Assembly (NCBI GenBank): GCA_943787725.1
Contig: CALSNM010000011.1
Location: 1 to 64,000 of the forward strand
DNA length: 64,000 nt
Reading direction: 5' to 3'
Origin: an uncultured Flavobacteriales bacterium
Lineage (GTDB): Bacteria > Bacteroidota > Bacteroidia > Flavobacteriales_D > Parvicellaceae
Of this stretch, positions 1-64,000 are shown in pieces. Position 1 is the stretch's first letter. Every line of letters starts with the position of its first letter. The position numbers were made by a program, and so were the translations under genes. The notes under the pieces were generated by a model. It saw only the letters and a program-made list of their open reading frames with translations. It searched no databases and had not been told where the DNA came from.

Positions 1-2053
1 TTCTATGATAAGAGAAGAAGAAGCAAATAACCTAGATCTCAAGGAAATAAAACAAAACTGCACGAAGATGCAATTATAGAAGAAGAGATCTATTGACTAA
101 CTTAAGTGCAGAAGAGGTAGATCCAATTCGAAAGTCCGATGGGTATATTGATTTTTATGCTAAGCAACAAAATGTAGTTGACATAGAAAATGAGTTAGAA
201 CAGGAAAAGTCAACTGCCAATTCTTATGGAAACCTCGCTTTACAACAAGAGAATAAAGCGAATGATTTTGAATCAAAAGCAAAGTCAACCATGACGAATC
301 TGAGAAAGCTGAATTTTTGGCAAAAGCAGATGAATTAAGAACTAAGTGCAAGTGTTAACCGGCAGAAGAAACAGGCTGCTGAAGCAACAGTGGAGGATTT
401 ATATAGTTCCTTGAGCTTTGCTAAGGAGGAAAGAAATAGTACAATAGCAAACCTAGATAGAAGCAACAGCTAATGATTACAAGGCGTTAGCATTATCTAA
501 TTATGATAAGAATCCTATTACTGAAATAGATGTTGATGATGTTATGGCTTCTACTTTTGTTCCTCCTGCGGAACTTGTAGATAATATTTTTGCTGTCAAT
601 ACTGAAATGAATTATTCAGAAGAAAATCCAATTCCTGTAAACCCAGCAAATCCGGATGGGTTAATATATAAAGTTCAGGTAGGTGCTTTTAGAAAACCCA
701 TTCCACAAGATTTGTTCAAAGGGTTTGCACCTATTTCTGCCGAAGTCTATTAGAGATGGTATAACGCGTTATAGAGTTGGTTATTTTACTGCTTGGGAAA
801 TCGCCAATAGTGCAAAAAATGAAATTAGAAGTATTGGGTATTCTGATGCTTTTGTTGTTGCAATATACAACGGAGGATATATGTCTTTATCTGAAGCGCG
901 TAAATTAGAGTTAGAAGGTTCCCCTGTTTCGACGAATTTTGTTCAAATAGAAAATAATACAAGTACAACAACTGCATCCAATACTGTCGAGGTAAATGAA
1001 ACTGAAGAGTCTAGAGATGCTTTGGAATGATGCTGCTCAATATATTAATGATTTAGGAAGTGATGCTGCTTCGGTTGAGGCTGTAGAAATAATAGAAGGG
1101 ATTGTTCTTTACAGTTCAAGTTGGAGCTTTCTCTAAATCGATACAAGCGGATAACGTATTTAATGTTTCTCCACTTGTTATAAAAAACATAAATGGATTG
1201 TATAAATATTCTACTGGTATTTTTCGTTCAGTTCAAGAAACAGTGGAACGCAAAAACGAAATGATATCTAAAGGCTTGGTTGGAGCATTTATAACAGCTT
1301 ATTACAACGGAGAGAAAGTTACAATAACTGAAGCGAATCAACTTATAGTCTGAGAAAGGAGATGGGATATTTGCAATTTCAGTTGATGGCACTCTTAATA
1401 GAAATGACGGTTTTCAAACCGAAAATGTTACAGAAGCTATTCCGCTCAAAAAGTACTAAATTGATTACTGTAACACCAACAAATGTAGGTTCTGAATACT
1501 ATGTCGACCTTGGGACTTATGAAGGAGTTGTTCCATCTTTAATAGATAGTGCAGTTTTATCATTGTCAGAGTATAAAGTGGATATAATGAAAGAAGGGTG
1601 TTTCAAGCCAATATCTTGTAGGTGCATTTACTGCGAGGGAGGATGCAGAATTGGCAAAAGGAGAATATGAGTTAGTGGGTATTGAAAATGCAAAAATTCT
1701 GAGAATATCAAGATGGAAATCAAATAGGTGGCGAAGAGTTAGATAGCTATTCCTGTTGATTGATCCGACTCCATTTGAAGGTCTAGAGTATAGGGTTTTT
1801 CTAGGGACCTATGTGGACGGTGTTCCGCAAGCTAGAAGTATGATATTTGTACAATTAGATTATTTAGGGATAGAGTCTACACCTGAAGGTGAAAGCATAA
1901 CGTACTATTGTGGGAAGTGAAGATTTGTATTCTGAGGCGGAAATACTACTTAAAAATTTTACTGATCAAGGCGTGGGTGTTGCAAGGATTGTTTCTTTCC
2001 AAGATGGAGAAGAAATTGATGTTGCTGAAGCGCGTCAGTTGACCCATGAATAA
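1..2053 (+). pseudogene. SPOR-repeat protein, multiply frameshifted, 5' end outside the window
   Basis: Coding pieces in alternating frames (about 93-338, 544-753, 683-1030, 1102-1353, 1362-1670, 1775-2053) appear to belong to one reading frame broken by many single-base shifts. The N-terminal piece is a charged, coiled-coil-like stretch rich in Glu, Lys and Asn. After it come about four related units beginning YKVQVGAF, FTVQVGAF, YYVDLGTY and YRVFLGTY. Three of these end in related tails (SEARKLE, TEANQL, AEARQL). This is the pattern of SPOR-like domains, which in other proteins bind denuded peptidoglycan glycans. In Bacteroidota such units often sit at the C-terminus of large TPR/PD40 envelope proteins, so the missing upstream part may be of that kind (inference). 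The last frame stops at 2051-2053. Whether this is a real pseudogene or error-rich sequence cannot be decided here. Confidence 0.6.
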
Positions 2054-2092
2054 ATTAACAATAAAGGAAATAGCAGTTATTTAAAGTCGGTT

Positions 2093-2755
2093 ATGGATTT
2101 AAAGCTAATTATTTCTAAAGACGGTTCTCACACAATATATAGACAAGATATTGACGAGACTTATCACTCTAGGCATGGAGCAATTCAAGAGGCTATGCAC
2201 GTCTTTATCCGTAAAGGGTTGAAAGAGATTGAAAAATCAAAAAAGGAAATTAACATTTTAGAAGTAGGTTTTGGTACGGGATTAAATGCGCTACTTGACA
2301 TGTCTGAATTCTACGAGTGAAATCAATTATATTGGCTTGGAGACCACTCCTTTGCCTATTAAAGTATTGGGTAGTTTGAATTATGACACAAGCAGTTACT
2401 CAAGATAATTCGCAGGAAATATTTAAAAATATTCATGGCGCGACCTTGGGACGCATTGTGTTCTATAACAAGTTTTTTTTCTATCAAAAAGGTTGAAACA
2501 ACAATTCAAGATTTTGAGATTAGGCAACCGATTGATTTAGTTTACTATGACGCTTTTGGACCTAATTCTCAAGCTGAAATGTGGGATATTTCGATTTTTG
2601 AAAAAATTTATAAAGCAATGCGTTCGCAAGGAGTATTTGTAACTTACTGCGCAAAAGGTCAAGTAAGAAGAGACTTAAAGAGTGTTGGGTTTGTAATGGA
2701 GCGTTTAGAAGGACCGCCTGGCAAAAGAGAGATGCTGAGGGGGAGAAAGTTATAA
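2093..2755 (+). pseudogene. mnmD: MnmD-like tRNA (5-methylaminomethyl-2-thiouridine) methyltransferase, frameshifted
   Basis: This is the stand-alone form of the methyltransferase half of MnmC, which adds the last methyl group in mnm5s2U34 of tRNA. The first frame (2093-2320) carries the SAM-binding motif EVGFGTGLNALL. A middle piece in another frame reads INYIGLETTPLPIKVLG. The last frame (2435-2755) contains YYDAFGPNSQAEMW and the typical C-terminal GPPGKREMLRG. At least two or three single-base shifts (near 2300, 2405 and 2480) separate the pieces. All family motifs are still present, which argues for sequence error rather than an old pseudogene. The 3' end meets the minus-strand methyltransferase tail by tail with a few bases of overlap. 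Confidence 0.75.
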
Positions 2756-3308
2756 TTTACACTTATATACAAATGCTGGCGGGAAATTTAATGCAGAAAA
2801 ATCTATTTTTATTTGAGAAAATTTTGAGACTCAATAACTTTTTAGCATTCAATGAATATTGAAACTGAATAAACATTCCATCATCTTTTAATTGCTTTAC
2901 ACATTTATCTATAATTGTGAGTTTAATCTCCTTTGGAATAACCGTAAATGGAAGAGATGAAACTATATAGTCAACTTTCCCAATTCCATGTTTTTCCAGG
3001 TATTCGTCAATTTTCTCAGCAGAATCGTTTATTAAAGTCAGTCGTTTGTCATCTACATTATTACAGATGTGTTGGTAAAAAGCTGTATTTAATTCAAAAG
3101 AAAATATTTTTGAGGTTTGTTTCATTCTTTCCAAAATAGCTTTTGTGAAAACACCATTTCCTGGACCAAGTTCCAAAATGACATCCGCCTTTTGAAAATC
3201 TATTGGAGCAATCATTTTCTTCGTCAAAAATTTAGAGCTAGGCGCTACAGCACCTACGGTTTTTCGTCCCTTAATAAATTCGCCTAAAAAATTACTTTGC
3301 TTCGCCAC
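2750..3308 (-). CDS. Class I SAM-dependent methyltransferase (phospholipid or rRNA-adenine type fold), C-terminal frameshift
   Basis: A protein of about 185 residues with the SAM-binding motif VILELGPGNGVFTKAIL near residue 43, the acidic second strand (FSFELN) and a motif IV-like VDYIVSSLPF. The N-terminus FLGEFIKGRKTVGAVAPSS is typical of small methyltransferases annotated as phosphatidylethanolamine N-methyltransferase-like or rRNA adenine dimethylase-like. The real substrate cannot be told from sequence. The uninterrupted frame stops at 2763 with an atypical tail. A single-base shift near 2815-2825 gives a better ending (FSQIKIDFSALNFPPAFVY) that stops at 2750. I used that end. Confidence 0.65.
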
Positions 3309-3388
3309 AATATCTGATTTTAATATGCCAAATATATCAGGACTATGCTTAATTGTACAATGCTAGCACCTAAAGTTTTACACATTCC

Positions 3389-3421
3389 TTGTCTTTAATC
3401 TTTCTATTACCTATATATTTG
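3389..3421 (+). promoter_or_regulatory. Bacteroidota-type promoter for the TPR/PD40 gene
   Basis: TTG at 3389-3391 and TATATTTG at 3414-3421 match the -33 and -7 elements of flavobacterial promoters (TTG, 17-23 nt, TAnnTTTG), here with a 22-nt spacer. The -7 element lies 18 bases before the start codon at 3440. Confidence 0.45.
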
Positions 3422-3439
3422 TAATCTAATAAATAAGAA

Positions 3440-4981
3440 ATGAAAATATTATTAAGTTTACCTGTCCTATTATTTGTTTTTGCGAACCTTTCAGCTCAAG
3501 ACAAGAAAACAGCAATAAAGTTTTTTGAAGCTGGTAATTTTGAAGAAGCAATTGATGAATATATTCCTCTTTATGAAGCGGATAAAGAGAATCTTGAATA
3601 CAACTATAATTTAGCAGTAAGTTATTTAAATACGAATATTGACAAATCTCTCGCAATACCCCATTTAGAATCATTAACTAAGAACCCGAAGATAGATGCT
3701 AATGCATGGTATTTGCTGGGCAGAGCATATCATTTTGGATATCAGTTTGATGCCGCTATTGGCGCGTATGAAAAGTTTAGAGAGACCAACAGTGGTTCTG
3801 AAGCAAACAAAATAGACGCGATTAAACAGATTGAATATTGTGAAAATGCCAAAGAGTTGATGAAATTCGGGGTAAAAGTAAAATTTGAAAATCTTGGGAA
3901 AAATATAAACTCACCTTACGCAGATTATTTTCCTTTTATTCCAATTAATGAATCATTTTTGCTATTTAATTCGAAAAGAGATTTAAATAGTACAGTGCAA
4001 TTAGATGGGTCTTACTTGCCAAATATATTTATGTCTGAAGTTAAATCTGGAGAATATCAAAAAGCACAGCCATTGTCAGGGGGCATTAATACATCGGATG
4101 GCAAAGAAGAGGTTGTTGGCTTAAATTCCGATGGGACAAAAGCCATCTTTTACTATGAAGATTTTAAACAGTTTGGAGATCTATATGAGTGTGAAATTAA
4201 TGGAGCTACAATAGAAAAACCTAGCAAGTTGGAGAAGAATGTTAATTCGAAACATGTAGAAATAGCAGCATGCATAAATAAAAATGGAAGTAAATTGTAT
4301 TTTGCTAGTGATAGGCCTGGAGGATATGGTGGCATTGATTTATACTCTTGTCAATTATTGCCCAATGGAAAATGGAGTTTACCTACGAATTTAGGTCCAA
4401 CCATTAACACCAAGTTTGATGAAGATTTTCCTAACTTATCACCGGATGGAAAGTCATTGTATTTTTCATCTAAAGGTCATACAAGTATGGGAGGGTTTGA
4501 TATTTTTAAAACAACATGGGATCCAATAAAAAACAAGTATTCAAGTGTGCAAAATTTAGGTTATCCGTTGAATACACCTGAAGATAATATGAATTTTAGA
4601 GTTTCAGAATCTGGGAAGCATGGATATATTTCGGCAGTTAGAAAAGGAGGTTATGGCGACTTAGATATTTACAGAGTAGATTTTTTAGATATTGAACCAC
4701 GTTATACGGTAATTTCAGGAACGATTTCATCTGATGATAATGCTGATAAATTTATTGATTTATTTATTCAAGTAACGGATTTAGAAACGGAAGAAGTTTA
4801 TGGAGATTATATTCCAAATGAGAAATCACTGCGGTATATTATGATATTGCCCAAGGGTAAATATGATATTTATGTTGGCGGTCAAGCTGGGTATGAAGAA
4901 ATTTATGATGAAATTGAAATATTAGACAAATCATCTTTCAAATCTTTTATTACAAAAGATATTAAACTCAAAAAGAAGTAA
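3440..4981 (+). CDS. Secreted TPR and PD40 (WD40-like beta-propeller) protein
   Basis: A 513-residue protein with a signal peptide (residues 1-19, ending in LSAQ). Residues 20-130 form TPR-like helices (FEAGNFEEAIDEYIPLYE; WYLLGRAYHFGYQFDAAIGAY). Residues about 160-430 carry PD40 propeller units, seen as NGSKLYFASDRPGGYGGIDL and DGKSLYFSSKGHTSMGGFDI. The remaining C-terminus may be a small beta-sandwich. The arrangement matches the T9SS/gliding-associated protein PorE and OmpA-family PD40 proteins, but the C-terminal OmpA peptidoglycan-binding domain is absent. A structural or assembly role in the envelope is likely but unproven. The upstream SPOR-repeat gene may belong to a related protein type. 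Confidence 0.8.
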   Translation: MKILLSLPVLLFVFANLSAQDKKTAIKFFEAGNFEEAIDEYIPLYEADKENLEYNYNLAVSYLNTNIDKSLAIPHLESLTKNPKIDANAWYLLGRAYHFGYQFDAAIGAYEKFRETNSGSEANKIDAIKQIEYCENAKELMKFGVKVKFENLGKNINSPYADYFPFIPINESFLLFNSKRDLNSTVQLDGSYLPNIFMSEVKSGEYQKAQPLSGGINTSDGKEEVVGLNSDGTKAIFYYEDFKQFGDLYECEINGATIEKPSKLEKNVNSKHVEIAACINKNGSKLYFASDRPGGYGGIDLYSCQLLPNGKWSLPTNLGPTINTKFDEDFPNLSPDGKSLYFSSKGHTSMGGFDIFKTTWDPIKNKYSSVQNLGYPLNTPEDNMNFRVSESGKHGYISAVRKGGYGDLDIYRVDFLDIEPRYTVISGTISSDDNADKFIDLFIQVTDLETEEVYGDYIPNEKSLRYIMILPKGKYDIYVGGQAGYEEIYDEIEILDKSSFKSFITKDIKLKKK

Positions 4982-4987
4982 TAATTT

Positions 4988-5663
4988 GTGATTTCCTTTA
5001 GTATTACAACAATAATAGTTGCTATTACTGTTGTTGTTTCTCTTTCTAGCATTTAACGATAAAGATTTGAGTTATAAGTTAACTTTAAGTCCGTATTCTG
5101 TAAAACATCATAAACGCTGGTGGCAGATACTTACACACGGTTTTGTTCATGCTGATTACATGCATTTAGGACTTAATATGTATGTGCTTTATAGTTTTGG
5201 TGGGTTTGTAGAGAGTGTTTTAGTTGAAGGTTATGTTAATTCGAGCAGTGGTGTTGCTGTTGGAGGTTTTGGAAATGTTGGTTATTTGTATTACATCAGT
5301 CTCTACATGGGAGGGTTGTTATTTGCAACCGTACCTTCTTTAAAGAAACATGGAGACAATCCTGGATATCTAGCAGTTGGAGCTTCAGGGGCAGTTTCAG
5401 CAATTGTGTTTAGCTCAATTATTTTATATCCAACTGGAGGTATGGGGCTTTTATTTATTCCAATTAGAATTCCAAGTTTTATTTTTGGAGTTTTGTATCT
5501 ACTTGCAGAGCATTATATGAGTAAAAAAGGTGGTACTAAAATTGCTCATGATGCACATATTGGAGGTGCTTTTTTTGGAGTTTTTTATACTGTATTATTA
5601 GATTTTAAGTTTTTGACAAATTTCGTTGATATGATAAATGATTGGTTTAGTAGGATATTTTAA
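4988..5663 (+). CDS. Rhomboid family intramembrane serine protease (one frameshift near the start)
   Basis: A membrane protease of about 225 residues with six predicted hydrophobic segments. The catalytic serine is in GASGAVSAIVF and the catalytic histidine in HDAHIGGAFFGVF. The first loop has the conserved HGFVHADYMHLGLNMYVLY. The main frame opens artificially at a TTG at 5019. A GTG at 4988 gives a natural first membrane helix (ISFSITTIIVAITVVVSL) that joins the main frame if one base is removed from the T-run near 5043. I therefore start at 4988 and note the frameshift. It starts seven bases after the TPR/PD40 stop, so the two may be cotranscribed. Confidence 0.75.
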
Positions 5664-5721
5664 GCAGATTGTCTTATTATTTATTTTGGTACGAAAGCAA
5701 TCTTTATTTTTAACTTTATAA

Positions 5722-6582
5722 ATGGCAAAAGGAGAATATATAATATTAAATGGAGAATTGCTTGGAACAAAACAGGCTTTCTTGAAAGACAACAGAGCAT
5801 TTAGGTTTGGAGATCGGTGTTTTTGAGTCGATTCGTATTGTAAATGGCTTACCTTATAATTTGCAATTTCATATTGAAAGAATGCTTCAGGGGGCTATTA
5901 TATTAAGCCTTGAAATTCCGAATCACTTTACCGTAGATTATTTCAAAGGCCAAATTAAAAGTTTAATAGAAAAAAACAGTATTCAGGCTGGTGGTAAAGC
6001 TAGAATTAGTTTGTTTAGAGATGGAGAAGGAACTTATTTTTCAGAATCCAATAAGGCTATGTTTTTTATTGATGCAAGTCATCTACCTAATAATTATTTC
6101 ACTTAAATGAACATGGATTGATGGTGGATATTTATTCTGAAATGAATAAAAGCGTAAATGTTTTATCAAAATACAAGTCAATTAATGCGTTATTGCCAAT
6201 AATGGCTGCGAATTTTGCTAAAAAAAATAATTTACAAGAGTGTTTTATATTGAATGCAAAAGGCAAAATAATTGAATCAATTTCTTCGAATGTTTTTATT
6301 GTAAGTAATGGTGTTTTATATACGCCTCCATTGGAAGATGGCTGTATAGGAGGAATTATGAGAATGAATGTAATTAATACTGCAATTGAAAATGGTATTA
6401 CCGTTTATGAGAATACCTTGTCACCTCAAAATTTGTTAGCTGCAGATGAAATCTTTCTAACGAACGCCATTCAAGGTATTCAATGGGTTGGTGGGTATAA
6501 AAGTAAAAGGTATTTCAATAAGATATCAAAAAAGATTCTAGAGTTAATAAATCGAAGAGAGAGTGCAGGAGTTTTAGTTTAA
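5722..6582 (+). CDS. Class IV PLP-dependent aminotransferase / aminodeoxychorismate lyase-like (two frameshifts)
   Basis: Fold-type IV PLP enzyme of about 285 residues, the family of branched-chain aminotransferase, D-amino-acid transaminase and PabC. The start at 5722 gives MAKGEYIILNGELLG, then RFGDGVFESIR, which matches the family only if one base is dropped near 5814. A second shift near 6105 joins LPNNYF to LNEHGLMVDIYSEMNKS. The PLP lysine is in SKYKSINALLP, and the SSNVFIV and LTNAIQGIQWV motifs follow. The precise substrate is undetermined; a PabC-like or branched-chain role are both possible. The 3' end overlaps the convergent AlgH gene by about nine bases. Confidence 0.75.
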
Positions 6583-7161
6583 ACTTGGATCTTCAGGGAA
6601 ATTTGAAATCATTTTAAATTTTCCGCCCATTTCGTCTAAAATCTTTTTCCACAAGTTTTTATTCGTTGCGTTCAATACCCGGTCTGTATTTGTTTTACCT
6701 ACAATCCAAGAGTCTGAGGAGAGTTCAGTATCTAATTGACCCGCTTCCCATCCAGAATAACCTAAGAAGAAACGAATTTGATTCGGAGCAATAACTCCAG
6801 TATTAATTAATGGTATTAAATCTTCGAATTTTCCGCCCGTATAGAGTCCGGCTATTACCTCGTACGATCCTTCAAGCTCATCTTTTAGAGTGTGCAGATA
6901 AAAAAGGTTGTCAGGGCTTACTGGTCCGCCAAAACTTACTTTAAACTCTTCATTAACTATGTCTTCTACTAATTCAGAAAGAGAAATATCTAAAAAATTA
7001 TTCATAACGAACCCAAATGATCCATCTTCATTATGTTCACAGAGATAAATAACTGAGCGCTTAAAGCGTTCGTCCGCCATAAAAGGTTCCGAAATCAATA
7101 CTCTTCCTTTTTCTGGAGATAGCTTGTTGATTTTAGATATGTCTAAGAATCCATCTTTCAT
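6574..7161 (-). CDS. algH: YqgE/AlgH family protein
   Basis: A 195-residue protein of the UPF0301 (YqgE/AlgH) family. It has the N-terminal KGRVLISEPFMADERFKRSV, the central GFVMNNFLDISLSEL and the FFLGYSGWEAGQLDTEL signature, and is of normal length. The family was named for an effect on alginate regulation in Pseudomonas, but its biochemical role is unknown. It is the last gene of a minus-strand cluster with miaE, trkH and trkA, 62 bases after miaE. Its stop codon lies inside the end of the convergent aminotransferase gene. Confidence 0.9.
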   Translation of the reverse strand: MKDGFLDISKINKLSPEKGRVLISEPFMADERFKRSVIYLCEHNEDGSFGFVMNNFLDISLSELVEDIVNEEFKVSFGGPVSPDNLFYLHTLKDELEGSYEVIAGLYTGGKFEDLIPLINTGVIAPNQIRFFLGYSGWEAGQLDTELSSDSWIVGKTNTDRVLNATNKNLWKKILDEMGGKFKMISNFPEDPSLN

Positions 7162-7223
7162 TGTTTATCAAACATACGAAAAGGTCCTTTAATAAGAAAT
7201 TTAATGATGAATAATTATATTTC

Positions 7224-7801
7224 CTAATGTATAGCCGGTCGCCAAGGCAGGTATTCAATTACTTCACCTTCTTTGATAAGAATCTCTTCCAATCTAGATT
7301 CTACTTCTTCAGTAGAAAAGTATCTTTCAGCTAATTGAAGAAATATATCAACATGTTCTTTTTCTTGAAGGTAAAGGTTGCTATAGAATTTCTTTAACTC
7401 TTTATCTTCAGTTGCTTCGCTTATCAATTTAAAACGTTCAACACCTCTCATTTCAGCAACTGAAGCAAGTATTAGACGGTCCAGTAGCCTTTTTTGGGTG
7501 TCTTCGCGAATAACAGAGGAGAGCCCTTTCATATATGGATCTTTCTTGAACTCAGAGTCAATAGTAAGTCCACGCTTATACATAATGTCATAAACTTGCT
7601 TAAAATGCAATAGTTCTTCAACTGCAATTTGGTTCAAGTCAGCTATTATGTCTCTTTTATCGGGTATTTTGCTATTAATGAAAGGCACATGTTAGCGACT
7701 TTTCTTTCTGCATCAGCATGATCTTGTAAAAAGACGTCTATGTTTTCGACTACTTGTTTTGCCCATTCTGCAGGAGTATCGTACTTTAGTTTTATTTCCA
7801 T
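7224..7801 (-). CDS. miaE: tRNA-(ms2io6A37)-hydroxylase, MiaE-like di-iron enzyme (one frameshift)
   Basis: MiaE hydroxylates the isopentenyl group of ms2i6A37 in tRNA using a ferritin-like di-iron site. The uninterrupted frame begins at a GTG at 7688 and lacks the first helix. An ATG at 7799-7801 gives MEIKLKYDTPAEWAKQVVE and DHADAERKVAN, which supplies the first iron-binding Glu if one base is shifted near 7680. The other ligand motifs are visible: VEELLHFKQV, EMRGVERF and LQEKEHVDIF. The start lies four bases after the corrected trkH stop, which suggests one transcript. The MiaE assignment rests on these motifs and on size; another ferritin-like hydroxylase is the alternative. Confidence 0.8.
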
Positions 7802-7805
7802 AATA

Positions 7806-9294
7806 TTAATTTCTTTTCCAAAAATAAGGGGTAAAAATTAAGGCAACGGTAAATAAGCTCTAATCTCCCCATAAGCATGAGCAAGGATAATACCCATTTA
7901 CTTGCATCTGGAAGTTCGGAAAAATTTCCTGTAGGACCGATGCTTCCCAATCCTGGGCCTACGTTGCCAACAGATGTAGCTACTGCACTAATTGCTTCTT
8001 TAAATGTAACGCCTCCAATAGCTGTTATTGCAATTGAACCTAAAGTAAAGATAAATAAGTATAAAAATATGAATGCTAGAAGGTTATATATTATTTTATT
8101 AGAAACAGGTTCTTTATTTAAGTGAACAGGGATAACAGCATTCGGATGAAGTCTTCTTTTAAACTCCATTAATCCATTCTTAATTAAAAGAACGATCCTT
8201 ACTATTTTCATGCCACCACTTGTTGACCCAGCCGAAGCGCCTGAAAAAAGGAGTAAAAAGAAAATAAACACTACTAATCCACCCCAAAGCATATAATCAG
8301 CACTTGAGTAGCCGGTGGTGGTTATCATGCTTATAACTTGAAACAGCGTGTCCCTAAAAGCTTCACCAATGCCTCCCTCAGAGTTGTTGAGTACAAAAGG
8401 GGTAAGCACTGTCGTTAGGCCAATGATGCTCATTAAGTACCATTTAAACTCATCGTTTTTCCAAAAATGTTTTAGTTTTCCTTTTAACCCAAAGTAGATT
8501 AAAGTAAAATTTGTTCCAGCTAAAAACATGAAAAAGATAATAATATACTCGATTAAAGGAGAGTTAAAGTCAGCAATGCTACCGTCCTTAGTGGAGAATC
8601 CACCAGTTGAAGTTGTTGTAAAAGCATGGTTGATGGCATCGAAAAAATTCATGCCACTGAACATTAGCAGTATCATTTCAAGGAATGTCAGTCCAAAGTA
8701 TATAACCCATAATCGTTTTGCAGTTTCTTTTATTCGAGGATGAATTTTGTCCTTTGTGGGTCCAGGTGCTTCTGCAACAAATAGCTCCATGCCTCCAATT
8801 CCTAGTAGTGGCAGTATGGCTATTGTAAGCACAATTATACCCATTCCTCCAATCCATTGAGTTGTGCTTCTCCAAAACAATAAGCTTTCAGGTAGAGCAG
8901 AAATTTCATGCCCTTTATCTCCTAGTATTGTGGCTCCGGTAGTTGTAAAGCCAGACATAGTTTCAAAAAAAGCGTTACTTATATTGCTTATCTCACCAGA
9001 CATTATGTAGGGAAGTGAGCCGAAAACCACCATTGAAATCCATCCAAGTACAACAATTAGATAGCCATCTCGTTTTTTTATTTCCGCATCTTTACTCTGT
9101 TTGTTTGCAATTCTAAGTCCTAGGCCACAGCAGAATGTTAGCAAAGCAGAAGTAACTAATGACCAGGTTGCCCCATCGTTATAGTGGATGGAGAAGGGGA
9201 TGGACATTGCCATCAGAAAACCATTGATTATTAATAATGTCCCAATTACATGGGCGATTACTTTAAGGTTAAGCAGTCTCTTGGCTTTAGGCAT
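7806..9294 (-). CDS. trkH: TrkH-family potassium uptake transporter (frameshift at C-terminus)
   Basis: Integral membrane K+ transporter subunit of about 495 residues with four pore-loop repeats. The selectivity-filter glycine segments are visible as MSGFTTTGATIL, TTTSTGGFSTKDG, MITTTGYSSADY and SVGNVGPGLGSIG. The uninterrupted frame ends in an unusual tail at 7792. Removing one base near 7850 restores the usual GRLELFTVALIFTPYFWKR ending and a stop at 7806-7808, so I give that end. It starts three bases after trkA, its cytosolic gating partner, and both are surely translated from one message. Confidence 0.9.
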
Positions 9295-9297
9295 ATT

Positions 9298-10638
9298 CTA
9301 AAGAAAGAATTTCTCTATTTTGTTAATAGATTCCGTGAGTGAAAAAACTACAGCCTTATCCCCAGCTTGTAGCTCAAAATCTCCGAAAGGAATAAATCCT
9401 TTGTCATCTCTAATTACACCTGATATATTTGCAGACTTTGGAAATTTTAAATCTTTAATTTTTGCAAGTGTGACTTTAGAATCTGGTTTTACAATAAATT
9501 CAATTATTTCGGCATCAACTCCTGGCAAACTTGCGATTGCAGAAACATTACCTTTTCTAACATATTTAAATATGTTACTGGCAGCAATAATTTTCTTGTT
9601 GATTAAAGTGTCAATACCAATAGCATGCGATAAATGTATGTAATCTATATTCTCGACGCGCGCAATTGTTTTACGTACACCATGGTTTTTTGCAACTAAC
9701 GATGACATTATGTTTGTTTCGGAATCCCCAGTTACAGCAATAAAAGCATCCATTTCTGCCAGCCCTTCTTCTTCTAAAGCTTCGACATCTCTAGCGTCTA
9801 CATTAATTACCAGCGCTTTCTTCAGTCGTCCTGCAATTTTTTCACACCTAAACTTATCTTTTTCTACTAAAGTAACATTGTAGTCTTGTTCTAAGTGCTC
9901 GGCAGTTAAGACACCAATCTCACTCCCTCCAAGTATCATGATGTCTTTTATAGGGAAACATTCTTTTCCGCAAATTCTAGTTACATCATCAATTGATTCT
10001 GGTGCTGAAATAAAGTAAACAATATCGTTCTCTTTTATAATTGTTTCCGAATTCGTTAAAATAGTTTCTTCATTTCTGTGAAGGGCAATTGATTTGTAGT
10101 TTAATTCTGGGTTTAGGTAAGAGCTTTCTTGTACTGTCTTATTCTTTAGAGGCGAATTCTCTCCGATTGAGATTCCAAATACCGTTAATTTACCATCTTC
10201 AAATTCGAAATCATCTGTAAACACTGATCTTTGTACAAGTCTATTTATTTCCTCTGTTGCAAGCAGAACAGGGGATATGAGTGTGTCTATGCCTAGGTTT
10301 TGGTAAATTTCTTCTCTTCCTTTTTTTAGGATATCTAAATCTGTAATCCGAGCAATGGTTCTTTTTGCTCCAAATTTCTTTGCAAGAATAGAAACTAACA
10401 AGTTGGTTTCTTCGGATGAGGTAACCGCTATTAATAAATCACAGGAATTTACCTTTGCACTTTCCAGTATTTTAATCGATTTTGCATCTCCGACAATCGT
10501 ATACACATCGATGTGGGATGCAACATATTGCAGTCTGTCTTCGTTTTCATCAATCAAATAAATGTCCTGAGATTCACTTGACAGCATTTTAGCTAAATGA
10601 TAGCCGACAGCACCAGCTCCGGTAATAATAATCTTCAT
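9298..10638 (-). CDS. trkA: Trk system potassium uptake protein TrkA
   Basis: Cytosolic NAD(H)-binding regulator of TrkH. The 446 residues contain two RCK units. Each has a Rossmann fold (KIIITGAGAVGYHLAKMLS at residue 1; DIMILGGSEIGVLTAEHLE near residue 228) followed by a TrkA_C ligand-binding domain. Acidic residues ending the second strand (LIDENEDRL, LVEKDKFRCE) fit NAD binding. It is full length and intact, and is the first gene of the trkA-trkH-miaE-algH minus-strand cluster. A -7-like TACATTTG (complement of 10666-10673) lies just upstream, without a clear -33 TTG. Confidence 0.95.
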   Translation of the reverse strand: MKIIITGAGAVGYHLAKMLSSESQDIYLIDENEDRLQYVASHIDVYTIVGDAKSIKILESAKVNSCDLLIAVTSSEETNLLVSILAKKFGAKRTIARITDLDILKKGREEIYQNLGIDTLISPVLLATEEINRLVQRSVFTDDFEFEDGKLTVFGISIGENSPLKNKTVQESSYLNPELNYKSIALHRNEETILTNSETIIKENDIVYFISAPESIDDVTRICGKECFPIKDIMILGGSEIGVLTAEHLEQDYNVTLVEKDKFRCEKIAGRLKKALVINVDARDVEALEEEGLAEMDAFIAVTGDSETNIMSSLVAKNHGVRKTIARVENIDYIHLSHAIGIDTLINKKIIAASNIFKYVRKGNVSAIASLPGVDAEIIEFIVKPDSKVTLAKIKDLKFPKSANISGVIRDDKGFIPFGDFELQAGDKAVVFSLTESINKIEKFFL

Positions 10639-10782
10639 AATTCAATAATGAATAGCATTACCTCGCAAATGTAGATATTGATTTGGAGATAATCGAAGTT
10701 TTGAAAGAGGAAATTTAGAAATATTTTCCCCATACGGGAAGGGGTTCAATCAAAAATCCTTTTTTATTCTGTAATTTCTATT

Positions 10783-11308
10783 TTAAGCAGACTGTGCGTC
10801 ATGAAAACTATCTCCAGCTTTTTCGATTATATTTCTTAAAGGTTTGAAGTATGTTCTTAATAAAGGCCATTTGTCATCATACCTTTCAAGCAGCGTGTTT
10901 ACCGGCTTTTTGTACTTTTTGAGATTGAAGGTGATAGCGGAAGGTGTTATTTTAGGCTCGCATAGCTCAGAAACTGCTATTTCCGTTAATTTTCCATTCT
11001 CGTTGATGTGCCTTGCTTGCTGCAAGTTCGTATTTGTCCAACAGTTCAATAATGTTAGAGTATTTATCATTTTTGTAAACTGCGACTTCTATGTCTTTTC
11101 TTTCTTCTATCGAAATATGTCCAGGTTCAATTACTAGGTTAGATGAGTAGTTGATAGTTAAATTAAGAGCCATATGAACTGCGCCTCGTATTGCTTTTTC
11201 AATTGTTTCTAAATCTGTATTTTTAGAAATGATAAAATCTTTTGTAGCTTCAGATAGAGCTATTGAAATGCGCATTTCTTTATTGATTTGTGCTACCAAA
11301 GAGGTCAT
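10783..11308 (-). CDS. Unrecognised protein with possible C-terminal HTH (frameshifted), probably the 3' part of the gene at 11280-11933
   Basis: Two overlapping frames make one product. The first (10967-11308) reads INKEMRISIALSEATKDFII and onward; the second (10783-about 11020) continues HINENGKLTEIAVSELCEPK to the end. They join if one base is shifted near 11015. I do not recognise the family. The C-terminus, with KLTEIAVSELC, KITPSAITFNLKKY and a DKWPLLRTYFKPLRNII tail, has the helix spacing of a small DNA-binding domain, but this is only a visual impression. The 5' end overlaps the upstream gene by 29 bases in another frame. One more shift would fuse both into a protein of about 390 residues. 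Confidence 0.5.
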
Positions 11309-11933
11309 AAAGTGCTGTAAACTCTTTTTGTAGTTTCTCCTTCAGTAATAGATTTTCCTCTTTTGTATTTTCTAAAGTTGTTTTCTGATTTTGCAAATTA
11401 CGAAGCACGAGGTTGTGTGTTTCTAGATTGTTGTATTCTTCTTTTATTCTCGAAGCAAAAACATTGTACAGTAAATTGCCTATTGTTGCTTTTTGTTGCG
11501 TGGTAATTTTTGTTCCTTTAGACATCCCGAATATTCCGGCGTGCGGAACTTTTATTATAAGCATGTCAAACATCCGGTCAAAAGGGGAGATGAATTTAAG
11601 GCATAAGTAATTATTATCGTTTTCATCTTCAAGTGTAAGTTGTTGAATCTTTTTCTTGGTTTTTACTCTATTACTAGAAACTTCTTTCATAAATAGAAGC
11701 ATGTCTTTTCTAAGCCAAACATATGCAGCTCTGTCTTTTCTTGCTTTTTGCAACAAATGGACTTTGTTTTTTAAGGATGGTTTGCTCGTGCCTTGCTCAG
11801 TAAAACATTTCAATACTACTTCCTTATCTGGGTTACAGTAAGCCGCATAAGCCTCCGTGACCCCAGGAATGTAATCCCTAAGGTTCTCTGCTAGATAGCT
11901 TAATGGATGTTCTATGAATGTGTAGCGCAGCAT
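11280..11933 (-). CDS. Unrecognised GAF-like and coiled-coil protein
   Basis: A protein of about 217 residues from an ATG at 11931-11933; a TTG at 11975 would add 14 residues. The first 170 residues look like a compact alpha/beta sensor domain, with strands such as YLCLKFISPFDRMFDMLII. A strong heptad-rich coiled coil follows (roughly residues 175-205, including NLQNQKTTLENTKEENLLLK). This is the usual layout of a cytosolic sensor linked by a coiled coil to an output domain. That output is probably encoded by the overlapping downstream frame at 10783-11308. No enzyme motif is visible. Its upstream region carries the TTAAGT array, so it may regulate itself (inference). Confidence 0.5.
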   Translation of the reverse strand: MLRYTFIEHPLSYLAENLRDYIPGVTEAYAAYCNPDKEVVLKCFTEQGTSKPSLKNKVHLLQKARKDRAAYVWLRKDMLLFMKEVSSNRVKTKKKIQQLTLEDENDNNYLCLKFISPFDRMFDMLIIKVPHAGIFGMSKGTKITTQQKATIGNLLYNVFASRIKEEYNNLETHNLVLRNLQNQKTTLENTKEENLLLKEKLQKEFTALYDLFGSTNQ

Positions 11934-11947
11934 GTTTAAGTACGAAG

Positions 11948-12144
11948 TTAAGTAATTTATTGAGATTAAACTCAATATATTAAGTAATATTTTAAGTGGA
12001 TATTAAGTCGGCTTGATTAAAAAGTTAAGTCTATTCATATTGCTTAACTCAAGTAGACAGAGAAAAGTAAATACGTATTATTGTTTTAATTAATTTTTTG
12101 TGACATATTTATTAAGTTAATAATTAAGTATTAGTGAAGTTAAG
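11948..12144 (+). repeat. Array of seven TTAAGT hexamers, helically spaced, in a divergent intergenic region
   Basis: Exact TTAAGT begins at 11948, 11980, 11992, 12003, 12025, 12112 and 12124, all on the plus strand, with a near copy (TTAAGA) at 12140. Start-to-start distances are 32, 12, 11, 22, 87 and 12 bases, close to whole turns of the double helix. The array fills the space between two divergent unknown genes. A dyad, TATTGAG-6 nt-CTCAATA (11958-11977), lies between copies one and two. The most natural reading is a multi-site operator for a cooperative DNA-binding protein. Confidence 0.6.
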
Positions 12145-12613
12145 AAAAGACATATATAGATTGAAAGATTTACCTTTAATGATTCAGATATTATATGGGT
12201 TAATACGTTTAGTATTTTTTATTATCAGGTGCATTTTAAAATTATTTTCTAGACTTATTTTTTTTACACACGCGAAGTTATCAGCTTTTAACAAGAGTAA
12301 AATAAAGCCTTTAATGGATTCATTTTACGAACACCTGTATCATCTGGCATGTGACGCTTTTGATTGTGGTGTTGAGCAGCAAAATGAACAACATATTAGC
12401 GAAGAGAAAGAAATAGTTATTCCATTGATTAATAGAATTGGTAAATTTATTTTACAAGTTGTGCGACTAATTATGGGAATCAAGAAGGTAGTGAAAAGAA
12501 AAAAACAGAAGAAGATTTTAATGAATCGAAAACAACATGATCAAAAGAAAAAAGTAATAATCAGCGCTTACCTTGCTCGTTTCCAGGCTTTATTTCGAGT
12601 TTTAGAGTATTGA
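12134..12613 (+). CDS. Unrecognised small membrane-associated basic protein
   Basis: A 159-residue protein starting at a GTG (12134) or possibly an ATG at 12179. I do not recognise it. Residues about 15-45 are strongly hydrophobic (IQILYGLIRLVFFIIRCILK), suggesting a membrane anchor. A second hydrophobic stretch lies near residues 103-115. The C-terminal third is very basic (KKVVKRKKQKKILMNRKQ). It is transcribed away from the GAF-like gene, and the last near copy of the TTAAGT repeat falls inside its first codons. A short gene at 12648 follows 34 bases downstream. Confidence 0.45.
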   Translation: MKLRKDIYRLKDLPLMIQILYGLIRLVFFIIRCILKLFSRLIFFTHAKLSAFNKSKIKPLMDSFYEHLYHLACDAFDCGVEQQNEQHISEEKEIVIPLINRIGKFILQVVRLIMGIKKVVKRKKQKKILMNRKQHDQKKKVIISAYLARFQALFRVLEY

Positions 12614-12647
12614 TGTTTGTAAGGTTAAATGAAATAAATAAAAAGGA

Positions 12648-12812
12648 ATGATGGAAAACAGTAAATGGTACAATAAGTTTCTTGGGTTACAAGAGGATAT
12701 TCATAAAGTCAATTATAGGGATAGAAGGGTTGATATTTATGAACTCTTTAAGAAAAATAAATACAAAACAAGACCTGAAAATAGTAAGGAAAAACCAACT
12801 CAATCTAAGTAG
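12648..12812 (+). CDS. Small unrecognised protein of 54 residues
   Basis: A short frame starting with two ATG codons (12648 and 12651), preceded by the purine-rich AAAAGGA. The product begins MMENSKWYNKFLGLQEDI, has a charged middle (HKVNYRDRRVDIYELFKK) and ends in a Lys/Pro/Ser-rich tail. It has no signal peptide or membrane segment and no family I recognise. It lies between the small membrane protein and the phosphohexomutase, both on the same strand. Its reality rests on context and codon composition only. Confidence 0.35.
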   Translation: MMENSKWYNKFLGLQEDIHKVNYRDRRVDIYELFKKNKYKTRPENSKEKPTQSK

Positions 12813-12863
12813 TTTTTTAATTATCTCTATTATGCTTACATTCGGTGCCTGAAAAAAGAACGT

Positions 12864-14274
12864 ATGACGAAGATTAAGTTTGGAACAGATGGATGGAGAG
12901 CAATTATTGCCAAAGAATTCACTGTAGATAATGTTGTAAGGATTTCCGAAGCAACTGGAAATTGGACAAAGAAGAATAACATAACGCTTCAATAGTGCTG
13001 GGGCATGATTGTAGATTTGCGGGTGAAATGTTTGCTGAAACCGCAGCTAAAGTATTTGCTTCTCAAGGGCATAAAGGTTTTTTAGCGAAGAATTTTGTTT
13101 CAACTCCAATGGTTTCATTAGGAGCTGTTCGACTACAATGCGTCTTTAGGAGTTGTGCTTACAGCAAGCCATAATCCTCCGTCTTATAATGGGTATAAAT
13201 TAAAAGGGGGATTTGGTGGTCCTTTAAGCCCTGAACACGTCCAGGAAGTTGAAGATATTATTTCAGACAATGTAAATATTGATATTGCTTCTTTGTCGAT
13301 TGAAGAATTCGTAAAACAAGGATTTATTGAATATGTTGATTTAGAAAAATTATACTTGGATGCTGTTCGAGAAAATTTTGACTTAGCAGCTATTGCAAAT
13401 TCAAATATGAATTTCGCTTATGATGCAATGTATGGTGCTGGTCAAAATGTACTAAAGAAACTATTGCCAGAAATGACATTCTTGCATTGCGATGAGAATC
13501 CATCATTTATGGGGCAAGCGCCTGAGCCGATTGATAAAAATTTACAAGAATTTTCTCAATTGATAAAATCAAGAGGAAATATTGCTGCGGGTCTAGCTAC
13601 TGACGGAGATGCTGATAGAATTGGCTTGTATAATTCAAAGGGAGAATTTGTTGATTCTCATCACATTATGCTGTTACTAATGCACTACTTGCACAAAACA
13701 AAACGGTTGAATGGTAAAGTTGTTGTTGCAGCCTCTACAACTCCTCGAGTTGGACGTTTAGCTGAAAAGTGGGGATTAGATTTCGATATGGTTCAAATTG
13801 GTTTTAAACATATTGCTGCTCAAATGTTGACTGAAGATGTTTTAGTTGGTGGAGAAGAGAGTGGAGGTATCGCTATTAAAGGACATATTCCAGAAAGAGA
13901 TGGTATCTGGATGGGATTAGTTCTTTTTGAATTCATGGTTAAATCTGGAAAATCATTAGAAGAGCTGGTTGATGAAATTTATGACTTGGTTGGAGAGTTC
14001 AAATATTGGAGAGATGATTTACACCTTTCTGAAGAATTGAAACAAGAAGTTATTGCCAATTGTAAAGCCGATAAATACCAATCTTTTGGTCAATTCCAAG
14101 TACAAGAAGTTCAGAACAATTGATGGGTATAAATATATTCTTAGCGAAGATGAATGGTTAATGATTCGTCCTTCTGGCACAGAACCAGTTCTAAGAGCTT
14201 ATGCTGAAGCAAAAACCCTTGAAGGGGCAAAGGCTATTCTTAAAGCTGCAAAAGCCGAATTGGGAATAGGGTAA
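12864..14274 (+). CDS. Phosphoglucomutase/phosphomannomutase (alpha-D-phosphohexomutase), three frameshifts
   Basis: Interconverts sugar 1- and 6-phosphates, feeding central carbon and cell-surface sugar pathways. All four family signatures are present: the phosphoserine loop TASHNPPSYNG, the Mg-binding DGDADR, the sugar-binding GGEESGG and the phosphate-binding RPSGTEP. The N-terminus MTKIKFGTDGWRAIIA starts at 12864. The frame breaks near 12992 (a stop in place of the expected strand continuing VLGHDCRFAGEMFAETA), near 13130, and near 14095 (just before TIDGYKYILSEDEWLMIRPS). The total of about 470 codons is normal for the family. Intact motifs in all pieces make indel error more likely than decay. 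Confidence 0.85.
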
Positions 14275-14311
14275 ACTTATTCCTAATACAGATACTAATT
14301 ACATCTTATGG

Positions 14312-15655
14312 TTATTTACGAATAATTTTAGTCAAAACTCGTCCTCCGCTAGCTCTAATAAAAGCCTTAGATTCATCATTTAGCGCTTTCAAAGTGGTGG
14401 ATTCATCTAGTTCGCTAGCTAAGACTTGAAAGCGCTTGTCTGCTTTCATGGCAAGTCCATCCACCATCAATGAAACGGAATTAAAATTAAGCAGTCGTAA
14501 CCTATCAATATCTCGTAATCGAGATAAAGCAACGTACCCTTGTCCTCTTTCAAAAGTCCTTCCTAAATCTAGTTCTGCAGCATCTAAAGTCATCCCTTGA
14601 CTTTTATGAACGGTTATTGCCCAAGCAAGTCGAAGAGGTATTTGTTTGTAAGAGGCTAGAGTATTACCTTTTTCATCATCTATAGACCATTCTTCTGGGC
14701 TAGCTGTAATTTTTTCATTTTCTAATGTCTTCACTACCGGTATCCCGACAGAAGAATATTTAACAATTTCTCCTAGTGTTCCGTTAATGTATCCTTTTTC
14801 AACATTGTTTTTGACAAACATTACTTTAGCTCCAATTCGCAAAGGCATGTCATTTTGCGTAAGAACCGTATTTTTTAATACGGAAATTAGCGCCTTGTCT
14901 CCTGAGGTTTTCGCTTTAAAAAATCTGCTTTTACCAGGTAAATCGGCTAAATGGGTGTTGTTAATGAAATCGACATCTTCGTTGTGCGTATATAGTTTTG
15001 TGGGTTCTATTCCAGAATCGAAAGTAGTGTTTGCAGCATTTTTTAATACGTCGATAGATTTCTGAGTAACGCTGCCGCAGCGAATATCTTCCAAAACAGC
15101 ACCTAGTAAATTATCATTTTGTCTAAACTGTTTTGTTAGGTAGCAAATATTAAAGTTTGCATTTTGCCAAGCTGTAGACATAAATGAAAATTTATCGCTG
15201 CTGCGTTCACCATATTTTCCAATAGGAGGGAGTTGGAAAAAATCACCACACACAACTATTTGTAACCCTCCAAAAGCTTCAGTATTTTCCTTGCAATAAG
15301 TCAAAACTTGGTTAATAGAGTTTAATTGATCTCTGTGTAACATCGAGATTTCATCAATTATGAGTACCTTGACCTTATCAAATTGTTCTCTAAGATATTT
15401 TTTCTTTTTTAAATTTCTAAGGTCTTTTCCTGTAAGTATTTGCTTAATACCAATACCAGACCAAGAATGAATTGTGCTACCTTTTATATGGGTAGCTGCA
15501 ATGCCTGTTGAAGCTGTAATAGCCACATTGATATTGGCATCTTTTAGGTGTTGTGTAAATTGATTTAAGACATAGGTTTTCCCAGTCCCAGCAGATCCCG
15601 TGAGGAAAATATTCCTTCCAGATTTTAACAACGCTAGTGCCTTTTCTTGTGTCAT
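14312..15655 (-). CDS. PIF1-like AAA/UvrD-type DNA helicase
   Basis: A 447-residue superfamily 1B helicase. Walker A is FLTGSAGTGKTYVLNQF near residue 17, followed by motif Ia (ASTGIAATHIKGSTIHSW). Walker B is VLIIDEISMLHRDQL, with the Q motif VVCGDFFQLPPIG. The C-terminal signature WAITVHKSQGMTLDAAELDL and GYVALSRLRD complete the helicase core. PIF1/RecD2-type helicases unwind DNA 5' to 3' at replication or repair intermediates. It converges on the phosphohexomutase and diverges from the RNA helicase. The 37-base convergent gap shows no clear terminator. Confidence 0.9.
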   Translation of the reverse strand: MTQEKALALLKSGRNIFLTGSAGTGKTYVLNQFTQHLKDANINVAITASTGIAATHIKGSTIHSWSGIGIKQILTGKDLRNLKKKKYLREQFDKVKVLIIDEISMLHRDQLNSINQVLTYCKENTEAFGGLQIVVCGDFFQLPPIGKYGERSSDKFSFMSTAWQNANFNICYLTKQFRQNDNLLGAVLEDIRCGSVTQKSIDVLKNAANTTFDSGIEPTKLYTHNEDVDFINNTHLADLPGKSRFFKAKTSGDKALISVLKNTVLTQNDMPLRIGAKVMFVKNNVEKGYINGTLGEIVKYSSVGIPVVKTLENEKITASPEEWSIDDEKGNTLASYKQIPLRLAWAITVHKSQGMTLDAAELDLGRTFERGQGYVALSRLRDIDRLRLLNFNSVSLMVDGLAMKADKRFQVLASELDESTTLKALNDESKAFIRASGGRVLTKIIRK

Positions 15656-15758
15656 TTTTTATTGAATGGTAACAAGTTGTAAAACTACCAACAAACTTGA
15701 TTATAATATCATGCAAATGGAAATGATATAAACAGTTACATTTGTAAAAAACAATTCA

Positions 15759-17108
15759 ATGGAATCTTTTAGTGATTTTAAGCTTGTGAAACAATTGAAC
15801 TATGCAATTGATGACCTGGGCTTCGATAAACCAACTCCTATTCAGAAAGAAGCATTTTCAGTTGTCCTCTCCGGTAAAGACATTGTAGGAGTAGCCCAAA
15901 CAGGCACAGGAAAGACACTTGCATACATGTTGCCAATTCTGCAGGATTTGAAATTTTCCAAACAAGTTGCTCCCAGAGTTGCTATCATGGTTCCTACAAG
16001 AGAATTGGTTCTGCAAGTAGTTGAAAATATCGAAAGTTTTGCAAAATATATAAGTCTTAGGGTGGTAGGTGTATACGGTGGAACCAATATTAATACACAG
16101 ATGCAATTCGTTGCTCAAGGAGCTGATATTATTGTTGGTACTCCTGGAAGATTTTATGATTTATCATTAAGTGGTGCCTTAAAATTAAAGGCAATTAAGA
16201 AATTAGTGATTGATGAGGTTGATGTAATGATGGACCTGGGTTTTTTGCCGCAACTGACCAATATTTTCGAATTACTACCCGAGAAAAGACAAAACATAAT
16301 GTTTTCTGCCACAATGACTGAAGAGGTAGATAAATTAATTGATGATTTCTTTATTGTTCCTACAAAAATTGCTATAGCTGTTAGTGGAACGCCTTTAGAT
16401 AATATTACACAACATTGCTATCCTGTTCCTAATTTTTATACTAAAGTCAACTTACTTACCCATTTAATAAAGAATAAAACAGATTTCAAAAAAGTATTGA
16501 TTTTTGTTTCAAGTAAAAAAATAGCAGATCGTTTGTTTGAAGCTTTAGAGGGGAGGTTTGGCTCTGAATTAGGAGTCATACATTCCAATAAGTCGCAAAA
16601 CTATAGAATTCGCTCTGTCGAACAATTTGATTCTGGAGTAAATCGAATTTTGTTATCTACCGATGTGATGGCACGTGGATTGGACTTGGAAAAAATAACA
16701 CATGTAATTAATTTTGACACCCCATCATATCCAGAAAACTATATGCACCGGATTGGCAGGACGGGTAGAGCAGAAGAGGAGGGTAATACTATTTTGTTTT
16801 ATACAGAAAAAGAGACCGAGAATAAAAAAGCGATCGAGGATTTGATGAAAATGAAAATCCATACAAATAAAATACCTAAAGAAGTTGACGTTTCAAGAGA
16901 GTTGATTCCAGAAGAGCAACCACGTAATATTGAAATACATAAAAGTCATAAAAAGAAAACCGACGAAGAAGTAAGTTATCATCAGAAAAGCGAAAAGAAT
17001 TCAAAGACCAATCAAGGTGGTTCCTATAGAAGAGTAATTGCAAAAAAGTACAAGAAGCCTAAAACCAGGGGAGATAAGAATTTTGGTAAACGAAAAGGGA
17101 TGAAGTAA
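15759..17108 (+). CDS. DEAD-box family ATP-dependent RNA helicase with a DEVD motif II
   Basis: A 449-residue RNA helicase with the whole core: Q motif ([12 protein letters not shown]), Walker A (AQTGTGKT), PTRELVLQ, motif III (SATMTEE), and the C-terminal motifs [12 protein letters not shown] and [13 protein letters not shown]. Motif II reads DEVD in place of DEAD. The catalytic Asp-Glu pair and last Asp are kept and only the Ala changes, so activity is expected. After about residue 375 comes a basic, low-complexity tail rich in Lys and Arg, as in CsdA/RhlE-type helicases that remodel rRNA or mRNA. Its stop overlaps the ATG of the VF530 gene by one base, so the two are translationally coupled. 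Confidence 0.92.
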
Positions 17109-17323
17109 TGGCAGAATTTCAACCAAATAATCCACTTCATGGAATTAGTTTAAAGGAGATTTTGCTTTTTCTAGTAGAAAAATATGGTTGGGAAGGGCTC
17201 AATGAAGAGATAAAAATAAATTGTTTTTATTCTAATCCATCAATTAACTCTAGTTTAAAGTTTCTCAGAAAAACCCAATGGGCAAGGGATAAGGTAGAGA
17301 AGTTATACCTTAATTCTATTTAA
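17108..17323 (+). CDS. VF530 family (DUF2132) small DNA-binding protein
   Basis: A 71-residue protein of the VF530/DUF2132 family, recognised from [34 protein letters not shown], and the C-terminal [17 protein letters not shown]. The VF530 structure from Vibrio fischeri is a small helical fold proposed to bind DNA; its biological role is not established. The start codon overlaps the stop of the upstream helicase (TAATG). This tight coupling hints at a link to nucleic-acid remodelling, but that is inference. Confidence 0.85.
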
Positions 17324-17429
17324 CTTAGATTTCAAAATTAGTATAGTTTCACAAATAAAACGAATGGACATTTGCTTGCTAGGATGAATAACGATAAATC
17401 TGATTATTTGGAATAATTGCATTATGCAA

Positions 17430-17452
17430 ATTTCAAATATTTGTTTTGAAAT
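17430..17452. promoter_or_regulatory. Inverted repeat upstream of the MOSC gene
   Basis: ATTTCAAA (17430-17437), seven-base spacer, TTTGAAAT (17445-17452): a perfect 8-bp dyad about 20 bases before the ATG at 17473. Its position would suit an operator, but it is AT-rich and could be chance. Confidence 0.25.
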
Positions 17453-17472
17453 GATTGTTTAACTTTGCTTTT

Positions 17473-17940
17473 ATGGGAAATGTAATTGGTATATCTACTA
17501 GAATCAAATCAAGAGCTCCAATGGAATTATTTGCTTCAGCTAAGGTTTCTTTTAAGCATGGTGTGGGAAATGACTTCAGAGGTTTAAAGAGAAATGCTAG
17601 GCAAATAACAATAATGTCATTAGAAGGATGGGAAGCTGCATTATTAGATCTTGGTAAAGATTTACATTGGACCACCAGAAGGGCAAACATCTTGGTTAAA
17701 GGAATAGATTTGCACAACACCGCTGGAGAGATTTTAAAGGTTGGTAGCTTTATAGTTGAAATCACTGGGGAATTAATTCCTTGTCATAGAATGGATGAGC
17801 AAGTGGCTGGTTTGACTAAAGCTTTGACTCCAAACTGGAGGGGGGGAGTGACTTGTAAACTTTTGCGTGAAGGAATAGTGAATGAAAATGACAGAGTAAC
17901 CTTCATGGATCAGAATTCACTGGCAATCGAAGGTTTTTAA
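17473..17940 (+). CDS. MOSC domain-containing protein
   Basis: A 155-residue stand-alone MOSC domain protein, the fold of the molybdenum-cofactor sulfurase C-terminus and of YiiM. Recognisable parts are the N-terminal GNVIGISTRIKSRAPM, the central RQITIMSLEGWEAALLDLG and the conserved-cysteine segment ITGELIPCHRMDEQV. The ATG at 17473 is preferred over an in-frame TTG at 17455 because it leads straight into the domain. MOSC proteins are thought to carry sulfur or Moco-related ligands; the partner here is unknown. The convergent hutF ends 82 bases downstream. Confidence 0.8.
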   Translation: MGNVIGISTRIKSRAPMELFASAKVSFKHGVGNDFRGLKRNARQITIMSLEGWEAALLDLGKDLHWTTRRANILVKGIDLHNTAGEILKVGSFIVEITGELIPCHRMDEQVAGLTKALTPNWRGGVTCKLLREGIVNENDRVTFMDQNSLAIEGF

Positions 17941-18021
17941 TGATTATTTAGAACATTCCTAGATGAGTAAATTCTTACTGTTTCTAACGTTTTTTTAGTT
18001 CAATTTTTGCTTCAAATAGAA

Positions 18022-19389
18022 TTACCTATTATCTAATTCCCTTATAGTTTTATAAAACTTATTTGAAATGGACTCATTATTAAAATGTTTGCTAGCTGTA
18101 ACCACTTCTTTTCCGTTTATAATTGTTGCTTGTTGTGCTGAAGCGTCTGAAGAATAAAGAATTGTAGAGGCCATGTTGTCGATGGAAGAGGATTCAATTA
18201 ACGGAGATTTGTTGTCATAGATAATGGCGTTTAATGGTTTTCCAACTTCAAAGAATTGTTCGTCAAAATTATTCATAGCTTTTCTACCAGCTGTTGATGC
18301 CATTTCAAAAGCAAATAAGCCACTGTCGCCCTGTTCAGGAGAATTGAAAGTATTTCTTTTGTGCGAGACTAAACGCTGCCCGTAATCAAGTAAGCGAAGC
18401 TCTTCCAAAGGATTCAAGCCAACATGACTATCGGTTCCGATACTCCATTTGCCGCCGAGTTCTTGGTATTTTCGCAAAGGGAAAATACCATCACCTAAAT
18501 TACCTTCGGTAGTCGGGCAAAGAACTACGTTGGCACCAGACTGTGCAATAGTTGCAGTTTCATTTTCTGTAAGATGTGTAGCATGTACCAGGTGAAAACG
18601 TTCCGATAATGCAACATTTTCAGCTAACCATTCAACAGGCCTTTTTCCTAAGTAATCAATGGAGTCTTCAATTTCTTTTAATTGTTCTGATACATGAATA
18701 TGAAACGGAAGGTTTTGAGGGCCAAATTGAGCAATTTCAGCAATATGTTTCGGTTCAACACCTCTCATAGAGTGTATGCCAATAGCTATATTAGCTCCCT
18801 TATAGTATTTGCAAACTGATTGACTTGCATCTAAAAGCTTCATGTAATCATCAACTGATGAGGAAATGAATCTTTTTTGTCGTTCATTAGGCGCAACGCC
18901 AAAACCTCCTTTTTGATAAAAAATTGGAATCAGAGTAATGTTTATACCTGCTGTTTCTGCTGCAGCAACCAATCGGCTACCCATCTCGGCTAGGTTATCG
19001 TAAGGTTTTCCATTTTTATCGTGATGAACATAATGAAATTCAGCAACACTAGTATATCCATGACGAACCATCTCAGCATATAGCATTGTAGCAATATCTT
19101 CCAGCTGATCTGGAGAAATATGTAAAGCCAGTCTATACATTGCTTCTCTCCAACTCCAAAAATCACCATTTTTGGAATCAGCGTCATGTTTCTCTGCTAA
19201 ACCAGCCATAGCATATTGAAAAGCGTGTGAATGAGCATTTTGAAATCCAGGTAAAGCGTATCCAGCATCTACTTCATCCTCATTAACTTGTTCAATGTCT
19301 ACAATAATGCCATCTCTATCTATCGTAATTGCGATGTTTTCTAACCATCCGTTGTTTTGTAAAATTCCTTTAAACGCGTAATGTTTCAT
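18022..19389 (-). CDS. hutF: Formimidoylglutamate deiminase (HutF)
   Basis: Cytosolic zinc amidohydrolase of 455 residues. It turns N-formimidoyl-L-glutamate into N-formyl-L-glutamate plus ammonia in the five-step histidine degradation route. Metal-binding motifs are NAHSHAFQ, HIHVSEQ, HATHLTENE and the catalytic GTDSHVGLNPLEELRLLD. The FWSWREAMYRL segment after the first motif is typical of HutF. It ends normally and lies nine bases downstream of hutG, so the pair is an operon. The earlier enzymes (HutH, HutU, HutI) are not in this window. Confidence 0.9.
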   Translation of the reverse strand: MKHYAFKGILQNNGWLENIAITIDRDGIIVDIEQVNEDEVDAGYALPGFQNAHSHAFQYAMAGLAEKHDADSKNGDFWSWREAMYRLALHISPDQLEDIATMLYAEMVRHGYTSVAEFHYVHHDKNGKPYDNLAEMGSRLVAAAETAGINITLIPIFYQKGGFGVAPNERQKRFISSSVDDYMKLLDASQSVCKYYKGANIAIGIHSMRGVEPKHIAEIAQFGPQNLPFHIHVSEQLKEIEDSIDYLGKRPVEWLAENVALSERFHLVHATHLTENETATIAQSGANVVLCPTTEGNLGDGIFPLRKYQELGGKWSIGTDSHVGLNPLEELRLLDYGQRLVSHKRNTFNSPEQGDSGLFAFEMASTAGRKAMNNFDEQFFEVGKPLNAIIYDNKSPLIESSSIDNMASTILYSSDASAQQATIINGKEVVTASKHFNNESISNKFYKTIRELDNR

Positions 19390-19398
19390 TTTTTAAAG

Positions 19399-20208
19399 CT
19401 ATAATTGATTTAATGTGCTAATGAGGTTTTTGAAAATTGGAATAAGTAACCTTCTCATGTTGCTAGCTCTTTCCTCAGAGAAAGTTAATTCATCATCTTC
19501 CATATAGAGTTTCTTTACCATTTCTAATTGCAGTGCATGAATTCCTTTTTCAGGTTTTCCAAAATGGCGTGTAATATTTCCGCCTTTAAAAGGGGTGTTG
19601 TGCGTAACTTCATGACCAGCTTTCTTTAGGCCACTTAATGCGATATTAATCAAATTATGATGCGCAGTTTTCTCATCATTATTCCCTAAAATTAAATCTG
19701 GAAAATCATCTTTACGAATAGTTTTTACTGATTGACGAATAGAATGTGCATCCCAGAGTAGGACATCCTCAAATTCTGTTTTTAGATCAGACAATAATTC
19801 TTGAATTTTACTGTAGTAAGGACTGTAATACGCTTTTAATCTGCGATCTACTTCTTGTTTGTTAGGAGTATGCTTCTTATCGATGTAAATATCTTTTCCA
19901 AAAAAATCAGTTAACGTAGTTAGTCCCGTAATAATTCTTCCATCGTTATATAATGGAACGCTTTCAGGGTCGCGATTTAAATCAATTACCCATCTGCTAT
20001 ATTTAGCATGTATTATTGTAATGCCTAATTCCGATGCAAATTCATACAATTGATCAACAAACCAATCCGTATCATCCGGTTGCTGCATCAAATCTTCGTG
20101 GTAAGCTTTGTTTAATTCAATTGGAAATTTAACCCCACAATGTGGAACGCTGATAACAATTGGTACTCTTTGTCCTTTTGGACTGATAACATGGAATGGC
20201 TCATTCAT
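19399..20208 (-). CDS. hutG: N-formylglutamate amidohydrolase (HutG)
   Basis: Hydrolyses N-formyl-L-glutamate to glutamate and formate, the last step of the HutF-HutG branch of histidine breakdown. The 269-residue protein has the family features VVISVPHCGVKFP-like start (VISVPHCGVKFPIEL), DDTDWFVDQLYEFA, RWVIDLNRDP, LLWDAHSIRQ and the C-terminal ALQLEMVKKLYM. It is the first gene of the hutG-hutF pair. A perfect dyad lies 27 bases upstream of its ATG in the divergent space shared with the MoxR gene. Confidence 0.9.
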   Translation of the reverse strand: MNEPFHVISPKGQRVPIVISVPHCGVKFPIELNKAYHEDLMQQPDDTDWFVDQLYEFASELGITIIHAKYSRWVIDLNRDPESVPLYNDGRIITGLTTLTDFFGKDIYIDKKHTPNKQEVDRRLKAYYSPYYSKIQELLSDLKTEFEDVLLWDAHSIRQSVKTIRKDDFPDLILGNNDEKTAHHNLINIALSGLKKAGHEVTHNTPFKGGNITRHFGKPEKGIHALQLEMVKKLYMEDDELTFSEERASNMRRLLIPIFKNLISTLNQL

Positions 20209-20235
20209 TGATAAGTTTTCTGCAATTATAGTTGG

Positions 20236-20255
20236 CTAAGATAGTAGTATCTTAG
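20236..20255. promoter_or_regulatory. Perfect inverted repeat between hutG and the MoxR gene
   Basis: CTAAGATA, spacer GTAG, TATCTTAG: two perfect 8-bp arms in the 113-bp divergent gap. It is 28 bases from the hutG start and about 67 bases before the MoxR start. There is no T-run after either arm, so an operator is more likely than a terminator. Confidence 0.4.
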
Positions 20256-20321
20256 AAAGTAGAAATGATTTTTTATCCGGAATAGAAAAAACAATTATAT
20301 TTAGACAAAATTATTTAAAAT

Positions 20322-21281
20322 ATGTACAATACGGACGTGGAAGCTGTTGATGCTTTAGTTGAAAAATATCAAGTATTAAAAAAGGAAATAAGTAAAGTTA
20401 TTGTTGGTCAGGACGATGTTGTAGAACAGGTTTTGATTTCTATTTTTAGTGGAGGTCATTGTCTTTTAGTAGGCGTTCCTGGATTGGCAAAAACATTGTT
20501 AGTAAATACTATATCTGATGTTTTAGGATTAAAATTTAATAGAATTCAATTTACACCTGACTTAATGCCTTCAGATATTATAGGCGCTGAAATACTAGAT
20601 GAAAACAAAAGGTTTAAATTTATCAAAGGCCCTTTGTTTTCAAACATAATATTGGCTGATGAAATAAATCGAACTCCGCCTAAGACACAGGCGGCTTTAT
20701 TGGAGGCTATGCAAGAAAAAGCTGTTACCACGGCAGGCCAAAGATTTGCATTGGATAAGCCATTTTTCGTTTTGGCAACACAAAACCCAATTGAGCAAGA
20801 AGGAACTTATCCACTTCCAGAAGCTCAATTAGACCGATTTATGTTTAATGTATGGGTAGATTACCCATCTTACGAAGAAGAATTGGCAATTGTGAAAACA
20901 ACAACATCAGATTCTAAAGTCGCCTTAGATCATATATTAACTGCAGAAGATATAATTTATTTTCAACAATTAATTCGGAGGATTCCGGTACCAGAAAATG
21001 TCTTAGAATATGCAGTGAAGTTAAGCACGAAAACTCGACCAAATACTCCAGACTCTCCTGAAATGATTAATAAGTATGTATCTTGGGGGGCAGGGCCAAG
21101 AGCTTCACAGTATTTAGTTATTGGAGCAAAATGTCATGCAGCACTTAACGGAAAGTATTCTCCGGATATTGAAGATGTGCAAGCAGTTGCAGAGCCAATT
21201 TTACGTCATCGTTTGGTTAGGAATTATATGGCAGAAGCTGAAGGATATACAATTAGCAGAATCGTAAAAGAGCTGATGTAG
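20322..21281 (+). CDS. MoxR-family AAA ATPase
   Basis: A 319-residue AAA+ ATPase of the MoxR type, chaperone-like proteins that often assemble or activate VWA-domain or envelope complexes. Walker A is LLVGVPGLAKTLLVN (near residue 50). Walker B is ILADEINRTPPKTQAALLEA. The sensor region ATQNPIEQEGTYPLPEAQLD and the C-terminal lid are complete. The usual companions (DUF58 and VWA genes) are not next to it. The following gene is a DUF5723 outer-membrane protein 76 bases downstream. Confidence 0.92.
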   Translation: MYNTDVEAVDALVEKYQVLKKEISKVIVGQDDVVEQVLISIFSGGHCLLVGVPGLAKTLLVNTISDVLGLKFNRIQFTPDLMPSDIIGAEILDENKRFKFIKGPLFSNIILADEINRTPPKTQAALLEAMQEKAVTTAGQRFALDKPFFVLATQNPIEQEGTYPLPEAQLDRFMFNVWVDYPSYEEELAIVKTTTSDSKVALDHILTAEDIIYFQQLIRRIPVPENVLEYAVKLSTKTRPNTPDSPEMINKYVSWGAGPRASQYLVIGAKCHAALNGKYSPDIEDVQAVAEPILRHRLVRNYMAEAEGYTISRIVKELM

Positions 21282-21357
21282 TTCTATATCAGCACACTAG
21301 TTATTTGCAAATAATAATTCTATGATTTATTTTTATGGTATCAACTAAACTTATAGA

Positions 21358-22854
21358 ATGAAGGATGTCATCGTAATTTTATTTTTGCTAATTAGTTTCA
21401 ACTTATTAGGTCAAATTGAGTATAGCTCATTTACTTCAACAGGGAGAGGCGGCGCAACAACATTCGTGACAGATTATCAAGCTTCAGGAATTAACCCAGC
21501 GAATTTAGGATGGCATTCGGAATTTGAAGAGAAGAAGTTTGCTATGGGTTTTAATGAATTTACCTATTCAATTCACTCTGAAGCTTTGTCCAAACAAACG
21601 CTAAGGGATGAATTTAAATCTGCTGTAAGGCGTGAGGAAGGTTCATCTTTCACTTATGATGAAAAAGTACAAGCCGCAAAGGACTTTTCAGCGGCTGGAC
21701 TAGCCTTGAACCTAAATTTTGGCTCATTTGGATTTGCTTATCATACAGACAAATTTGGAGGTATAGCTTTCAGGGTAAATGATAACTTAAGTTGGTATTC
21801 AAAATTTAATGATGACATTTCAGAAATTCTTTTTTTAGGTAAAACAGCTCCATATTTTGATTCGTTAATGGTTTTGTTGCCAAGTGGTGATACCTCAATG
21901 GTTCTAAATGATACGAGTATGGTAAGTGGATTGAATCAGGATTCTATTCTTAATGGTATAGCCTCTTTGCCCAGTAATATTTCAAAGCTATTCGAAGGAA
22001 GTCAAATTTCCTTGTCCTGGACAAGAGAGTATAATTTATCGTATGGAACAAAAATTATAGAAAAGGACAGTGTATTTGCTTTATATGCTGGAGTAGGGAT
22101 AAAATATTTTCAAGGAATGGCCTACGTTGATATTACCTCGAATGGAGACGGACAAATGGAAGCATTCTCTTCAATGTCTTCAGCCTTTGGAATTAACTAC
22201 GGAGAAGCGGCTTTGTCAAACCCAAGTGCTGATTCTATTGCAAGTACATTTTTACCAAGGTCGGTTGGACATGGATTTGGAATGGACTTTGGTGTGAATG
22301 TTTTATTATTTAACAAACTAAAAATTGGTTTAGCCGTAAATAATATAGGTTCAATGACCTGGGATGGAAACGTATACACGGTAAAGGATACTTTAGTTTT
22401 TGATACACAGTCTGCTGGTCTTGAAAATTTCAATGTGGCTTCTCAATTAGGGGATATTCTTGGAGAGGATGGAGTATTTGAATACAATGGGCTGGTCTCA
22501 AAAAAGGTGCAGCTACCTACTGTGGTTCGCTTTGGAGCTAGTATTGAACTTGGTAAGAAAATAGAGTTAGGTTTTGATATGCTATTGCCAACAAATGAGG
22601 TGCCTGGGCCAGGTAGTTACCAAAATGCTATTATTGGTTTTGGTGGAGATGTACAACCTATTCCTTGGTTAAGAATGTCAGCTGGTTTAATGACTGGAGG
22701 GAATTATGACATGTCTATTCCTATTGGATTAACATTTATTTTAGGGAAAGGATCATTTGAGGCAGGTATAGCCTCTCGAGATGCAATTACATTTTTTGTA
22801 AATGATGGCCCTACATTATCTTTGAGTACAGGGTTTATGAGATTTAGATTTTAA
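21358..22854 (+). CDS. DUF5723-type predicted outer-membrane beta-barrel protein
   Basis: A 498-residue protein with a signal peptide (residues 1-19). A glycine-rich start (STGRGGATTFVTDYQASGIN, then PANLGW) is common to Bacteroidota barrel proteins of the DUF5723 type. Amphipathic strands with aromatic ends run through the rest, and it ends in a strand closing with aromatic and charged residues (STGFMRFRF), a typical BAM signal. The role is unknown. It starts 14 bases before the SiaB-like gene on the same strand and may belong to that signalling operon. Confidence 0.65.
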   Translation: MKDVIVILFLLISFNLLGQIEYSSFTSTGRGGATTFVTDYQASGINPANLGWHSEFEEKKFAMGFNEFTYSIHSEALSKQTLRDEFKSAVRREEGSSFTYDEKVQAAKDFSAAGLALNLNFGSFGFAYHTDKFGGIAFRVNDNLSWYSKFNDDISEILFLGKTAPYFDSLMVLLPSGDTSMVLNDTSMVSGLNQDSILNGIASLPSNISKLFEGSQISLSWTREYNLSYGTKIIEKDSVFALYAGVGIKYFQGMAYVDITSNGDGQMEAFSSMSSAFGINYGEAALSNPSADSIASTFLPRSVGHGFGMDFGVNVLLFNKLKIGLAVNNIGSMTWDGNVYTVKDTLVFDTQSAGLENFNVASQLGDILGEDGVFEYNGLVSKKVQLPTVVRFGASIELGKKIELGFDMLLPTNEVPGPGSYQNAIIGFGGDVQPIPWLRMSAGLMTGGNYDMSIPIGLTFILGKGSFEAGIASRDAITFFVNDGPTLSLSTGFMRFRF

Positions 22855-22868
22855 AATTATTGAAAGCT

Positions 22869-23396
22869 ATGGAAGAGTTTGATAATCAAAGTTTATTCAA
22901 TTTACACAGATCGATAATTAAGGAAAACATGGAGTTTCTTTATAAGGGAAATATTACTGTTGCTGTGGTAAATGTTTTATTGCAAATTGTTAAAAATAAA
23001 TTTAGCGAATTTAAAATAGATTATTCACTGCAGAAAAAGATCTATAATATTGCGGTCGAATGTTTAGAGAACGTCAGTGATCATGGGATACCTGGAAGTG
23101 ATATAGATTCAATTTTTCTTATTGGAAAAGTAGATGGTGTGTTTTTCATAGGAACAGGTAATATTATTAACAAGAATGTAACAAATAGTCTTGTAAGCAG
23201 TTTGAATAAAATAAATACTTTGGATAGAGATGGTTTAAAATCAATTTACAAAGAGACAATGACTGAGCAATTAGGAAGTAATAGTAATGATGTGGGACTT
23301 GGCTTGATAGATATTGCATTGAAGGCGAATAACAAGATAGATTATAAAATAAATCCGGTTAATGACGCCCAAGATTTTTTTTTCATTTCAAGTTAA
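22869..23396 (+). CDS. SiaB-like protein kinase (DUF6272)
   Basis: A protein of about 175 residues resembling SiaB, the anti-sigma-factor-like kinase that phosphorylates SiaC in Pseudomonas aeruginosa. A GHKL-type N box is visible as AVECLENVSDHG and a G box as DVGLGLIDIALKA; the gap between them is short, as in this family. I use the ATG at 22869 rather than the TTG at 22860. It is followed 20 bases later by a SiaC homologue and then by a SpoIIE-type phosphatase. That gives the kinase, target and phosphatase of one partner switch. Confidence 0.75.
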   Translation: MEEFDNQSLFNLHRSIIKENMEFLYKGNITVAVVNVLLQIVKNKFSEFKIDYSLQKKIYNIAVECLENVSDHGIPGSDIDSIFLIGKVDGVFFIGTGNIINKNVTNSLVSSLNKINTLDRDGLKSIYKETMTEQLGSNSNDVGLGLIDIALKANNKIDYKINPVNDAQDFFFISS

Positions 23397-23416
23397 AATA
23401 AACTTATAACTGCAGT

Positions 23417-23800
23417 ATGGAAGTATTTGAATTAGAAGGCACAAGATATACTCCGAAAGTTGTATTTGATGTGAAAAATAAGGTATTTGAAATTAGTGGT
23501 GATTCTCGACCAGAGGATACACATACTTTTTATCAAGTGCTGATAGATTGGTTGAGCGGGCTCAATAATGCTTCAGTTCAAGGAGATTTTAAATTTAAAT
23601 TTGCTTTTGACTATTTGAATTCATCCTCCAGTAAGTTTATTTTTAAATTAATAAAGTGCCTGAAGGGTTTAGAGTCCAATGGTATAAATTTTTCTATTGA
23701 TTGGTTTTATGATGAGCCTGATATTGATATGAAAGAATTAGGTGAAGAATACACTGAATTAGCTGACATTAAAATAAATATGATATCAGTTGAAGTTTAA
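23417..23800 (+). CDS. SiaC-family regulatory phosphoprotein (DUF1987)
   Basis: A 127-residue DUF1987/SiaC protein. The family marker FEISGDSRPEDTHTFYQ is at residues 24-40. The phosphorylation loop reads DYLNSSSSKF, with serines at 69-72, in the region where P. aeruginosa SiaC carries its phosphorylated Thr68. In that organism unphosphorylated SiaC activates the diguanylate cyclase SiaD. No GGDEF gene is present in this window, so the output partner here is unknown. The stop lies inside the start of the phosphatase gene, indicating coupled translation. Confidence 0.85.
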   Translation: MEVFELEGTRYTPKVVFDVKNKVFEISGDSRPEDTHTFYQVLIDWLSGLNNASVQGDFKFKFAFDYLNSSSSKFIFKLIKCLKGLESNGINFSIDWFYDEPDIDMKELGEEYTELADIKINMISVEV

Positions 23801-25815
23801 TCAATATTTCCAATATGGTTTTTGGATATTCTTTCTTTTTGGAAGTCATTTATTTTATTCCCAAGAAACTAATTTAAGAAGTGAATTTGATTTTTCGGAA
23901 ATTGATTTTGCAAATGATACATCGGTAGCCATATCTGGTGATTGGGAGTTCTATTGGGATACACTTTTGGATCCTGGCGATAGTTCTCCAAATTATTCTT
24001 TGGAATACTTGCCAGAATTTTGGAAAAAACTATGGAGTTAACGAATATCCATCTACAGGTTACGCAACCTTTCGAACTAATATTAAATTAAGAAGAGATA
24101 GGCCAATTTTAGCATTTCAACTAGGGGATATCCACAATGCCTATAATTTATTTGTAAATAATGAACTTGTTAGAAGTGTTGGTCATGTTACTACTTCCCT
24201 TAAAGGCTCTGTTCCTCAATGGGTTCCCCAATTTGTCGTTTTAGATGATACAAGTGAAGTATTAGAAATAACACTTCAAGTCTCAAATTTTCATCATCGA
24301 AATGGAGGAGTTCAACACGCCATTGTTTTGGGTAATGTAGATTATTTATTATCTGTAAAAGAGAGTATCTCTCTTGCAGACCTGCTGCTAGGTGGGTCTT
24401 GTATGGTTATTGGACTTTTCTTTTTTGGTATGTATTTTTTCTATAAAAAAGATAAAAGCACATTTTACTTTGGTTTATTTTGCTTCTCATTTGCGGTTAG
24501 AGTGTTAATTGTAGGGTCAAGAAGTCTACTAATAATTATGCCGTGGCTTCCATGGGAAATAGCAATAAGAATTGAATACTTAACTTTGTTTTTATCGGTT
24601 ATTTTCTTTTTGTATTTCATTTATTTTTCCTTTCGAGATCAAACATCGAAGCTTTTAGTCCAATTGACATCTTACATATATATAGTTATAATTACTGGGA
24701 CGATTCTCCTTCCTGCTTCTGTATTTACCTATTTTGTCATACCAAATAATTTATTATTGCTCGGGCTAATAGTATATGCACTTAATGTCTATGTAAAAGC
24801 CTTGAGAAGAAAGGTGTTTGGTGCGGGTTGGGCTATTGTTAGTTTAGGTGTTTTACTAGTTGCTGTTGGACTAGCATTATCTGAATATGCTAACTTGTTT
24901 ATTCCTAGTCCAATTCTAGTAAGTTCGGCTTTTCTAGCTTTTGTTTTTGCCATGTCATTAATCTTTGCTGCTCGTTTTGGTAAGGCATTTTCCGACGTGG
25001 AAAGTTTAAAATCTGCTGCGGATATTCAGAATCATAAAATTTCAGAACAACATGATTTGATAAAAGATTCAATACAATATGCCAAAAGAATACAGACAGC
25101 TTTATTGCCATCAAAAAAAATGATTCAGGAAAAACTTCCTAATTCAATAATTTATTATAATCCGCAAAGTGTTGTTAGTGGTGATTTTTACTGGTATAAG
25201 TACGTTGAGAATACGAATGATGTCATTCTGGCAATTTCTGATTGTACCGGTCATGGAGTGCCTGGGGCTTTCATGAGTATTTTAGGGATTTCAAGTTTAG
25301 ATAAAATCGTTTCGACTAACCCTAATATTAGGCCTTCAAAAATTTTGGAACAGTTAAACAGCGAAATAAGGCAAAAATTGAATAGTGATATTGACGAGAA
25401 AGTACAAGAAGGAATGGATGTTATTATTTGTCGTATATCACTCGATACAAATAGCATTGTATTTTCTTCTGCATTGCACAAAATGGTTCTTATAAGAAAT
25501 AGTGAAATCAAGACCTACAATGGTTGCAGACATTTTATCGGTAGTCATTTTAAGAAAGGATTTAAATTTCTAGAACATGAGTTGGCGCTTAAGAAAGATG
25601 ATCAAATTTTCATGTTTTCTGATGGTGTTTATGATCAGAAAGGAGGGGATACGGGTAAGAAATTATATTTGAAAGGATTAGAGGAAATTCTTTTTGAAAT
25701 GGTGAATATTCCAGTTTCTGAACAAGAGATGTATTTAAGTTCTAAAATAAAGAATTGGCAAGGAACAACTGAGCAATTAGATGACATGCTTGTTTTTGGT
25801 TGGAAAGTTAATTAG
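23790..25815 (+). CDS. 7TMR-DISM membrane sensor with SpoIIE/PP2C-type phosphatase domain (one frameshift)
   Basis: A protein of about 674 residues. It has a signal peptide, a periplasmic beta-sandwich (the 7TMR-DISM extracellular part), seven membrane helices at about residues 195-400, and a short coiled linker. A PPM/SpoIIE phosphatase domain follows with the metal motifs SGDFYWYKYV, AISDCTGHGVPGAFMS, MFSDGVYDQKGG and TEQLDDMLVF. It would dephosphorylate SiaC in response to an outside signal, the role of SiaA. The start is a TTG at 23790 inside the SiaC gene; no in-frame ATG occurs nearby. A surplus base in the six-A run 24024-24029 breaks the frame; removing it joins PEFWKN to YGVNEYPSTGYATFR. 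Confidence 0.88.
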
Positions 25816-25835
25816 TTTCAATTAGATAAAAAACA

Positions 25836-26819
25836 TTGTCGAATACGAAACATATTGCTTTCATAGAAACGTTAAGAGCTTTTGCTGCGTGTTCTGTTAT
25901 GGGGTTCCATTTTATCACATGGAACAATGGAATAGGGGATATATATTGGAACGAAACGGTAAAAGGTATTGCAACATATGGTGCGCAAGGTGTAGAATTA
26001 TTTTATATAATATCTGGTTTCGTAATAACCTTTGCTTTAACGAGATCGGAATATAGAATCGTACATTATGGTAAATATGTATTGAAACGAGTAATTCGTA
26101 TTATCCCGGTTTTCTTAATGACCATTTTTGCAATTTATAGCTTTGAGTTTTTCATGGCCAAAATGTTTTGGGGGTATGAAATGCAATTGGATTATTCAAA
26201 TATATTTGCCAATTTAACTTTTACTGTTGATTTATGGGAAAATGCCACATGGATTAATCCGATATTCTCAACATTAGGAGTTGAATTTCAATTTTACCTC
26301 CTTATAGGGCTACTATTGCCAGTGATTCAGTTCAAGTTGTGGTCAAAGTATGTTGTCCTTTCTTTATTAATAGTGTTTGGTCTAATTACTATGGAGCATC
26401 AGACAGTTTTAGTGAATATGCCATATTTTGCTTTAGGTATCGTGATACATGACATTTATGCCAAAAAAGTATTGAATTCTTCCTACATATATATAGGGCT
26501 ATTATTCATTGTTTTATTAAGGTTTTATATGTTAGAAGACTTCATTGTTAGCCTTATAACGCTTTTGATGTTCTTATTTGTCAAACCATCCTTTCGATTA
26601 TCTAATGGTGTAGGGAAGATTTCATATTCATTATATCTGACCCACGGATTGTTTGGAGGCTGGTTGTTGTTTTTTCTTTCAAGAGATGACTATATCAATT
26701 TGAATCCATATCTAACTATTCCAATGGCTTTTCTATTTAGCTTAATCGGAGCTAAGGCTTTTTATATATTATTTGAAAAACCCTCCATAAATTTGGGTAA
26801 GAAAATTAAGTATCAATAA
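25836..26819 (+). CDS. Acyltransferase 3 family membrane protein
   Basis: A 327-residue polytopic acyltransferase, likely modifying a surface polysaccharide or lipid with acetyl or other acyl groups. The family N-terminus IAFIETLRAFAACSVMGFHF contains the conserved Arg and the catalytic-motif His. GVELFYIISGFVITF and the YVLKRVIRIIPVF segment follow. About ten hydrophobic helices are visible. It starts at a TTG 20 bases after the phosphatase and may be part of the same transcript, which ends at the terminator at 26819-26855. Substrate unknown. Confidence 0.88.
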   Translation: MSNTKHIAFIETLRAFAACSVMGFHFITWNNGIGDIYWNETVKGIATYGAQGVELFYIISGFVITFALTRSEYRIVHYGKYVLKRVIRIIPVFLMTIFAIYSFEFFMAKMFWGYEMQLDYSNIFANLTFTVDLWENATWINPIFSTLGVEFQFYLLIGLLLPVIQFKLWSKYVVLSLLIVFGLITMEHQTVLVNMPYFALGIVIHDIYAKKVLNSSYIYIGLLFIVLLRFYMLEDFIVSLITLLMFLFVKPSFRLSNGVGKISYSLYLTHGLFGGWLLFFLSRDDYINLNPYLTIPMAFLFSLIGAKAFYILFEKPSINLGKKIKYQ

Positions 26820-26855
26820 AAAACCCAAACGAATAAAATTGGTTTGGGTTTTTTT
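26819..26855. terminator. Bidirectional rho-independent terminator
   Basis: AAACCCAAAC (26821-26830) and GTTTGGGTTT (26842-26851) form a perfect 10-bp stem with an 11-nt loop. There is an A-run on the left and a T-run on the right. It lies between the convergent acyltransferase and lolA genes and can stop both. Confidence 0.9.
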
Positions 26856-26857
26856 GC

Positions 26858-27496
26858 TTATCTGTTATCTTCTTCCGTCACTCCGGGATGTTTCGCTTTT
26901 TGCCATTTAAAAATAGTGTCACTGATTTCTGCATTTGCGATAAATTTATTAATTGAAAATATGAGCGTTACGCCATCTTTTTGTTTAATAATCACTTTTT
27001 TAATTTCTTTTTTATCTCTATCTGCAGTTAACACAATTGTATGGTATTTACTTTCTTTAGGATTCGAGGGGAATAACTTTATTTGATGAACGTTAGATCC
27101 AGTCGAAACTTCTTTTACATACTGATGCTTGAAATTTTTATCCCAAATTGTCATGATTTCACTTGGATTAAATTCACTAACCTCTTCTGCATCATCTATA
27201 TAACATTCATTGTCTTCTTCAATATAAGACCAAACGGTTTCTCCATCGCAAAAAACCTCTCTGTCTGAAGTGCTATAATGAAATTTAGCTCCTTTGGTCT
27301 GCGCTGTGCCAGATTGAGTCTCATTAATTTCTTTGCTCTTAACGGTCAATTTGAAATCGATTTGCATCGACTTATATGTTTTTGTTTTCTCACTAAGTTC
27401 CGTTAATATTTTTTTAGCCAATATATCTTTGTCTTCTTGCGCATTAAGGCTGAGTAAAAACAATCCTAGTGATAATGATAATAATATACGTTTCAT
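26858..27496 (-). CDS. lolA: Outer-membrane lipoprotein carrier protein LolA
   Basis: A 212-residue periplasmic lipoprotein chaperone. The signal peptide (LSLGLFLLSLNAQ) ends at about residue 19. The LolA-like region shows YKSMQIDFKLTVKSKEI, GAKFHYSTSDREVFCDGETVW and the lipid-cavity strand signature. It lies 10 bases downstream of ftsK on the same strand, an order (ftsK then lolA) also found in Gammaproteobacteria. It moves lipoproteins from the inner-membrane Lol complex to the outer membrane; LolB is usually absent in Bacteroidota. Confidence 0.85.
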   Translation of the reverse strand: MKRILLSLSLGLFLLSLNAQEDKDILAKKILTELSEKTKTYKSMQIDFKLTVKSKEINETQSGTAQTKGAKFHYSTSDREVFCDGETVWSYIEEDNECYIDDAEEVSEFNPSEIMTIWDKNFKHQYVKEVSTGSNVHQIKLFPSNPKESKYHTIVLTADRDKKEIKKVIIKQKDGVTLIFSINKFIANAEISDTIFKWQKAKHPGVTEEDNR

Positions 27497-27506
27497 AATT
27501 TGTTAA

Positions 27507-29969
27507 TTAATTCAGTTTTCCGCTTTCTCTAAGGTCTTTCAAAAACTGTTCCAAAGCAAGAACATCAGGAATTAAAACTTCCCTAGCTTTACTTCCTCTG
27601 TGTCCCCCAATTAATCCAGTAGCTTCCAATTGGTCAATAATTCTTCCTGCTCGATTGTAGCCTAGTTTTAATTTTCGCTGCAATAAGGATGCAGAACCTT
27701 GTTGGCTATTTACAATTATTTCAGCTGCATCTTCAAATAACGAATCTAATTCGTCGTCAATTTCTCTAGTTTCTGCTGTTTCTTCGATATATTCTGGCAA
27801 TAGAAATGCCTCGGGATAACCACGTTGAGTGCCAATATAGTCGACTATCTCATCCACTTCAGGAGTGTCGACAAATCCGCATTGTATCCGAATAACATCA
27901 TTGCCATTTGAAAATAACATATCACCGCGTCCAATTAATTGATTTGCACCACCTGAATCTAAAATTGTTTTGGAGTCTATACTAGAAGTAACTCTAAAAG
28001 CAATACGAGCGGGGAAATTAGCTTTAATAATTCCAGTGATAACATTTACAGAAGGTCTTTGAGTTGCAACAATCAAGTGTATTCCTATTGCGCGGGCCAA
28101 TTGCGCTAATCTTGCAATAGGGGTTTCCACTTCTTTACCTGCAGTCATTATTAAATCTGCAAATTCATCTATAACCAAAACAATATATGGTAAATATCGG
28201 TGTCCTTTTTCTGGGTTTAATTTTCGGTTAATGAATTTCTGATTATATTCTTTGATGTTTCTGACCAAAGCTTCTTTTAACAGTTCATAACGTTGGTCCA
28301 TTTCGACACAGAGACTGTTCAAAGTGGCTACAACCTTGCTAGTGTCAGTAATTATAGCGTCTCCGTCATCGGGTAGTTTAGCTAAAAAATGTCTCTCAAT
28401 TTTATTGTAGATAGCGAGTTCAACTTTCTTAGGGTCGACTAAAACAAATTTTATTTGTGAAGGGTGTTTTTTATAAAGTAGCGAAACTAAAATAGCATTT
28501 AACCCAACAGATTTACCTTGTCCAGTAGCTCCAGCCATTAATAGGTGTGGCATCTTTGATAAATCTGTAACAAAGGTTTCATTGGAAATTGTTTTTCCCA
28601 GTGCTACAGGTAATTCCATGTTAGAGTTTTGAAATTTGTCAGAGGCAATCAGCGCCTTCATAGAGACAATGTCAGGACTAGAGTTAGGTACCTCGATGCC
28701 AATAGTTCCTTTTCCGGGCATAGGGGCAATAATACGAATTCCTAGAGCCGATAAACTCAGTGCAATATCGTCTTCGAGATTTTTAATTTTAGAAATCCTT
28801 ACCCCCGCCGCAGGAACTATTTCGTATAAAGTAACACTTGGACCTATGGTTGCTTTTATTTTAGAAATTTCAATTTTATAGTGTCCTAAGGTTTCAATAA
28901 TTTTGTTTTTGTTAAGCTCAAGTTCTTCTTTGTTAACTTCAATATTTCCACTTCCATGATCAGCTAATAATTCTACTCCTGGTAATTGATATTGAGACAA
29001 TTCCAATTTTGGATCATATAAGCCAAACTCTTTTACTTTTTCACTTAACTCAGATTCACTCAGGGCATCTTCTTCCTTTGGGGCTTCTACTTCTAATTCT
29101 TTTGGATCTTCATCCTTACTTTCTTCGTCAAGATTTTCATTTACTGGTCTTATCGCAGCCTCTATCTCTATGTCAAGCATTGGAACTTTTTCTTCTTTCG
29201 TTTCTTCCTCTTCAATAGGTAAGTTAATAGGCTCAAAAGGTTCTTCTTCGATAATATCTTCTTCTTTAATTGTTTTTTTTGCTTCCAATTCTTCTTCGGA
29301 CATGAAGTCAGGATTGTCATCTTTAACGGAAACTAATAAACTATTTACCCAATTAAATGATGGGTTAAATAGAACAATGAAAGATAAAAAGCCTGTAAAT
29401 AAAACAAAAGCTAAAGACCCAATACTACCTGCTATATTTGTGGTCCATGAAATAATTTTAGCTCCGTATAACCCTCCCATAAAATCATATGGGCTTTCAA
29501 AAAAATAACCCATGCAAATAGATAGCCATACCAATACGATTAAAGAAATTTTGAGCGTTTTAATAATAGGTAATAAGCTCACTTTAAATAAAATTCTTAC
29601 ACCCAGTATAAAAAACACAAAAGGAAAGATATAAGAAGAAATTCCAAACCAAACTTTTAAAAATTTATGAGCGGAGTATGCACCCAACTTACCAAGCCAG
29701 TTCGTAATTTGAATTGAGTCATCTGAAAAAACAAACGAAAATGCTTTACCATCTATGATGTTGTAATCAACTTTCCAAGTGAACAAATAAGATGTAAATG
29801 CAATAAGTAAATAAAAAGCAAAGAGCAAAAAGAAAAGTCCAATGGATTTGTGTAATCGTTCATCTTTAACAAAGGAGACAATACTTTTAAAATTTGATAT
29901 TCCCTTTTTTTTATCGGTCTTCTTTGAAGAAGAATCTTTTTTTTTATATGCATTTTTACCTTTAGCCAT
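27507..29969 (-). CDS. ftsK: FtsK/SpoIIIE DNA translocase
   Basis: An 820-residue septum-linked DNA pump that helps segregate chromosome ends and resolve dimers. Four to five membrane helices lie in residues 40-210. An acidic Glu/Lys-rich linker covers about 215-320. The motor has Walker A MAGATGQGKSVGLNAI (near 488) and Walker B IVLVIDEFADLIMTAG. The C-terminal gamma winged helix is QRKLKLGYNRAGRIIDQLEA and would read polar KOPS-like sequences. It is intact. A -7-like element TACTTTTG (complement of 29993-30000) lies about 25 bases upstream. Confidence 0.95.
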   Translation of the reverse strand: MAKGKNAYKKKDSSSKKTDKKKGISNFKSIVSFVKDERLHKSIGLFFLLFAFYLLIAFTSYLFTWKVDYNIIDGKAFSFVFSDDSIQITNWLGKLGAYSAHKFLKVWFGISSYIFPFVFFILGVRILFKVSLLPIIKTLKISLIVLVWLSICMGYFFESPYDFMGGLYGAKIISWTTNIAGSIGSLAFVLFTGFLSFIVLFNPSFNWVNSLLVSVKDDNPDFMSEEELEAKKTIKEEDIIEEEPFEPINLPIEEEETKEEKVPMLDIEIEAAIRPVNENLDEESKDEDPKELEVEAPKEEDALSESELSEKVKEFGLYDPKLELSQYQLPGVELLADHGSGNIEVNKEELELNKNKIIETLGHYKIEISKIKATIGPSVTLYEIVPAAGVRISKIKNLEDDIALSLSALGIRIIAPMPGKGTIGIEVPNSSPDIVSMKALIASDKFQNSNMELPVALGKTISNETFVTDLSKMPHLLMAGATGQGKSVGLNAILVSLLYKKHPSQIKFVLVDPKKVELAIYNKIERHFLAKLPDDGDAIITDTSKVVATLNSLCVEMDQRYELLKEALVRNIKEYNQKFINRKLNPEKGHRYLPYIVLVIDEFADLIMTAGKEVETPIARLAQLARAIGIHLIVATQRPSVNVITGIIKANFPARIAFRVTSSIDSKTILDSGGANQLIGRGDMLFSNGNDVIRIQCGFVDTPEVDEIVDYIGTQRGYPEAFLLPEYIEETAETREIDDELDSLFEDAAEIIVNSQQGSASLLQRKLKLGYNRAGRIIDQLEATGLIGGHRGSKAREVLIPDVLALEQFLKDLRESGKLN

Positions 29970-30068
29970 AGGGAATTAATATCTAGCAATATCAAAAGTA
30001 AAAGAAAAGTCTAAGTTTTAAGTCGTTAATAAATGCTATTATAAACGATTTAATGTTAGCAACAAGAC

Positions 30069-30101
30069 AAAAAAAAAGCTACTTAATACAAAGCAGCTTT
30101 T
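30069..30101 (-). terminator. Rho-independent terminator downstream of the DUF4412 gene
   Basis: On the minus strand AAAAGCT and AGCTTTT arms (30095-30101 and 30074-30080) with an inner CTT/AAG pairing form a hairpin. A run of nine T (complement of 30069-30077) follows. It ends the minus-strand gene at 30122-30757 and shields ftsK. Confidence 0.8.
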
Positions 30102-30121
30102 AAAATAAAGTTAGAATATGT

Positions 30122-30757
30122 TTATTGTCCCATTGATTTCATGAAATCTTCCATTGACATCTCTTCGTATCCATCAGGAATCTCAAATAACTTTTTGGAA
30201 ACTTTTTCTTTTGATACAGATTTTGCAGCTAAAGTCATTAACATACCTTGAGCATTAATAGCATACTCTAAAGGGTAGCCTTTTAATCCAGGAAGTTTAT
30301 CATTTGCTTCAGAAGGAATTTCCTCCGTATAGAATACTTCTAATTCTTGCTCTTCTCCCGCCTCGTCTTTGGTGATGTAGGTAGCCTTTTTACATTCATA
30401 ACCAGCTATTGTTTTGGTCTCACTCGAATATATTATATTTGGAGTTGGTTTTTCTTTACCATCATCAGTCATTGTTATTGCCATTTTTTTACCCATCATA
30501 TTCATGAGTAAAACAGTTTTCTTTGCTTTTGTGTCCGTAATCACATTTTGATCTCCCATCATTGTTTTTTGTTCAATGCGAACATGTCCCTTAGTAATGT
30601 AAATTATCATTTCCGAAGGAAGCATAGAACGCTGAGCTTCCATAGCTTCAGGCAATTCATAGTCTATTGCGAATGTCAGTTTTCCTTCAAAAGTTTGTGC
30701 GCTAATGCTACCAATGAGTAAGGTTAAGCATAAAAGTGATAGTAATTTCGTTTTCAT
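30122..30757 (-). CDS. Secreted DUF4412-type protein
   Basis: A 211-residue exported protein. The start MKTKLLSLLCLTLLIGSISAQ is a clear signal peptide, so the ATG at 30755-30757 is used rather than an upstream GTG-led extension. The mature part has repeated beta strands with FEGKLTFAIDYELPE, IIYSSETKTIAGYECKKATY and the C-terminal IPDGYEEMSMEDFMKSM, the pattern of DUF4412. The neighbouring lipoprotein at 30900-31613 has a closely similar layout and end, so the two are probably paralogues. Function unknown. A TACTTTTG box (complement of 30815-30822) may be its -7 element. Confidence 0.75.
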   Translation of the reverse strand: MKTKLLSLLCLTLLIGSISAQTFEGKLTFAIDYELPEAMEAQRSMLPSEMIIYITKGHVRIEQKTMMGDQNVITDTKAKKTVLLMNMMGKKMAITMTDDGKEKPTPNIIYSSETKTIAGYECKKATYITKDEAGEEQELEVFYTEEIPSEANDKLPGLKGYPLEYAINAQGMLMTLAAKSVSKEKVSKKLFEIPDGYEEMSMEDFMKSMGQ

Positions 30758-30899
30758 TATATATAGTTTTTGTTTTCTTAGATTCAATTTTCGTACCAAT
30801 TAAAAATTCAATTTCAAAAGTAATAATTACCTTTTCAATAGAGTGTTAATAACTGTTAATTAGTCTGTAGGGCAATTAAGCAGAGATTGTAATTAATAA

Positions 30900-31613
30900 T
30901 TAATATGAAAAGGATTTTGAAATTTCATCCATTTCAAATAACATTCTCTCCAATGTAACTTCTTTGTAACCTTTAGGAACATTAAAAATAGAGTCATGAA
31001 CTGCTACAGTGTCCATTTTTGAAGCAACCATTCTTGCTTGAATTCCAAATTGTTTGATTTCATATCTTAAAAGAACACCTTCAATTTCATTATATTGATT
31101 ACACCAGTTGCTATTTTTTATGTCAACGTCAAACGTTTCAGATAATTCTACATCATACCCGTCTGCTAAATAATCAAAGATTGCAGTTTTCTTTTCACAG
31201 AAAGCACCCGCTATAGAGTCAAATTCACTCACTTTTAAAATGTCAGGAGTAGGATACTCTTCCAACATTTCACTAGCTAGTGATTTGTCCAATGAGCAAT
31301 AGATTCTTTTTGGTCCTAGGTCCAGAATGAGGATTAAAGTTTCCTTGTTGCAATCAGCAATTACCGTTGAGGAAAATAGACCACCTTTAGAAACATGGTT
31401 TCTGTAGATATTATTTTTAAATGTCATTTCCATTTCATCAGGCATAATACTTGCCATAAAAGCATCTTCGTAATAAGGGTAGCTTAATTCAAAGTGAATT
31501 ACACCTTCGCTAATCTTTGGTGGTACAATATTTTCACCCTCTTCACAGCTAGAAAAAAAAGCCGAAAGAAAGACAACAGAAATAGTTAATAAAAGTAGTT
31601 GTTTTGTTAGCAT
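30900..31613 (-). CDS. Lipoprotein related to the DUF4412 neighbour
   Basis: A 237-residue predicted lipoprotein. The signal peptide ends in the lipobox SAFFSSC with the lipidated Cys at 23. The acidic EEGEN after Cys resembles the lipoprotein export signal that sends Bacteroidota lipoproteins to the cell surface (inference). The strand pattern SEGVIHFELSYPYYEDAF, the FDSIAGAFCEKKTAIF segment, and the end VPKGYKEVTLERMLFEMDEI parallel the adjacent DUF4412 protein, suggesting an old tandem duplication. A possible -7 box TATATTTG is the complement of 31643-31650. Role unknown. Confidence 0.7.
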   Translation of the reverse strand: MLTKQLLLLTISVVFLSAFFSSCEEGENIVPPKISEGVIHFELSYPYYEDAFMASIMPDEMEMTFKNNIYRNHVSKGGLFSSTVIADCNKETLILILDLGPKRIYCSLDKSLASEMLEEYPTPDILKVSEFDSIAGAFCEKKTAIFDYLADGYDVELSETFDVDIKNSNWCNQYNEIEGVLLRYEIKQFGIQARMVASKMDTVAVHDSIFNVPKGYKEVTLERMLFEMDEISKSFSY

Positions 31614-31730
31614 TAACAGAATCTTATTAAATCCATCTGTTACAAATATATTATATTATTTGTCAAATAAAAGGTTATTCATAAATAGCTATGGTAAATA
31701 GTTTGTTAGCATTACTGTAGATCAAGAAGA

Positions 31731-32165
31731 CTATTCTAAATCAAGCTTTAAACCCCTTTTTTCCATTGGGTAAATATTAAATGTGCCTAATGATTTGGAA
31801 ACTAATTCTCCAGTATCTAATTTGATTATTTTTCCACTACATGCTATAATACTTTTTCCTTGAAATTCAACTTCGCCTGTACCAATTAAAATATCATCTT
31901 CGAATATAGGTTTAAAGTAGTTTATTTTAAATTCAATCGTTGAGACTAATTTTTTTTCTTGGAAAACTTGAGAGAGAGCAGTGGTGCCAATAACAGCATC
32001 CATCATAGCAGCAATTACACCTCCATGACCAACTCCGGGAGAGCTTAAGTGCTTTCGTTGGATTGCAAGTTTATATTCAATATTTCCAGACCATTTTTCA
32101 GAAAGTTTCAAATCCAAGTTTTTATCAAAAAAATTAAATGTATCGTACAATTGTTTTACCGTCAT
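31731..32165 (-). CDS. PaaI-type hotdog-fold thioesterase
   Basis: A 144-residue hotdog-fold protein. The helix motif SPGVGHGGVIAAMMDAVIG carries the residues that bind and hydrolyse acyl-CoA in the PaaI/YdiI group. The strands STIEFKINYFKPI and GEVEFQGKSIIACSGKI fit the fold. It is likely a small acyl-CoA thioesterase; the substrate cannot be told. It is encoded 20 bases downstream of the glycosyltransferase on the same strand. Confidence 0.82.
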   Translation of the reverse strand: MTVKQLYDTFNFFDKNLDLKLSEKWSGNIEYKLAIQRKHLSSPGVGHGGVIAAMMDAVIGTTALSQVFQEKKLVSTIEFKINYFKPIFEDDILIGTGEVEFQGKSIIACSGKIIKLDTGELVSKSLGTFNIYPMEKRGLKLDLE

Positions 32166-32185
32166 TCCAATTATTTTAAATCAAT

Positions 32186-33178
32186 TTAACAAAAATAAAA
32201 ATAATTTGTGCTGTTAAATTTTAAGATGGTATTTAGTATTTCTTTTTGATCTGACTCATTTGCAACGGCAATTATTATTTGTGAATTATTGAGATTTACA
32301 GCATCGCAATCCTCTAGTATTATCTCATAGATATTGTGACCTATTTTGGATTGATGATTACATAGCCATCTAAATGGAATATTGGTTTTTAACAATGCTT
32401 GAGCAATTTTTTTTCCTTTTTTGCCTGCTCCCCAGAGATAGAGTTGGTTATTTGGGTTGTAATCAATGTCCTTGAAATGTTTTACTTTGAGTGGTATAAA
32501 ATGATTATCCTTATAGTTGTTGTTTGTTCGCGATGCTCGGTTTTCTGAGTCTCTCCAAAGGTGCAAAATTTCATCGGAACATTTGGGTTGTATCTTATTT
32601 TGATACATCCTAAAAGCTAGATCATAGTCTTCGGGATAAGTTTCTGAATTAAAACCTCCGCATAATTCAAAGTCATTTTTCCACATCATCCAGCAAGGTG
32701 ATGGGATAGGGCACTCCTTATAGATTTCTGAATAATTTAACTCTTTAGAGGATAGCTCATTTAGCCATTGTTCATATTTAATATAGCCATTGCCTAATGG
32801 TTTTTCTGAAAAATATTTAACAAGGCCAGTTGCAACGAATCCCTTCCCTGATTCAGTTAAAAGCTGTTGTAATTTTTCTAATTTAATCTTCGGCATAATG
32901 TCATCCGCATCCATGCGCGTAATAAATGCTCCCTTTGAAATATTGTATCCCGTTTTCAAAGCTTCAATAATTCCATTTTTACGGTTGTTTATTACTTTAA
33001 TTCTAGAATCTAATGTGGAAAAACGTTTTAGTATTTCCGGAGTGTCATCCGTTGAATTATCGTTAATAGCAATTAATTCCCAGTTTGAGTATTTTTGGAA
33101 AATAATGGACTTAATGCATTCTTCCAGAAATGGAGCTGCATTTTTTATAGGCATTATGATAGATATAAGTTGTGTCAC
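32186..33178 (-). CDS. Family 2 glycosyltransferase with C-terminal nucleotide-binding-like domain
   Basis: A 330-residue GT-A fold glycosyltransferase. The N-terminus ISIIMPIKNAAPFLEECI, nucleotide-sugar site AINDNSTDDTPEIL, DxD motif TRMDADDIMP and acceptor region PSPCWMMWKNDF are clear. After residue 230 a second domain begins with a glycine loop, LYLWGAGKKGKKIAQALL. It resembles the small Rossmann-like domains found on some sugar-pathway proteins. It probably adds a sugar to a surface glycan or glycoprotein. No other polysaccharide gene is next to it, so its pathway is unclear. Confidence 0.88.
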   Translation of the reverse strand: MTQLISIIMPIKNAAPFLEECIKSIIFQKYSNWELIAINDNSTDDTPEILKRFSTLDSRIKVINNRKNGIIEALKTGYNISKGAFITRMDADDIMPKIKLEKLQQLLTESGKGFVATGLVKYFSEKPLGNGYIKYEQWLNELSSKELNYSEIYKECPIPSPCWMMWKNDFELCGGFNSETYPEDYDLAFRMYQNKIQPKCSDEILHLWRDSENRASRTNNNYKDNHFIPLKVKHFKDIDYNPNNQLYLWGAGKKGKKIAQALLKTNIPFRWLCNHQSKIGHNIYEIILEDCDAVNLNNSQIIIAVANESDQKEILNTILKFNSTNYFYFC

Positions 33179-33326
33179 AAATACAAAAGTATAAATTCTA
33201 AAATGGCAAAACGAATAATCAAATTTTCATGACAGATAATCATTTTATAATTGTAATTGTAATAATTATCTTTAGAATTACATTGTGTTATTTATTACAA
33301 AATATTATTTATTCAAATCAAACATC

Positions 33327-36300
33327 ATGAAAAGATATAGTTTACTATTTAAAGCAGTGTTTTTCTTTTTTCTATTACCATTTATTCAAAGCTGTTCAGA
33401 GCAAGTTCAGAAAAAAATGAGAGTAAATTCTGAATTTGCATCTCATATAGGAGCTTACACTTCCGGTATGATTTCTAAAGAATCCACAATTCAAATTCAG
33501 CTAACAGAAGATTACGATGGTGTGATAAACTGCGAAGCGCCCATTGAAGCTGATTTATTTGATTTTTCTCCTTCAATTTCTGGAGAAGCGTGGTGGGTTA
33601 ATTCAAATACAATTGAATTTAGACCGGACGAATTATTACCGTCTGGGCAACAATATGAAGTTAATTTTAGACTTTCTGCTCTTATGGATATTTCGGACGA
33701 TTTAGAATTATTTGCATTTAATTTCTCAACAGTGAATCAAAATTTTATGGTTTATTCTGATGGATTGTCAACCACTGATTTAGGTGATTTTAAAAAACAA
33801 AAACTAGAAGGAAGACTAGTAACAGCAGATTTAGCAGATTCTTTAAATGTTGAAAAGACTTTAAAAGCATATCAGAATGGTAAAGAATTAATAGTTTCTT
33901 GGATTCATATGGATGGTTTGGTGCATCGGTTTATTATAAATGGAATAACACGTAAGAAGAAGCTGTCGTCTGTAAAACTTGTTTATAATGGAGACGCTTT
34001 GAATGTTGACGAAAGTTTTGAAGAGGTTTTTGAAATTCCGGCTTTGGGAGATTTTAAAGTAACAAAAATGGATGTCATTCATGAACCTGAACAGTATGTG
34101 CGTATTCATTTTTCCGATCCATTAAAAACGGATCAAGTTTTAAAAGGAATAATAACGGTAGAAGATTTAAGCAATCTTCGTTTTTCAGTTGAGGGACATA
34201 ATGTAAATGTTTATTTACCGAATAGGGTAGCTGGAAATAAAACAGTCACGGTTGATCCCGGGGTTAGAAATAGTAATGGTTATAAAATGATCAATGGTGA
34301 TGCTATTGAATTGGTTTTTGAGGGAATTAAACCTGATGTTAGATTGATTGGAGATGGTGCAATTATTCCAAATAGTGAGGAAGGTCTGCTATTTCCATTT
34401 GAAGCTGTAAACCTCAGAGCAGTAGATGTACATATAACTAAGATTTATCAAAAGAATGTATTGCAATTTTTGCAAGTAAATAATTTGGATGGAAGCTATC
34501 AGTTAAAACGGGTTTCTAATGAAGTTATGCGTAAAAGAGTTGATTTAAATCAAATGTCAAAAGTTAACCTACATGAATGGAATAGGTTTCAATTAGATTT
34601 AAGTGAAATGTGCTCTGTTGACCCTGGAGCAATTTATCAAATTGAATTACGATTTAAACAAGCGTATAGTGTTTATGGTTGCGATGGGCAGAAAATAGAT
34701 GGAAACCTTGAAGAGTTAGAGGTTGTGCAGGAGAAAGATTGGAATGAAAACGGTTGGGATTCCTATGATTACTGGTACGATTACGACTATTGGGGTTATG
34801 AAGATAACTATGATTATAAGGAAAGAAAGAATCCTTGTAGTCCTTCTTATTACCGAAATAAATCTATAAAAGCAAATGTCTTAGCTTCAGATATAGGTAT
34901 TGTCGCAAAAGCAGGAGGAGACAAAACAATGCATATATTCCTGAACCATATACTTTCTACCGATCCTATTTCGGGCTCCACAATTGAGTTTTATGATTAC
35001 CAACAACAATTGTTGGGGAGTACTGTTTCTGATGAGAAAGGAATGGCTTCCATTAAATTGAATAAAAAACCTTTTGTTGTAGTTGCTAAGAGCGGGAACC
35101 AAAGAGGCTATTTGAAGCTAAGAGATGGAGAAGCACTTTCCATGAGTAAGTTTGATGTAGCGGGAGCAACTGTTCAGAAAGGAATTAAAGGTTTTATTTA
35201 TGCAGAGAGAGGAGTATGGAGACCGGGCGACTCTATATACGTTTCCTTTATGCTAGAGGATAAAAATAAAATTCTACCAGTAAAACACCCAGTAACATTT
35301 GAACTATATAATCCACAAGGTCAGGTAGTGGAAAAGAAAGTGACTTCAAAAAATGTAAATGGATTATTTGACTTCAGAACATCAACAGCAATGGAAGATG
35401 TTACGGGTAATTACATGGCTCGTGTTAAAATTGGAAATAGAGTTTTTACGAAAAACCTAAAAGTTGAAACAGTAAAACCAAATCGTTTAAAAATCTACCT
35501 TGATTTTGGAAAAGATAAATTGTCTCAATTGGATGAGTCCAATCAAGGCAAAATTAACGTCAAATGGTTGCATGGAGCAATTGCAAGAAATCTAAAAGCA
35601 AAAATTAATTTAACTGTTAATTCAAAACGAACAACATTTAAAAAATATGAGAGGTTTGTTTTTGATGATCCCTTAAAAAGTTACAATACGGAAGAACAAA
35701 CTGTCTTTGAAGCTTATGTTGATGAAAATGGAGAAGCATCTGTTGATCCAGATATTTATATTGGAAATTCAGCTCCTGGGATGCTAACTGCTAACTTCGT
35801 TACAAAAGTATTTGAGCAAGGTGGTGGGTTCAGTATCGATCGTTATTCAATCCCTTATTCTCCATATAAAACTTATGTTGGAGTAGATGTGCCAGAAGGA
35901 AAACTTTACAGGGGAACTCTGGTTACAGATGAAGACCATACGATTGATATTGCAACTGTTGATGCAAATGGAAAACCTATTTCGAGAAGTAACTTAGATG
36001 TAAAAGTTTATAAAATTCAATGGCGTTGGTGGTGGGATAGTTATGACAATAATTTGGCAAGTTACCTTGCTAAATCTAGTACTATTCCAGTTTATACGAA
36101 TAAAATTAGCACTACAAAAGGAAAAGGACAATTTAAATTCAAAGTCAACCGACCAGAATGGGGTAGGTATGTTGTTCAAATTAGTGACCCGGTAAGCGGT
36201 CATACAACAGGGAAAGTGTTTTATGTAGATTGGCCTTATTGGGCTAGAACTGAAAGAACAAACTCTGAAAATGCAACAATGTTAGCATTTTCAACGGATA

Positions 36301-38924
36301 AGGAAACCTATTCAGCTGGAGAAACAGTGAAGCTATCATTTCCTTCTGCAGAAAAAGGAAAAGCAATTGTCGCATTAGAGTCAGGGACAAAAGTAATCGA
36401 GAAGTTCTTAATTGATACAGAAAAAGGAGAGACTAACTATGAGTTTAAAACAACTACTGAAATGGCTCCAAATGTATATGTCCATGTAACTTTATTGCAG
36501 CCGCATAATACAACAGAAAATGATATGCCAATTCGTCTATACGGAGTAGCGCCAATAATTGTTGAAGATCCGAATTCGCATTTTAATCCGATAATTAAAA
36601 TGAAAGATGTATTACGTCCTGAAACTACAGCAAATATTGCTGTCAGTGAAAAAGATGGAAAGGATATGACTTACACTTTGGCTATTGTAGATGAAGGTTT
36701 ATTAGATCTAACAGGGTTTAGAACCTCACGTCCCTGGGATCATTTTTATGCAAGAGAAGCATTAGGTGTAAAATCATGGGACATGTACGATGATGTAATG
36801 GGAGCATTTGGAACAGAAATGGATAAACTACTAGCAATTGGTGGAGATGGTTCAGCTGAAACAAAGAAACCTGCAAAAGCAAATAGATTTAAGCCAATGG
36901 TTCGTTTTGTTGGACCATTTCATGTGAAAGCTGGTGGACAAATAACGCATAAAATAGATGTTCCTAATTATGTTGGTTCGGTAAGAGTAATGGTGGTTGC
37001 TGGTCAAGATGGAAAATATGGCAATTCCGAAAAAACAGTTCCTGTCAGAAGCCCATTGATGGTTCTAGGTACTTTGCCAAGAGTCTTAGGGCCAACTGAA
37101 AGAGTGTTTCTTCCAGTAAATGTGTTTGCAATGGAAAAACATGTTAAGAATGTTATGCTAACCATAGAGACAAATGATAAAGTGAAAATTTTAGGTTCAA
37201 CTACGAAATCAATTTCATTTGCTAAGCCTGGTGATGAAGTCGTAAATTTTGAAATGGAAGTATCTAAATCTATAGGGATTGCAAAAGTCAAGATAATTGC
37301 TAAAAGTGGAAAGGAAACTGCTAAACATGAAATCGAACTGGATGTACGAACACCCAACCCAGCTGTATCAGATGTTTATGAGGGAGTTGTTGATCCTGGA
37401 GAGTCATGGAGCCCGCAGTTTGCATTTAAAGGAATAAAAGGAACTAATTCAGCTACGATTGAAGTTAGCTCTTTTCCTCCATTAAATTTGGATCAGCGAT
37501 TGAAGTATTTAATTCGATACCCGCATGGATGTATTGAGCAAACTACATCATCTGTGTTCCCTCAATTAGCTTTGGATAAGGTAATGGATTTGAATAACGA
37601 TTATAAGATTCAAATTAATCAGAATATTAAAGCAGGTATTGAGAGGTTGAAATTGTTCCAAACTTCTGAAGGAGGTTTTGCATATTGGCCAGGTCAAACA
37701 AATGATAATGAATGGGGCTCTAATTATGGAGGACACTTTATTCTTGAAGCCGAAGTAAAAGGGTTTGCGTTGCCACATAATATGAAGAAAAGATGGGTAA
37801 AATACCAAAGTAAAATGGCTAGAAACTATCGACCTTCAGATGGTGTCTCTAATTTTCATGGATCTGCACGCGATAATGATTTAACTCAAGCTTATCGATT
37901 GTACACCCTAGCATTAGCCAAGTTACCCGAAATAGGAGCTATGAATAGACTCAGAGAGTCAAATAAGTTAAGCTTAACTGCTAAATGGAGACTTGCTGCG
38001 GCTTACCAATTAATTGGGCAAACAGAGGCTGCAGAAAAGTTAGTAAACAACCTAACTTCTGATGTTCCTGATTATAACGAGTTGTCTTATACATATGGCT
38101 CTGACTTGAGAGATGAAGCCATGATTTTAGAAACGATGATTCTAATGAAAAGTCGCTCTAAATCGGGCGCGCTTGCGAAGAAATTAGCAGAAGAAATGAA
38201 TTCAAATCAATGGATGAGTACGCAAACAACCGCTTACTGTTTGTTATCAATGAGTAAGTATTTGGGTTCTTCTAGTTCTGATAAAACGATGCGCTTTACG
38301 TATAACGTTAATGGAAGTTCATCTATTTCAAAATCAACGCAAGTGGCAATGTATAAATCAGAATTAAATGTTAAAGGTGCTGAGAGCGGTTTAAATATTA
38401 AAAATACAGGTAAAGGAATGCTATATGCTAAACTTGTGGTGGAAGGAACTCCTGTAATTGGTGATCAAAGCAGCTCATCTAGTAATCTCTCAATTAAGGT
38501 TGGTTATTTTGATATGAGTGGAAGAACCATTGATCCTAGAAGGATTGTGCAGGGAACAGATTTTATTGCAGAAGTAAAAATATCTAATCCAGGAACAAGG
38601 GGGGCATTGAAAGAAATGACATTGAATGAAATATTCCCTTCAGGCTGGGAAATTCACAATACCCGAATGGACGAATTTACAAGTGCTGTGAAAAGTAGTA
38701 ATTTTGATTACCAAGATATTAGAGATGATAGAGTGTATACTTATTTTGAAGTTGCTAAAGGAACTTCGAAAGTTTTTAAAATACAGTTAAACGCAACGTA
38801 CTTGGGTAAATTTTATCTTCCAACAATAGAGAGCGAGGCGATGTATGATAATACGGTAAATGCAAGGACTCCGGGATTTTGGGTTGAAGTTGTAAAAGAG
38901 GGTGGCGTGGCCATGTCAAAATAA
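33327..38924 (+). CDS. Alpha-2-macroglobulin family lipoprotein with thioester motif
   Basis: A giant envelope lipoprotein (1865 residues) that traps attacking proteases in other bacteria. The signal peptide ends in the lipobox PFIQSC with Cys23; I use the ATG at 33327 because it starts this signal. An MG2 domain is seen near ERGVWRPGDSIYVSFML. The bait/A2M core is seen near NYVGSVRVMVVAGQDGKYG, followed by the thioester site HGCIEQTTSSVFPQ (Cys at about 1402). An alpha-barrel TED follows (FQTSEGGFAYWPGQTNDNEW). Residues about 471-500 hold an Asp/Tyr/Trp-rich stretch not seen in common relatives. The usual partner PbpC is not adjacent. The gene is intact. Confidence 0.93.
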   Translation: MKRYSLLFKAVFFFFLLPFIQSCSEQVQKKMRVNSEFASHIGAYTSGMISKESTIQIQLTEDYDGVINCEAPIEADLFDFSPSISGEAWWVNSNTIEFRPDELLPSGQQYEVNFRLSALMDISDDLELFAFNFSTVNQNFMVYSDGLSTTDLGDFKKQKLEGRLVTADLADSLNVEKTLKAYQNGKELIVSWIHMDGLVHRFIINGITRKKKLSSVKLVYNGDALNVDESFEEVFEIPALGDFKVTKMDVIHEPEQYVRIHFSDPLKTDQVLKGIITVEDLSNLRFSVEGHNVNVYLPNRVAGNKTVTVDPGVRNSNGYKMINGDAIELVFEGIKPDVRLIGDGAIIPNSEEGLLFPFEAVNLRAVDVHITKIYQKNVLQFLQVNNLDGSYQLKRVSNEVMRKRVDLNQMSKVNLHEWNRFQLDLSEMCSVDPGAIYQIELRFKQAYSVYGCDGQKIDGNLEELEVVQEKDWNENGWDSYDYWYDYDYWGYEDNYDYKERKNPCSPSYYRNKSIKANVLASDIGIVAKAGGDKTMHIFLNHILSTDPISGSTIEFYDYQQQLLGSTVSDEKGMASIKLNKKPFVVVAKSGNQRGYLKLRDGEALSMSKFDVAGATVQKGIKGFIYAERGVWRPGDSIYVSFMLEDKNKILPVKHPVTFELYNPQGQVVEKKVTSKNVNGLFDFRTSTAMEDVTGNYMARVKIGNRVFTKNLKVETVKPNRLKIYLDFGKDKLSQLDESNQGKINVKWLHGAIARNLKAKINLTVNSKRTTFKKYERFVFDDPLKSYNTEEQTVFEAYVDENGEASVDPDIYIGNSAPGMLTANFVTKVFEQGGGFSIDRYSIPYSPYKTYVGVDVPEGKLYRGTLVTDEDHTIDIATVDANGKPISRSNLDVKVYKIQWRWWWDSYDNNLASYLAKSSTIPVYTNKISTTKGKGQFKFKVNRPEWGRYVVQISDPVSGHTTGKVFYVDWPYWARTERTNSENATMLAFSTDKETYSAGETVKLSFPSAEKGKAIVALESGTKVIEKFLIDTEKGETNYEFKTTTEMAPNVYVHVTLLQPHNTTENDMPIRLYGVAPIIVEDPNSHFNPIIKMKDVLRPETTANIAVSEKDGKDMTYTLAIVDEGLLDLTGFRTSRPWDHFYAREALGVKSWDMYDDVMGAFGTEMDKLLAIGGDGSAETKKPAKANRFKPMVRFVGPFHVKAGGQITHKIDVPNYVGSVRVMVVAGQDGKYGNSEKTVPVRSPLMVLGTLPRVLGPTERVFLPVNVFAMEKHVKNVMLTIETNDKVKILGSTTKSISFAKPGDEVVNFEMEVSKSIGIAKVKIIAKSGKETAKHEIELDVRTPNPAVSDVYEGVVDPGESWSPQFAFKGIKGTNSATIEVSSFPPLNLDQRLKYLIRYPHGCIEQTTSSVFPQLALDKVMDLNNDYKIQINQNIKAGIERLKLFQTSEGGFAYWPGQTNDNEWGSNYGGHFILEAEVKGFALPHNMKKRWVKYQSKMARNYRPSDGVSNFHGSARDNDLTQAYRLYTLALAKLPEIGAMNRLRESNKLSLTAKWRLAAAYQLIGQTEAAEKLVNNLTSDVPDYNELSYTYGSDLRDEAMILETMILMKSRSKSGALAKKLAEEMNSNQWMSTQTTAYCLLSMSKYLGSSSSDKTMRFTYNVNGSSSISKSTQVAMYKSELNVKGAESGLNIKNTGKGMLYAKLVVEGTPVIGDQSSSSSNLSIKVGYFDMSGRTIDPRRIVQGTDFIAEVKISNPGTRGALKEMTLNEIFPSGWEIHNTRMDEFTSAVKSSNFDYQDIRDDRVYTYFEVAKGTSKVFKIQLNATYLGKFYLPTIESEAMYDNTVNARTPGFWVEVVKEGGVAMSK

Positions 38925-38935
38925 TGAGATTTAAT

Positions 38936-38961
38936 AACCGACACAACACACTGTGTCGGTT
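38936..38961. terminator. Strong hairpin between convergent genes
   Basis: AACCGACACA (38936-38945) and TGTGTCGGTT (38952-38961) form a perfect 10-bp, GC-containing stem with a six-base loop. No long T-run flanks it. Its place between the A2M and LD-carboxypeptidase stops suggests a bidirectional terminator or RNA end-stabilising hairpin. Confidence 0.65.
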
Positions 38962-38976
38962 GTTAGATGTAATCGA

Positions 38977-40002
38977 CTACATAACAGCAGATTCAAGCAG
39001 TTTTAAAGAACCAATATTTGCATTCATTTCCGCTTTAATTCCCATAGGTAAAGTCCATTTATCTTTAATATGGCCAAATTTCGCCCCATAAAAAACAGGA
39101 ATATTTAAGTTGGAAAAATAACCTTGTAAAACTTGTCTTAAAGACAAAGATTTTTCTGGCTCTTCTGGGGCACATTTCCTAAATTCTCCTATAATAACCC
39201 CATTGACTTTAGAAAGAATACCGGCCAATTTTAACTGCATCAACATTCTATCAATTCTATAAGGTTCCTCGTTAATGTCTTCTATGAATAAAAGCTTTTC
39301 GCGCATGTCGGGTAGGTAAGGAGTTCCCACTAATTGACTAAATACTGTTAGGTTACCTCCAATTAACTCTCCTTGCGCAAGACCTTTACTTATTGTGTAA
39401 AAATCGCTATGATCGGGCGCTAACATTTGAGTTCTTTTTTTATCAAAGAGTGTTTCTCTAAAATACTTCTTGGTGAAGTTGGTCCAAGTGGAGTATCCGA
39501 CTGGACCGTGGAACGAAGTCATTTCTGCTTTCGTATAAAATGCAGTTAATAAAGCGGTAATGTCACTCATTCCAATGAAAGGTTTACAGTTTTGCTTGAT
39601 TACATCATAATCTAAAAACTCTAATAATCTGGCACATCCTGAACCACCTCGCATTGCTAAAATGCCTTTTATATTTGAATTAGTAAACATCTCCATGATT
39701 TCTTTCGCCCTATTTTCATCTGTGTCAGAAAGGTACCCATGTTGTGAAGTAAGTGTTTTACCTGCAACCATGTTTAATCCAACTGCACCAAGTTTTATTT
39801 TGCATTTTTCAATCGCACTTGTATTGAAGATTGCTCCTCCCGGCGCAATTACACCAATGTTGTCTCCTTTTTTTAAAGCTTTTGGTAAAGTAAGATTTTG
39901 GAATAAAGGAAAAGTTGGTTCATTTGCTTTAATAATGGCACTCAAAAGTGGAATGCTAGCTGCTGCTAAGCTAGTGTTAAATATAAATTTTCTCCTGTCC
40001 AT
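38977..40002 (-). CDS. LD-carboxypeptidase (peptidase S66)
   Basis: A 341-residue serine peptidase that trims the terminal D-Ala from tetrapeptide stems of peptidoglycan. The nucleophile motif is AMRGGSGCARLLEFLDY, the oxyanion/GGNL segment is ELIGGNLTVFSQLVGTP, and the acid motif is LLFIEDINEEPYRIDRML. The N-terminus MDRRKFIFNTSLAAASIPLL is like a twin-arginine signal (RRKF followed by a hydrophobic stretch), so export by Tat is possible. Typical LdcA proteins lack such a leader, which would place this one in the periplasm. Confidence 0.88.
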   Translation of the reverse strand: MDRRKFIFNTSLAAASIPLLSAIIKANEPTFPLFQNLTLPKALKKGDNIGVIAPGGAIFNTSAIEKCKIKLGAVGLNMVAGKTLTSQHGYLSDTDENRAKEIMEMFTNSNIKGILAMRGGSGCARLLEFLDYDVIKQNCKPFIGMSDITALLTAFYTKAEMTSFHGPVGYSTWTNFTKKYFRETLFDKKRTQMLAPDHSDFYTISKGLAQGELIGGNLTVFSQLVGTPYLPDMREKLLFIEDINEEPYRIDRMLMQLKLAGILSKVNGVIIGEFRKCAPEEPEKSLSLRQVLQGYFSNLNIPVFYGAKFGHIKDKWTLPMGIKAEMNANIGSLKLLESAVM

Positions 40003-40019
40003 GCATTCAAATATAGCAA

Positions 40020-40472
40020 TTACTGTGCTAAAGCACTTAGAGATTCTTTGATGTGTTTACCTGCCGAAAGTTGATCGCTGAAAACATGAATAATGATGCC
40101 TTCTTTATTCACAACATAGGTTGTACGTCCAGGAATTACGAATAAATCATTTGATACGCCAAATAATTTTCTGATTTTTTTATTGCCGTCACTCAATAAT
40201 ATAAATGGCAAGCTATGATTATCAGCAAAACTGATATGACTCTTAACATCATCTGCACTAATTCCAATTACTTCGCAATCGGCGTCTTGGAAATCTTGAT
40301 ATGCATCTCTAAAGGAACAGGCTTGTGCAGTGCAGACTTTTGTTTCATTTCTTGGATAGAAATAAATAACTAAATTCTTTTTACCTACAATGGTATCAAT
40401 ATTAAACAAGTTTCCATGCTGATCTGTTAAAGTGAAGCTTGGTATTTTATCTCCTTTTTTAAGTTTTGCCAT
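40020..40472 (-). CDS. bcp: Peroxiredoxin, BCP/PrxQ type
   Basis: A 150-residue thiol peroxidase reducing hydrogen peroxide and organic peroxides. The N-terminus GDKIPSFTLTDQHGNLFNI and the catalytic region KVCTAQACSFRDAY (peroxidatic Cys in VCTAQ, resolving Cys five residues later) place it in the BCP/PrxQ group. The FGVSNDLFVIPGRTTYVVNK stretch is typical of the family. The ATG at 40472 is preceded by an unusual (GATAA)5 repeat in its leader. The next minus-strand gene lies 17 bases past its stop. Confidence 0.9.
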   Translation of the reverse strand: MAKLKKGDKIPSFTLTDQHGNLFNIDTIVGKKNLVIYFYPRNETKVCTAQACSFRDAYQDFQDADCEVIGISADDVKSHISFADNHSLPFILLSDGNKKIRKLFGVSNDLFVIPGRTTYVVNKEGIIIHVFSDQLSAGKHIKESLSALAQ

Positions 40473-40485
40473 AATATATTCTAAT

Positions 40486-40516
<31 letters not shown>

Positions 40517-40577
40517 CCCTTTTTCCCTTATTCTCTTTTCTAAAGAAAACAATTGATTATGTGTGTGAGTCTTATTT

Positions 40578-41039
40578 TCACTCTAGTTGTTTAAATAAAT
40601 CTTTAAACTCCACCCAAAACTCATCTAATCCGATGAGGTACTTTTCGTAAAATTCGAAGATGGTTTGCCAGTTATCTTTGTTGTAAATGTTCACGTGGTC
40701 TATGCTAATTGATAATCTACTTAGTGAAACGTTATATTCATTGGTAAAGTTTTCAATCCAATTCCATTCAAATCCTGTTAAGTCATGGAATACTCCTTTT
40801 ACCTCTTTAAACTGAGCGTAATATACTTCACGTACTCCAGAATCTTCCATTTGAAGATCAATGCAAATTTCAGCAGAACGTTTACCTGCTTTTAACCTAA
40901 AATACAGGTCCTTAGATCCGGTTTTATAATTAACCCAATTTACCTTACTAAAGTCTGCGGATTTATGACGTTTCATAAATTTCCCAAAGCTTGTCCAGAA
41001 TAACTTTCGTAATTCGTATGCTTCCTCTTTTCCGTACAT
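40578..41039 (-). CDS. DUF4268 domain protein
   Basis: A 153-residue stand-alone DUF4268 protein. Its marks are YELRKLFWTSFGKFMKRHKS, VNWVNYKTGSKDLYFRLKAG, CIDLQMEDSGVREVYYAQF and the tryptophan-rich end. The fold is probably PD-(D/E)XK-related, and larger proteins combine DUF4268 with nuclease-like domains, but this short form has no known role. It lies upstream of bcp on the same strand, separated by 105 bases containing the GATAA repeat. There is no restriction or defence gene beside it. Confidence 0.75.
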   Translation of the reverse strand: MYGKEEAYELRKLFWTSFGKFMKRHKSADFSKVNWVNYKTGSKDLYFRLKAGKRSAEICIDLQMEDSGVREVYYAQFKEVKGVFHDLTGFEWNWIENFTNEYNVSLSRLSISIDHVNIYNKDNWQTIFEFYEKYLIGLDEFWVEFKDLFKQLE

Positions 41040-41119
41040 AGCTGCAATTTACATTTGTTTTCAATATTACTTATGCATTTGAAAAAAAATATAATTATTG
41101 ATTTGAATTAGCTTTTGAA

Positions 41120-41150
41120 TTGAAACATTAACAAATGAAGTGTATCTTTG
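41120..41150 (+). promoter_or_regulatory. Bacteroidota-type promoter of the response-regulator gene
   Basis: TTG (41120-41122), 20-nt spacer, TATCTTTG (41143-41150) matches the flavobacterial -33/-7 consensus exactly. The start codon TTG follows at 41169, giving a short leader. Confidence 0.65.
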
Positions 41151-41168
41151 TCTTAATTAATTAAAAAA

Positions 41169-41858
41169 TTGAAGATTACAGTTCTAATAGCGGATGGAAG
41201 TGACTTGGCTCGTTTAGGTTTAAAAGCGATGTTTAAAAACTCTAAAGAAATTGAGATTTTGGGAGAAGCTAAATCTTCGAAAGAGCTAATGGTTAAAGTA
41301 GAAGAACTAAATCCTGATGTTGTGCTAATTGATTATGGTTCAAAGGATTTTTCCATCGATATTATTCCGAAAATTGGGTTGAAAAGTTTAAAAGCTAAGT
41401 TTGTAGGTATTACGCCTTCTAGTAGTGGTAAGACAATAATATCTGCTGTTAAAATTGGAGTTGATAGTCATATTAAAAAGGATTGCTCAATAAAAGAAAT
41501 TACGGATTCTGTTCTAGCGACGGCTCAGGGAGAAAAATTCTTTTGTGGTGAATTGGTAGAATTGATGCGAGGGGAAAAAATTAATGTGGAAGATGTTGAA
41601 TTTGATATTTTGTCTTGCGAACCTGTTTCTCTTTCTGAAAGAGAGTTAGAGATAATAAAATTGATTGCAGAAGGATATACAAATGCCCAAATATCCGTTG
41701 TGCTATACATAAGTAATCATACCGTGAATACCCATCGAAAAAACATTATGAAAAAACTGGGAGTAAACAATACTGCCGGTATTGTAATGTTTGCTGTTAA
41801 GTCTAATTTGGTTAGTCCAAATAAGTTTATGTTCAGCCCCCAAAATGAACCCAACTAA
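41169..41858 (+). CDS. NarL/LuxR-type orphan response regulator with atypical receiver
   Basis: A 229-residue regulator starting at a TTG. The receiver domain (residues 1-120) has the probable phospho-acceptor Asp55 in VVLIDYGSKD and a conserved-Lys region (SHIKKDCS). The acidic pocket is reduced to one Asp (LIADGSD), and the usual Met-Pro after the acceptor is missing. It may therefore work without classic phosphorylation. The C-terminal LuxR HTH is complete (LSERELEIIKLIAEGYTNAQ; NHTVNTHRKNIMKKLGVNN). No histidine kinase is adjacent. A good promoter lies just upstream. Confidence 0.88.
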   Translation: MKITVLIADGSDLARLGLKAMFKNSKEIEILGEAKSSKELMVKVEELNPDVVLIDYGSKDFSIDIIPKIGLKSLKAKFVGITPSSSGKTIISAVKIGVDSHIKKDCSIKEITDSVLATAQGEKFFCGELVELMRGEKINVEDVEFDILSCEPVSLSERELEIIKLIAEGYTNAQISVVLYISNHTVNTHRKNIMKKLGVNNTAGIVMFAVKSNLVSPNKFMFSPQNEPN

Positions 41859-41925
41859 ACGGTACCATTAATATACCTCATTTATGGTATTGTATCATTT
41901 AACATGCTTTCTTATTTTTGCGGTT

Positions 41926-42156
41926 ATGAAATCACAACCCCTATCAAATCTGCTAAAAGGTGATAGTGCCATAATTAATAAAATTAAAGATAGTAGCTTG
42001 TCGCTAAAATTAATGGAGATGGGGTGTATCCCAGGTGAAAGGGTTCGTGTTGATGCAATATCTCCTTTCGGTGATCCCATAGCAATTAGGGTGTCTGACT
42101 ATACATTAAGTTTACGATTAAGTGACGCGAAGCATATTTTTGTGGTAGCTGAGTAA
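41926..42156 (+). CDS. feoA: FeoA-domain ferrous iron transport protein
   Basis: A 76-residue SH3-like FeoA protein. It shows LSNLLKGDSAIINKIKDSSL, LKLMEMGCIPGERVRVDAIS, FGDPIAIRVSDYTLSLRLSD and AKHIFV, the standard signature. The ATG at 41926 is used because the 14 residues before it are not part of the domain. FeoA normally partners FeoB, but no feoB follows; the next gene, on the same strand, encodes a zinc-finger protein. It therefore works with a distant FeoB or in another setting. Confidence 0.88.
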   Translation: MKSQPLSNLLKGDSAIINKIKDSSLSLKLMEMGCIPGERVRVDAISPFGDPIAIRVSDYTLSLRLSDAKHIFVVAE

Positions 42157-42213
42157 GTTTGCCCCTTTTAATTTCTTTTTATCTTACTTATATTTGATTT
42201 AAATTCTAGCAGA

Positions 42214-42576
42214 ATGGAAGTGACTAAATGTTTGGAATGTGAATCAGAATTGATGGGACGAATCGATAAAAAGTTTTGTAACGATCAATGCCGTAACATA
42301 TATAATAATAGAGAAAATAGAGACTCTAATGAGTATGTGCGGAAAGTAAATACAGTCCTCAGAAAGAATAGAAGAATTTTAGAAAAGTTAAACCCTAAAG
42401 AAAAATCTAAGACAACGAAAGAAGAATTACTTTTAGATGGATTTAATTTCTACTATTACACAAATGTTTACAAAACAAACCAAGGTAAGACTTATTTCTT
42501 TGTTTATGAGCATGGTTATTTAGAATTAGACAATGAGCAATATGCTTTGGTTCGAAAAAAGGAATATGTAAAATAG
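42214..42576 (+). CDS. Small zinc-ribbon protein of unknown role
   Basis: A 120-residue protein. Its N-terminus has two Cys pairs, CLECESELMGRIDKKFCNDQC, within about 25 residues, as in a zinc ribbon. An Asn/Arg-rich helix follows (NIYNNRENRDSNEYVRKVN). The C-terminal half is a beta-rich domain with several aromatic residues (NFYYYTNVYKTNQGKTYFF). I believe such proteins occur widely in Bacteroidota, but I know no function. It is separated from aroQ by four bases and may be cotranscribed with feoA and aroQ. Confidence 0.65.
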   Translation: MEVTKCLECESELMGRIDKKFCNDQCRNIYNNRENRDSNEYVRKVNTVLRKNRRILEKLNPKEKSKTTKEELLLDGFNFYYYTNVYKTNQGKTYFFVYEHGYLELDNEQYALVRKKEYVK

Positions 42577-42580
42577 AGGA

Positions 42581-42997
42581 ATGAAATTGTTAATTTTAAA
42601 CGGTCCTAATTTAAACTTGCTAGGAACAAGAGATGTTTCCATATATGGAACAGATACTTTTGTTGCTTACTATGATAAATTAAAAGTGAAATTTTCGGAA
42701 ATAGATTTTGAGTTTTATCAGAGTAATATTGAAGGAGAATTGATTGATAAATTGCATGAGGTGGGGTTTACATACGATGGTGTCATTTTTAACGCGGGAG
42801 GATATACTCATACTTCAGTGGCAATAGCTGATGCGGTAGAAGCTATTAAAATACCTGTTGTCGAAGTTCATATAAGCAATGTTTATGCTCGAGAGGAATA
42901 TCGGCATATATCTTTAATGGCAAAAAATTGTAAAGGAGTAATTGCTGGACTAGGACTATCCTCTTATGATTTAGCAGTTCAAAGCTTTATTGAATAA
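42581..42997 (+). CDS. aroQ: Type II 3-dehydroquinate dehydratase
   Basis: A 138-residue dodecameric enzyme of the shikimate pathway that turns 3-dehydroquinate into 3-dehydroshikimate. The N-terminus LLILNGPNLNLLGTRD, the flexible loop with the catalytic Tyr (IYG), FYQSNIEGELIDKLHE, FNAGGYTHTSVAI and VVEVHISNVYAREEYRH (catalytic His) are all present. Length is normal. Its stop overlaps the end of the convergent hydrolase gene by about 11 bases. Confidence 0.95.
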   Translation: MKLLILNGPNLNLLGTRDVSIYGTDTFVAYYDKLKVKFSEIDFEFYQSNIEGELIDKLHEVGFTYDGVIFNAGGYTHTSVAIADAVEAIKIPVVEVHISNVYAREEYRHISLMAKNCKGVIAGLGLSSYDLAVQSFIE

Positions 42998-44195
42998 TTA
43001 GTTTTTGAAAGGTATTTTCAATTTTTAATATATACACACCTTTCGCTAGATTGCTAATATTTATTTGTTGAACATTTTCAGCAGCCAAAATAAACTTTCC
43101 TTCTAAATTAAATAATCTTACATTAGATACTTGTTTTTCGAATCGAATAATGGAACTAGCTGGGTTTGGAAAAAAAGTAATTGTTGGCGCAACAGACTCC
43201 TTTATTCCGTTTATTTTTGGAAATACTTCTAGTTCTGTAACCGGGGTGCCATCACTCCAATTTCCCATAAATCTTTGTTCAGGAGTGTCTCCAAAAGCAT
43301 ATTCACAATCGGCACCGTAGAATGTACATGACAATAGGGCATCTGCTAATTTCCAATAGCAATAATAATCAACCGCATCTTCTTTGCTAGTAACATAAGC
43401 AGCAGTTATTACAGTAGCAATTGTTCCTCCATCATAGTTATTGTTTGCCGCCAAAGGTTCATTATGTGTTGCTTCAATGGTGGGGGGTGTGTCGGCATAC
43501 TGTATAATGTAATTTTTTTGAGATGTAGAGATATTCGTTGAATCAAAAATCATTTTACCAAAAGTATTCCCAACTATAATGTCATCATCACCAACTACGA
43601 TGAGCGATTTATAATCAGTATTCATATCGGAATAGGTGGATAAATGACCTACAGATGTTCCGGGACCAGGCTCACATAACATGAAACAGTCAGGTTTTGG
43701 GACTCCGTAAGAATTGTATTCTATGGCTAAATTTGCGGTTATCACGCCACCAAAGGAATGTCCAATCATTGCAATATGGTTCATTCGTGGTTTTACACTG
43801 TTTGCGTTTGTGTGCAGTTCATCAAAAGCATCTATGATTCCAGTAGCAGCATTTGGTGTATAGGTTGAAAAGAAGGTGCCGTCATTTTGCTGATACTTTG
43901 GAAAAATCACGATATTGCCTTTCCTTACAAGATGCTCAATCCACTGTCCATAAGGTCCAGGATTATAAACCCCCCAGCCATGATTAAATATAACAACATC
44001 ACCTGAATCTGGTTTAGGTTGGTCAGGTTCAAATAACCAATAACCATCGCCGGTAAAAAGGCTCGTAGAGTTGGTCTGAATAACTCCATCATGAACGTAA
44101 TTGGAGCCACCAGGTCCTGTTAAAGGCTGTGCAGGAGGTGATTGTGCATTTGTGTTAATGTATAGGAATAACGAAAAAATAGAAACAAATTTCAT
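42987..44195 (-). CDS. Secreted alpha/beta hydrolase with T9SS C-terminal sorting domain
   Basis: A 402-residue secreted protein. The ATG at 44193-44195 starts a signal peptide (FVSIFSLFLYINTNAQ). The hydrolase core has the oxyanion region VVIFNHGWGVYNPGPYGQW, the nucleophile elbow IAMIGHSFGGVITAN, an acid in LIVVGDDDIIVGN and a His candidate in IEATHNEPLA. The last 75 residues form a type A sorting domain (ITFFPNPASSIIRFEK; NISNLAKGVYILKIE), so it is exported through the T9SS. The substrate may be an ester or lipid; the fold resembles chlorophyllase or PAF-acetylhydrolase-like enzymes, but this is a guess. Confidence 0.85.
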   Translation of the reverse strand: MKFVSIFSLFLYINTNAQSPPAQPLTGPGGSNYVHDGVIQTNSTSLFTGDGYWLFEPDQPKPDSGDVVIFNHGWGVYNPGPYGQWIEHLVRKGNIVIFPKYQQNDGTFFSTYTPNAATGIIDAFDELHTNANSVKPRMNHIAMIGHSFGGVITANLAIEYNSYGVPKPDCFMLCEPGPGTSVGHLSTYSDMNTDYKSLIVVGDDDIIVGNTFGKMIFDSTNISTSQKNYIIQYADTPPTIEATHNEPLAANNNYDGGTIATVITAAYVTSKEDAVDYYCYWKLADALLSCTFYGADCEYAFGDTPEQRFMGNWSDGTPVTELEVFPKINGIKESVAPTITFFPNPASSIIRFEKQVSNVRLFNLEGKFILAAENVQQINISNLAKGVYILKIENTFQKLIIQ

Positions 44196-44366
44196 ATTGC
44201 TAAGATATAAAAATCTTATTGCTATTAAAACACAAGACTTAGAACATCTGGAATACAACTAATTATTTTGCAATGAAGGATTTCCCTCATTTTCTAAGCA
44301 TTTGAATTTACATTCAATTATCCCGAACTTTTATGAGTTACCTGGAACTTAAATTAGAAGTACAAT

Positions 44367-45176
44367 TTAGAAAGAACCTACTGTAGCCTCAATACCTTTG
44401 ATAATTAATACAGGTGTTTGCTTTTTGTTGGTAATAATATTTTGAGTAAAGTTATCTAGTTGGGCTATTATTTTTTCAGAATAATGGGCAATTGAGATCA
44501 TGTCAGCATCAATTTCATTAGAATAATCTAATACATGGTTCGTAAATGATTTGGAGCTATCCATTAATTTAAAAGTGGACCGAACTTTTTTCATTGTGAA
44601 TTCATTGCGAACAACTTGGATTCTATTTTTCATTTTACTTTTTTGAATTTGATCAGTGAACTTGGTTCCAAGCACATGTATTTCAGCATCAAATGCCATT
44701 GCTAAATTAGAAACTGCTCCAATTATTTGTAAACTCTCTTTTGATAAATTTATCGGAGCAACAATTTTAGTTATTTTATTGGGTTTAACATTTTCTTGAA
44801 CAATCATAAAGGGAACGGTGCAACTCGTAATAACTTTCAAAGCAAAACTTCCAAACACTTTTTGCATTCCTTTTGCGCCATGTGTTCCCATAATTATTAA
44901 GCGAGAGTTGTTTTCTAAAGCTGTCTTTGCAATATCTTCAAAAATATTACCTATTTTAACAGTAGCTTTCACTTTTGGGTCACCAACTTTTAAGTTAAGT
45001 CTTTTAATCGCTGCTTTAAAATTTTCAGAAGCTGAAGGAATCGCATTTTTATTCTTTACTATGTGAAGTAATATGATTGATGCTCCTGTTTGTCTCGCCA
45101 TTTTTAAGGCATGAAATGCCGCAGAGTCTGCTACATTTGAAAAATCGTGAGGAACAATGTACGTTTTAGCACTCAT
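44367..45176 (-). CDS. Tandem universal stress protein (UspA)
   Basis: A 269-residue protein with two Usp domains. The first starts MSAKTYIVPHDFSNVADSAA and carries the nucleotide-binding glycine motif LIIMGTHGAKGMQKVFGSFA. The second is degenerate (ITKIVAPINLSKESLQIIGA onward) and lacks a clear GxxG loop, so only one site may bind ATP. An in-frame start 18 bases upstream (45194) is the alternative. Such tandem proteins respond to energy or redox stress in other bacteria. It is followed downstream by 171 bases without genes. Confidence 0.87.
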   Translation of the reverse strand: MSAKTYIVPHDFSNVADSAAFHALKMARQTGASIILLHIVKNKNAIPSASENFKAAIKRLNLKVGDPKVKATVKIGNIFEDIAKTALENNSRLIIMGTHGAKGMQKVFGSFALKVITSCTVPFMIVQENVKPNKITKIVAPINLSKESLQIIGAVSNLAMAFDAEIHVLGTKFTDQIQKSKMKNRIQVVRNEFTMKKVRSTFKLMDSSKSFTNHVLDYSNEIDADMISIAHYSEKIIAQLDNFTQNIITNKKQTPVLIIKGIEATVGSF

Positions 45177-45480
45177 AGTGGGATAGTTTTTCAAGAGTTA
45201 AAAAAAAAGTTATCAAACAAACCTACCCATAAAATAACGGAATTAATTTAGTTATCCCAATTAATTGTCAACAATAAAATGTTTTTTTAAATAAGAAATT
45301 AACATTTATACCTTTTAGATACGAAGGTTTTAAGTAAAAGCGGTAAATTCGTTTTTAATATTAACTTGGTTAAATAGTTTAATGATTTAGTCTTATCGGC
45401 TTTGTTGTAAAATAAAAGTGGAAAATGAATTTCAAGTTGCAAAAAACTGCAGATAGATATATTAAAATAAATAGTAAGAG
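45177..45480. other. Divergent intergenic region between usp and ettA
   Basis: About 304 bases of AT-rich DNA between divergent starts. I find no gene of substance, no terminator and no full TTG/TAnnTTTG promoter. There are A and T runs (for example 45201-45209) and one TTAAGT near 45332. Promoters for both genes must lie here, but I cannot place them. Confidence 0.5.
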
Positions 45481-47169
45481 ATGTCCGATGATAAAAAAAT
45501 AATTTTTTCTATGGTGAATGTGAACAAGCAAACACCTGAAGGGAAGCAAATTTTAAAGAATATTTACTTGTCATTTTATTATGGAGCAAAAATTGGTATT
45601 CTAGGTTTAAATGGGTCCGGTAAATCCACTGTCATGCGTATTATTGCAGGTTTAGATGATAAATACCAAGGAGATGTTGTCTTTTCTGATGGATACAGTG
45701 TTGGGTATTTGCCGCAAGAACCAAAACTCGATGAGAGTAAGACGGTAAAAGAAATTGTCCAGGAAGGTGTTCAAGAAACAGTTGATGTTTTGGCAGAGTA
45801 TGAGGAGATAAATAATGGTTTCATGGATGAAGAAATCATGAATGATCCGGATAAAATGAATGCTTTAATTGAGAAACAAGCGAAAGTTCAAGATAGAATA
45901 GATCAATTAAATGCTTGGGATTTGGATTCTAAATTAGATTTAGCAATGGATGCGCTAAGAACCCCAGATGGAGACTCTCCAATTACGAATCTTTCAGGGG
46001 GTGAAAAAAGACGAGTGGCTCTATGTCGTTTGCTTTTACAGGAGCCCGATATTTTGCTACTCGATGAGCCAACGAACCATTTAGATGCTGAATCTGTTCA
46101 TTGGTTAGAACAGCATTTAGGCCAATATAAAGGGACAGTTATTGCTGTAACACATGATAGGTATTTTCTAGATAACGTAGCTGGTTGGATTTTAGAATTA
46201 GATAGAGGCGAAGGTATTCCATATAAAGGAAATTATTCATCTTGGTTGGAACAAAAATCAGACAGGCTAGCAAAAGAAGAAAAGCAAGAAAGTAAACGGC
46301 AAAAAGCATTAAAGCGGGAGTTGGAATGGTCTCGAAAAGGAGCTAAAGGACGCCAAAGCAAAGGTAAGGCTCGTTTAAATAATTACGAAGCAATGCTTAG
46401 CGAAGATATAAAAGATAAAGAAGCAAGAATTGAAATCCCTATTCCAAATGGACCAAGACTGGGTAACGAGGTGATTGAAGCAATTGATGTTGCAAAAGGA
46501 TACGATGATAGATTACTCTATGAAAGTTTGAATTTTAAATTACCTCCAGCAGGAATTGTAGGTGTTATTGGGCCAAATGGTGCGGGTAAAACAACGTTGT
46601 TTAGAATGATAATGGGAGAGGAAACGCCGGATAAAGGCGAGTTTACGGTTGGCTCTACTGTAAAGATTGGGTATGTTGATCAAGCACACGCAGAACTGGA
46701 TCCTAACAGCTCTGTGTATGATGTTGTTAGTGGAGGAAATGAAGTTATTGAAGTTGGAGGAAAAACGATTAATTCGCGCGCTTATGTTAGTCGATTTAAT
46801 TTTAGCGGTTCTGATCAACAAAAGAAAGTTGGTGTGCTTTCAGGTGGTGAAAGAAATAGATTGCATTTAGCAATGACATTAAAAACAGAAGCCAATGTGC
46901 TTCTTCTGGATGAACCGACTAATGATATTGATATTAATACACTTAGAGCACTTGAGGAAGGTATAGAGAGTTTTGCAGGATGCGCAGTAGTAATATCTCA
47001 CGACAGATGGTTTTTGGATAGAATTTGTACACATATTTTAGCTTTTGAGGGTGATTCATCAGTCTATTATTTCGAAGGGTCTTACAGTGAATATGAGGAA
47101 AATAGAAAGAAAAGATTAGGAGGAGATGTTGTTCCGACAAGAGTAAAGTACAAAAAGCTAGTTCGATAA
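45481..47169 (+). CDS. ettA: EttA energy-dependent translational throttle (ABC-F ATPase)
   Basis: A 562-residue soluble ABC-F protein with two ATPase units and no membrane part. It binds the ribosomal E site and tunes elongation to the ADP/ATP ratio. Unit 1 has GLNGSGKSTVM, LSGGEKRRVALC and LLLDEPTNHLDAESV. Unit 2 has GPNGAGKTTLFR, LSGGERNRLH and LLLDEPTNDIDINTL. The linker ELEWSRKGAKGRQSKGKARL is the usual ribosome-contacting P-site motif. Size matches E. coli EttA (555). It is followed immediately by an S4 protein gene, both linked to translation. Confidence 0.95.
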   Translation: MSDDKKIIFSMVNVNKQTPEGKQILKNIYLSFYYGAKIGILGLNGSGKSTVMRIIAGLDDKYQGDVVFSDGYSVGYLPQEPKLDESKTVKEIVQEGVQETVDVLAEYEEINNGFMDEEIMNDPDKMNALIEKQAKVQDRIDQLNAWDLDSKLDLAMDALRTPDGDSPITNLSGGEKRRVALCRLLLQEPDILLLDEPTNHLDAESVHWLEQHLGQYKGTVIAVTHDRYFLDNVAGWILELDRGEGIPYKGNYSSWLEQKSDRLAKEEKQESKRQKALKRELEWSRKGAKGRQSKGKARLNNYEAMLSEDIKDKEARIEIPIPNGPRLGNEVIEAIDVAKGYDDRLLYESLNFKLPPAGIVGVIGPNGAGKTTLFRMIMGEETPDKGEFTVGSTVKIGYVDQAHAELDPNSSVYDVVSGGNEVIEVGGKTINSRAYVSRFNFSGSDQQKKVGVLSGGERNRLHLAMTLKTEANVLLLDEPTNDIDINTLRALEEGIESFAGCAVVISHDRWFLDRICTHILAFEGDSSVYYFEGSYSEYEENRKKRLGGDVVPTRVKYKKLVR

Positions 47170-47170
47170 A

Positions 47171-47383
47171 ATGGAAGAATTTAAGCTAGAAAACCAAGAG
47201 TATATCCAACTTAATCAGTTGTTAAAGACTACCGGGCTTGTAGGTACTGGAGGAGAAGCAATGATTCGTATTTCAGAAGGAGAAGTTTTTTTAAATGGAA
47301 CAATAGAAACGCAGAAAAGAAAAAAAATTAGAGTTGGTGATAAAGTGAAATATTTAGAGAACACAATATTAATAATCGGGTAA
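47171..47383 (+). CDS. S4-domain RNA-binding protein (YbcJ/YaaA-like)
   Basis: A 70-residue small S4 domain: FKLENQEYIQLNQLLKTTGL, VGTGGEAMIRISEGEVFLNG and RKKIRVGDKV, typical of the YbcJ-like RNA-binding family. The ATG follows the ettA stop by one base, so the two are translated together. It probably binds ribosomal or other structured RNA; the exact target is unknown. Confidence 0.88.
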   Translation: MEEFKLENQEYIQLNQLLKTTGLVGTGGEAMIRISEGEVFLNGTIETQKRKKIRVGDKVKYLENTILIIG

Positions 47384-47396
47384 AAGAACAAAAATT

Positions 47397-47633
47397 ATGG
47401 ATAATACAGTAAAAGTATTTACGGGAGGAGCAGTTACCGTTAATTTATTGCGAACAGAACTGGAAAGTATCGGGATTTATCCTATTGTTAAAAACTTAAG
47501 GCAATCCGGAGCATCAGCTGGTTTTCCGGGAGGCACTTCAACTTCGGTTGAACTATACATTAGTCAATCTGAAACAGAAAAGGCGGAAGTACTTATTGCA
47601 GATTTTAAACAAAGACAAGAAGATAATAAATAA
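47397..47633 (+). CDS. DUF2007 family putative signal-transducing protein
   Basis: A 78-residue DUF2007 protein, seen from VFTGGAVTVNLLRTELESIG, the loop region SGASAGFPGGTST and VELYISQSETEKAEVLIADF. The fold is a small ferredoxin-like domain related to the PII-like group. Its ligand is not known. It is placed between the S4 and cyclophilin genes with gaps of 13 and 8 bases, on the same strand. Confidence 0.78.
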   Translation: MDNTVKVFTGGAVTVNLLRTELESIGIYPIVKNLRQSGASAGFPGGTSTSVELYISQSETEKAEVLIADFKQRQEDNK

Positions 47634-47641
47634 TATAAAGA

Positions 47642-48079
47642 ATGAAGAACGCGATTATACATACGGAAAAAGGAGATATGAAAGTGGAATTTTACCACGA
47701 GGATGCTCCAAAAACAGTAGAGAATTTTATCTCTTTAAGTGAAAAAGGATTTTATAATGGATTAACATTTCATAGGGTATTACCTGACTTTGTTATTCAG
47801 GGAGGTTGCCCAGATGGAACCGGTGCAGGTGGACCTGGTTATAGCATTGATTGTGAATTAGCAGGAGGCAATCAATTTCATGATAGGGGTGTTTTGTCAA
47901 TGGCGCACGCAGGCAGAAATACAGGAGGCTCCCAGTTTTTTATCTGTCACTCTCGTAACAATACATCTCATTTAGATAGAAATCATACATGTTTTGGAAA
48001 AGTTGTTGAAGGGCTAGAAGTTATTGACGCTATTGCAGGTGGAGATTTAATTAACTCGATTGAAATAGTAGAAGCGTAG
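47642..48079 (+). CDS. ppiB: Cyclophilin-type peptidyl-prolyl isomerase
   Basis: A 145-residue cytosolic cyclophilin that speeds proline isomerisation during folding. It lacks a signal peptide. Active-site segments are FHRVLPDFVIQGGCPDG (catalytic Arg), GVLSMAHAGRNTGGSQFFI and HLDRNHTCFGKVVEGLEVID. It is the last gene of the ettA-S4-DUF2007-ppiB run and is closed by the terminator at 48101-48134. Confidence 0.92.
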   Translation: MKNAIIHTEKGDMKVEFYHEDAPKTVENFISLSEKGFYNGLTFHRVLPDFVIQGGCPDGTGAGGPGYSIDCELAGGNQFHDRGVLSMAHAGRNTGGSQFFICHSRNNTSHLDRNHTCFGKVVEGLEVIDAIAGGDLINSIEIVEA

Positions 48080-48100
48080 TATTCATATCAATTAATTGCG

Positions 48101-48134
48101 AAGTCGCACTTATTTAATAAGGTGCGACTTTTTT
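48101..48134 (+). terminator. Rho-independent terminator after the cyclophilin gene
   Basis: AAGTCGCAC (48101-48109) and GTGCGACTT (48122-48130) form a 9-bp stem followed by TTTTTT. The next gene begins at 48138, within a few bases, so its promoter must overlap or precede this hairpin, or readthrough supplies it. Confidence 0.88.
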
Positions 48135-48137
48135 CTT

Positions 48138-48962
48138 ATGAAACGAACAGTAGTTTTAAAAACTGGTAGAGAAAAAGATATCTTAATGGATGTCACATCT
48201 CTAAGTTCAGATTCTAAAGGAATCGTTATTTTTTGTCATGGCTACAAGGGTTATAAAGACTGGGGGGCTTGGAACCTAGTTGCAAATGAATTTGCTAGGA
48301 ACGGCTATACCTTCATAAAGTTTAATTTCTCGCATAATGGAGGAACTATAGAAAATCCAATAGACTTTCCGGATTTGAAGGCATTTGGAAATAACACGTA
48401 TGGTAAAGAGGTAGCTGATTTGAATGCTGTTATAGAATGGTCGAATAAAGAGTTTGAAGCGCCAATATATATTATTGGACATAGTAGAGGTGGAGGTATT
48501 GTGACATTGGTTGGCGCAGAAAACACGCTTGTTAGTAAGGTGATAAGTTGGGCTGCAGTTGCTGATTTCAAGGAAAGGTTTCCTATTGGTGAAAAACTTC
48601 AACAGTGGAAAGATAAAGGAGTTTATCATGTGGTGAATGGAAGAACCAAACAAAAAATGCCTCACTATTATTCTTTCTATGAAGATTTTATAAATAATGA
48701 AATAAACCTAACTATTTCTAAAGCAGCAAACGAAATACGTATTCCTCATTTGATTATTCATGGGGAGATGGATGAAGCTGTGTCGATAAAAGATGCATAT
48801 AGGTTGCACTCATTCAACCCTAAGGCTGATTTAGAAATCATTTTAGAGACGAATCATACGTTTGGAAGCAAACACCCATGGAAGGAATCTTTTCTCTCGC
48901 CAGCCCTAGGAGAAGTTGTTAATAAGACAATTAATTTTATTAGTTTACGTAACAAATTGTAA
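48138..48962 (+). CDS. Alpha/beta hydrolase (dienelactone-hydrolase-like)
   Basis: A 274-residue cytosolic hydrolase. The nucleophile elbow is IYIIGHSRGGGIVTL (Ser near residue 116), the acid is in IIHGEMDEAVSI, and the His is in LETNHTFGSKHPW. The oxyanion region IVIFCHGYKGYKDWGAWNLV is also conserved. The ATG at 48138 is preferred over an in-frame ATG at 48096, because the longer leader has no family match and includes the terminator stem. The substrate is unknown; carboxylic ester or lactone hydrolysis is likely. Confidence 0.85.
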   Translation: MKRTVVLKTGREKDILMDVTSLSSDSKGIVIFCHGYKGYKDWGAWNLVANEFARNGYTFIKFNFSHNGGTIENPIDFPDLKAFGNNTYGKEVADLNAVIEWSNKEFEAPIYIIGHSRGGGIVTLVGAENTLVSKVISWAAVADFKERFPIGEKLQQWKDKGVYHVVNGRTKQKMPHYYSFYEDFINNEINLTISKAANEIRIPHLIIHGEMDEAVSIKDAYRLHSFNPKADLEIILETNHTFGSKHPWKESFLSPALGEVVNKTINFISLRNKL

Positions 48963-49006
48963 ATTTATTAGTTATGCGTTTGTCCAAAAAATTTTAAAAA
49001 AAATCA

Positions 49007-51523
49007 TTGCGAAGAATTTATAAAGTAATATTTCTTTTAACAAGTCTTTTATTGACTGAAACTATGTTTAGTCAGGCATTGAGAGGTTTTGTGTATGATG
49101 AATTCAATCAGCCAATACCCTATGCTAATATTTATTTCAAATTTCAAGGTAACGGTACTGTTTCAGATTTGGGTGGAAAATATTATTATCAATTCTCCGA
49201 TCCTGGAGTAATAGAGCTTGTTATTACCGCAGTTGGATACAATAACAAATCAATAAAAATTATTATTCCTGATAAAAATGAGGTAGTTCAAAATATTTGG
49301 TTAGAAACAGATATTGAACAACTCAATGAAGTTTTGGTAAAATCAAAAAAAAGAGACCCTGCATACGAAATTATACAAGCATCTATTAAACAAAAAGATA
49401 GATGGAAAAAGCAATATGAGAGTTCGATATCAGAGGTTTATATAAAAGCAAAAGAGATTATTAGTGCCAAAGAAAAAAAACGAAGAAAGAAACTAGAGGA
49501 ACAGGCTTTGATTGAAAAAGAAAGTCAAAAGGAGGACAATCCAGATGTGTTTTCGGAAGAAGAGACTAAGAGGCAAAAGGAAATTGATAAAATTGCCAGC
49601 AGCATGAACATGTTTGAATTACAGTTAACCAGACATTACAAATACCCAAATAAGGTTAAAGAGATTAGAAGTGCGCATAAAAAATTTGGTAGTAGTTATG
49701 GTCTTTTTTTTAGTAATACTTCTGAGGCTGAATTTAATTTTTATTCTAATTTGATGTCGATAAGTGTTCTTAATGATCAGCCCTTAATATCACCTTTACA
49801 TATAACTTCTGTTTTAACCTATAAGTTCACCTTAGTAGAAACAACATTTTATAATGAACAAATGTTATATAAAATTAAAGTTACACCAAGGAAAAAAGGT
49901 AATGCTTCTTGGTCAGGTTATATATGGATTTTGGACAAAAAGTTTTGTATAATAAAAGTAGATTTGCATTTGAGTAAAGGTGGTTTAATTATTTATGATC
50001 AGTTTAATCTGAAACAAGAATATGGTTTTGAAACTGACTCAGTTCTTGTTTTGACCAAGCAAGATTTTGAGTATGAATCAAAATCAGGTAATCGAAATTT
50101 TTCGGGAAGTACGACAGTTCGTTATTCGGATTATCAAATCAATCCAAATTTCGAGAAGAAGTTCTTTAATAATGAAATAGCTTTAACAACTGAAGAAGCA
50201 TATGAACGAGACTCTTCTTATTGGGGAAGCATTCGTCCTGAACCATTAACAAAGAAGGAGCAAAAATTCCAATTTGTAAAAGATAGTATATATGCCCATA
50301 CACACTCTGAAGTTTATTTAGATTCTTTGGACTCTGTTTTTAATAGAGTTACCTTATTGGATCTTTTATGGGATGGCCTGGGTTTCTCTGACAGAAAAAA
50401 CAAAAAATATTGGCAATTTTCATCTTTAGCAGGAACTATTGATCCTTTTGAAATAGGGGGGGTGAGGCTTGGCCCAAATGCATCTGTATTTAAAAAGTGG
50501 AAAAACGAAAAAACATTATCCGCATTTGCGCAAGTAAATACAGGAATCAGAAATCCAGAATTAAAAGGAATGTTCGTACTTGGATTTAGATATGATCCAA
50601 AGCATTTTGGAAGGCTTGATTTTTATATGGGAGATCAATATAATTTAATTGTTGAAAACGACGCGGTTTCCAACTTACTGCAAAGAAAAAACTGGGTTCA
50701 AGAAAAGGACTTTACTGTCGGAATCTCTAGAGAGATAATTAACGGAGTTTATGGGGGAATGAGATTAAGGTATGCTCGGATAATTCCTATTACGAATTTA
50801 AATTTTAACCCAGAAGCTGACGATTGGTTTGCAGACAATGAACCAATCGAGTTTGACGCTTACAATAAAGCTGTAATAAATACGAGTTTGACATTTGTTC
50901 CATTTCAGAAATACATGACAGAACCTAATCGAAAAGTTGTTTTGGGCAGTAAGTGGCCTTCGCTTTTTGGTTACTATGAGAAAGGAATAGGGGGGCTATT
51001 GAATAGTGAGATAAACTATGATTATTTGGAAGCTGAAATTTCACAATCATTCAAACTGGGAACAATGGGAACATCTAACTATAAAGTATTATTTGGTAAA
51101 TACTTGAATGCACAAAAGATGTATTACACGGATTATGAAATTTACCCAAGAGGAGATCAATGGTTTTTCGCCTCTTTAATGGAGTCTATGCAAATTCAAG
51201 ACACAACATTAACTGTAACGGATCAGCATTTTAGAGTGCATTATGCGCATCATTTTAATGGTGCAATTGTTAATTACATTCCTTTTGTGAAAAAACTTAG
51301 AATACATGCAGTTGCTGGAGCAAGCGCTCTATGGATAAAAGAATCCAACTACCGTTATGAGGAAGTATTTTTAGGAATTGAAAGAACTTTTAAAATCCAA
51401 CGTTCTCGCTTTAGATTTGGAATTTATTTTGTTGCTGCTGAATCTACAAATGCTACTATTTTTCCTCGAATTAAATTTGCTGTTAATCAATATTCCATAA
51501 GGGATCAGAGCTGGGGGTATTGA
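49007..51523 (+). CDS. Carboxypeptidase-regulatory-like and DUF5686 outer-membrane protein
   Basis: An 838-residue exported protein. It starts at a TTG with a signal peptide (FLLTSLLLTETMFSQ). Residues 24-110 are a CarboxypepD_reg beta-sandwich, LRGFVYDEFNQPIPYANIYF and SDLGGKYYYQFSD. The rest matches DUF5686, a Bacteroidota outer-membrane barrel domain found with such N-terminal domains. A charged Lys/Glu-rich insert lies around residues 145-200. It looks like a TonB-receptor relative but has no plug or TonB box, so transport is unproven. Confidence 0.85.
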   Translation: MRRIYKVIFLLTSLLLTETMFSQALRGFVYDEFNQPIPYANIYFKFQGNGTVSDLGGKYYYQFSDPGVIELVITAVGYNNKSIKIIIPDKNEVVQNIWLETDIEQLNEVLVKSKKRDPAYEIIQASIKQKDRWKKQYESSISEVYIKAKEIISAKEKKRRKKLEEQALIEKESQKEDNPDVFSEEETKRQKEIDKIASSMNMFELQLTRHYKYPNKVKEIRSAHKKFGSSYGLFFSNTSEAEFNFYSNLMSISVLNDQPLISPLHITSVLTYKFTLVETTFYNEQMLYKIKVTPRKKGNASWSGYIWILDKKFCIIKVDLHLSKGGLIIYDQFNLKQEYGFETDSVLVLTKQDFEYESKSGNRNFSGSTTVRYSDYQINPNFEKKFFNNEIALTTEEAYERDSSYWGSIRPEPLTKKEQKFQFVKDSIYAHTHSEVYLDSLDSVFNRVTLLDLLWDGLGFSDRKNKKYWQFSSLAGTIDPFEIGGVRLGPNASVFKKWKNEKTLSAFAQVNTGIRNPELKGMFVLGFRYDPKHFGRLDFYMGDQYNLIVENDAVSNLLQRKNWVQEKDFTVGISREIINGVYGGMRLRYARIIPITNLNFNPEADDWFADNEPIEFDAYNKAVINTSLTFVPFQKYMTEPNRKVVLGSKWPSLFGYYEKGIGGLLNSEINYDYLEAEISQSFKLGTMGTSNYKVLFGKYLNAQKMYYTDYEIYPRGDQWFFASLMESMQIQDTTLTVTDQHFRVHYAHHFNGAIVNYIPFVKKLRIHAVAGASALWIKESNYRYEEVFLGIERTFKIQRSRFRFGIYFVAAESTNATIFPRIKFAVNQYSIRDQSWGY

Positions 51524-51558
51524 TTTTCACAACTAATAAAGTCAAATTGTATGAAGCA

Positions 51559-54500
51559 TTAATTGAATTTAATTATTCTCTTTTGTATCTGTTTGTTACC
51601 AACATCAAGCTTAAGTATGTAAGATCCGTTTGCTTTGTCAATGATGTCGACTTCAAATAGCTTATTACCTTTTCCATAAGTTTGATATATTAATCTACCG
51701 CACAAGTCATAAACGCTTAAAGTAATTTCTTTTTCAAATTCTCTATTTAAAACCACGTTAAATAAGCCGCCAGTAGGATTTGGGAATACGTTTAATTGAA
51801 TGTCAATGTGTTCCTCCAATCCAACAAAAGAGTTCACCAGAATATCAGTCAAAGTCGTTGTACATCCATTTAAATCTGTAATTGTTACCGAATACAAACC
51901 GCCAACCAAACTGTTTATATTTTGAGAACTCGAAGAAAATCCGCCAGGTCCTGTCCAAGAATATGTATAAGTAGGAGATCCGCCAGAAACCGTTAGACTA
52001 ATTGCTCCGTCATTTCCAGAAATCTCATCTGTTACAGATGATGCTCCACTTAAAACCAATGGGTCAGTTATTGATCCATTTACTTCTCCGGAACATCCAT
52101 TGGCATCTATTATTGAAATTGTATAAGGACCAGCTACTAAACCAGAAAATATATTCATAGATTGGGTTGTTGTTCCACCGTCTATACTATATAGGAAAGG
52201 AGCAGTTCCGTTTGTGGTTAAAACCTCAATGGATCCGTCAGTAAGTCCGTTACAAGAAATGTTGGTTACTTGCGCACTTCCTGTAGATCCCCGTTCCCCA
52301 TCGGCAATAGTTACGTTTTCTGTTGTTATGACAGTTGTTAGCGTCAGCTAACTTCTACGCAGTAAGTGTTCGACAGCTAATCCGCTAAAAATTTCACTCG
52401 TTTGAAAGGTAGCTCCACAGTCAATTGAATATTGGTATGGAGAGGTTCCTCCAGAGGTAAGAAAAGTAATTTGTCCCATCTGTTGTATTCTGACAGGTTT
52501 GATCAATTGAAGAAACTCCGGTTACCAAAAGAGCGGGTTCAGTTATATTTAGGTTAATCGTATTAGCACAAGATGAGTTGTCAATTACAGTAACTGTAAA
52601 ACTACCAGCAGATAATCCAGAAAATGTTTCAGATGCTTGTGGTCCGCTTCCTATGTCGTAAGTGAATGGTCCATTTCCACCGCTAACAGTTATTACAGCA
52701 GTACCAGAAGGCGTCGCCGTTGCAAAGTAAATTCGTATGCGCTTCCGTAACAGTTCCAGTGCATGGAGATGCAAGGCAGAAGTTGCTTGTGTCTGAAGCG
52801 TAACTTAGAGTTGTCATCTGCGCTAAAACTGCTCCAGAACTATCTGTTAAAACCCAATCTCCGTCGATTGCACAATTTGAGGATATACCATCCATGCCAT
52901 CTCCATAATCATCGTACATAATAATGTCATAACATCCATAGGCTAAACAAAGGTTTTCCGTAATTACTGTCTCATTTCCATAAGCTCCAGCATCTCCTGC
53001 GCCTGCCCCTTGTGCACCTCCTGGAGGAATGCCTGTCGAATTTCCGCCAGAAGCTACAACTGTAGTTGATCCCGCATTTACAATTTCCCAATATGTTTCA
53101 TACCCCCAACAGTCTGTACTGATTGTTAAATTAGCGGGAACACCACCAATTGTGGCATTAAAATTAACTAATGCTGCATCGTTAGCAGGGTTTGTGTCGG
53201 CTGTTCCATTTGGATTGGAGCTAGTTGCATTAAATACATGAGGTCCAGCTGTAACTGTCATGTTCGGAAGTGTTATTGTTTCGCTCGCATTCGAAACTAA
53301 ATTACCTGTCCAAGAATAAGTCAAATTGGTTCCCCCGTCAACGTTATATAATATAGTTGCAGATGTTAAAGCATTCATTCCAGCATTTTTTAATGTCACA
53401 ACTGGGTCAAAATTGTCTCCACATAACTCTGCAGTCGGAGATGCAATTCCTTGGATACTTGCATCGTCAACCGTTGTAACGGCGTTTGGATCCCATCCAT
53501 CATTGATTATAGTTGTTCCACCGCAAGATACAGGGTCTAAATAATCCCCTATACCAAGGCCCCAGGAAACTCCTAAACGACCATAATAGTCGTATCCATT
53601 CGCTGATGTTCCTTGGCAAGCAGCAGATCCCCCATACAATTGTCCAATGATTCTTCCATTTTGATCAAATAACGGAGATCCTGAAGAACCAGGTTCTGTA
53701 ACTCCTTCATCCCATGCATCCATGTACCAAACCGCAGCTCCGGCGGCATTTGCATGGTGAATATTGTCTGCTCCACCATTTTCATAGGCACGACAAATTT
53801 TCTTTATATCACCTGAAGGATGATGAATTCCAGTTACTGCGTTCACTGCACTTTCTGTATCATCGTTGCTCCATCCTGCATAGAATAGATTCCAGTTGGT
53901 GGCATCTGTAACAGTCATGTTGTCCATTAATAGTAGCGCATGATCAGCTTGCGTTCCGCTAACGAGAATTGTCGCTCCATTCACAGTAGTTTGATCATAA
54001 TTAGATGCATTATTAAAAGATGTTGGTGTATTTGCTGTAGTTGCGCATGACATTCCTGCATTTCCTTCAGGAACATCCCAATTGAAGCGGAATAACCAGT
54101 TTCCTGTTCCACCACCTAAACAGTGATTAGCTGTTAAGAAATAAGGTGTTCCATCATTACAAGAGTTATTGATTAATGCTCCAGTACAAATTCCACTTCC
54201 GTTTGTAACAATCATTGCAACAGAACGAATTTGATCATCCCATGCACTCAATCCTCCAACGTAAGGGTCCACTGGACAGCGCGCATCATAGTTACAATCG
54301 CCTGAACTATTCAATGCTTTCTCAAGGCTCTTTTGAATGATGTTCAAACTTCTATATCCATGTGTTACACCATTGATTGTGAATTCACCTTGGCCCTTAA
54401 CTGCAGCGGGCTCGAAATACTCTACTACAATATGATCGCCATGGACTAAATCTGTGCCTAGTTCACCACTTGGGTGATTGTTGCGCGATGTATAAGCCCC

Positions 54501-54905
54501 AACGGTATGTGTTTTAGCTTTGTCATATAGATAAAGATACGCTCCTTCCGGAAAATGGACATTTTCTAATGTTAAGTTAATTGTGAGTGCTCCTGAAGCA
54601 ACAATTTCAGTGCGCCAAATACGGTTTCCATTCGGAAGGTCCGTCCAAACACCAGCATTTTGGAAATTTATATTCGTTTCATACTTAAACCCAAATCGCC
54701 ATGGTGAATTCTTTAACGGGTCATTTAATGCATCTTCTGCGTCAATTAGCGACTGATCAAAACCTGGCATTTCAATAGCTTGAAGCTTTTTACTTAAGTT
54801 GAGTTTTGTGTTCCAACTAATAGGGTTTTTCTTGTCGGTGGTTTGCGAAAATGAACTAAAAGAAAATAATGTTGCAAAAAAGAAGATGATTAATTTAATA
54901 TGCAT
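51559..54905 (-). CDS. Secreted lysyl-endopeptidase-like serine protease with SprB repeats and T9SS signal (frameshifted)
   Basis: A protein of about 1110 residues. After the signal peptide and a propeptide of about 200 residues comes a trypsin-fold protease. The catalytic triad is in YFLTANHCLGG (His), ADHALLLMDNMTV (Asp) and EPGSSGSPLFDQNGRIIGQL (Ser), like Achromobacter lysyl endopeptidase. Next come beta-sandwich domains, then SprB-type repeats (TYSWTGPGGFSSSSQNIN, YSVTITDLNGCTT) and a type A sorting domain (NVFPNPTGGLFNVVLN) that directs T9SS export. Between about 52300 and 52720 the repeats are spread over all frames by at least two shifts. The protease part is intact, so secreted proteolytic activity is likely. 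Confidence 0.85.
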
Positions 54906-55233
54906 TTGTCTGTAATTAATTAATAAATTGTTCCAAGGGCCTACCCAAATCTATCAATTATTTAGCATATCTCTTTCGTTTTTTTTGGGAAAAAAAGCCC
55001 ATTATTGGAAAGCTATCTAATGTATTTATTTTCTTTAAGTTGAGCTAATTTCTCAAGTTGAATAATTCCTAATGATATAGTGTAAAGAAAATAGGTTGCT
55101 AGTTGAATTGGTTGGTTGAGAAAAACATGACGTATCTAATTAAGTTTTGGGTTTGCATTTCAATCATAAAATTTCTATCGAAATAGATTCCATTTATAAT
55201 TATTACGATTACATTTGCATAATTCAAATTTAA
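54906..55233. other. Divergent intergenic region between the protease and pyrR
   Basis: About 328 bases, AT-rich, with no gene I can support. A -7-like TACATTTG lies at 55210-55217, 16 bases before the pyrR start, but no -33 TTG is at the right distance. Short runs such as AAGTTGA repeat by chance. There is no clear anti-terminator or PyrR RNA-binding hairpin that I could define. Confidence 0.45.
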
Positions 55234-55782
55234 ATGAAGCCGACCGTAATTGTAAATAGCCAACAATTTCAACTGACTATCACTCGGCTTTCCCATCAAT
55301 TAATTGAAAATCACAATGACTTTAGTAATTCTGCTATTATAGGGTTGCAGCCTCGTGGAATTTATTTAGCAAATAGACTTCAAGAAGAATTGAAAAAAAT
55401 TACTGGAATTGATGTGCTTACTGGGGCACTAGATATTACATTTTACCGAGATGATTTTGGAAGAGGCGACCAGCCATTGATTCCAAGTGTTACCAATTTA
55501 GATTTTTCGATTGAAAACAAGAAAGTCATTCTAGTTGATGATGTTCTTTATACTGCCAGAACTGTAAGAGCTGGATTAGATGCATTAATGTCATTTGGTC
55601 GCCCTTCGGAGGTAGAGTTGATGACATTTATAGATAGACGATTTAGTAGGCATATTCCTATACAACCCAACTATGTTGGACAATCTGTTGATTCGATTGA
55701 AACAGAAAAGGTAGCAGTGAATTGGAAGGAAACAGAAGGGGTAGATGAAGTAATTCTTTATACAACTATTGAAAATGATTAA
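55234..55782 (+). CDS. pyrR: PyrR bifunctional pyrimidine regulator / uracil phosphoribosyltransferase
   Basis: A 182-residue protein with the phosphoribosyltransferase fold. The PRPP-binding motif is VILVDDVLYTARTVRAGLDA, and GLQPRGIYLANRL, DITFYRDDF and LMTFIDRRFSRHIPIQPNYV follow. In Gram-positives PyrR binds pyr mRNA and also has weak UPRTase activity; in Bacteroidota its regulatory role is less clear. It overlaps pyrB by eight bases, so the two are coupled. Confidence 0.92.
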   Translation: MKPTVIVNSQQFQLTITRLSHQLIENHNDFSNSAIIGLQPRGIYLANRLQEELKKITGIDVLTGALDITFYRDDFGRGDQPLIPSVTNLDFSIENKKVILVDDVLYTARTVRAGLDALMSFGRPSEVELMTFIDRRFSRHIPIQPNYVGQSVDSIETEKVAVNWKETEGVDEVILYTTIEND

Positions 55783-56713
55783 AGACATAAGTGTAGATCA
55801 CCTATTGGGTATAAAACAGCTTACAACTGAGGATATTGAAATTATTTTCGAAACAGCTGATAGTTTTAAAAAAATAATTAATCGTCCGATAAAAAAAGTC
55901 CCTACACTTAGAGATATTACAATTGCCAATTTATTCTTTGAGAATTCAACAAGAACAAGACTTTCATTTGAATTAGCCGAGAAAAGACTTTCAGCAGATG
56001 TGGTCAATTTTTCAGCCAGTTCATCTAGCGTTTCAAAGGGAGAAACTTTAATTGATACCGTAAATAATATTCTATCCATGAAGGTAGATATGGTAGTTAT
56101 GCGTCATCCAAATCCTGGTGCACACATATTTTTACAAAAGTACATTGATGCTAAAATCATCAATGCAGGTGATGGAACTCACGAGCACCCAACACAAGCT
56201 CTTTTGGATTCTTATTCCATTCGAGAAAGGCTAGGAGGGGTAAAAGGAAAAAAGGTAGTCATCGTTGGAGATATAAAGCATTCAAGAGTAGCGATTTCAA
56301 ATATATATGCTCTTCAAAAACAAGGTGCAGAGGTTATGGTTTGCGGTCCTACTACATTAATTCCAAAATACATTTCTTCTATGGGAGTTAAGGTAGAACA
56401 TAACCTCAAGAAAGCTTTAGAATGGTGTGATGTGGCAAATATGTTAAGGATTCAATTGGAAAGACAAGAGATAAAGTACTTTCCTTCTATTAGAGAGTAT
56501 ACTTTGCAATACGGCTTGACAAAAGCGCTGTTAGACTCTTTGAACAAAGAAATTGTAGTAATGCACCCTGGTCCAATAAATAGAGGGGTAGAGATTTCAA
56601 GTGAAGTGGCCGACTCCGATCAAGCTATCATTTTAAATCAGGTAGAAAACGGCGTAGCAATAAGAATGGCCGTAATTTATCTGTTGGCTTCTAAAATTGA
56701 CCGAAAGAGTTAA
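55775..56713 (+). CDS. pyrB: Aspartate carbamoyltransferase catalytic subunit
   Basis: A 312-residue catalytic subunit that joins carbamoyl phosphate and aspartate in pyrimidine synthesis. The carbamoyl-phosphate site FFENSTRTRLSFELAEKRL, the SKGETLIDTVNN segment, HEHPTQALLDSYSIRE and the aspartate-site HPGPINRGVEIS are all present. The ATG at 55775 lies inside the end of pyrR; a TTG six bases earlier is a weaker choice. No pyrI regulatory subunit follows, so it is probably a simple trimer. Confidence 0.95.
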   Translation: MIKDISVDHLLGIKQLTTEDIEIIFETADSFKKIINRPIKKVPTLRDITIANLFFENSTRTRLSFELAEKRLSADVVNFSASSSSVSKGETLIDTVNNILSMKVDMVVMRHPNPGAHIFLQKYIDAKIINAGDGTHEHPTQALLDSYSIRERLGGVKGKKVVIVGDIKHSRVAISNIYALQKQGAEVMVCGPTTLIPKYISSMGVKVEHNLKKALEWCDVANMLRIQLERQEIKYFPSIREYTLQYGLTKALLDSLNKEIVVMHPGPINRGVEISSEVADSDQAIILNQVENGVAIRMAVIYLLASKIDRKS

Positions 56714-56744
56714 TTAAGAAAGAGTTGTTAATAGTTTTGTTCTG

Positions 56745-56776
56745 TTGGTCTCAGATATTTTATTAATTTAGCTTTG
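56745..56776 (+). promoter_or_regulatory. Bacteroidota-type promoter of the STAS gene
   Basis: TTG (56745-56747), 21-nt spacer, TAGCTTTG (56769-56776) fits the flavobacterial -33/-7 consensus. The ATG of the STAS gene follows at 56807. Confidence 0.55.
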
Positions 56777-56806
56777 TATTAGTGCACAACAATCAGAGAA
56801 TTGAAG

Positions 56807-57181
56807 ATGAGTTTTGAAATTAACAAAGAAGACAGTCATGTCGTAATTAAGGTGTCTGCTGAAAAATTAGACACAATAATAGCACCGAATTTAAAGACGG
56901 AATTGGTACTTCTTGATAAAAATGGGTCAACCAATTTTGTTATTGACTTGTCCGATACTAAATACTGTGACTCTTCAGGGTTAAGTGCTCTGTTGGTAGG
57001 AAACAGACTAGCTAAAGCGTCCAATGGGTGTTTGGTTCTTTGTGGGTTGCAACCTACTGTGGAAAAAATGATACAAATTTCTCAATTACATACTGTTTTA
57101 AATATTACTCCAACTTTAAATGAAGCTGTTGATTACCTTATGATGGTTGCATTAGAAAAAGAAGTTGGTGGAGCAGAATAA
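56807..57181 (+). CDS. STAS-domain anti-sigma-factor antagonist-like protein
   Basis: A 124-residue single STAS domain. The phosphorylatable serine motif KYCDSSGLSALLVGNRL is at residues 52-68 (Ser56/57). The flanking VVIKVSAEKLDTIIAP and NGCLVLCGLQPTVEKMIQIS fit SpoIIAA/RsbV-type proteins. No anti-sigma kinase is next to it. The SiaB-like kinase and SpoIIE phosphatase 33 kb away are candidate partners but there is no direct sign of a link. The ATG at 56807 is preferred over a TTG at 56801. Confidence 0.88.
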   Translation: MSFEINKEDSHVVIKVSAEKLDTIIAPNLKTELVLLDKNGSTNFVIDLSDTKYCDSSGLSALLVGNRLAKASNGCLVLCGLQPTVEKMIQISQLHTVLNITPTLNEAVDYLMMVALEKEVGGAE

Positions 57182-57209
57182 TTTAATTAATGATTAAACG
57201 AAATATACT

Positions 57210-57977
57210 ATGAAAAAACTTATACTTTCAATTGCTGCTATTGCAGCTTTAATCTCTTCAGGATATGCGCAATGCACACCAGATCCTCAGTTTACAGTTG
57301 GTGGGATATATCCAGATAGTGCAACTGGTCTAGCAACGGCTTATGTTGGTGTTGCTTACGACGAAGTAATCACGAATGTAGTTCCTGCAGATACGGTAAT
57401 AGACCTTGGTTTCGGTCCAACAATTGTTCCTTTTGTTGATGTTACATTAGATAATGTTACTGGATTACCACCAAATTTTACTTACTCATGTAATCCTAGT
57501 AATTGTGTGTTTCCAGGAAACTCATCAGGTTGTGTAAATATTTACAGTACGGTAAACCCTGCCGCATCTGATATAGGAGTTTATCCTCTTATAATAGATG
57601 TTACAGCAACTGTTAGCGTGCCTGTCCTCGGAAATCAATCGCAGCCAACAGTAGTAGATTATTACTTTATTGAGATAGTGGATCAAGGAGCTTCAGGGAT
57701 TGGATCGTACAATTCTGAATCTTTTGAATTGAAAACAATCTTCCCAAATCCAGTTGTAGACAATTCCAGAATTCAATTTATCTCGGGAAAAAGTCAACAA
57801 GTAACTTTTACTGTAATGAATGTTCTGGGTAAAACAATTTTGAATAAAAATATTTCTGCCAATAGAGGTGTAAATGAATTAACGATTTCCTCTGAAAATT
57901 TTACAAATGGTATCTATTTGTATTCAATTGCTGCAGAAGGCAAAATCTCTACAAAAAGAATGATTGTTAAAAAATAG
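57210..57977 (+). CDS. Small T9SS-sorted secreted protein
   Basis: A 255-residue secreted protein: signal peptide (LILSIAAIAALISSGYAQ), then a mature domain of about 150 residues with several Cys (YSCNPSNCVFPGNSSGC). A C-terminal type A sorting domain follows (TIFPNPVVDNSRIQFI; NFTNGIYLYSIAAEGK). The mature domain has Ig-like or cadherin-like wording (PPNFTYSCNP, PLIIDVTATVSVPV) but no enzyme motif. It is exported by the T9SS and attached to the surface; function unknown. It sits between the STAS gene and rnz, whose close order is otherwise housekeeping. Confidence 0.8.
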   Translation: MKKLILSIAAIAALISSGYAQCTPDPQFTVGGIYPDSATGLATAYVGVAYDEVITNVVPADTVIDLGFGPTIVPFVDVTLDNVTGLPPNFTYSCNPSNCVFPGNSSGCVNIYSTVNPAASDIGVYPLIIDVTATVSVPVLGNQSQPTVVDYYFIEIVDQGASGIGSYNSESFELKTIFPNPVVDNSRIQFISGKSQQVTFTVMNVLGKTILNKNISANRGVNELTISSENFTNGIYLYSIAAEGKISTKRMIVKK

Positions 57978-57997
57978 AAACTGAATTATATATTTAA

Positions 57998-58027
57998 AAA
58001 TCCTGCTTATTCAGCAGGATTTTTTTT
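57998..58027 (+). terminator. Rho-independent terminator before rnz
   Basis: AAATCCTGC (57998-58006) and GCAGGATTT (58014-58022) form a 9-bp stem with a seven-base loop and a run of eight T. It ends the transcript of the secreted protein gene, four bases before the rnz ATG. Confidence 0.9.
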
Positions 58028-58030
58028 GCC

Positions 58031-58948
58031 ATGAAATTTGAAATTACCATATTAGGTTGTGGAAGCGCCACTCCCACTTTAACGCGTAATCCAACTGCTC
58101 AAGTTGTTAATGTTATGGAGAGGTATATGATGATTGACTGCGCTGAAGGAACGCAGCTTCAGTTAAGAAAATACAAAGTAGCATTTCAAAAAATTGACCA
58201 CATTTTTATTAGTCATTTGCATGGAGATCATTATTTAGGATTGGTTGGTTTGATTTCATCCTTTCATTTATTTGGAAGAAAGAAAACATTGCATATTTAT
58301 GGACCAATAGATTTAGAACGGATAATTTTTGACCAATTAAAAGCAAGCAGCACTTTTTTGTGTTATCAGATTGAATTCTTTGCGTTAACAAAAAATTCAA
58401 CTGAATTAATATTTGAAGACAACATCTTAGAGGTTCATACAATCCCTTTAAAGCATCGTATTTATTGCAATGGTTTTCTTTTTAAAGAAAAGAAAAAAGA
58501 GAGGAGATTGAGTAAAGAATTAATCACGAAATATAACATACCGGTTGAGATGATGCCAAAATTGAAAAAAGGTGAAGATCCCATAGGTAAAGGATGGGGT
58601 AATTTAAAAAACACAGACCTTACTTTACCTGCGCAAAAATCGAGATCTTACGCTTTTTGTTCAGATACCAGGTATTCGGAAAGTATTGTCCCATTGATCC
58701 AGAATGTGGATGTTCTTTACCATGAATCTACATTTCTAGATGACATGAAGGATAGAGCTAAATCTACTTTTCATTCAACTGCAAAACAAGCGGCAATGAT
58801 TGCGAGTAAGGCAAATGTGAGTGAATTATTATTAGGCCATTATTCAGCTAGATACCCATCTATTGTTGGGTTTGAACAGGAAGCAAAGGAGTTGTTCCAA
58901 AACGTAAAGGCAGTTCAGGATGGTGATGTGATAAGACTCTCAAGTTGA
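58031..58948 (+). CDS. rnz: Ribonuclease Z (tRNA 3' processing)
   Basis: A 305-residue metallo-beta-lactamase-fold endonuclease that cuts tRNA precursors at the 3' end. The Zn-binding signature SHLHGDHYLGLVGL is near residue 62. ILGCGSATPT starts the fold, FCSDTRYSE gives the bridging Asp, and STFHSTAKQAA and LGHYSARY supply the remaining ligands. The exosite insert with a basic arm (EKKKERRLSKELITKYN) is present. It is the long bacterial tRNase Z S form and is complete. Confidence 0.95.
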   Translation: MKFEITILGCGSATPTLTRNPTAQVVNVMERYMMIDCAEGTQLQLRKYKVAFQKIDHIFISHLHGDHYLGLVGLISSFHLFGRKKTLHIYGPIDLERIIFDQLKASSTFLCYQIEFFALTKNSTELIFEDNILEVHTIPLKHRIYCNGFLFKEKKKERRLSKELITKYNIPVEMMPKLKKGEDPIGKGWGNLKNTDLTLPAQKSRSYAFCSDTRYSESIVPLIQNVDVLYHESTFLDDMKDRAKSTFHSTAKQAAMIASKANVSELLLGHYSARYPSIVGFEQEAKELFQNVKAVQDGDVIRLSS

Positions 58949-59110
58949 ATTCTAACCTTTCATAAAACTTGGTAATCCACTTCTTTAATTTCACAGGTCT
59001 AATCGATTCGAAAATAAAGCGCTGAAGAGAAAAGGAGTTTCTAAAGAATTAACTATTTTTATTATTTATTTGTACATTTGTTTTACTAATCAAATAAAAA
59101 AAGAGATTTA

Positions 59111-59563
59111 ATGGCGAGATCGCAAGAGACATTTGGAAAGAAAGAAAAGGAGAAGAAACGTTTAAAAAAGCGTGAGGAGAAACTTAAAAAGAAAGCTGAA
59201 CGTAAAGAAAACTCAAATAAAGGAGGAAGTTTAGATTCGATGATGGCATATGTTGATGAGTTTGGAAACATCTCTGATACTCCGCCAGATCCAACAGTTA
59301 AGAGAGAAGAGGTAGATGCAGAAAGCATTGAACTTGGCGTTCCTAAGCGAGAAGAAATCGTTATGGATGCCGTTCGAAAGGGAAAGGTTGAATTTTTCAA
59401 TGATCAGAAAGGATTTGGTTTTATTAAGGAAGAGGGTACTCAAGAAAAATTCTTTGTACACGTTCACGGTTGTACTGAGGTAATTGTAGAAAACGACAAA
59501 GTTTCATTTGAACTTGAACAAGGACTTAAAGGATTAAACTGCGTTCGCGTTAAAAAGATTTAA
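59111..59563 (+). CDS. Cold-shock-domain protein with basic N-terminal extension
   Basis: A 150-residue protein. The first 45 residues are a highly charged helix (KKEKEKKRLKKREEKLKKKA). An acidic linker follows, and residues about 85-150 are a cold-shock domain: GKVEFFNDQKGFGFIKEEG with RNP1-like KGFGFI, then FFVHVHGCTEVI and VSFELEQGLKG. Such extended forms are common in Bacteroidota. It probably binds RNA or single-stranded DNA, the charged helix adding contacts. A -7-like TACATTTG lies at 59073-59080, and a terminator follows the gene. Confidence 0.88.
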   Translation: MARSQETFGKKEKEKKRLKKREEKLKKKAERKENSNKGGSLDSMMAYVDEFGNISDTPPDPTVKREEVDAESIELGVPKREEIVMDAVRKGKVEFFNDQKGFGFIKEEGTQEKFFVHVHGCTEVIVENDKVSFELEQGLKGLNCVRVKKI

Positions 59564-59587
59564 TCAATACACGATTTGATATTTTTT

Positions 59588-59614
59588 AAAGACGGACCTA
59601 GGTTCGTCTTTTTT
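59588..59614 (+). terminator. Rho-independent terminator after the cold-shock gene
   Basis: AAAGACGGACC (59588-59598) and GGTTCGTCTTT (59601-59611) pair with one G-U wobble, and the innermost pairs open as the loop. TTTTTTT (59608-59614) follows. Confidence 0.8.
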
Positions 59615-59707
59615 ATGTCATAGCGCAATAGATTATCTAGTTTTTATGGTGACAACAAATACCGGAGAATATAAGAGTTTTCTCGGAAATGAGTCATTTC
59701 GCAATAT

Positions 59708-60484
59708 TTAAACGGTCTTGACAAACAAATCTCTATCAAATCGAATTCTAGGTCCATAGATTCCATTTTTTGCTCTTTTTCCAACACTTATCGCCATACA
59801 AACTCTAGCAGACCTTGGAAGTTCAAGTAGGTCATGAACTCTGTTTTCATCTAAACCTTCCATCGGGCAGGTGTCGTAACCGTAAGAACGGAACGCTAAC
59901 ATTAAGTTTTGACAAGCTAAAGCAGTTGATTTATGCGCCCAAGTTCTCATATCAGATTTTGACGCTGGGCCTCGGGGTGTAGGCTTTTTAAATCCCATCA
60001 AATATAAAACAACTTTTTTAATTCTGCCTTTAATACCAAGAGGACCTTGGTCATATGCTAATGGAACAATTTTCTTGTAATATTGAATAGCTGCCTTAGG
60101 TGTTTTGACTTCATCCTGTTCTTCAAAAGCCTGCAGCATTAACTTTCGAGTTGTTCTCCACATTTCAGGACAAGCAACTGCTACAATAATTTCTGGAGCG
60201 GTGGAGGCTGCCGGTTGATTTAAACAATATTTATTCAATAATTTCCTTTTATCTTTTGATTTAACCCAGTAAAATTGCCAAGGTTGTAAGTTGGATGAGT
60301 TGGGTGCTAACAAAGCCAAATCAAGGCATTTTTGAATTACTTCCTCAGGAACAGGGTCATCTGTATAAACCCTACAACTTCTCCTGCTATTAACTAATTT
60401 GGTGAAATCAGCTGAATTCTGATAGTCCGATTCTTCTTTGTAATTTAAATCTGGAATTTTGGAAAATATATCAACTTTAGCCAT
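59708..60484 (-). CDS. Nitroreductase family protein
   Basis: A 258-residue FMN-dependent oxidoreductase. The FMN-binding start SRRSCRVYTDDPVPEEVIQK, LAPNSSNLQPWQFYWVKSKD and the C-terminal DTCPMEGLDENRVHDLLELP, with GKRAKNG at the end, mark the nitroreductase fold. The ATG at 60482-60484 is used rather than the earlier GTG at 60541, as the domain begins shortly after it. The insert after residue 120 (about 45 residues) is longer than in NfsB. The substrate is unknown. Confidence 0.88.
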   Translation of the reverse strand: MAKVDIFSKIPDLNYKEESDYQNSADFTKLVNSRRSCRVYTDDPVPEEVIQKCLDLALLAPNSSNLQPWQFYWVKSKDKRKLLNKYCLNQPAASTAPEIIVAVACPEMWRTTRKLMLQAFEEQDEVKTPKAAIQYYKKIVPLAYDQGPLGIKGRIKKVVLYLMGFKKPTPRGPASKSDMRTWAHKSTALACQNLMLAFRSYGYDTCPMEGLDENRVHDLLELPRSARVCMAISVGKRAKNGIYGPRIRFDRDLFVKTV

Positions 60485-60735
60485 TTGTTTTATTTTAGAG
60501 TGTAAAAATATATATTCAATTGAATTATTAATAATAACCAAATTAATTCATGGAATTTTATTTTCTAGGGTTCATTTATGCAGTTACTAAATACTGTATT
60601 GTAAAAATTGAAAAAAAGAAATCAGTTTTGGCAAATTAAATATCATTTATTTTTCAATAAAACAAAGATTAGTACATTATATTTTAGCGTATTTAAGTAC
60701 CTTGTCATGTTATTAAATAATAAGGTATTAGAGAT

Positions 60736-62796
60736 ATGATGTTTAGGGTAATTGTACTATTTGTTTTTTCTATAAACGTTTCTTATTCTCAGGTTGAACC
60801 TCTAAATATTGATATTGTAAGAGGTCCATATGGAACTCCTCATATATTTGCTAAAACGGATAAGGAAACTGCTTACGGTTTGGCTTGGGCGCATGCTGAA
60901 GATGATTTTAAAACGATACAACAAACATTTTTACCAGTCAAAAATTCTCTCGGTAAACATTCCGGTAAAGATGGAGCAATGCTCGATTATGTTATCCAAC
61001 TTTTACGATGTGAGCAAACGGTTGATGCTCATTATAAGGATTTATCACCGGAAGTATTAAATGTGATTGAAGGTTATGTAGAAGGCATAAACGCCTATGC
61101 TTTGAACAACCCTGAAGAGGTTTTAGTAAAAAATACTTTTCCAATTTCTGTAAAAGAATATTTAATTGGATTTAATTTGGTAATACATTTTTTCTCTGAT
61201 GCCGGAGATGTGATTAGGGACCTTTTTGGAAATAAGGTATCATCACTTACAGATTCTACTTTAACAAGTATAGGTTCAAATGCTTTTGCTTTCAGAAGAG
61301 CAAAAACGAAAGATGGAAAAACTTATTTAAATGTAAATACTCACCAGCCTTTGGAAGGAGCATTTGCATGGTACGAGGCTCATTTAGTTTCAGAAGAGGG
61401 TTGGAACATGCTCGGGGGGTTATTTCCAGGAGCTCCCATGCCTTTTATTGGAACCAATGAGAATTTAGGTTGGACCCATACCTACAATTATCCAGACTTG
61501 ATAGATATTTATCAGTTACAAATGAATCCGAAAAATAAGAATCAATATCTTTTTGATGATAAATGGGTGGATTTGGAAATCTCAAAAGCAAAGCTCAAGG
61601 TTAAGTTGAAATTTGGAATAACCATTCCAGTTCGCAAAGAGTTGCTGTGGAGTGAATACGGACCAGTAGTTAGAAATGATAGTGGTGTGTTCTCATTTCA
61701 TCTGAATGCATTAGAAAATATTTCCGCTATTGATCAGTGGTATCATATGAATAAGTCTTCTAATTATGACGAGTTTGCGCAAGCATTAAATATTATGGGT
61801 ATACCCAGATTTAATGTCATGTATGCAGATAGAGAGGATAATATTTATTACTTGAGCAATGCGCAACTTCCGGTTCGAGATACTTCTTTTGATTGGAATG
61901 TAGTTTTACCGGGGAACACCTCCAAAACTATGATTAAGGAATACCACAAGCTAAAAGAGTTGCCGCAATTATTCAATCCCTCTCAGGGATATTTATTCAA
62001 CACGAACAACAGTCCTTTTAATTGTGCACATCCAGATGATAATCCAGATGAGGAAGATTATTCAGCTACCTTTTCTTTCCGAGAGAAAATTAATAACAGA
62101 AGTTTAAGATTTGAGGAACTGATTGAAGGTTACGATAAAATTTCCTATCAAGACTTTATGGATATAAAGTATGATCAGCAGTATCCAACACCTATATTTT
62201 GTCCTTTTGAAATAAATGATGTGTTTAAGTATAATTCTGTTGATCATCCAGAAATAAAAGATTTAATTGAAATTATCCAATCTTGGGATAAAAAGGCAGA
62301 TACAAACAATTTGGGAGCAGCTCAATGGTATATGTATTATAGTTTTTTAAATGAAAGTATCATAAAAGTGAAACATGATATGGATATTGCTGTTCCAGAC
62401 AGCTTAATTATTGAGTCTTTAAATAAGACCAAAGGTTATTTTATTGATAAATTTGGTAGAATTGATGTTTTGTTTAAGGATTTTCAAAAGCACGTGCGCG
62501 GTGATGTTGAGCTGCCTGTTTCTGGTTTAGTAGATATGATTGCTGCAACGTCAACAGCAAGTTATAAGGATGGGATGGTAAAAGCTGTTTCAGGTGATTC
62601 TTATATTATGTTAATCAGATATGGAGATCATCAGGTGGAAATTGAAACAGTTTTACCGTATGGAGCTAGTAGTAATGTAAACTCTCCTCATTATACGGAT
62701 CAGATGCATATGTATGTTAACCACCAAAGAAAAAAAATGTCGTTGGATAAAGATGTTATTATGAAGAATGCAATTAAAACTTATCATCCAAAGTAA
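60736..62796 (+). CDS. Secreted penicillin acylase-like (peptidase S45) acylase
   Basis: A 686-residue exported Ntn-hydrolase. The signal peptide (VIVLFVFSINVSYSQ) is followed by the alpha-chain start IVRGPYGTPHIFAKTDKETA, which is typical of the S45 family. The autocatalytic nucleophile is Ser181 in TSIGSNAFAF. NTHQPLEGAFAWYEAH and GGLFPGAPMPFIGTNENLGW follow in the beta chain. Relatives cleave penicillin side chains, acyl-homoserine lactones or cyclic lipopeptides. A role in quorum quenching or acyl-peptide scavenging is possible but not provable from sequence. Confidence 0.9.
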   Translation: MMFRVIVLFVFSINVSYSQVEPLNIDIVRGPYGTPHIFAKTDKETAYGLAWAHAEDDFKTIQQTFLPVKNSLGKHSGKDGAMLDYVIQLLRCEQTVDAHYKDLSPEVLNVIEGYVEGINAYALNNPEEVLVKNTFPISVKEYLIGFNLVIHFFSDAGDVIRDLFGNKVSSLTDSTLTSIGSNAFAFRRAKTKDGKTYLNVNTHQPLEGAFAWYEAHLVSEEGWNMLGGLFPGAPMPFIGTNENLGWTHTYNYPDLIDIYQLQMNPKNKNQYLFDDKWVDLEISKAKLKVKLKFGITIPVRKELLWSEYGPVVRNDSGVFSFHLNALENISAIDQWYHMNKSSNYDEFAQALNIMGIPRFNVMYADREDNIYYLSNAQLPVRDTSFDWNVVLPGNTSKTMIKEYHKLKELPQLFNPSQGYLFNTNNSPFNCAHPDDNPDEEDYSATFSFREKINNRSLRFEELIEGYDKISYQDFMDIKYDQQYPTPIFCPFEINDVFKYNSVDHPEIKDLIEIIQSWDKKADTNNLGAAQWYMYYSFLNESIIKVKHDMDIAVPDSLIIESLNKTKGYFIDKFGRIDVLFKDFQKHVRGDVELPVSGLVDMIAATSTASYKDGMVKAVSGDSYIMLIRYGDHQVEIETVLPYGASSNVNSPHYTDQMHMYVNHQRKKMSLDKDVIMKNAIKTYHPK

Positions 62797-62859
62797 ATCA
62801 ATTGTATTTTTTTTTGGAGGTAAAAAGTTGAGATAATAACTTTAATATATATTTAATCC

Positions 62860-63726
62860 ATGTTTGTCAATTCCAATATCGTAAATGAAATAATCACTTA
62901 CTACGACGAGAAATTGAGTGCGCTATATCCTAGTAATGAAGTGAAAAACATTACAGAAATGATGTTTGAACATTTCATGGGTTGGGATAAAATCACATTA
63001 AGGTTAAATAATAAATCTTCGCTTTCCGAATCGGAATTACTTTTGTTTCATAAAGCTTTAAAAAGACTGTTGAAAAATGAACCTGTGCAACATATAACAG
63101 GAGAAATGGAGTTTTATTCATTGCCTTTTAAGGTAAATAAAAATGTTTTAATTCCTCGCCCTGAAACAGAAGAACTGGTGGATTTGGTTATTAAGGAATG
63201 CAAGGGTTATGAAACAATTTTAGATATTGGTACAGGATCGGGTTGTATTCCAATATCTCTCAAAAAACACTTAAAAAATACGTTCGTTTATGGTGTAGAT
63301 ATCTCTGAAAATGCTTTGGTTGTTGCAAGAGATAATGCCGAATTAAATTCAACGGAAGTTACCTTTGTTAAAGAGGATGTTCTTAAAATGTCATCTCTAG
63401 AGAATTCTATAAAAAAAGGATTTGATGTGATTGTAAGTAATCCACCGTATATTACAAATTCTGAAAAGGTATTAATGAGTGAGAATGTTCTTACCTTTGA
63501 ACCACATGTAGCTCTTTTTATTGAAGATGATGAGCCCTTATTGTTTTATGATAAGATTGGCCATTTAGCATACGATAACCTACCTTCTGGTGGCAAATTG
63601 TATTTTGAGATAAATGAGCATTATGGCGATCAGATAATGGCGCTTTTAAAATCTATTGGTTTTTCGAATATTCGAATGCTAAAAGATTTACAAAATAAAG
63701 ATAGAATTGTTACAGCTATTCGTTAA
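62860..63726 (+). CDS. prmC: PrmC release-factor glutamine methyltransferase
   Basis: A 288-residue methyltransferase that methylates the GGQ glutamine of release factors RF1/RF2. The N-terminal substrate-binding helical part (to residue 100) ends with VLIPRPETEELVDLV. The SAM motif is TILDIGTGSGCIPISL and the catalytic NPPY motif is VIVSNPPYITNSE. Length matches the E. coli enzyme. It is followed by ligA with 26 bases between. Confidence 0.93.
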   Translation: MFVNSNIVNEIITYYDEKLSALYPSNEVKNITEMMFEHFMGWDKITLRLNNKSSLSESELLLFHKALKRLLKNEPVQHITGEMEFYSLPFKVNKNVLIPRPETEELVDLVIKECKGYETILDIGTGSGCIPISLKKHLKNTFVYGVDISENALVVARDNAELNSTEVTFVKEDVLKMSSLENSIKKGFDVIVSNPPYITNSEKVLMSENVLTFEPHVALFIEDDEPLLFYDKIGHLAYDNLPSGGKLYFEINEHYGDQIMALLKSIGFSNIRMLKDLQNKDRIVTAIR

Positions 63727-63752
63727 AATAAAGGAATTAACAGATTGCAAGT

Positions 63753-64000
63753 ATGAGCAAAGTAAAGGAAGTAATTAATAAATTAACCAAAGAGTTAAAT
63801 ACACATAATTACAATTATTATGTTTTAAATAGTCCTATTATTAGTGATTACGATTTCGATGTTTTATTGAAGGAATTGCAGTCCTTAGAAGAAAAACATC
63901 CAGAATTTGCAGACGATAATTCTCCAACCAAAAGGGTTGGTGGAGATATTACAAAAAACTTTCCAAGTGTAAAGCATCGTTTTCCGATGCTCTCATTGGG
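63753..64000 (+). CDS. ligA: NAD-dependent DNA ligase, 5' end only
   Basis: Partial gene cut by the window end. The first 82 residues show the Ia domain: [20 protein letters not shown], followed by [17 protein letters not shown] and the downstream [13 protein letters not shown], the NMN-binding region of bacterial LigA. It then reaches KHRFPMLSL before the end. LigA seals nicks in replication using NAD. The start at 63753 is the only ATG near the domain start. Confidence 0.93.

Follow-up and report, generated by a model that had tools for sequence, protein, structure and literature searches.

A TTAAGT repeat array as the probable operator of an adjacent, undescribed regulator family in Flavobacteriales

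Described systems with comparable sites and domains

In direct-repeat boxes of the OmpR/PhoB type, half-sites recur every 11–12 bases. The window studied here, which is the whole 64-kb stretch of DNA that was analysed, contains an array of TTAAGT repeats in front of the gene of an undescribed regulator, and the half-site period in its family (f1) is similar, at 11–12 bases. However, the spacings differ in f8, the second family of a 29-locus set, and the regulator protein has neither a receiver domain nor an OmpR winged helix according to Pfam. Autoregulated repressors with multi-site direct-repeat operators, as a comparison from general knowledge, also have sites over their own promoter and a divergent gene, but the present regulator differs from them in its undescribed family, its unusually large array (up to 11 copies), and the variable orientation and spacing of its half-sites. 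NtrC-type sigma54 activators (ZraR and NtrX), some of which carry an N-terminal GAF domain, resemble the regulator in its predicted GAF-like N-terminus and in the predicted lid-like segment before the C-terminal helical domain. However, the AAA+ core is replaced in the regulator model by one long helix, Pfam gives no Sigma54_activat or HTH_8 match, and the promoter boxes at the regulator loci are of the sigmaA type instead. The TAACTGA direct repeats of Beggiatoaceae are likewise short, AT-rich, and intergenic, but 169 sets of them occur in one genome (PMC4679880), compared with essentially one TTAAGT array per genome here. A literature search found no paper describing TTAAGT arrays.

The array is probably the operator of the adjacent regulator family, whose protein would control, and probably repress, its own promoter and, in f1, the divergent gene.

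The array and the promoter of the regulator gene

The array consists of eight exact TTAAGT copies (Table 1), spaced in order by 12, 32, 12, 11, 22, 87, and 12 bases, in a stretch with a GC content of 22%. A first-order Markov model gives a mean of 0.75 copies for this stretch, and eight copies were reached in 0 of 20,000 simulations. The earlier note had counted seven copies, all in one orientation, with less than one expected from the base composition; the uniform strand and the expectation are borne out, and the count is corrected by the overlooked copy at 11936. Over the whole window, 65 copies of TTAAGT were found against 74 expected, that is, without enrichment, and the only hexamers equally dense among all 211-base stretches are low-complexity ones (TTCTTC) or belong to the TTAAGT array.

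Table 1. Features of the regulator locus, in coordinates of the window
Feature	Position	Strand	Remarks
Regulator gene	10783..11933	-	Start ATG at 11933; ~382 aa when intact in relatives
TTAAGT array, 8 exact copies	11936..12129	+	11936, 11948, 11980, 11992, 12003, 12025, 12112, 12124; presumed operator
TAACTTCG, near-consensus sigmaA -7 box of regulator gene	11943..11950	-	One mismatch; near match at -17
Degenerate copy TTAAGC	12042..12047	-	Conserved position in genus, ~-115 from regulator start
Degenerate copy TTAAG	12140		
Divergent small basic protein with hydrophobic segments	12134..12613	+	GTG start, 159 aa
Second small ORF, MENSKWYNKF...YELFKKNKYKTRPEN	12651..12812	+	Tentative; by eye

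In the window, the reading frame of the regulator gene is shifted twice, near 11.32 kb and again near 10.98 kb, and the gene appears as three overlapping frames (ORFs 11280–11975, 10967–11308, and 10783–11070). In three genomes of the same genus (G001–G003), the gene is a single intact frame, with 84–87% identity over the first part. Indel errors in the assembly appear likelier than decay of the regulator gene alone, because two other genes of the window are also affected: the phosphoglucomutase gene (12864–14274) is split into several frames and the hydroxylase-like gene at 7224–7688 is shortened, with intact copies of both in L028 and L029.

The -7 box of flavobacterial sigmaA has the consensus TAnnTTTG and spans positions -12 to -5 relative to the transcription start (PMC9723704). 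Within the 60 bases before the ATG, TAnnTTTG occurs at 18 of the 29 loci, against 2.4 expected, and its first base mostly lies 12–20 bases before the ATG; transcription should therefore start nearly at the ATG. The overlap of repeats and promoter box is directly visible in f1, where the -7 box overlaps a repeat (ACTTAACTTTG), and in the window the box TAACTTCG overlaps the copy at 11948. In f8, the repeats are situated directly upstream of the -7 box. Since the regulator's promoter is overlain or adjoined by the sites in these two ways, repression is the most likely outcome; the preference for repression over activation is drawn from this geometry, and for f8 activation is also possible. No -7 box could be recognised for the divergent gene in the TAnnTTTG search.

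The same geometry bears on the reading that the repeats act in RNA, as binding elements of a 5' leader similar to the Beggiatoaceae TAACTGA repeats (PMC4679880). RNA elements can take the form of short direct repeats that precede genes, and the orientation in the window is uniform; nevertheless, this reading is highly improbable, as a -7 box that in most loci precedes the ATG by 12–20 bases would leave the mRNA almost leaderless and most repeats untranscribed, and the orientation flips between families.

In f1, the architecture of the operator candidate is fairly fixed. The distal pair lies ~195 and ~183 bases before the ATG, where the divergent small gene begins, and the proximal pair lies ~30 and ~18 bases before it (20 and 8 bases in the window's genus); each pair is 11–13 bases apart, and extra copies are located between the pairs. 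In f8, the sites are mostly reversed in orientation, with a common palindrome ACTTAATTAAGT, and few are found at the start of the divergent gene. The orientation is mixed in several genera and is not conserved across families.

The phasing of the copies in the window is better than under random placement, with p ~0.008 at a period of 10.5 and <0.001 at 11, several periods having been tried. The f1 spacings favour a period near 11 (R ~0.6), and the f8 spacings of 5, 9, 12, 18, and 23 bases show no clear period (R 0.17–0.35). Helical phasing, from which the earlier note derived binding on one face of the DNA, is thus retained for the window's family; as the phasing does not extend to f8, binding on one face does not hold in general. 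These differences of site orientation and spacing between families, together with the frameshifted gene copy of the window, are among the points that speak against the operator reading, as are the missing -7 box of the divergent gene, the scarcity of f8 sites at its start, and a C-terminal protein domain that resembles no solved DNA-binding domain clearly.

Recurrence of the array and its confinement to the regulator locus

Regulator homologues are present in 17 of the 39 genomes of the family, patchily in 47 of the 399 genomes of the order, and in 13 of the 396 genomes sampled from the class, as a rule with one copy per genome. Between families, the protein identity is <30%. The earlier note had named recurrence beside homologues of the flanking gene as a check, and TTAAGT repeats indeed occur at all 29 loci of f1 and f8, where 190 copies were observed upstream of the start codon against 21.4 expected, and where the leading hexamers are all part of the TTAAGT motif. 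Twelve further loci are also enriched, including families f4, f44, and f62. In genus g140 of f62, TTAAGC replaces TTAAGT at four loci, as expected if the protein and the site change together. An array without function, arising from AT-rich composition and local duplication, would fit the 22% GC of the region; it is scarcely credible given the enrichment over composition-matched models at every locus, across families whose proteins share <30% identity.

The confinement of the sites was assessed by dense triplets, defined as three TTAAGT copies with gaps of 3–15 bases. Of 20 genomes that have the gene, 11 show such triplets at the regulator locus, with few elsewhere, and the total across 20 genomes without it is 2, so that the array is directly seen to be kept with the gene and to be nearly absent where the gene is lacking. 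Similarly, the palindrome ACTTAATTAAGT occurs once per genome, at the regulator gene, in 5 of 12 f8 genomes and is rare elsewhere. Elsewhere in the assembly, which totals 2.73 Mb in 29 contigs, TTAAGT pairs 4–7 bases apart do not exceed the control level. The control pattern, which is the motif read backwards, is commoner than the motif but differs in dinucleotide content, and avoidance of the motif is therefore not claimed. A wider regulon was rejected as a candidate, as neither dense triplets nor 12-spaced pairs rise above the control level at other places. Arrays of similar density at many unrelated sites, which the earlier note regarded as contradicting its proposal, are not a feature of the genomes scanned.

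The array could instead be the operator of a different and wider regulator, with the adjacent gene merely one of its targets, and some small probability belongs to this reading since the C-terminal domain of the adjacent protein is only a putative DNA binder. However, a wider regulator would need sites elsewhere and in genomes without the gene, where dense arrays are at chance level or absent, and the variant of the site follows the lineage of the protein.

A single array in each genome, accompanied by its own adjacent gene, would also suit a maintenance site that occurs once per chromosome (origin-, terminus-, or centromere-like) and is served by its neighbour, as in iteron/Rep and parS/ParB. 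In addition, the locus lies roughly near the change from positive to negative GC skew, the presumed terminus, in G028, G120, and G180. Such a site is nonetheless improbable: the skew around the G003 locus, which is 40 kb from dnaA, keeps the same sign over a long distance; no skew switch occurs at the array in the window; the gene is distributed patchily, in 47 of the order's 399 genomes; the sites are linked to the regulator promoter; and the f8 loci share an mnmA neighbourhood, so that their positions are not independent. Two positional candidates were set aside. The distance to dnaA is 40 kb in G002 and G003 but 1.5 Mb in G028, and a GC-skew position suggestive of an origin or terminus is found in three genomes, not in G003.

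The operator reading pairs a regulator family that lacks a Pfam or NCBIfam model with a probable recognition sequence, derived from co-conservation at <30% protein identity. A known site is rare among uncharacterised Bacteroidota regulators and opens binding, direction of control, and signal to joint testing. It is unusual for sites to be so nearly restricted to a single locus in each genome, which sharpens the question of the circuit's purpose. There is a small chance that the once-per-genome array and the coiled-coil protein form a nucleoprotein assembly that goes beyond the control of two genes, acting for instance as a bistable memory switch or as a site of chromosome organisation, with a DNA-binding domain of unsolved type.

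Predicted regulator protein and its gene neighbours

The regulator protein has no sequence match in Pfam, NCBIfam, PHROGs, PADLOC, or PDB, and an identity as a defence or phage protein was rejected, as PADLOC and PHROGs gave just weak rows at chance level. The predicted model (mean pLDDT 77.5) begins with a mixed domain of GAF-like character, continues through a helix ~75 residues long and a small segment, and ends in a helical domain at the C-terminus. Residues 1–170 match phytochrome and other GAF domains moderately in structural comparison, with Z 6.5–8.3 over 120–150 residues; the Foldseek E is above 0.03, and Pfam gives no GAF match. For residues 197–279, the lid regions of the sigma54 activators ZraR and NtrX top the structural list (Z ~9, rmsd 3–4, ~80 residues), and no sequence match to the lid subdomain was found. 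Both structural matches are moderate and suggestive. The AAA+ ATPase core, with its Walker A/B motifs and GAFTGA loop, is absent: Pfam and NCBIfam give no match, and the model has a long helix in its place. The earlier description as a GAF-like/coiled-coil protein is thus supported by the model for the coiled coil, and for the GAF-like fold by a match that is only moderate.

The C-terminal domain ranks with the best-conserved regions of the protein, with W, YE, AI, and P invariant. Modelled alone from 34 sequences, it is predicted as a compact helical domain (pLDDT 91.6). It has no clear match in PDB, where weak rows of winged-helix DNA-binding domains reach Z up to 4.2. A Fis-type helix-turn-helix, proposed from a sequence match by eye, was not confirmed by fold and family searches, including Pfam HTH_8. 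The possible DNA-binding tail of the earlier note corresponds in the models to this conserved domain, which has no clear match to a solved DNA-binding domain.

We infer that the adjacent protein is the binder, that it binds as an oligomer, and that a ligand controls it. A GAF-like sensing domain would be followed by a long coiled coil for dimerisation, then by a segment resembling an AAA+ lid, and finally by a C-terminal domain of helix-turn-helix-like type. Through this last domain, the protein would contact several TTAAGT half-sites as a dimer or larger oligomer, and the occupied sites would most likely repress the regulator's own transcription. In f1, the divergent gene of the small membrane protein would be co-controlled via the distal pair at its start. 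A signal at the GAF-like domain may either release or strengthen binding. The self-regulated divergent system suggested earlier remains the best reading, with co-conservation of the array and the gene established; the divergent partner is conserved within f1, and its relation to that of f8 is weakly supported.

The 159-aa divergent protein carries the family motif EHLYHLACDAFDCG in the C-terminal part of its first half and has no Pfam match. Within f1, the conserved partner is small and basic, has hydrophobic stretches, and carries a motif resembling EKIYSRACKTFD. The f8 partner has 134–186 aa and contains EILMSRALRFF. A common origin of the two is possible and no firmer, because their profiles match over the short motif only (hhalign, P 0.0085, probability 4.7). 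In g140 of f62 and in f4, other genes occupy the divergent position, and the constant core is the regulator with its array. Downstream in the window, the ORF at 12651–12812 has the pattern ELFKKNKYKT.PEN, which resembles small ORFs in the same place in L030, L036, L037, and L039; these may tentatively represent an unannotated family of small genes.

In genera g1, g3, and g4, the unit of regulator and array is flanked by the phosphoglucomutase gene on one side and trkA/trkH on the other; it has different neighbours in g7 and g8 and lies near mnmA in f8. The two elements stay together while the neighbourhood changes between genera. In many f8 genomes (loci L139–L158), the interval from the divergent gene to mnmA also contains a conserved ORF of ~64 aa with the pattern LMDVVRKYP...FTCGFS.N or FFGFS.N, and next to the unit lies a gene of XRE-like HTH type (MSI.ERLQMVIKMN). 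Separate from and unrelated to the regulator locus, a tandem repeat TTAAGTGGAGTAAAT is present at G029:C442:18194-18244.
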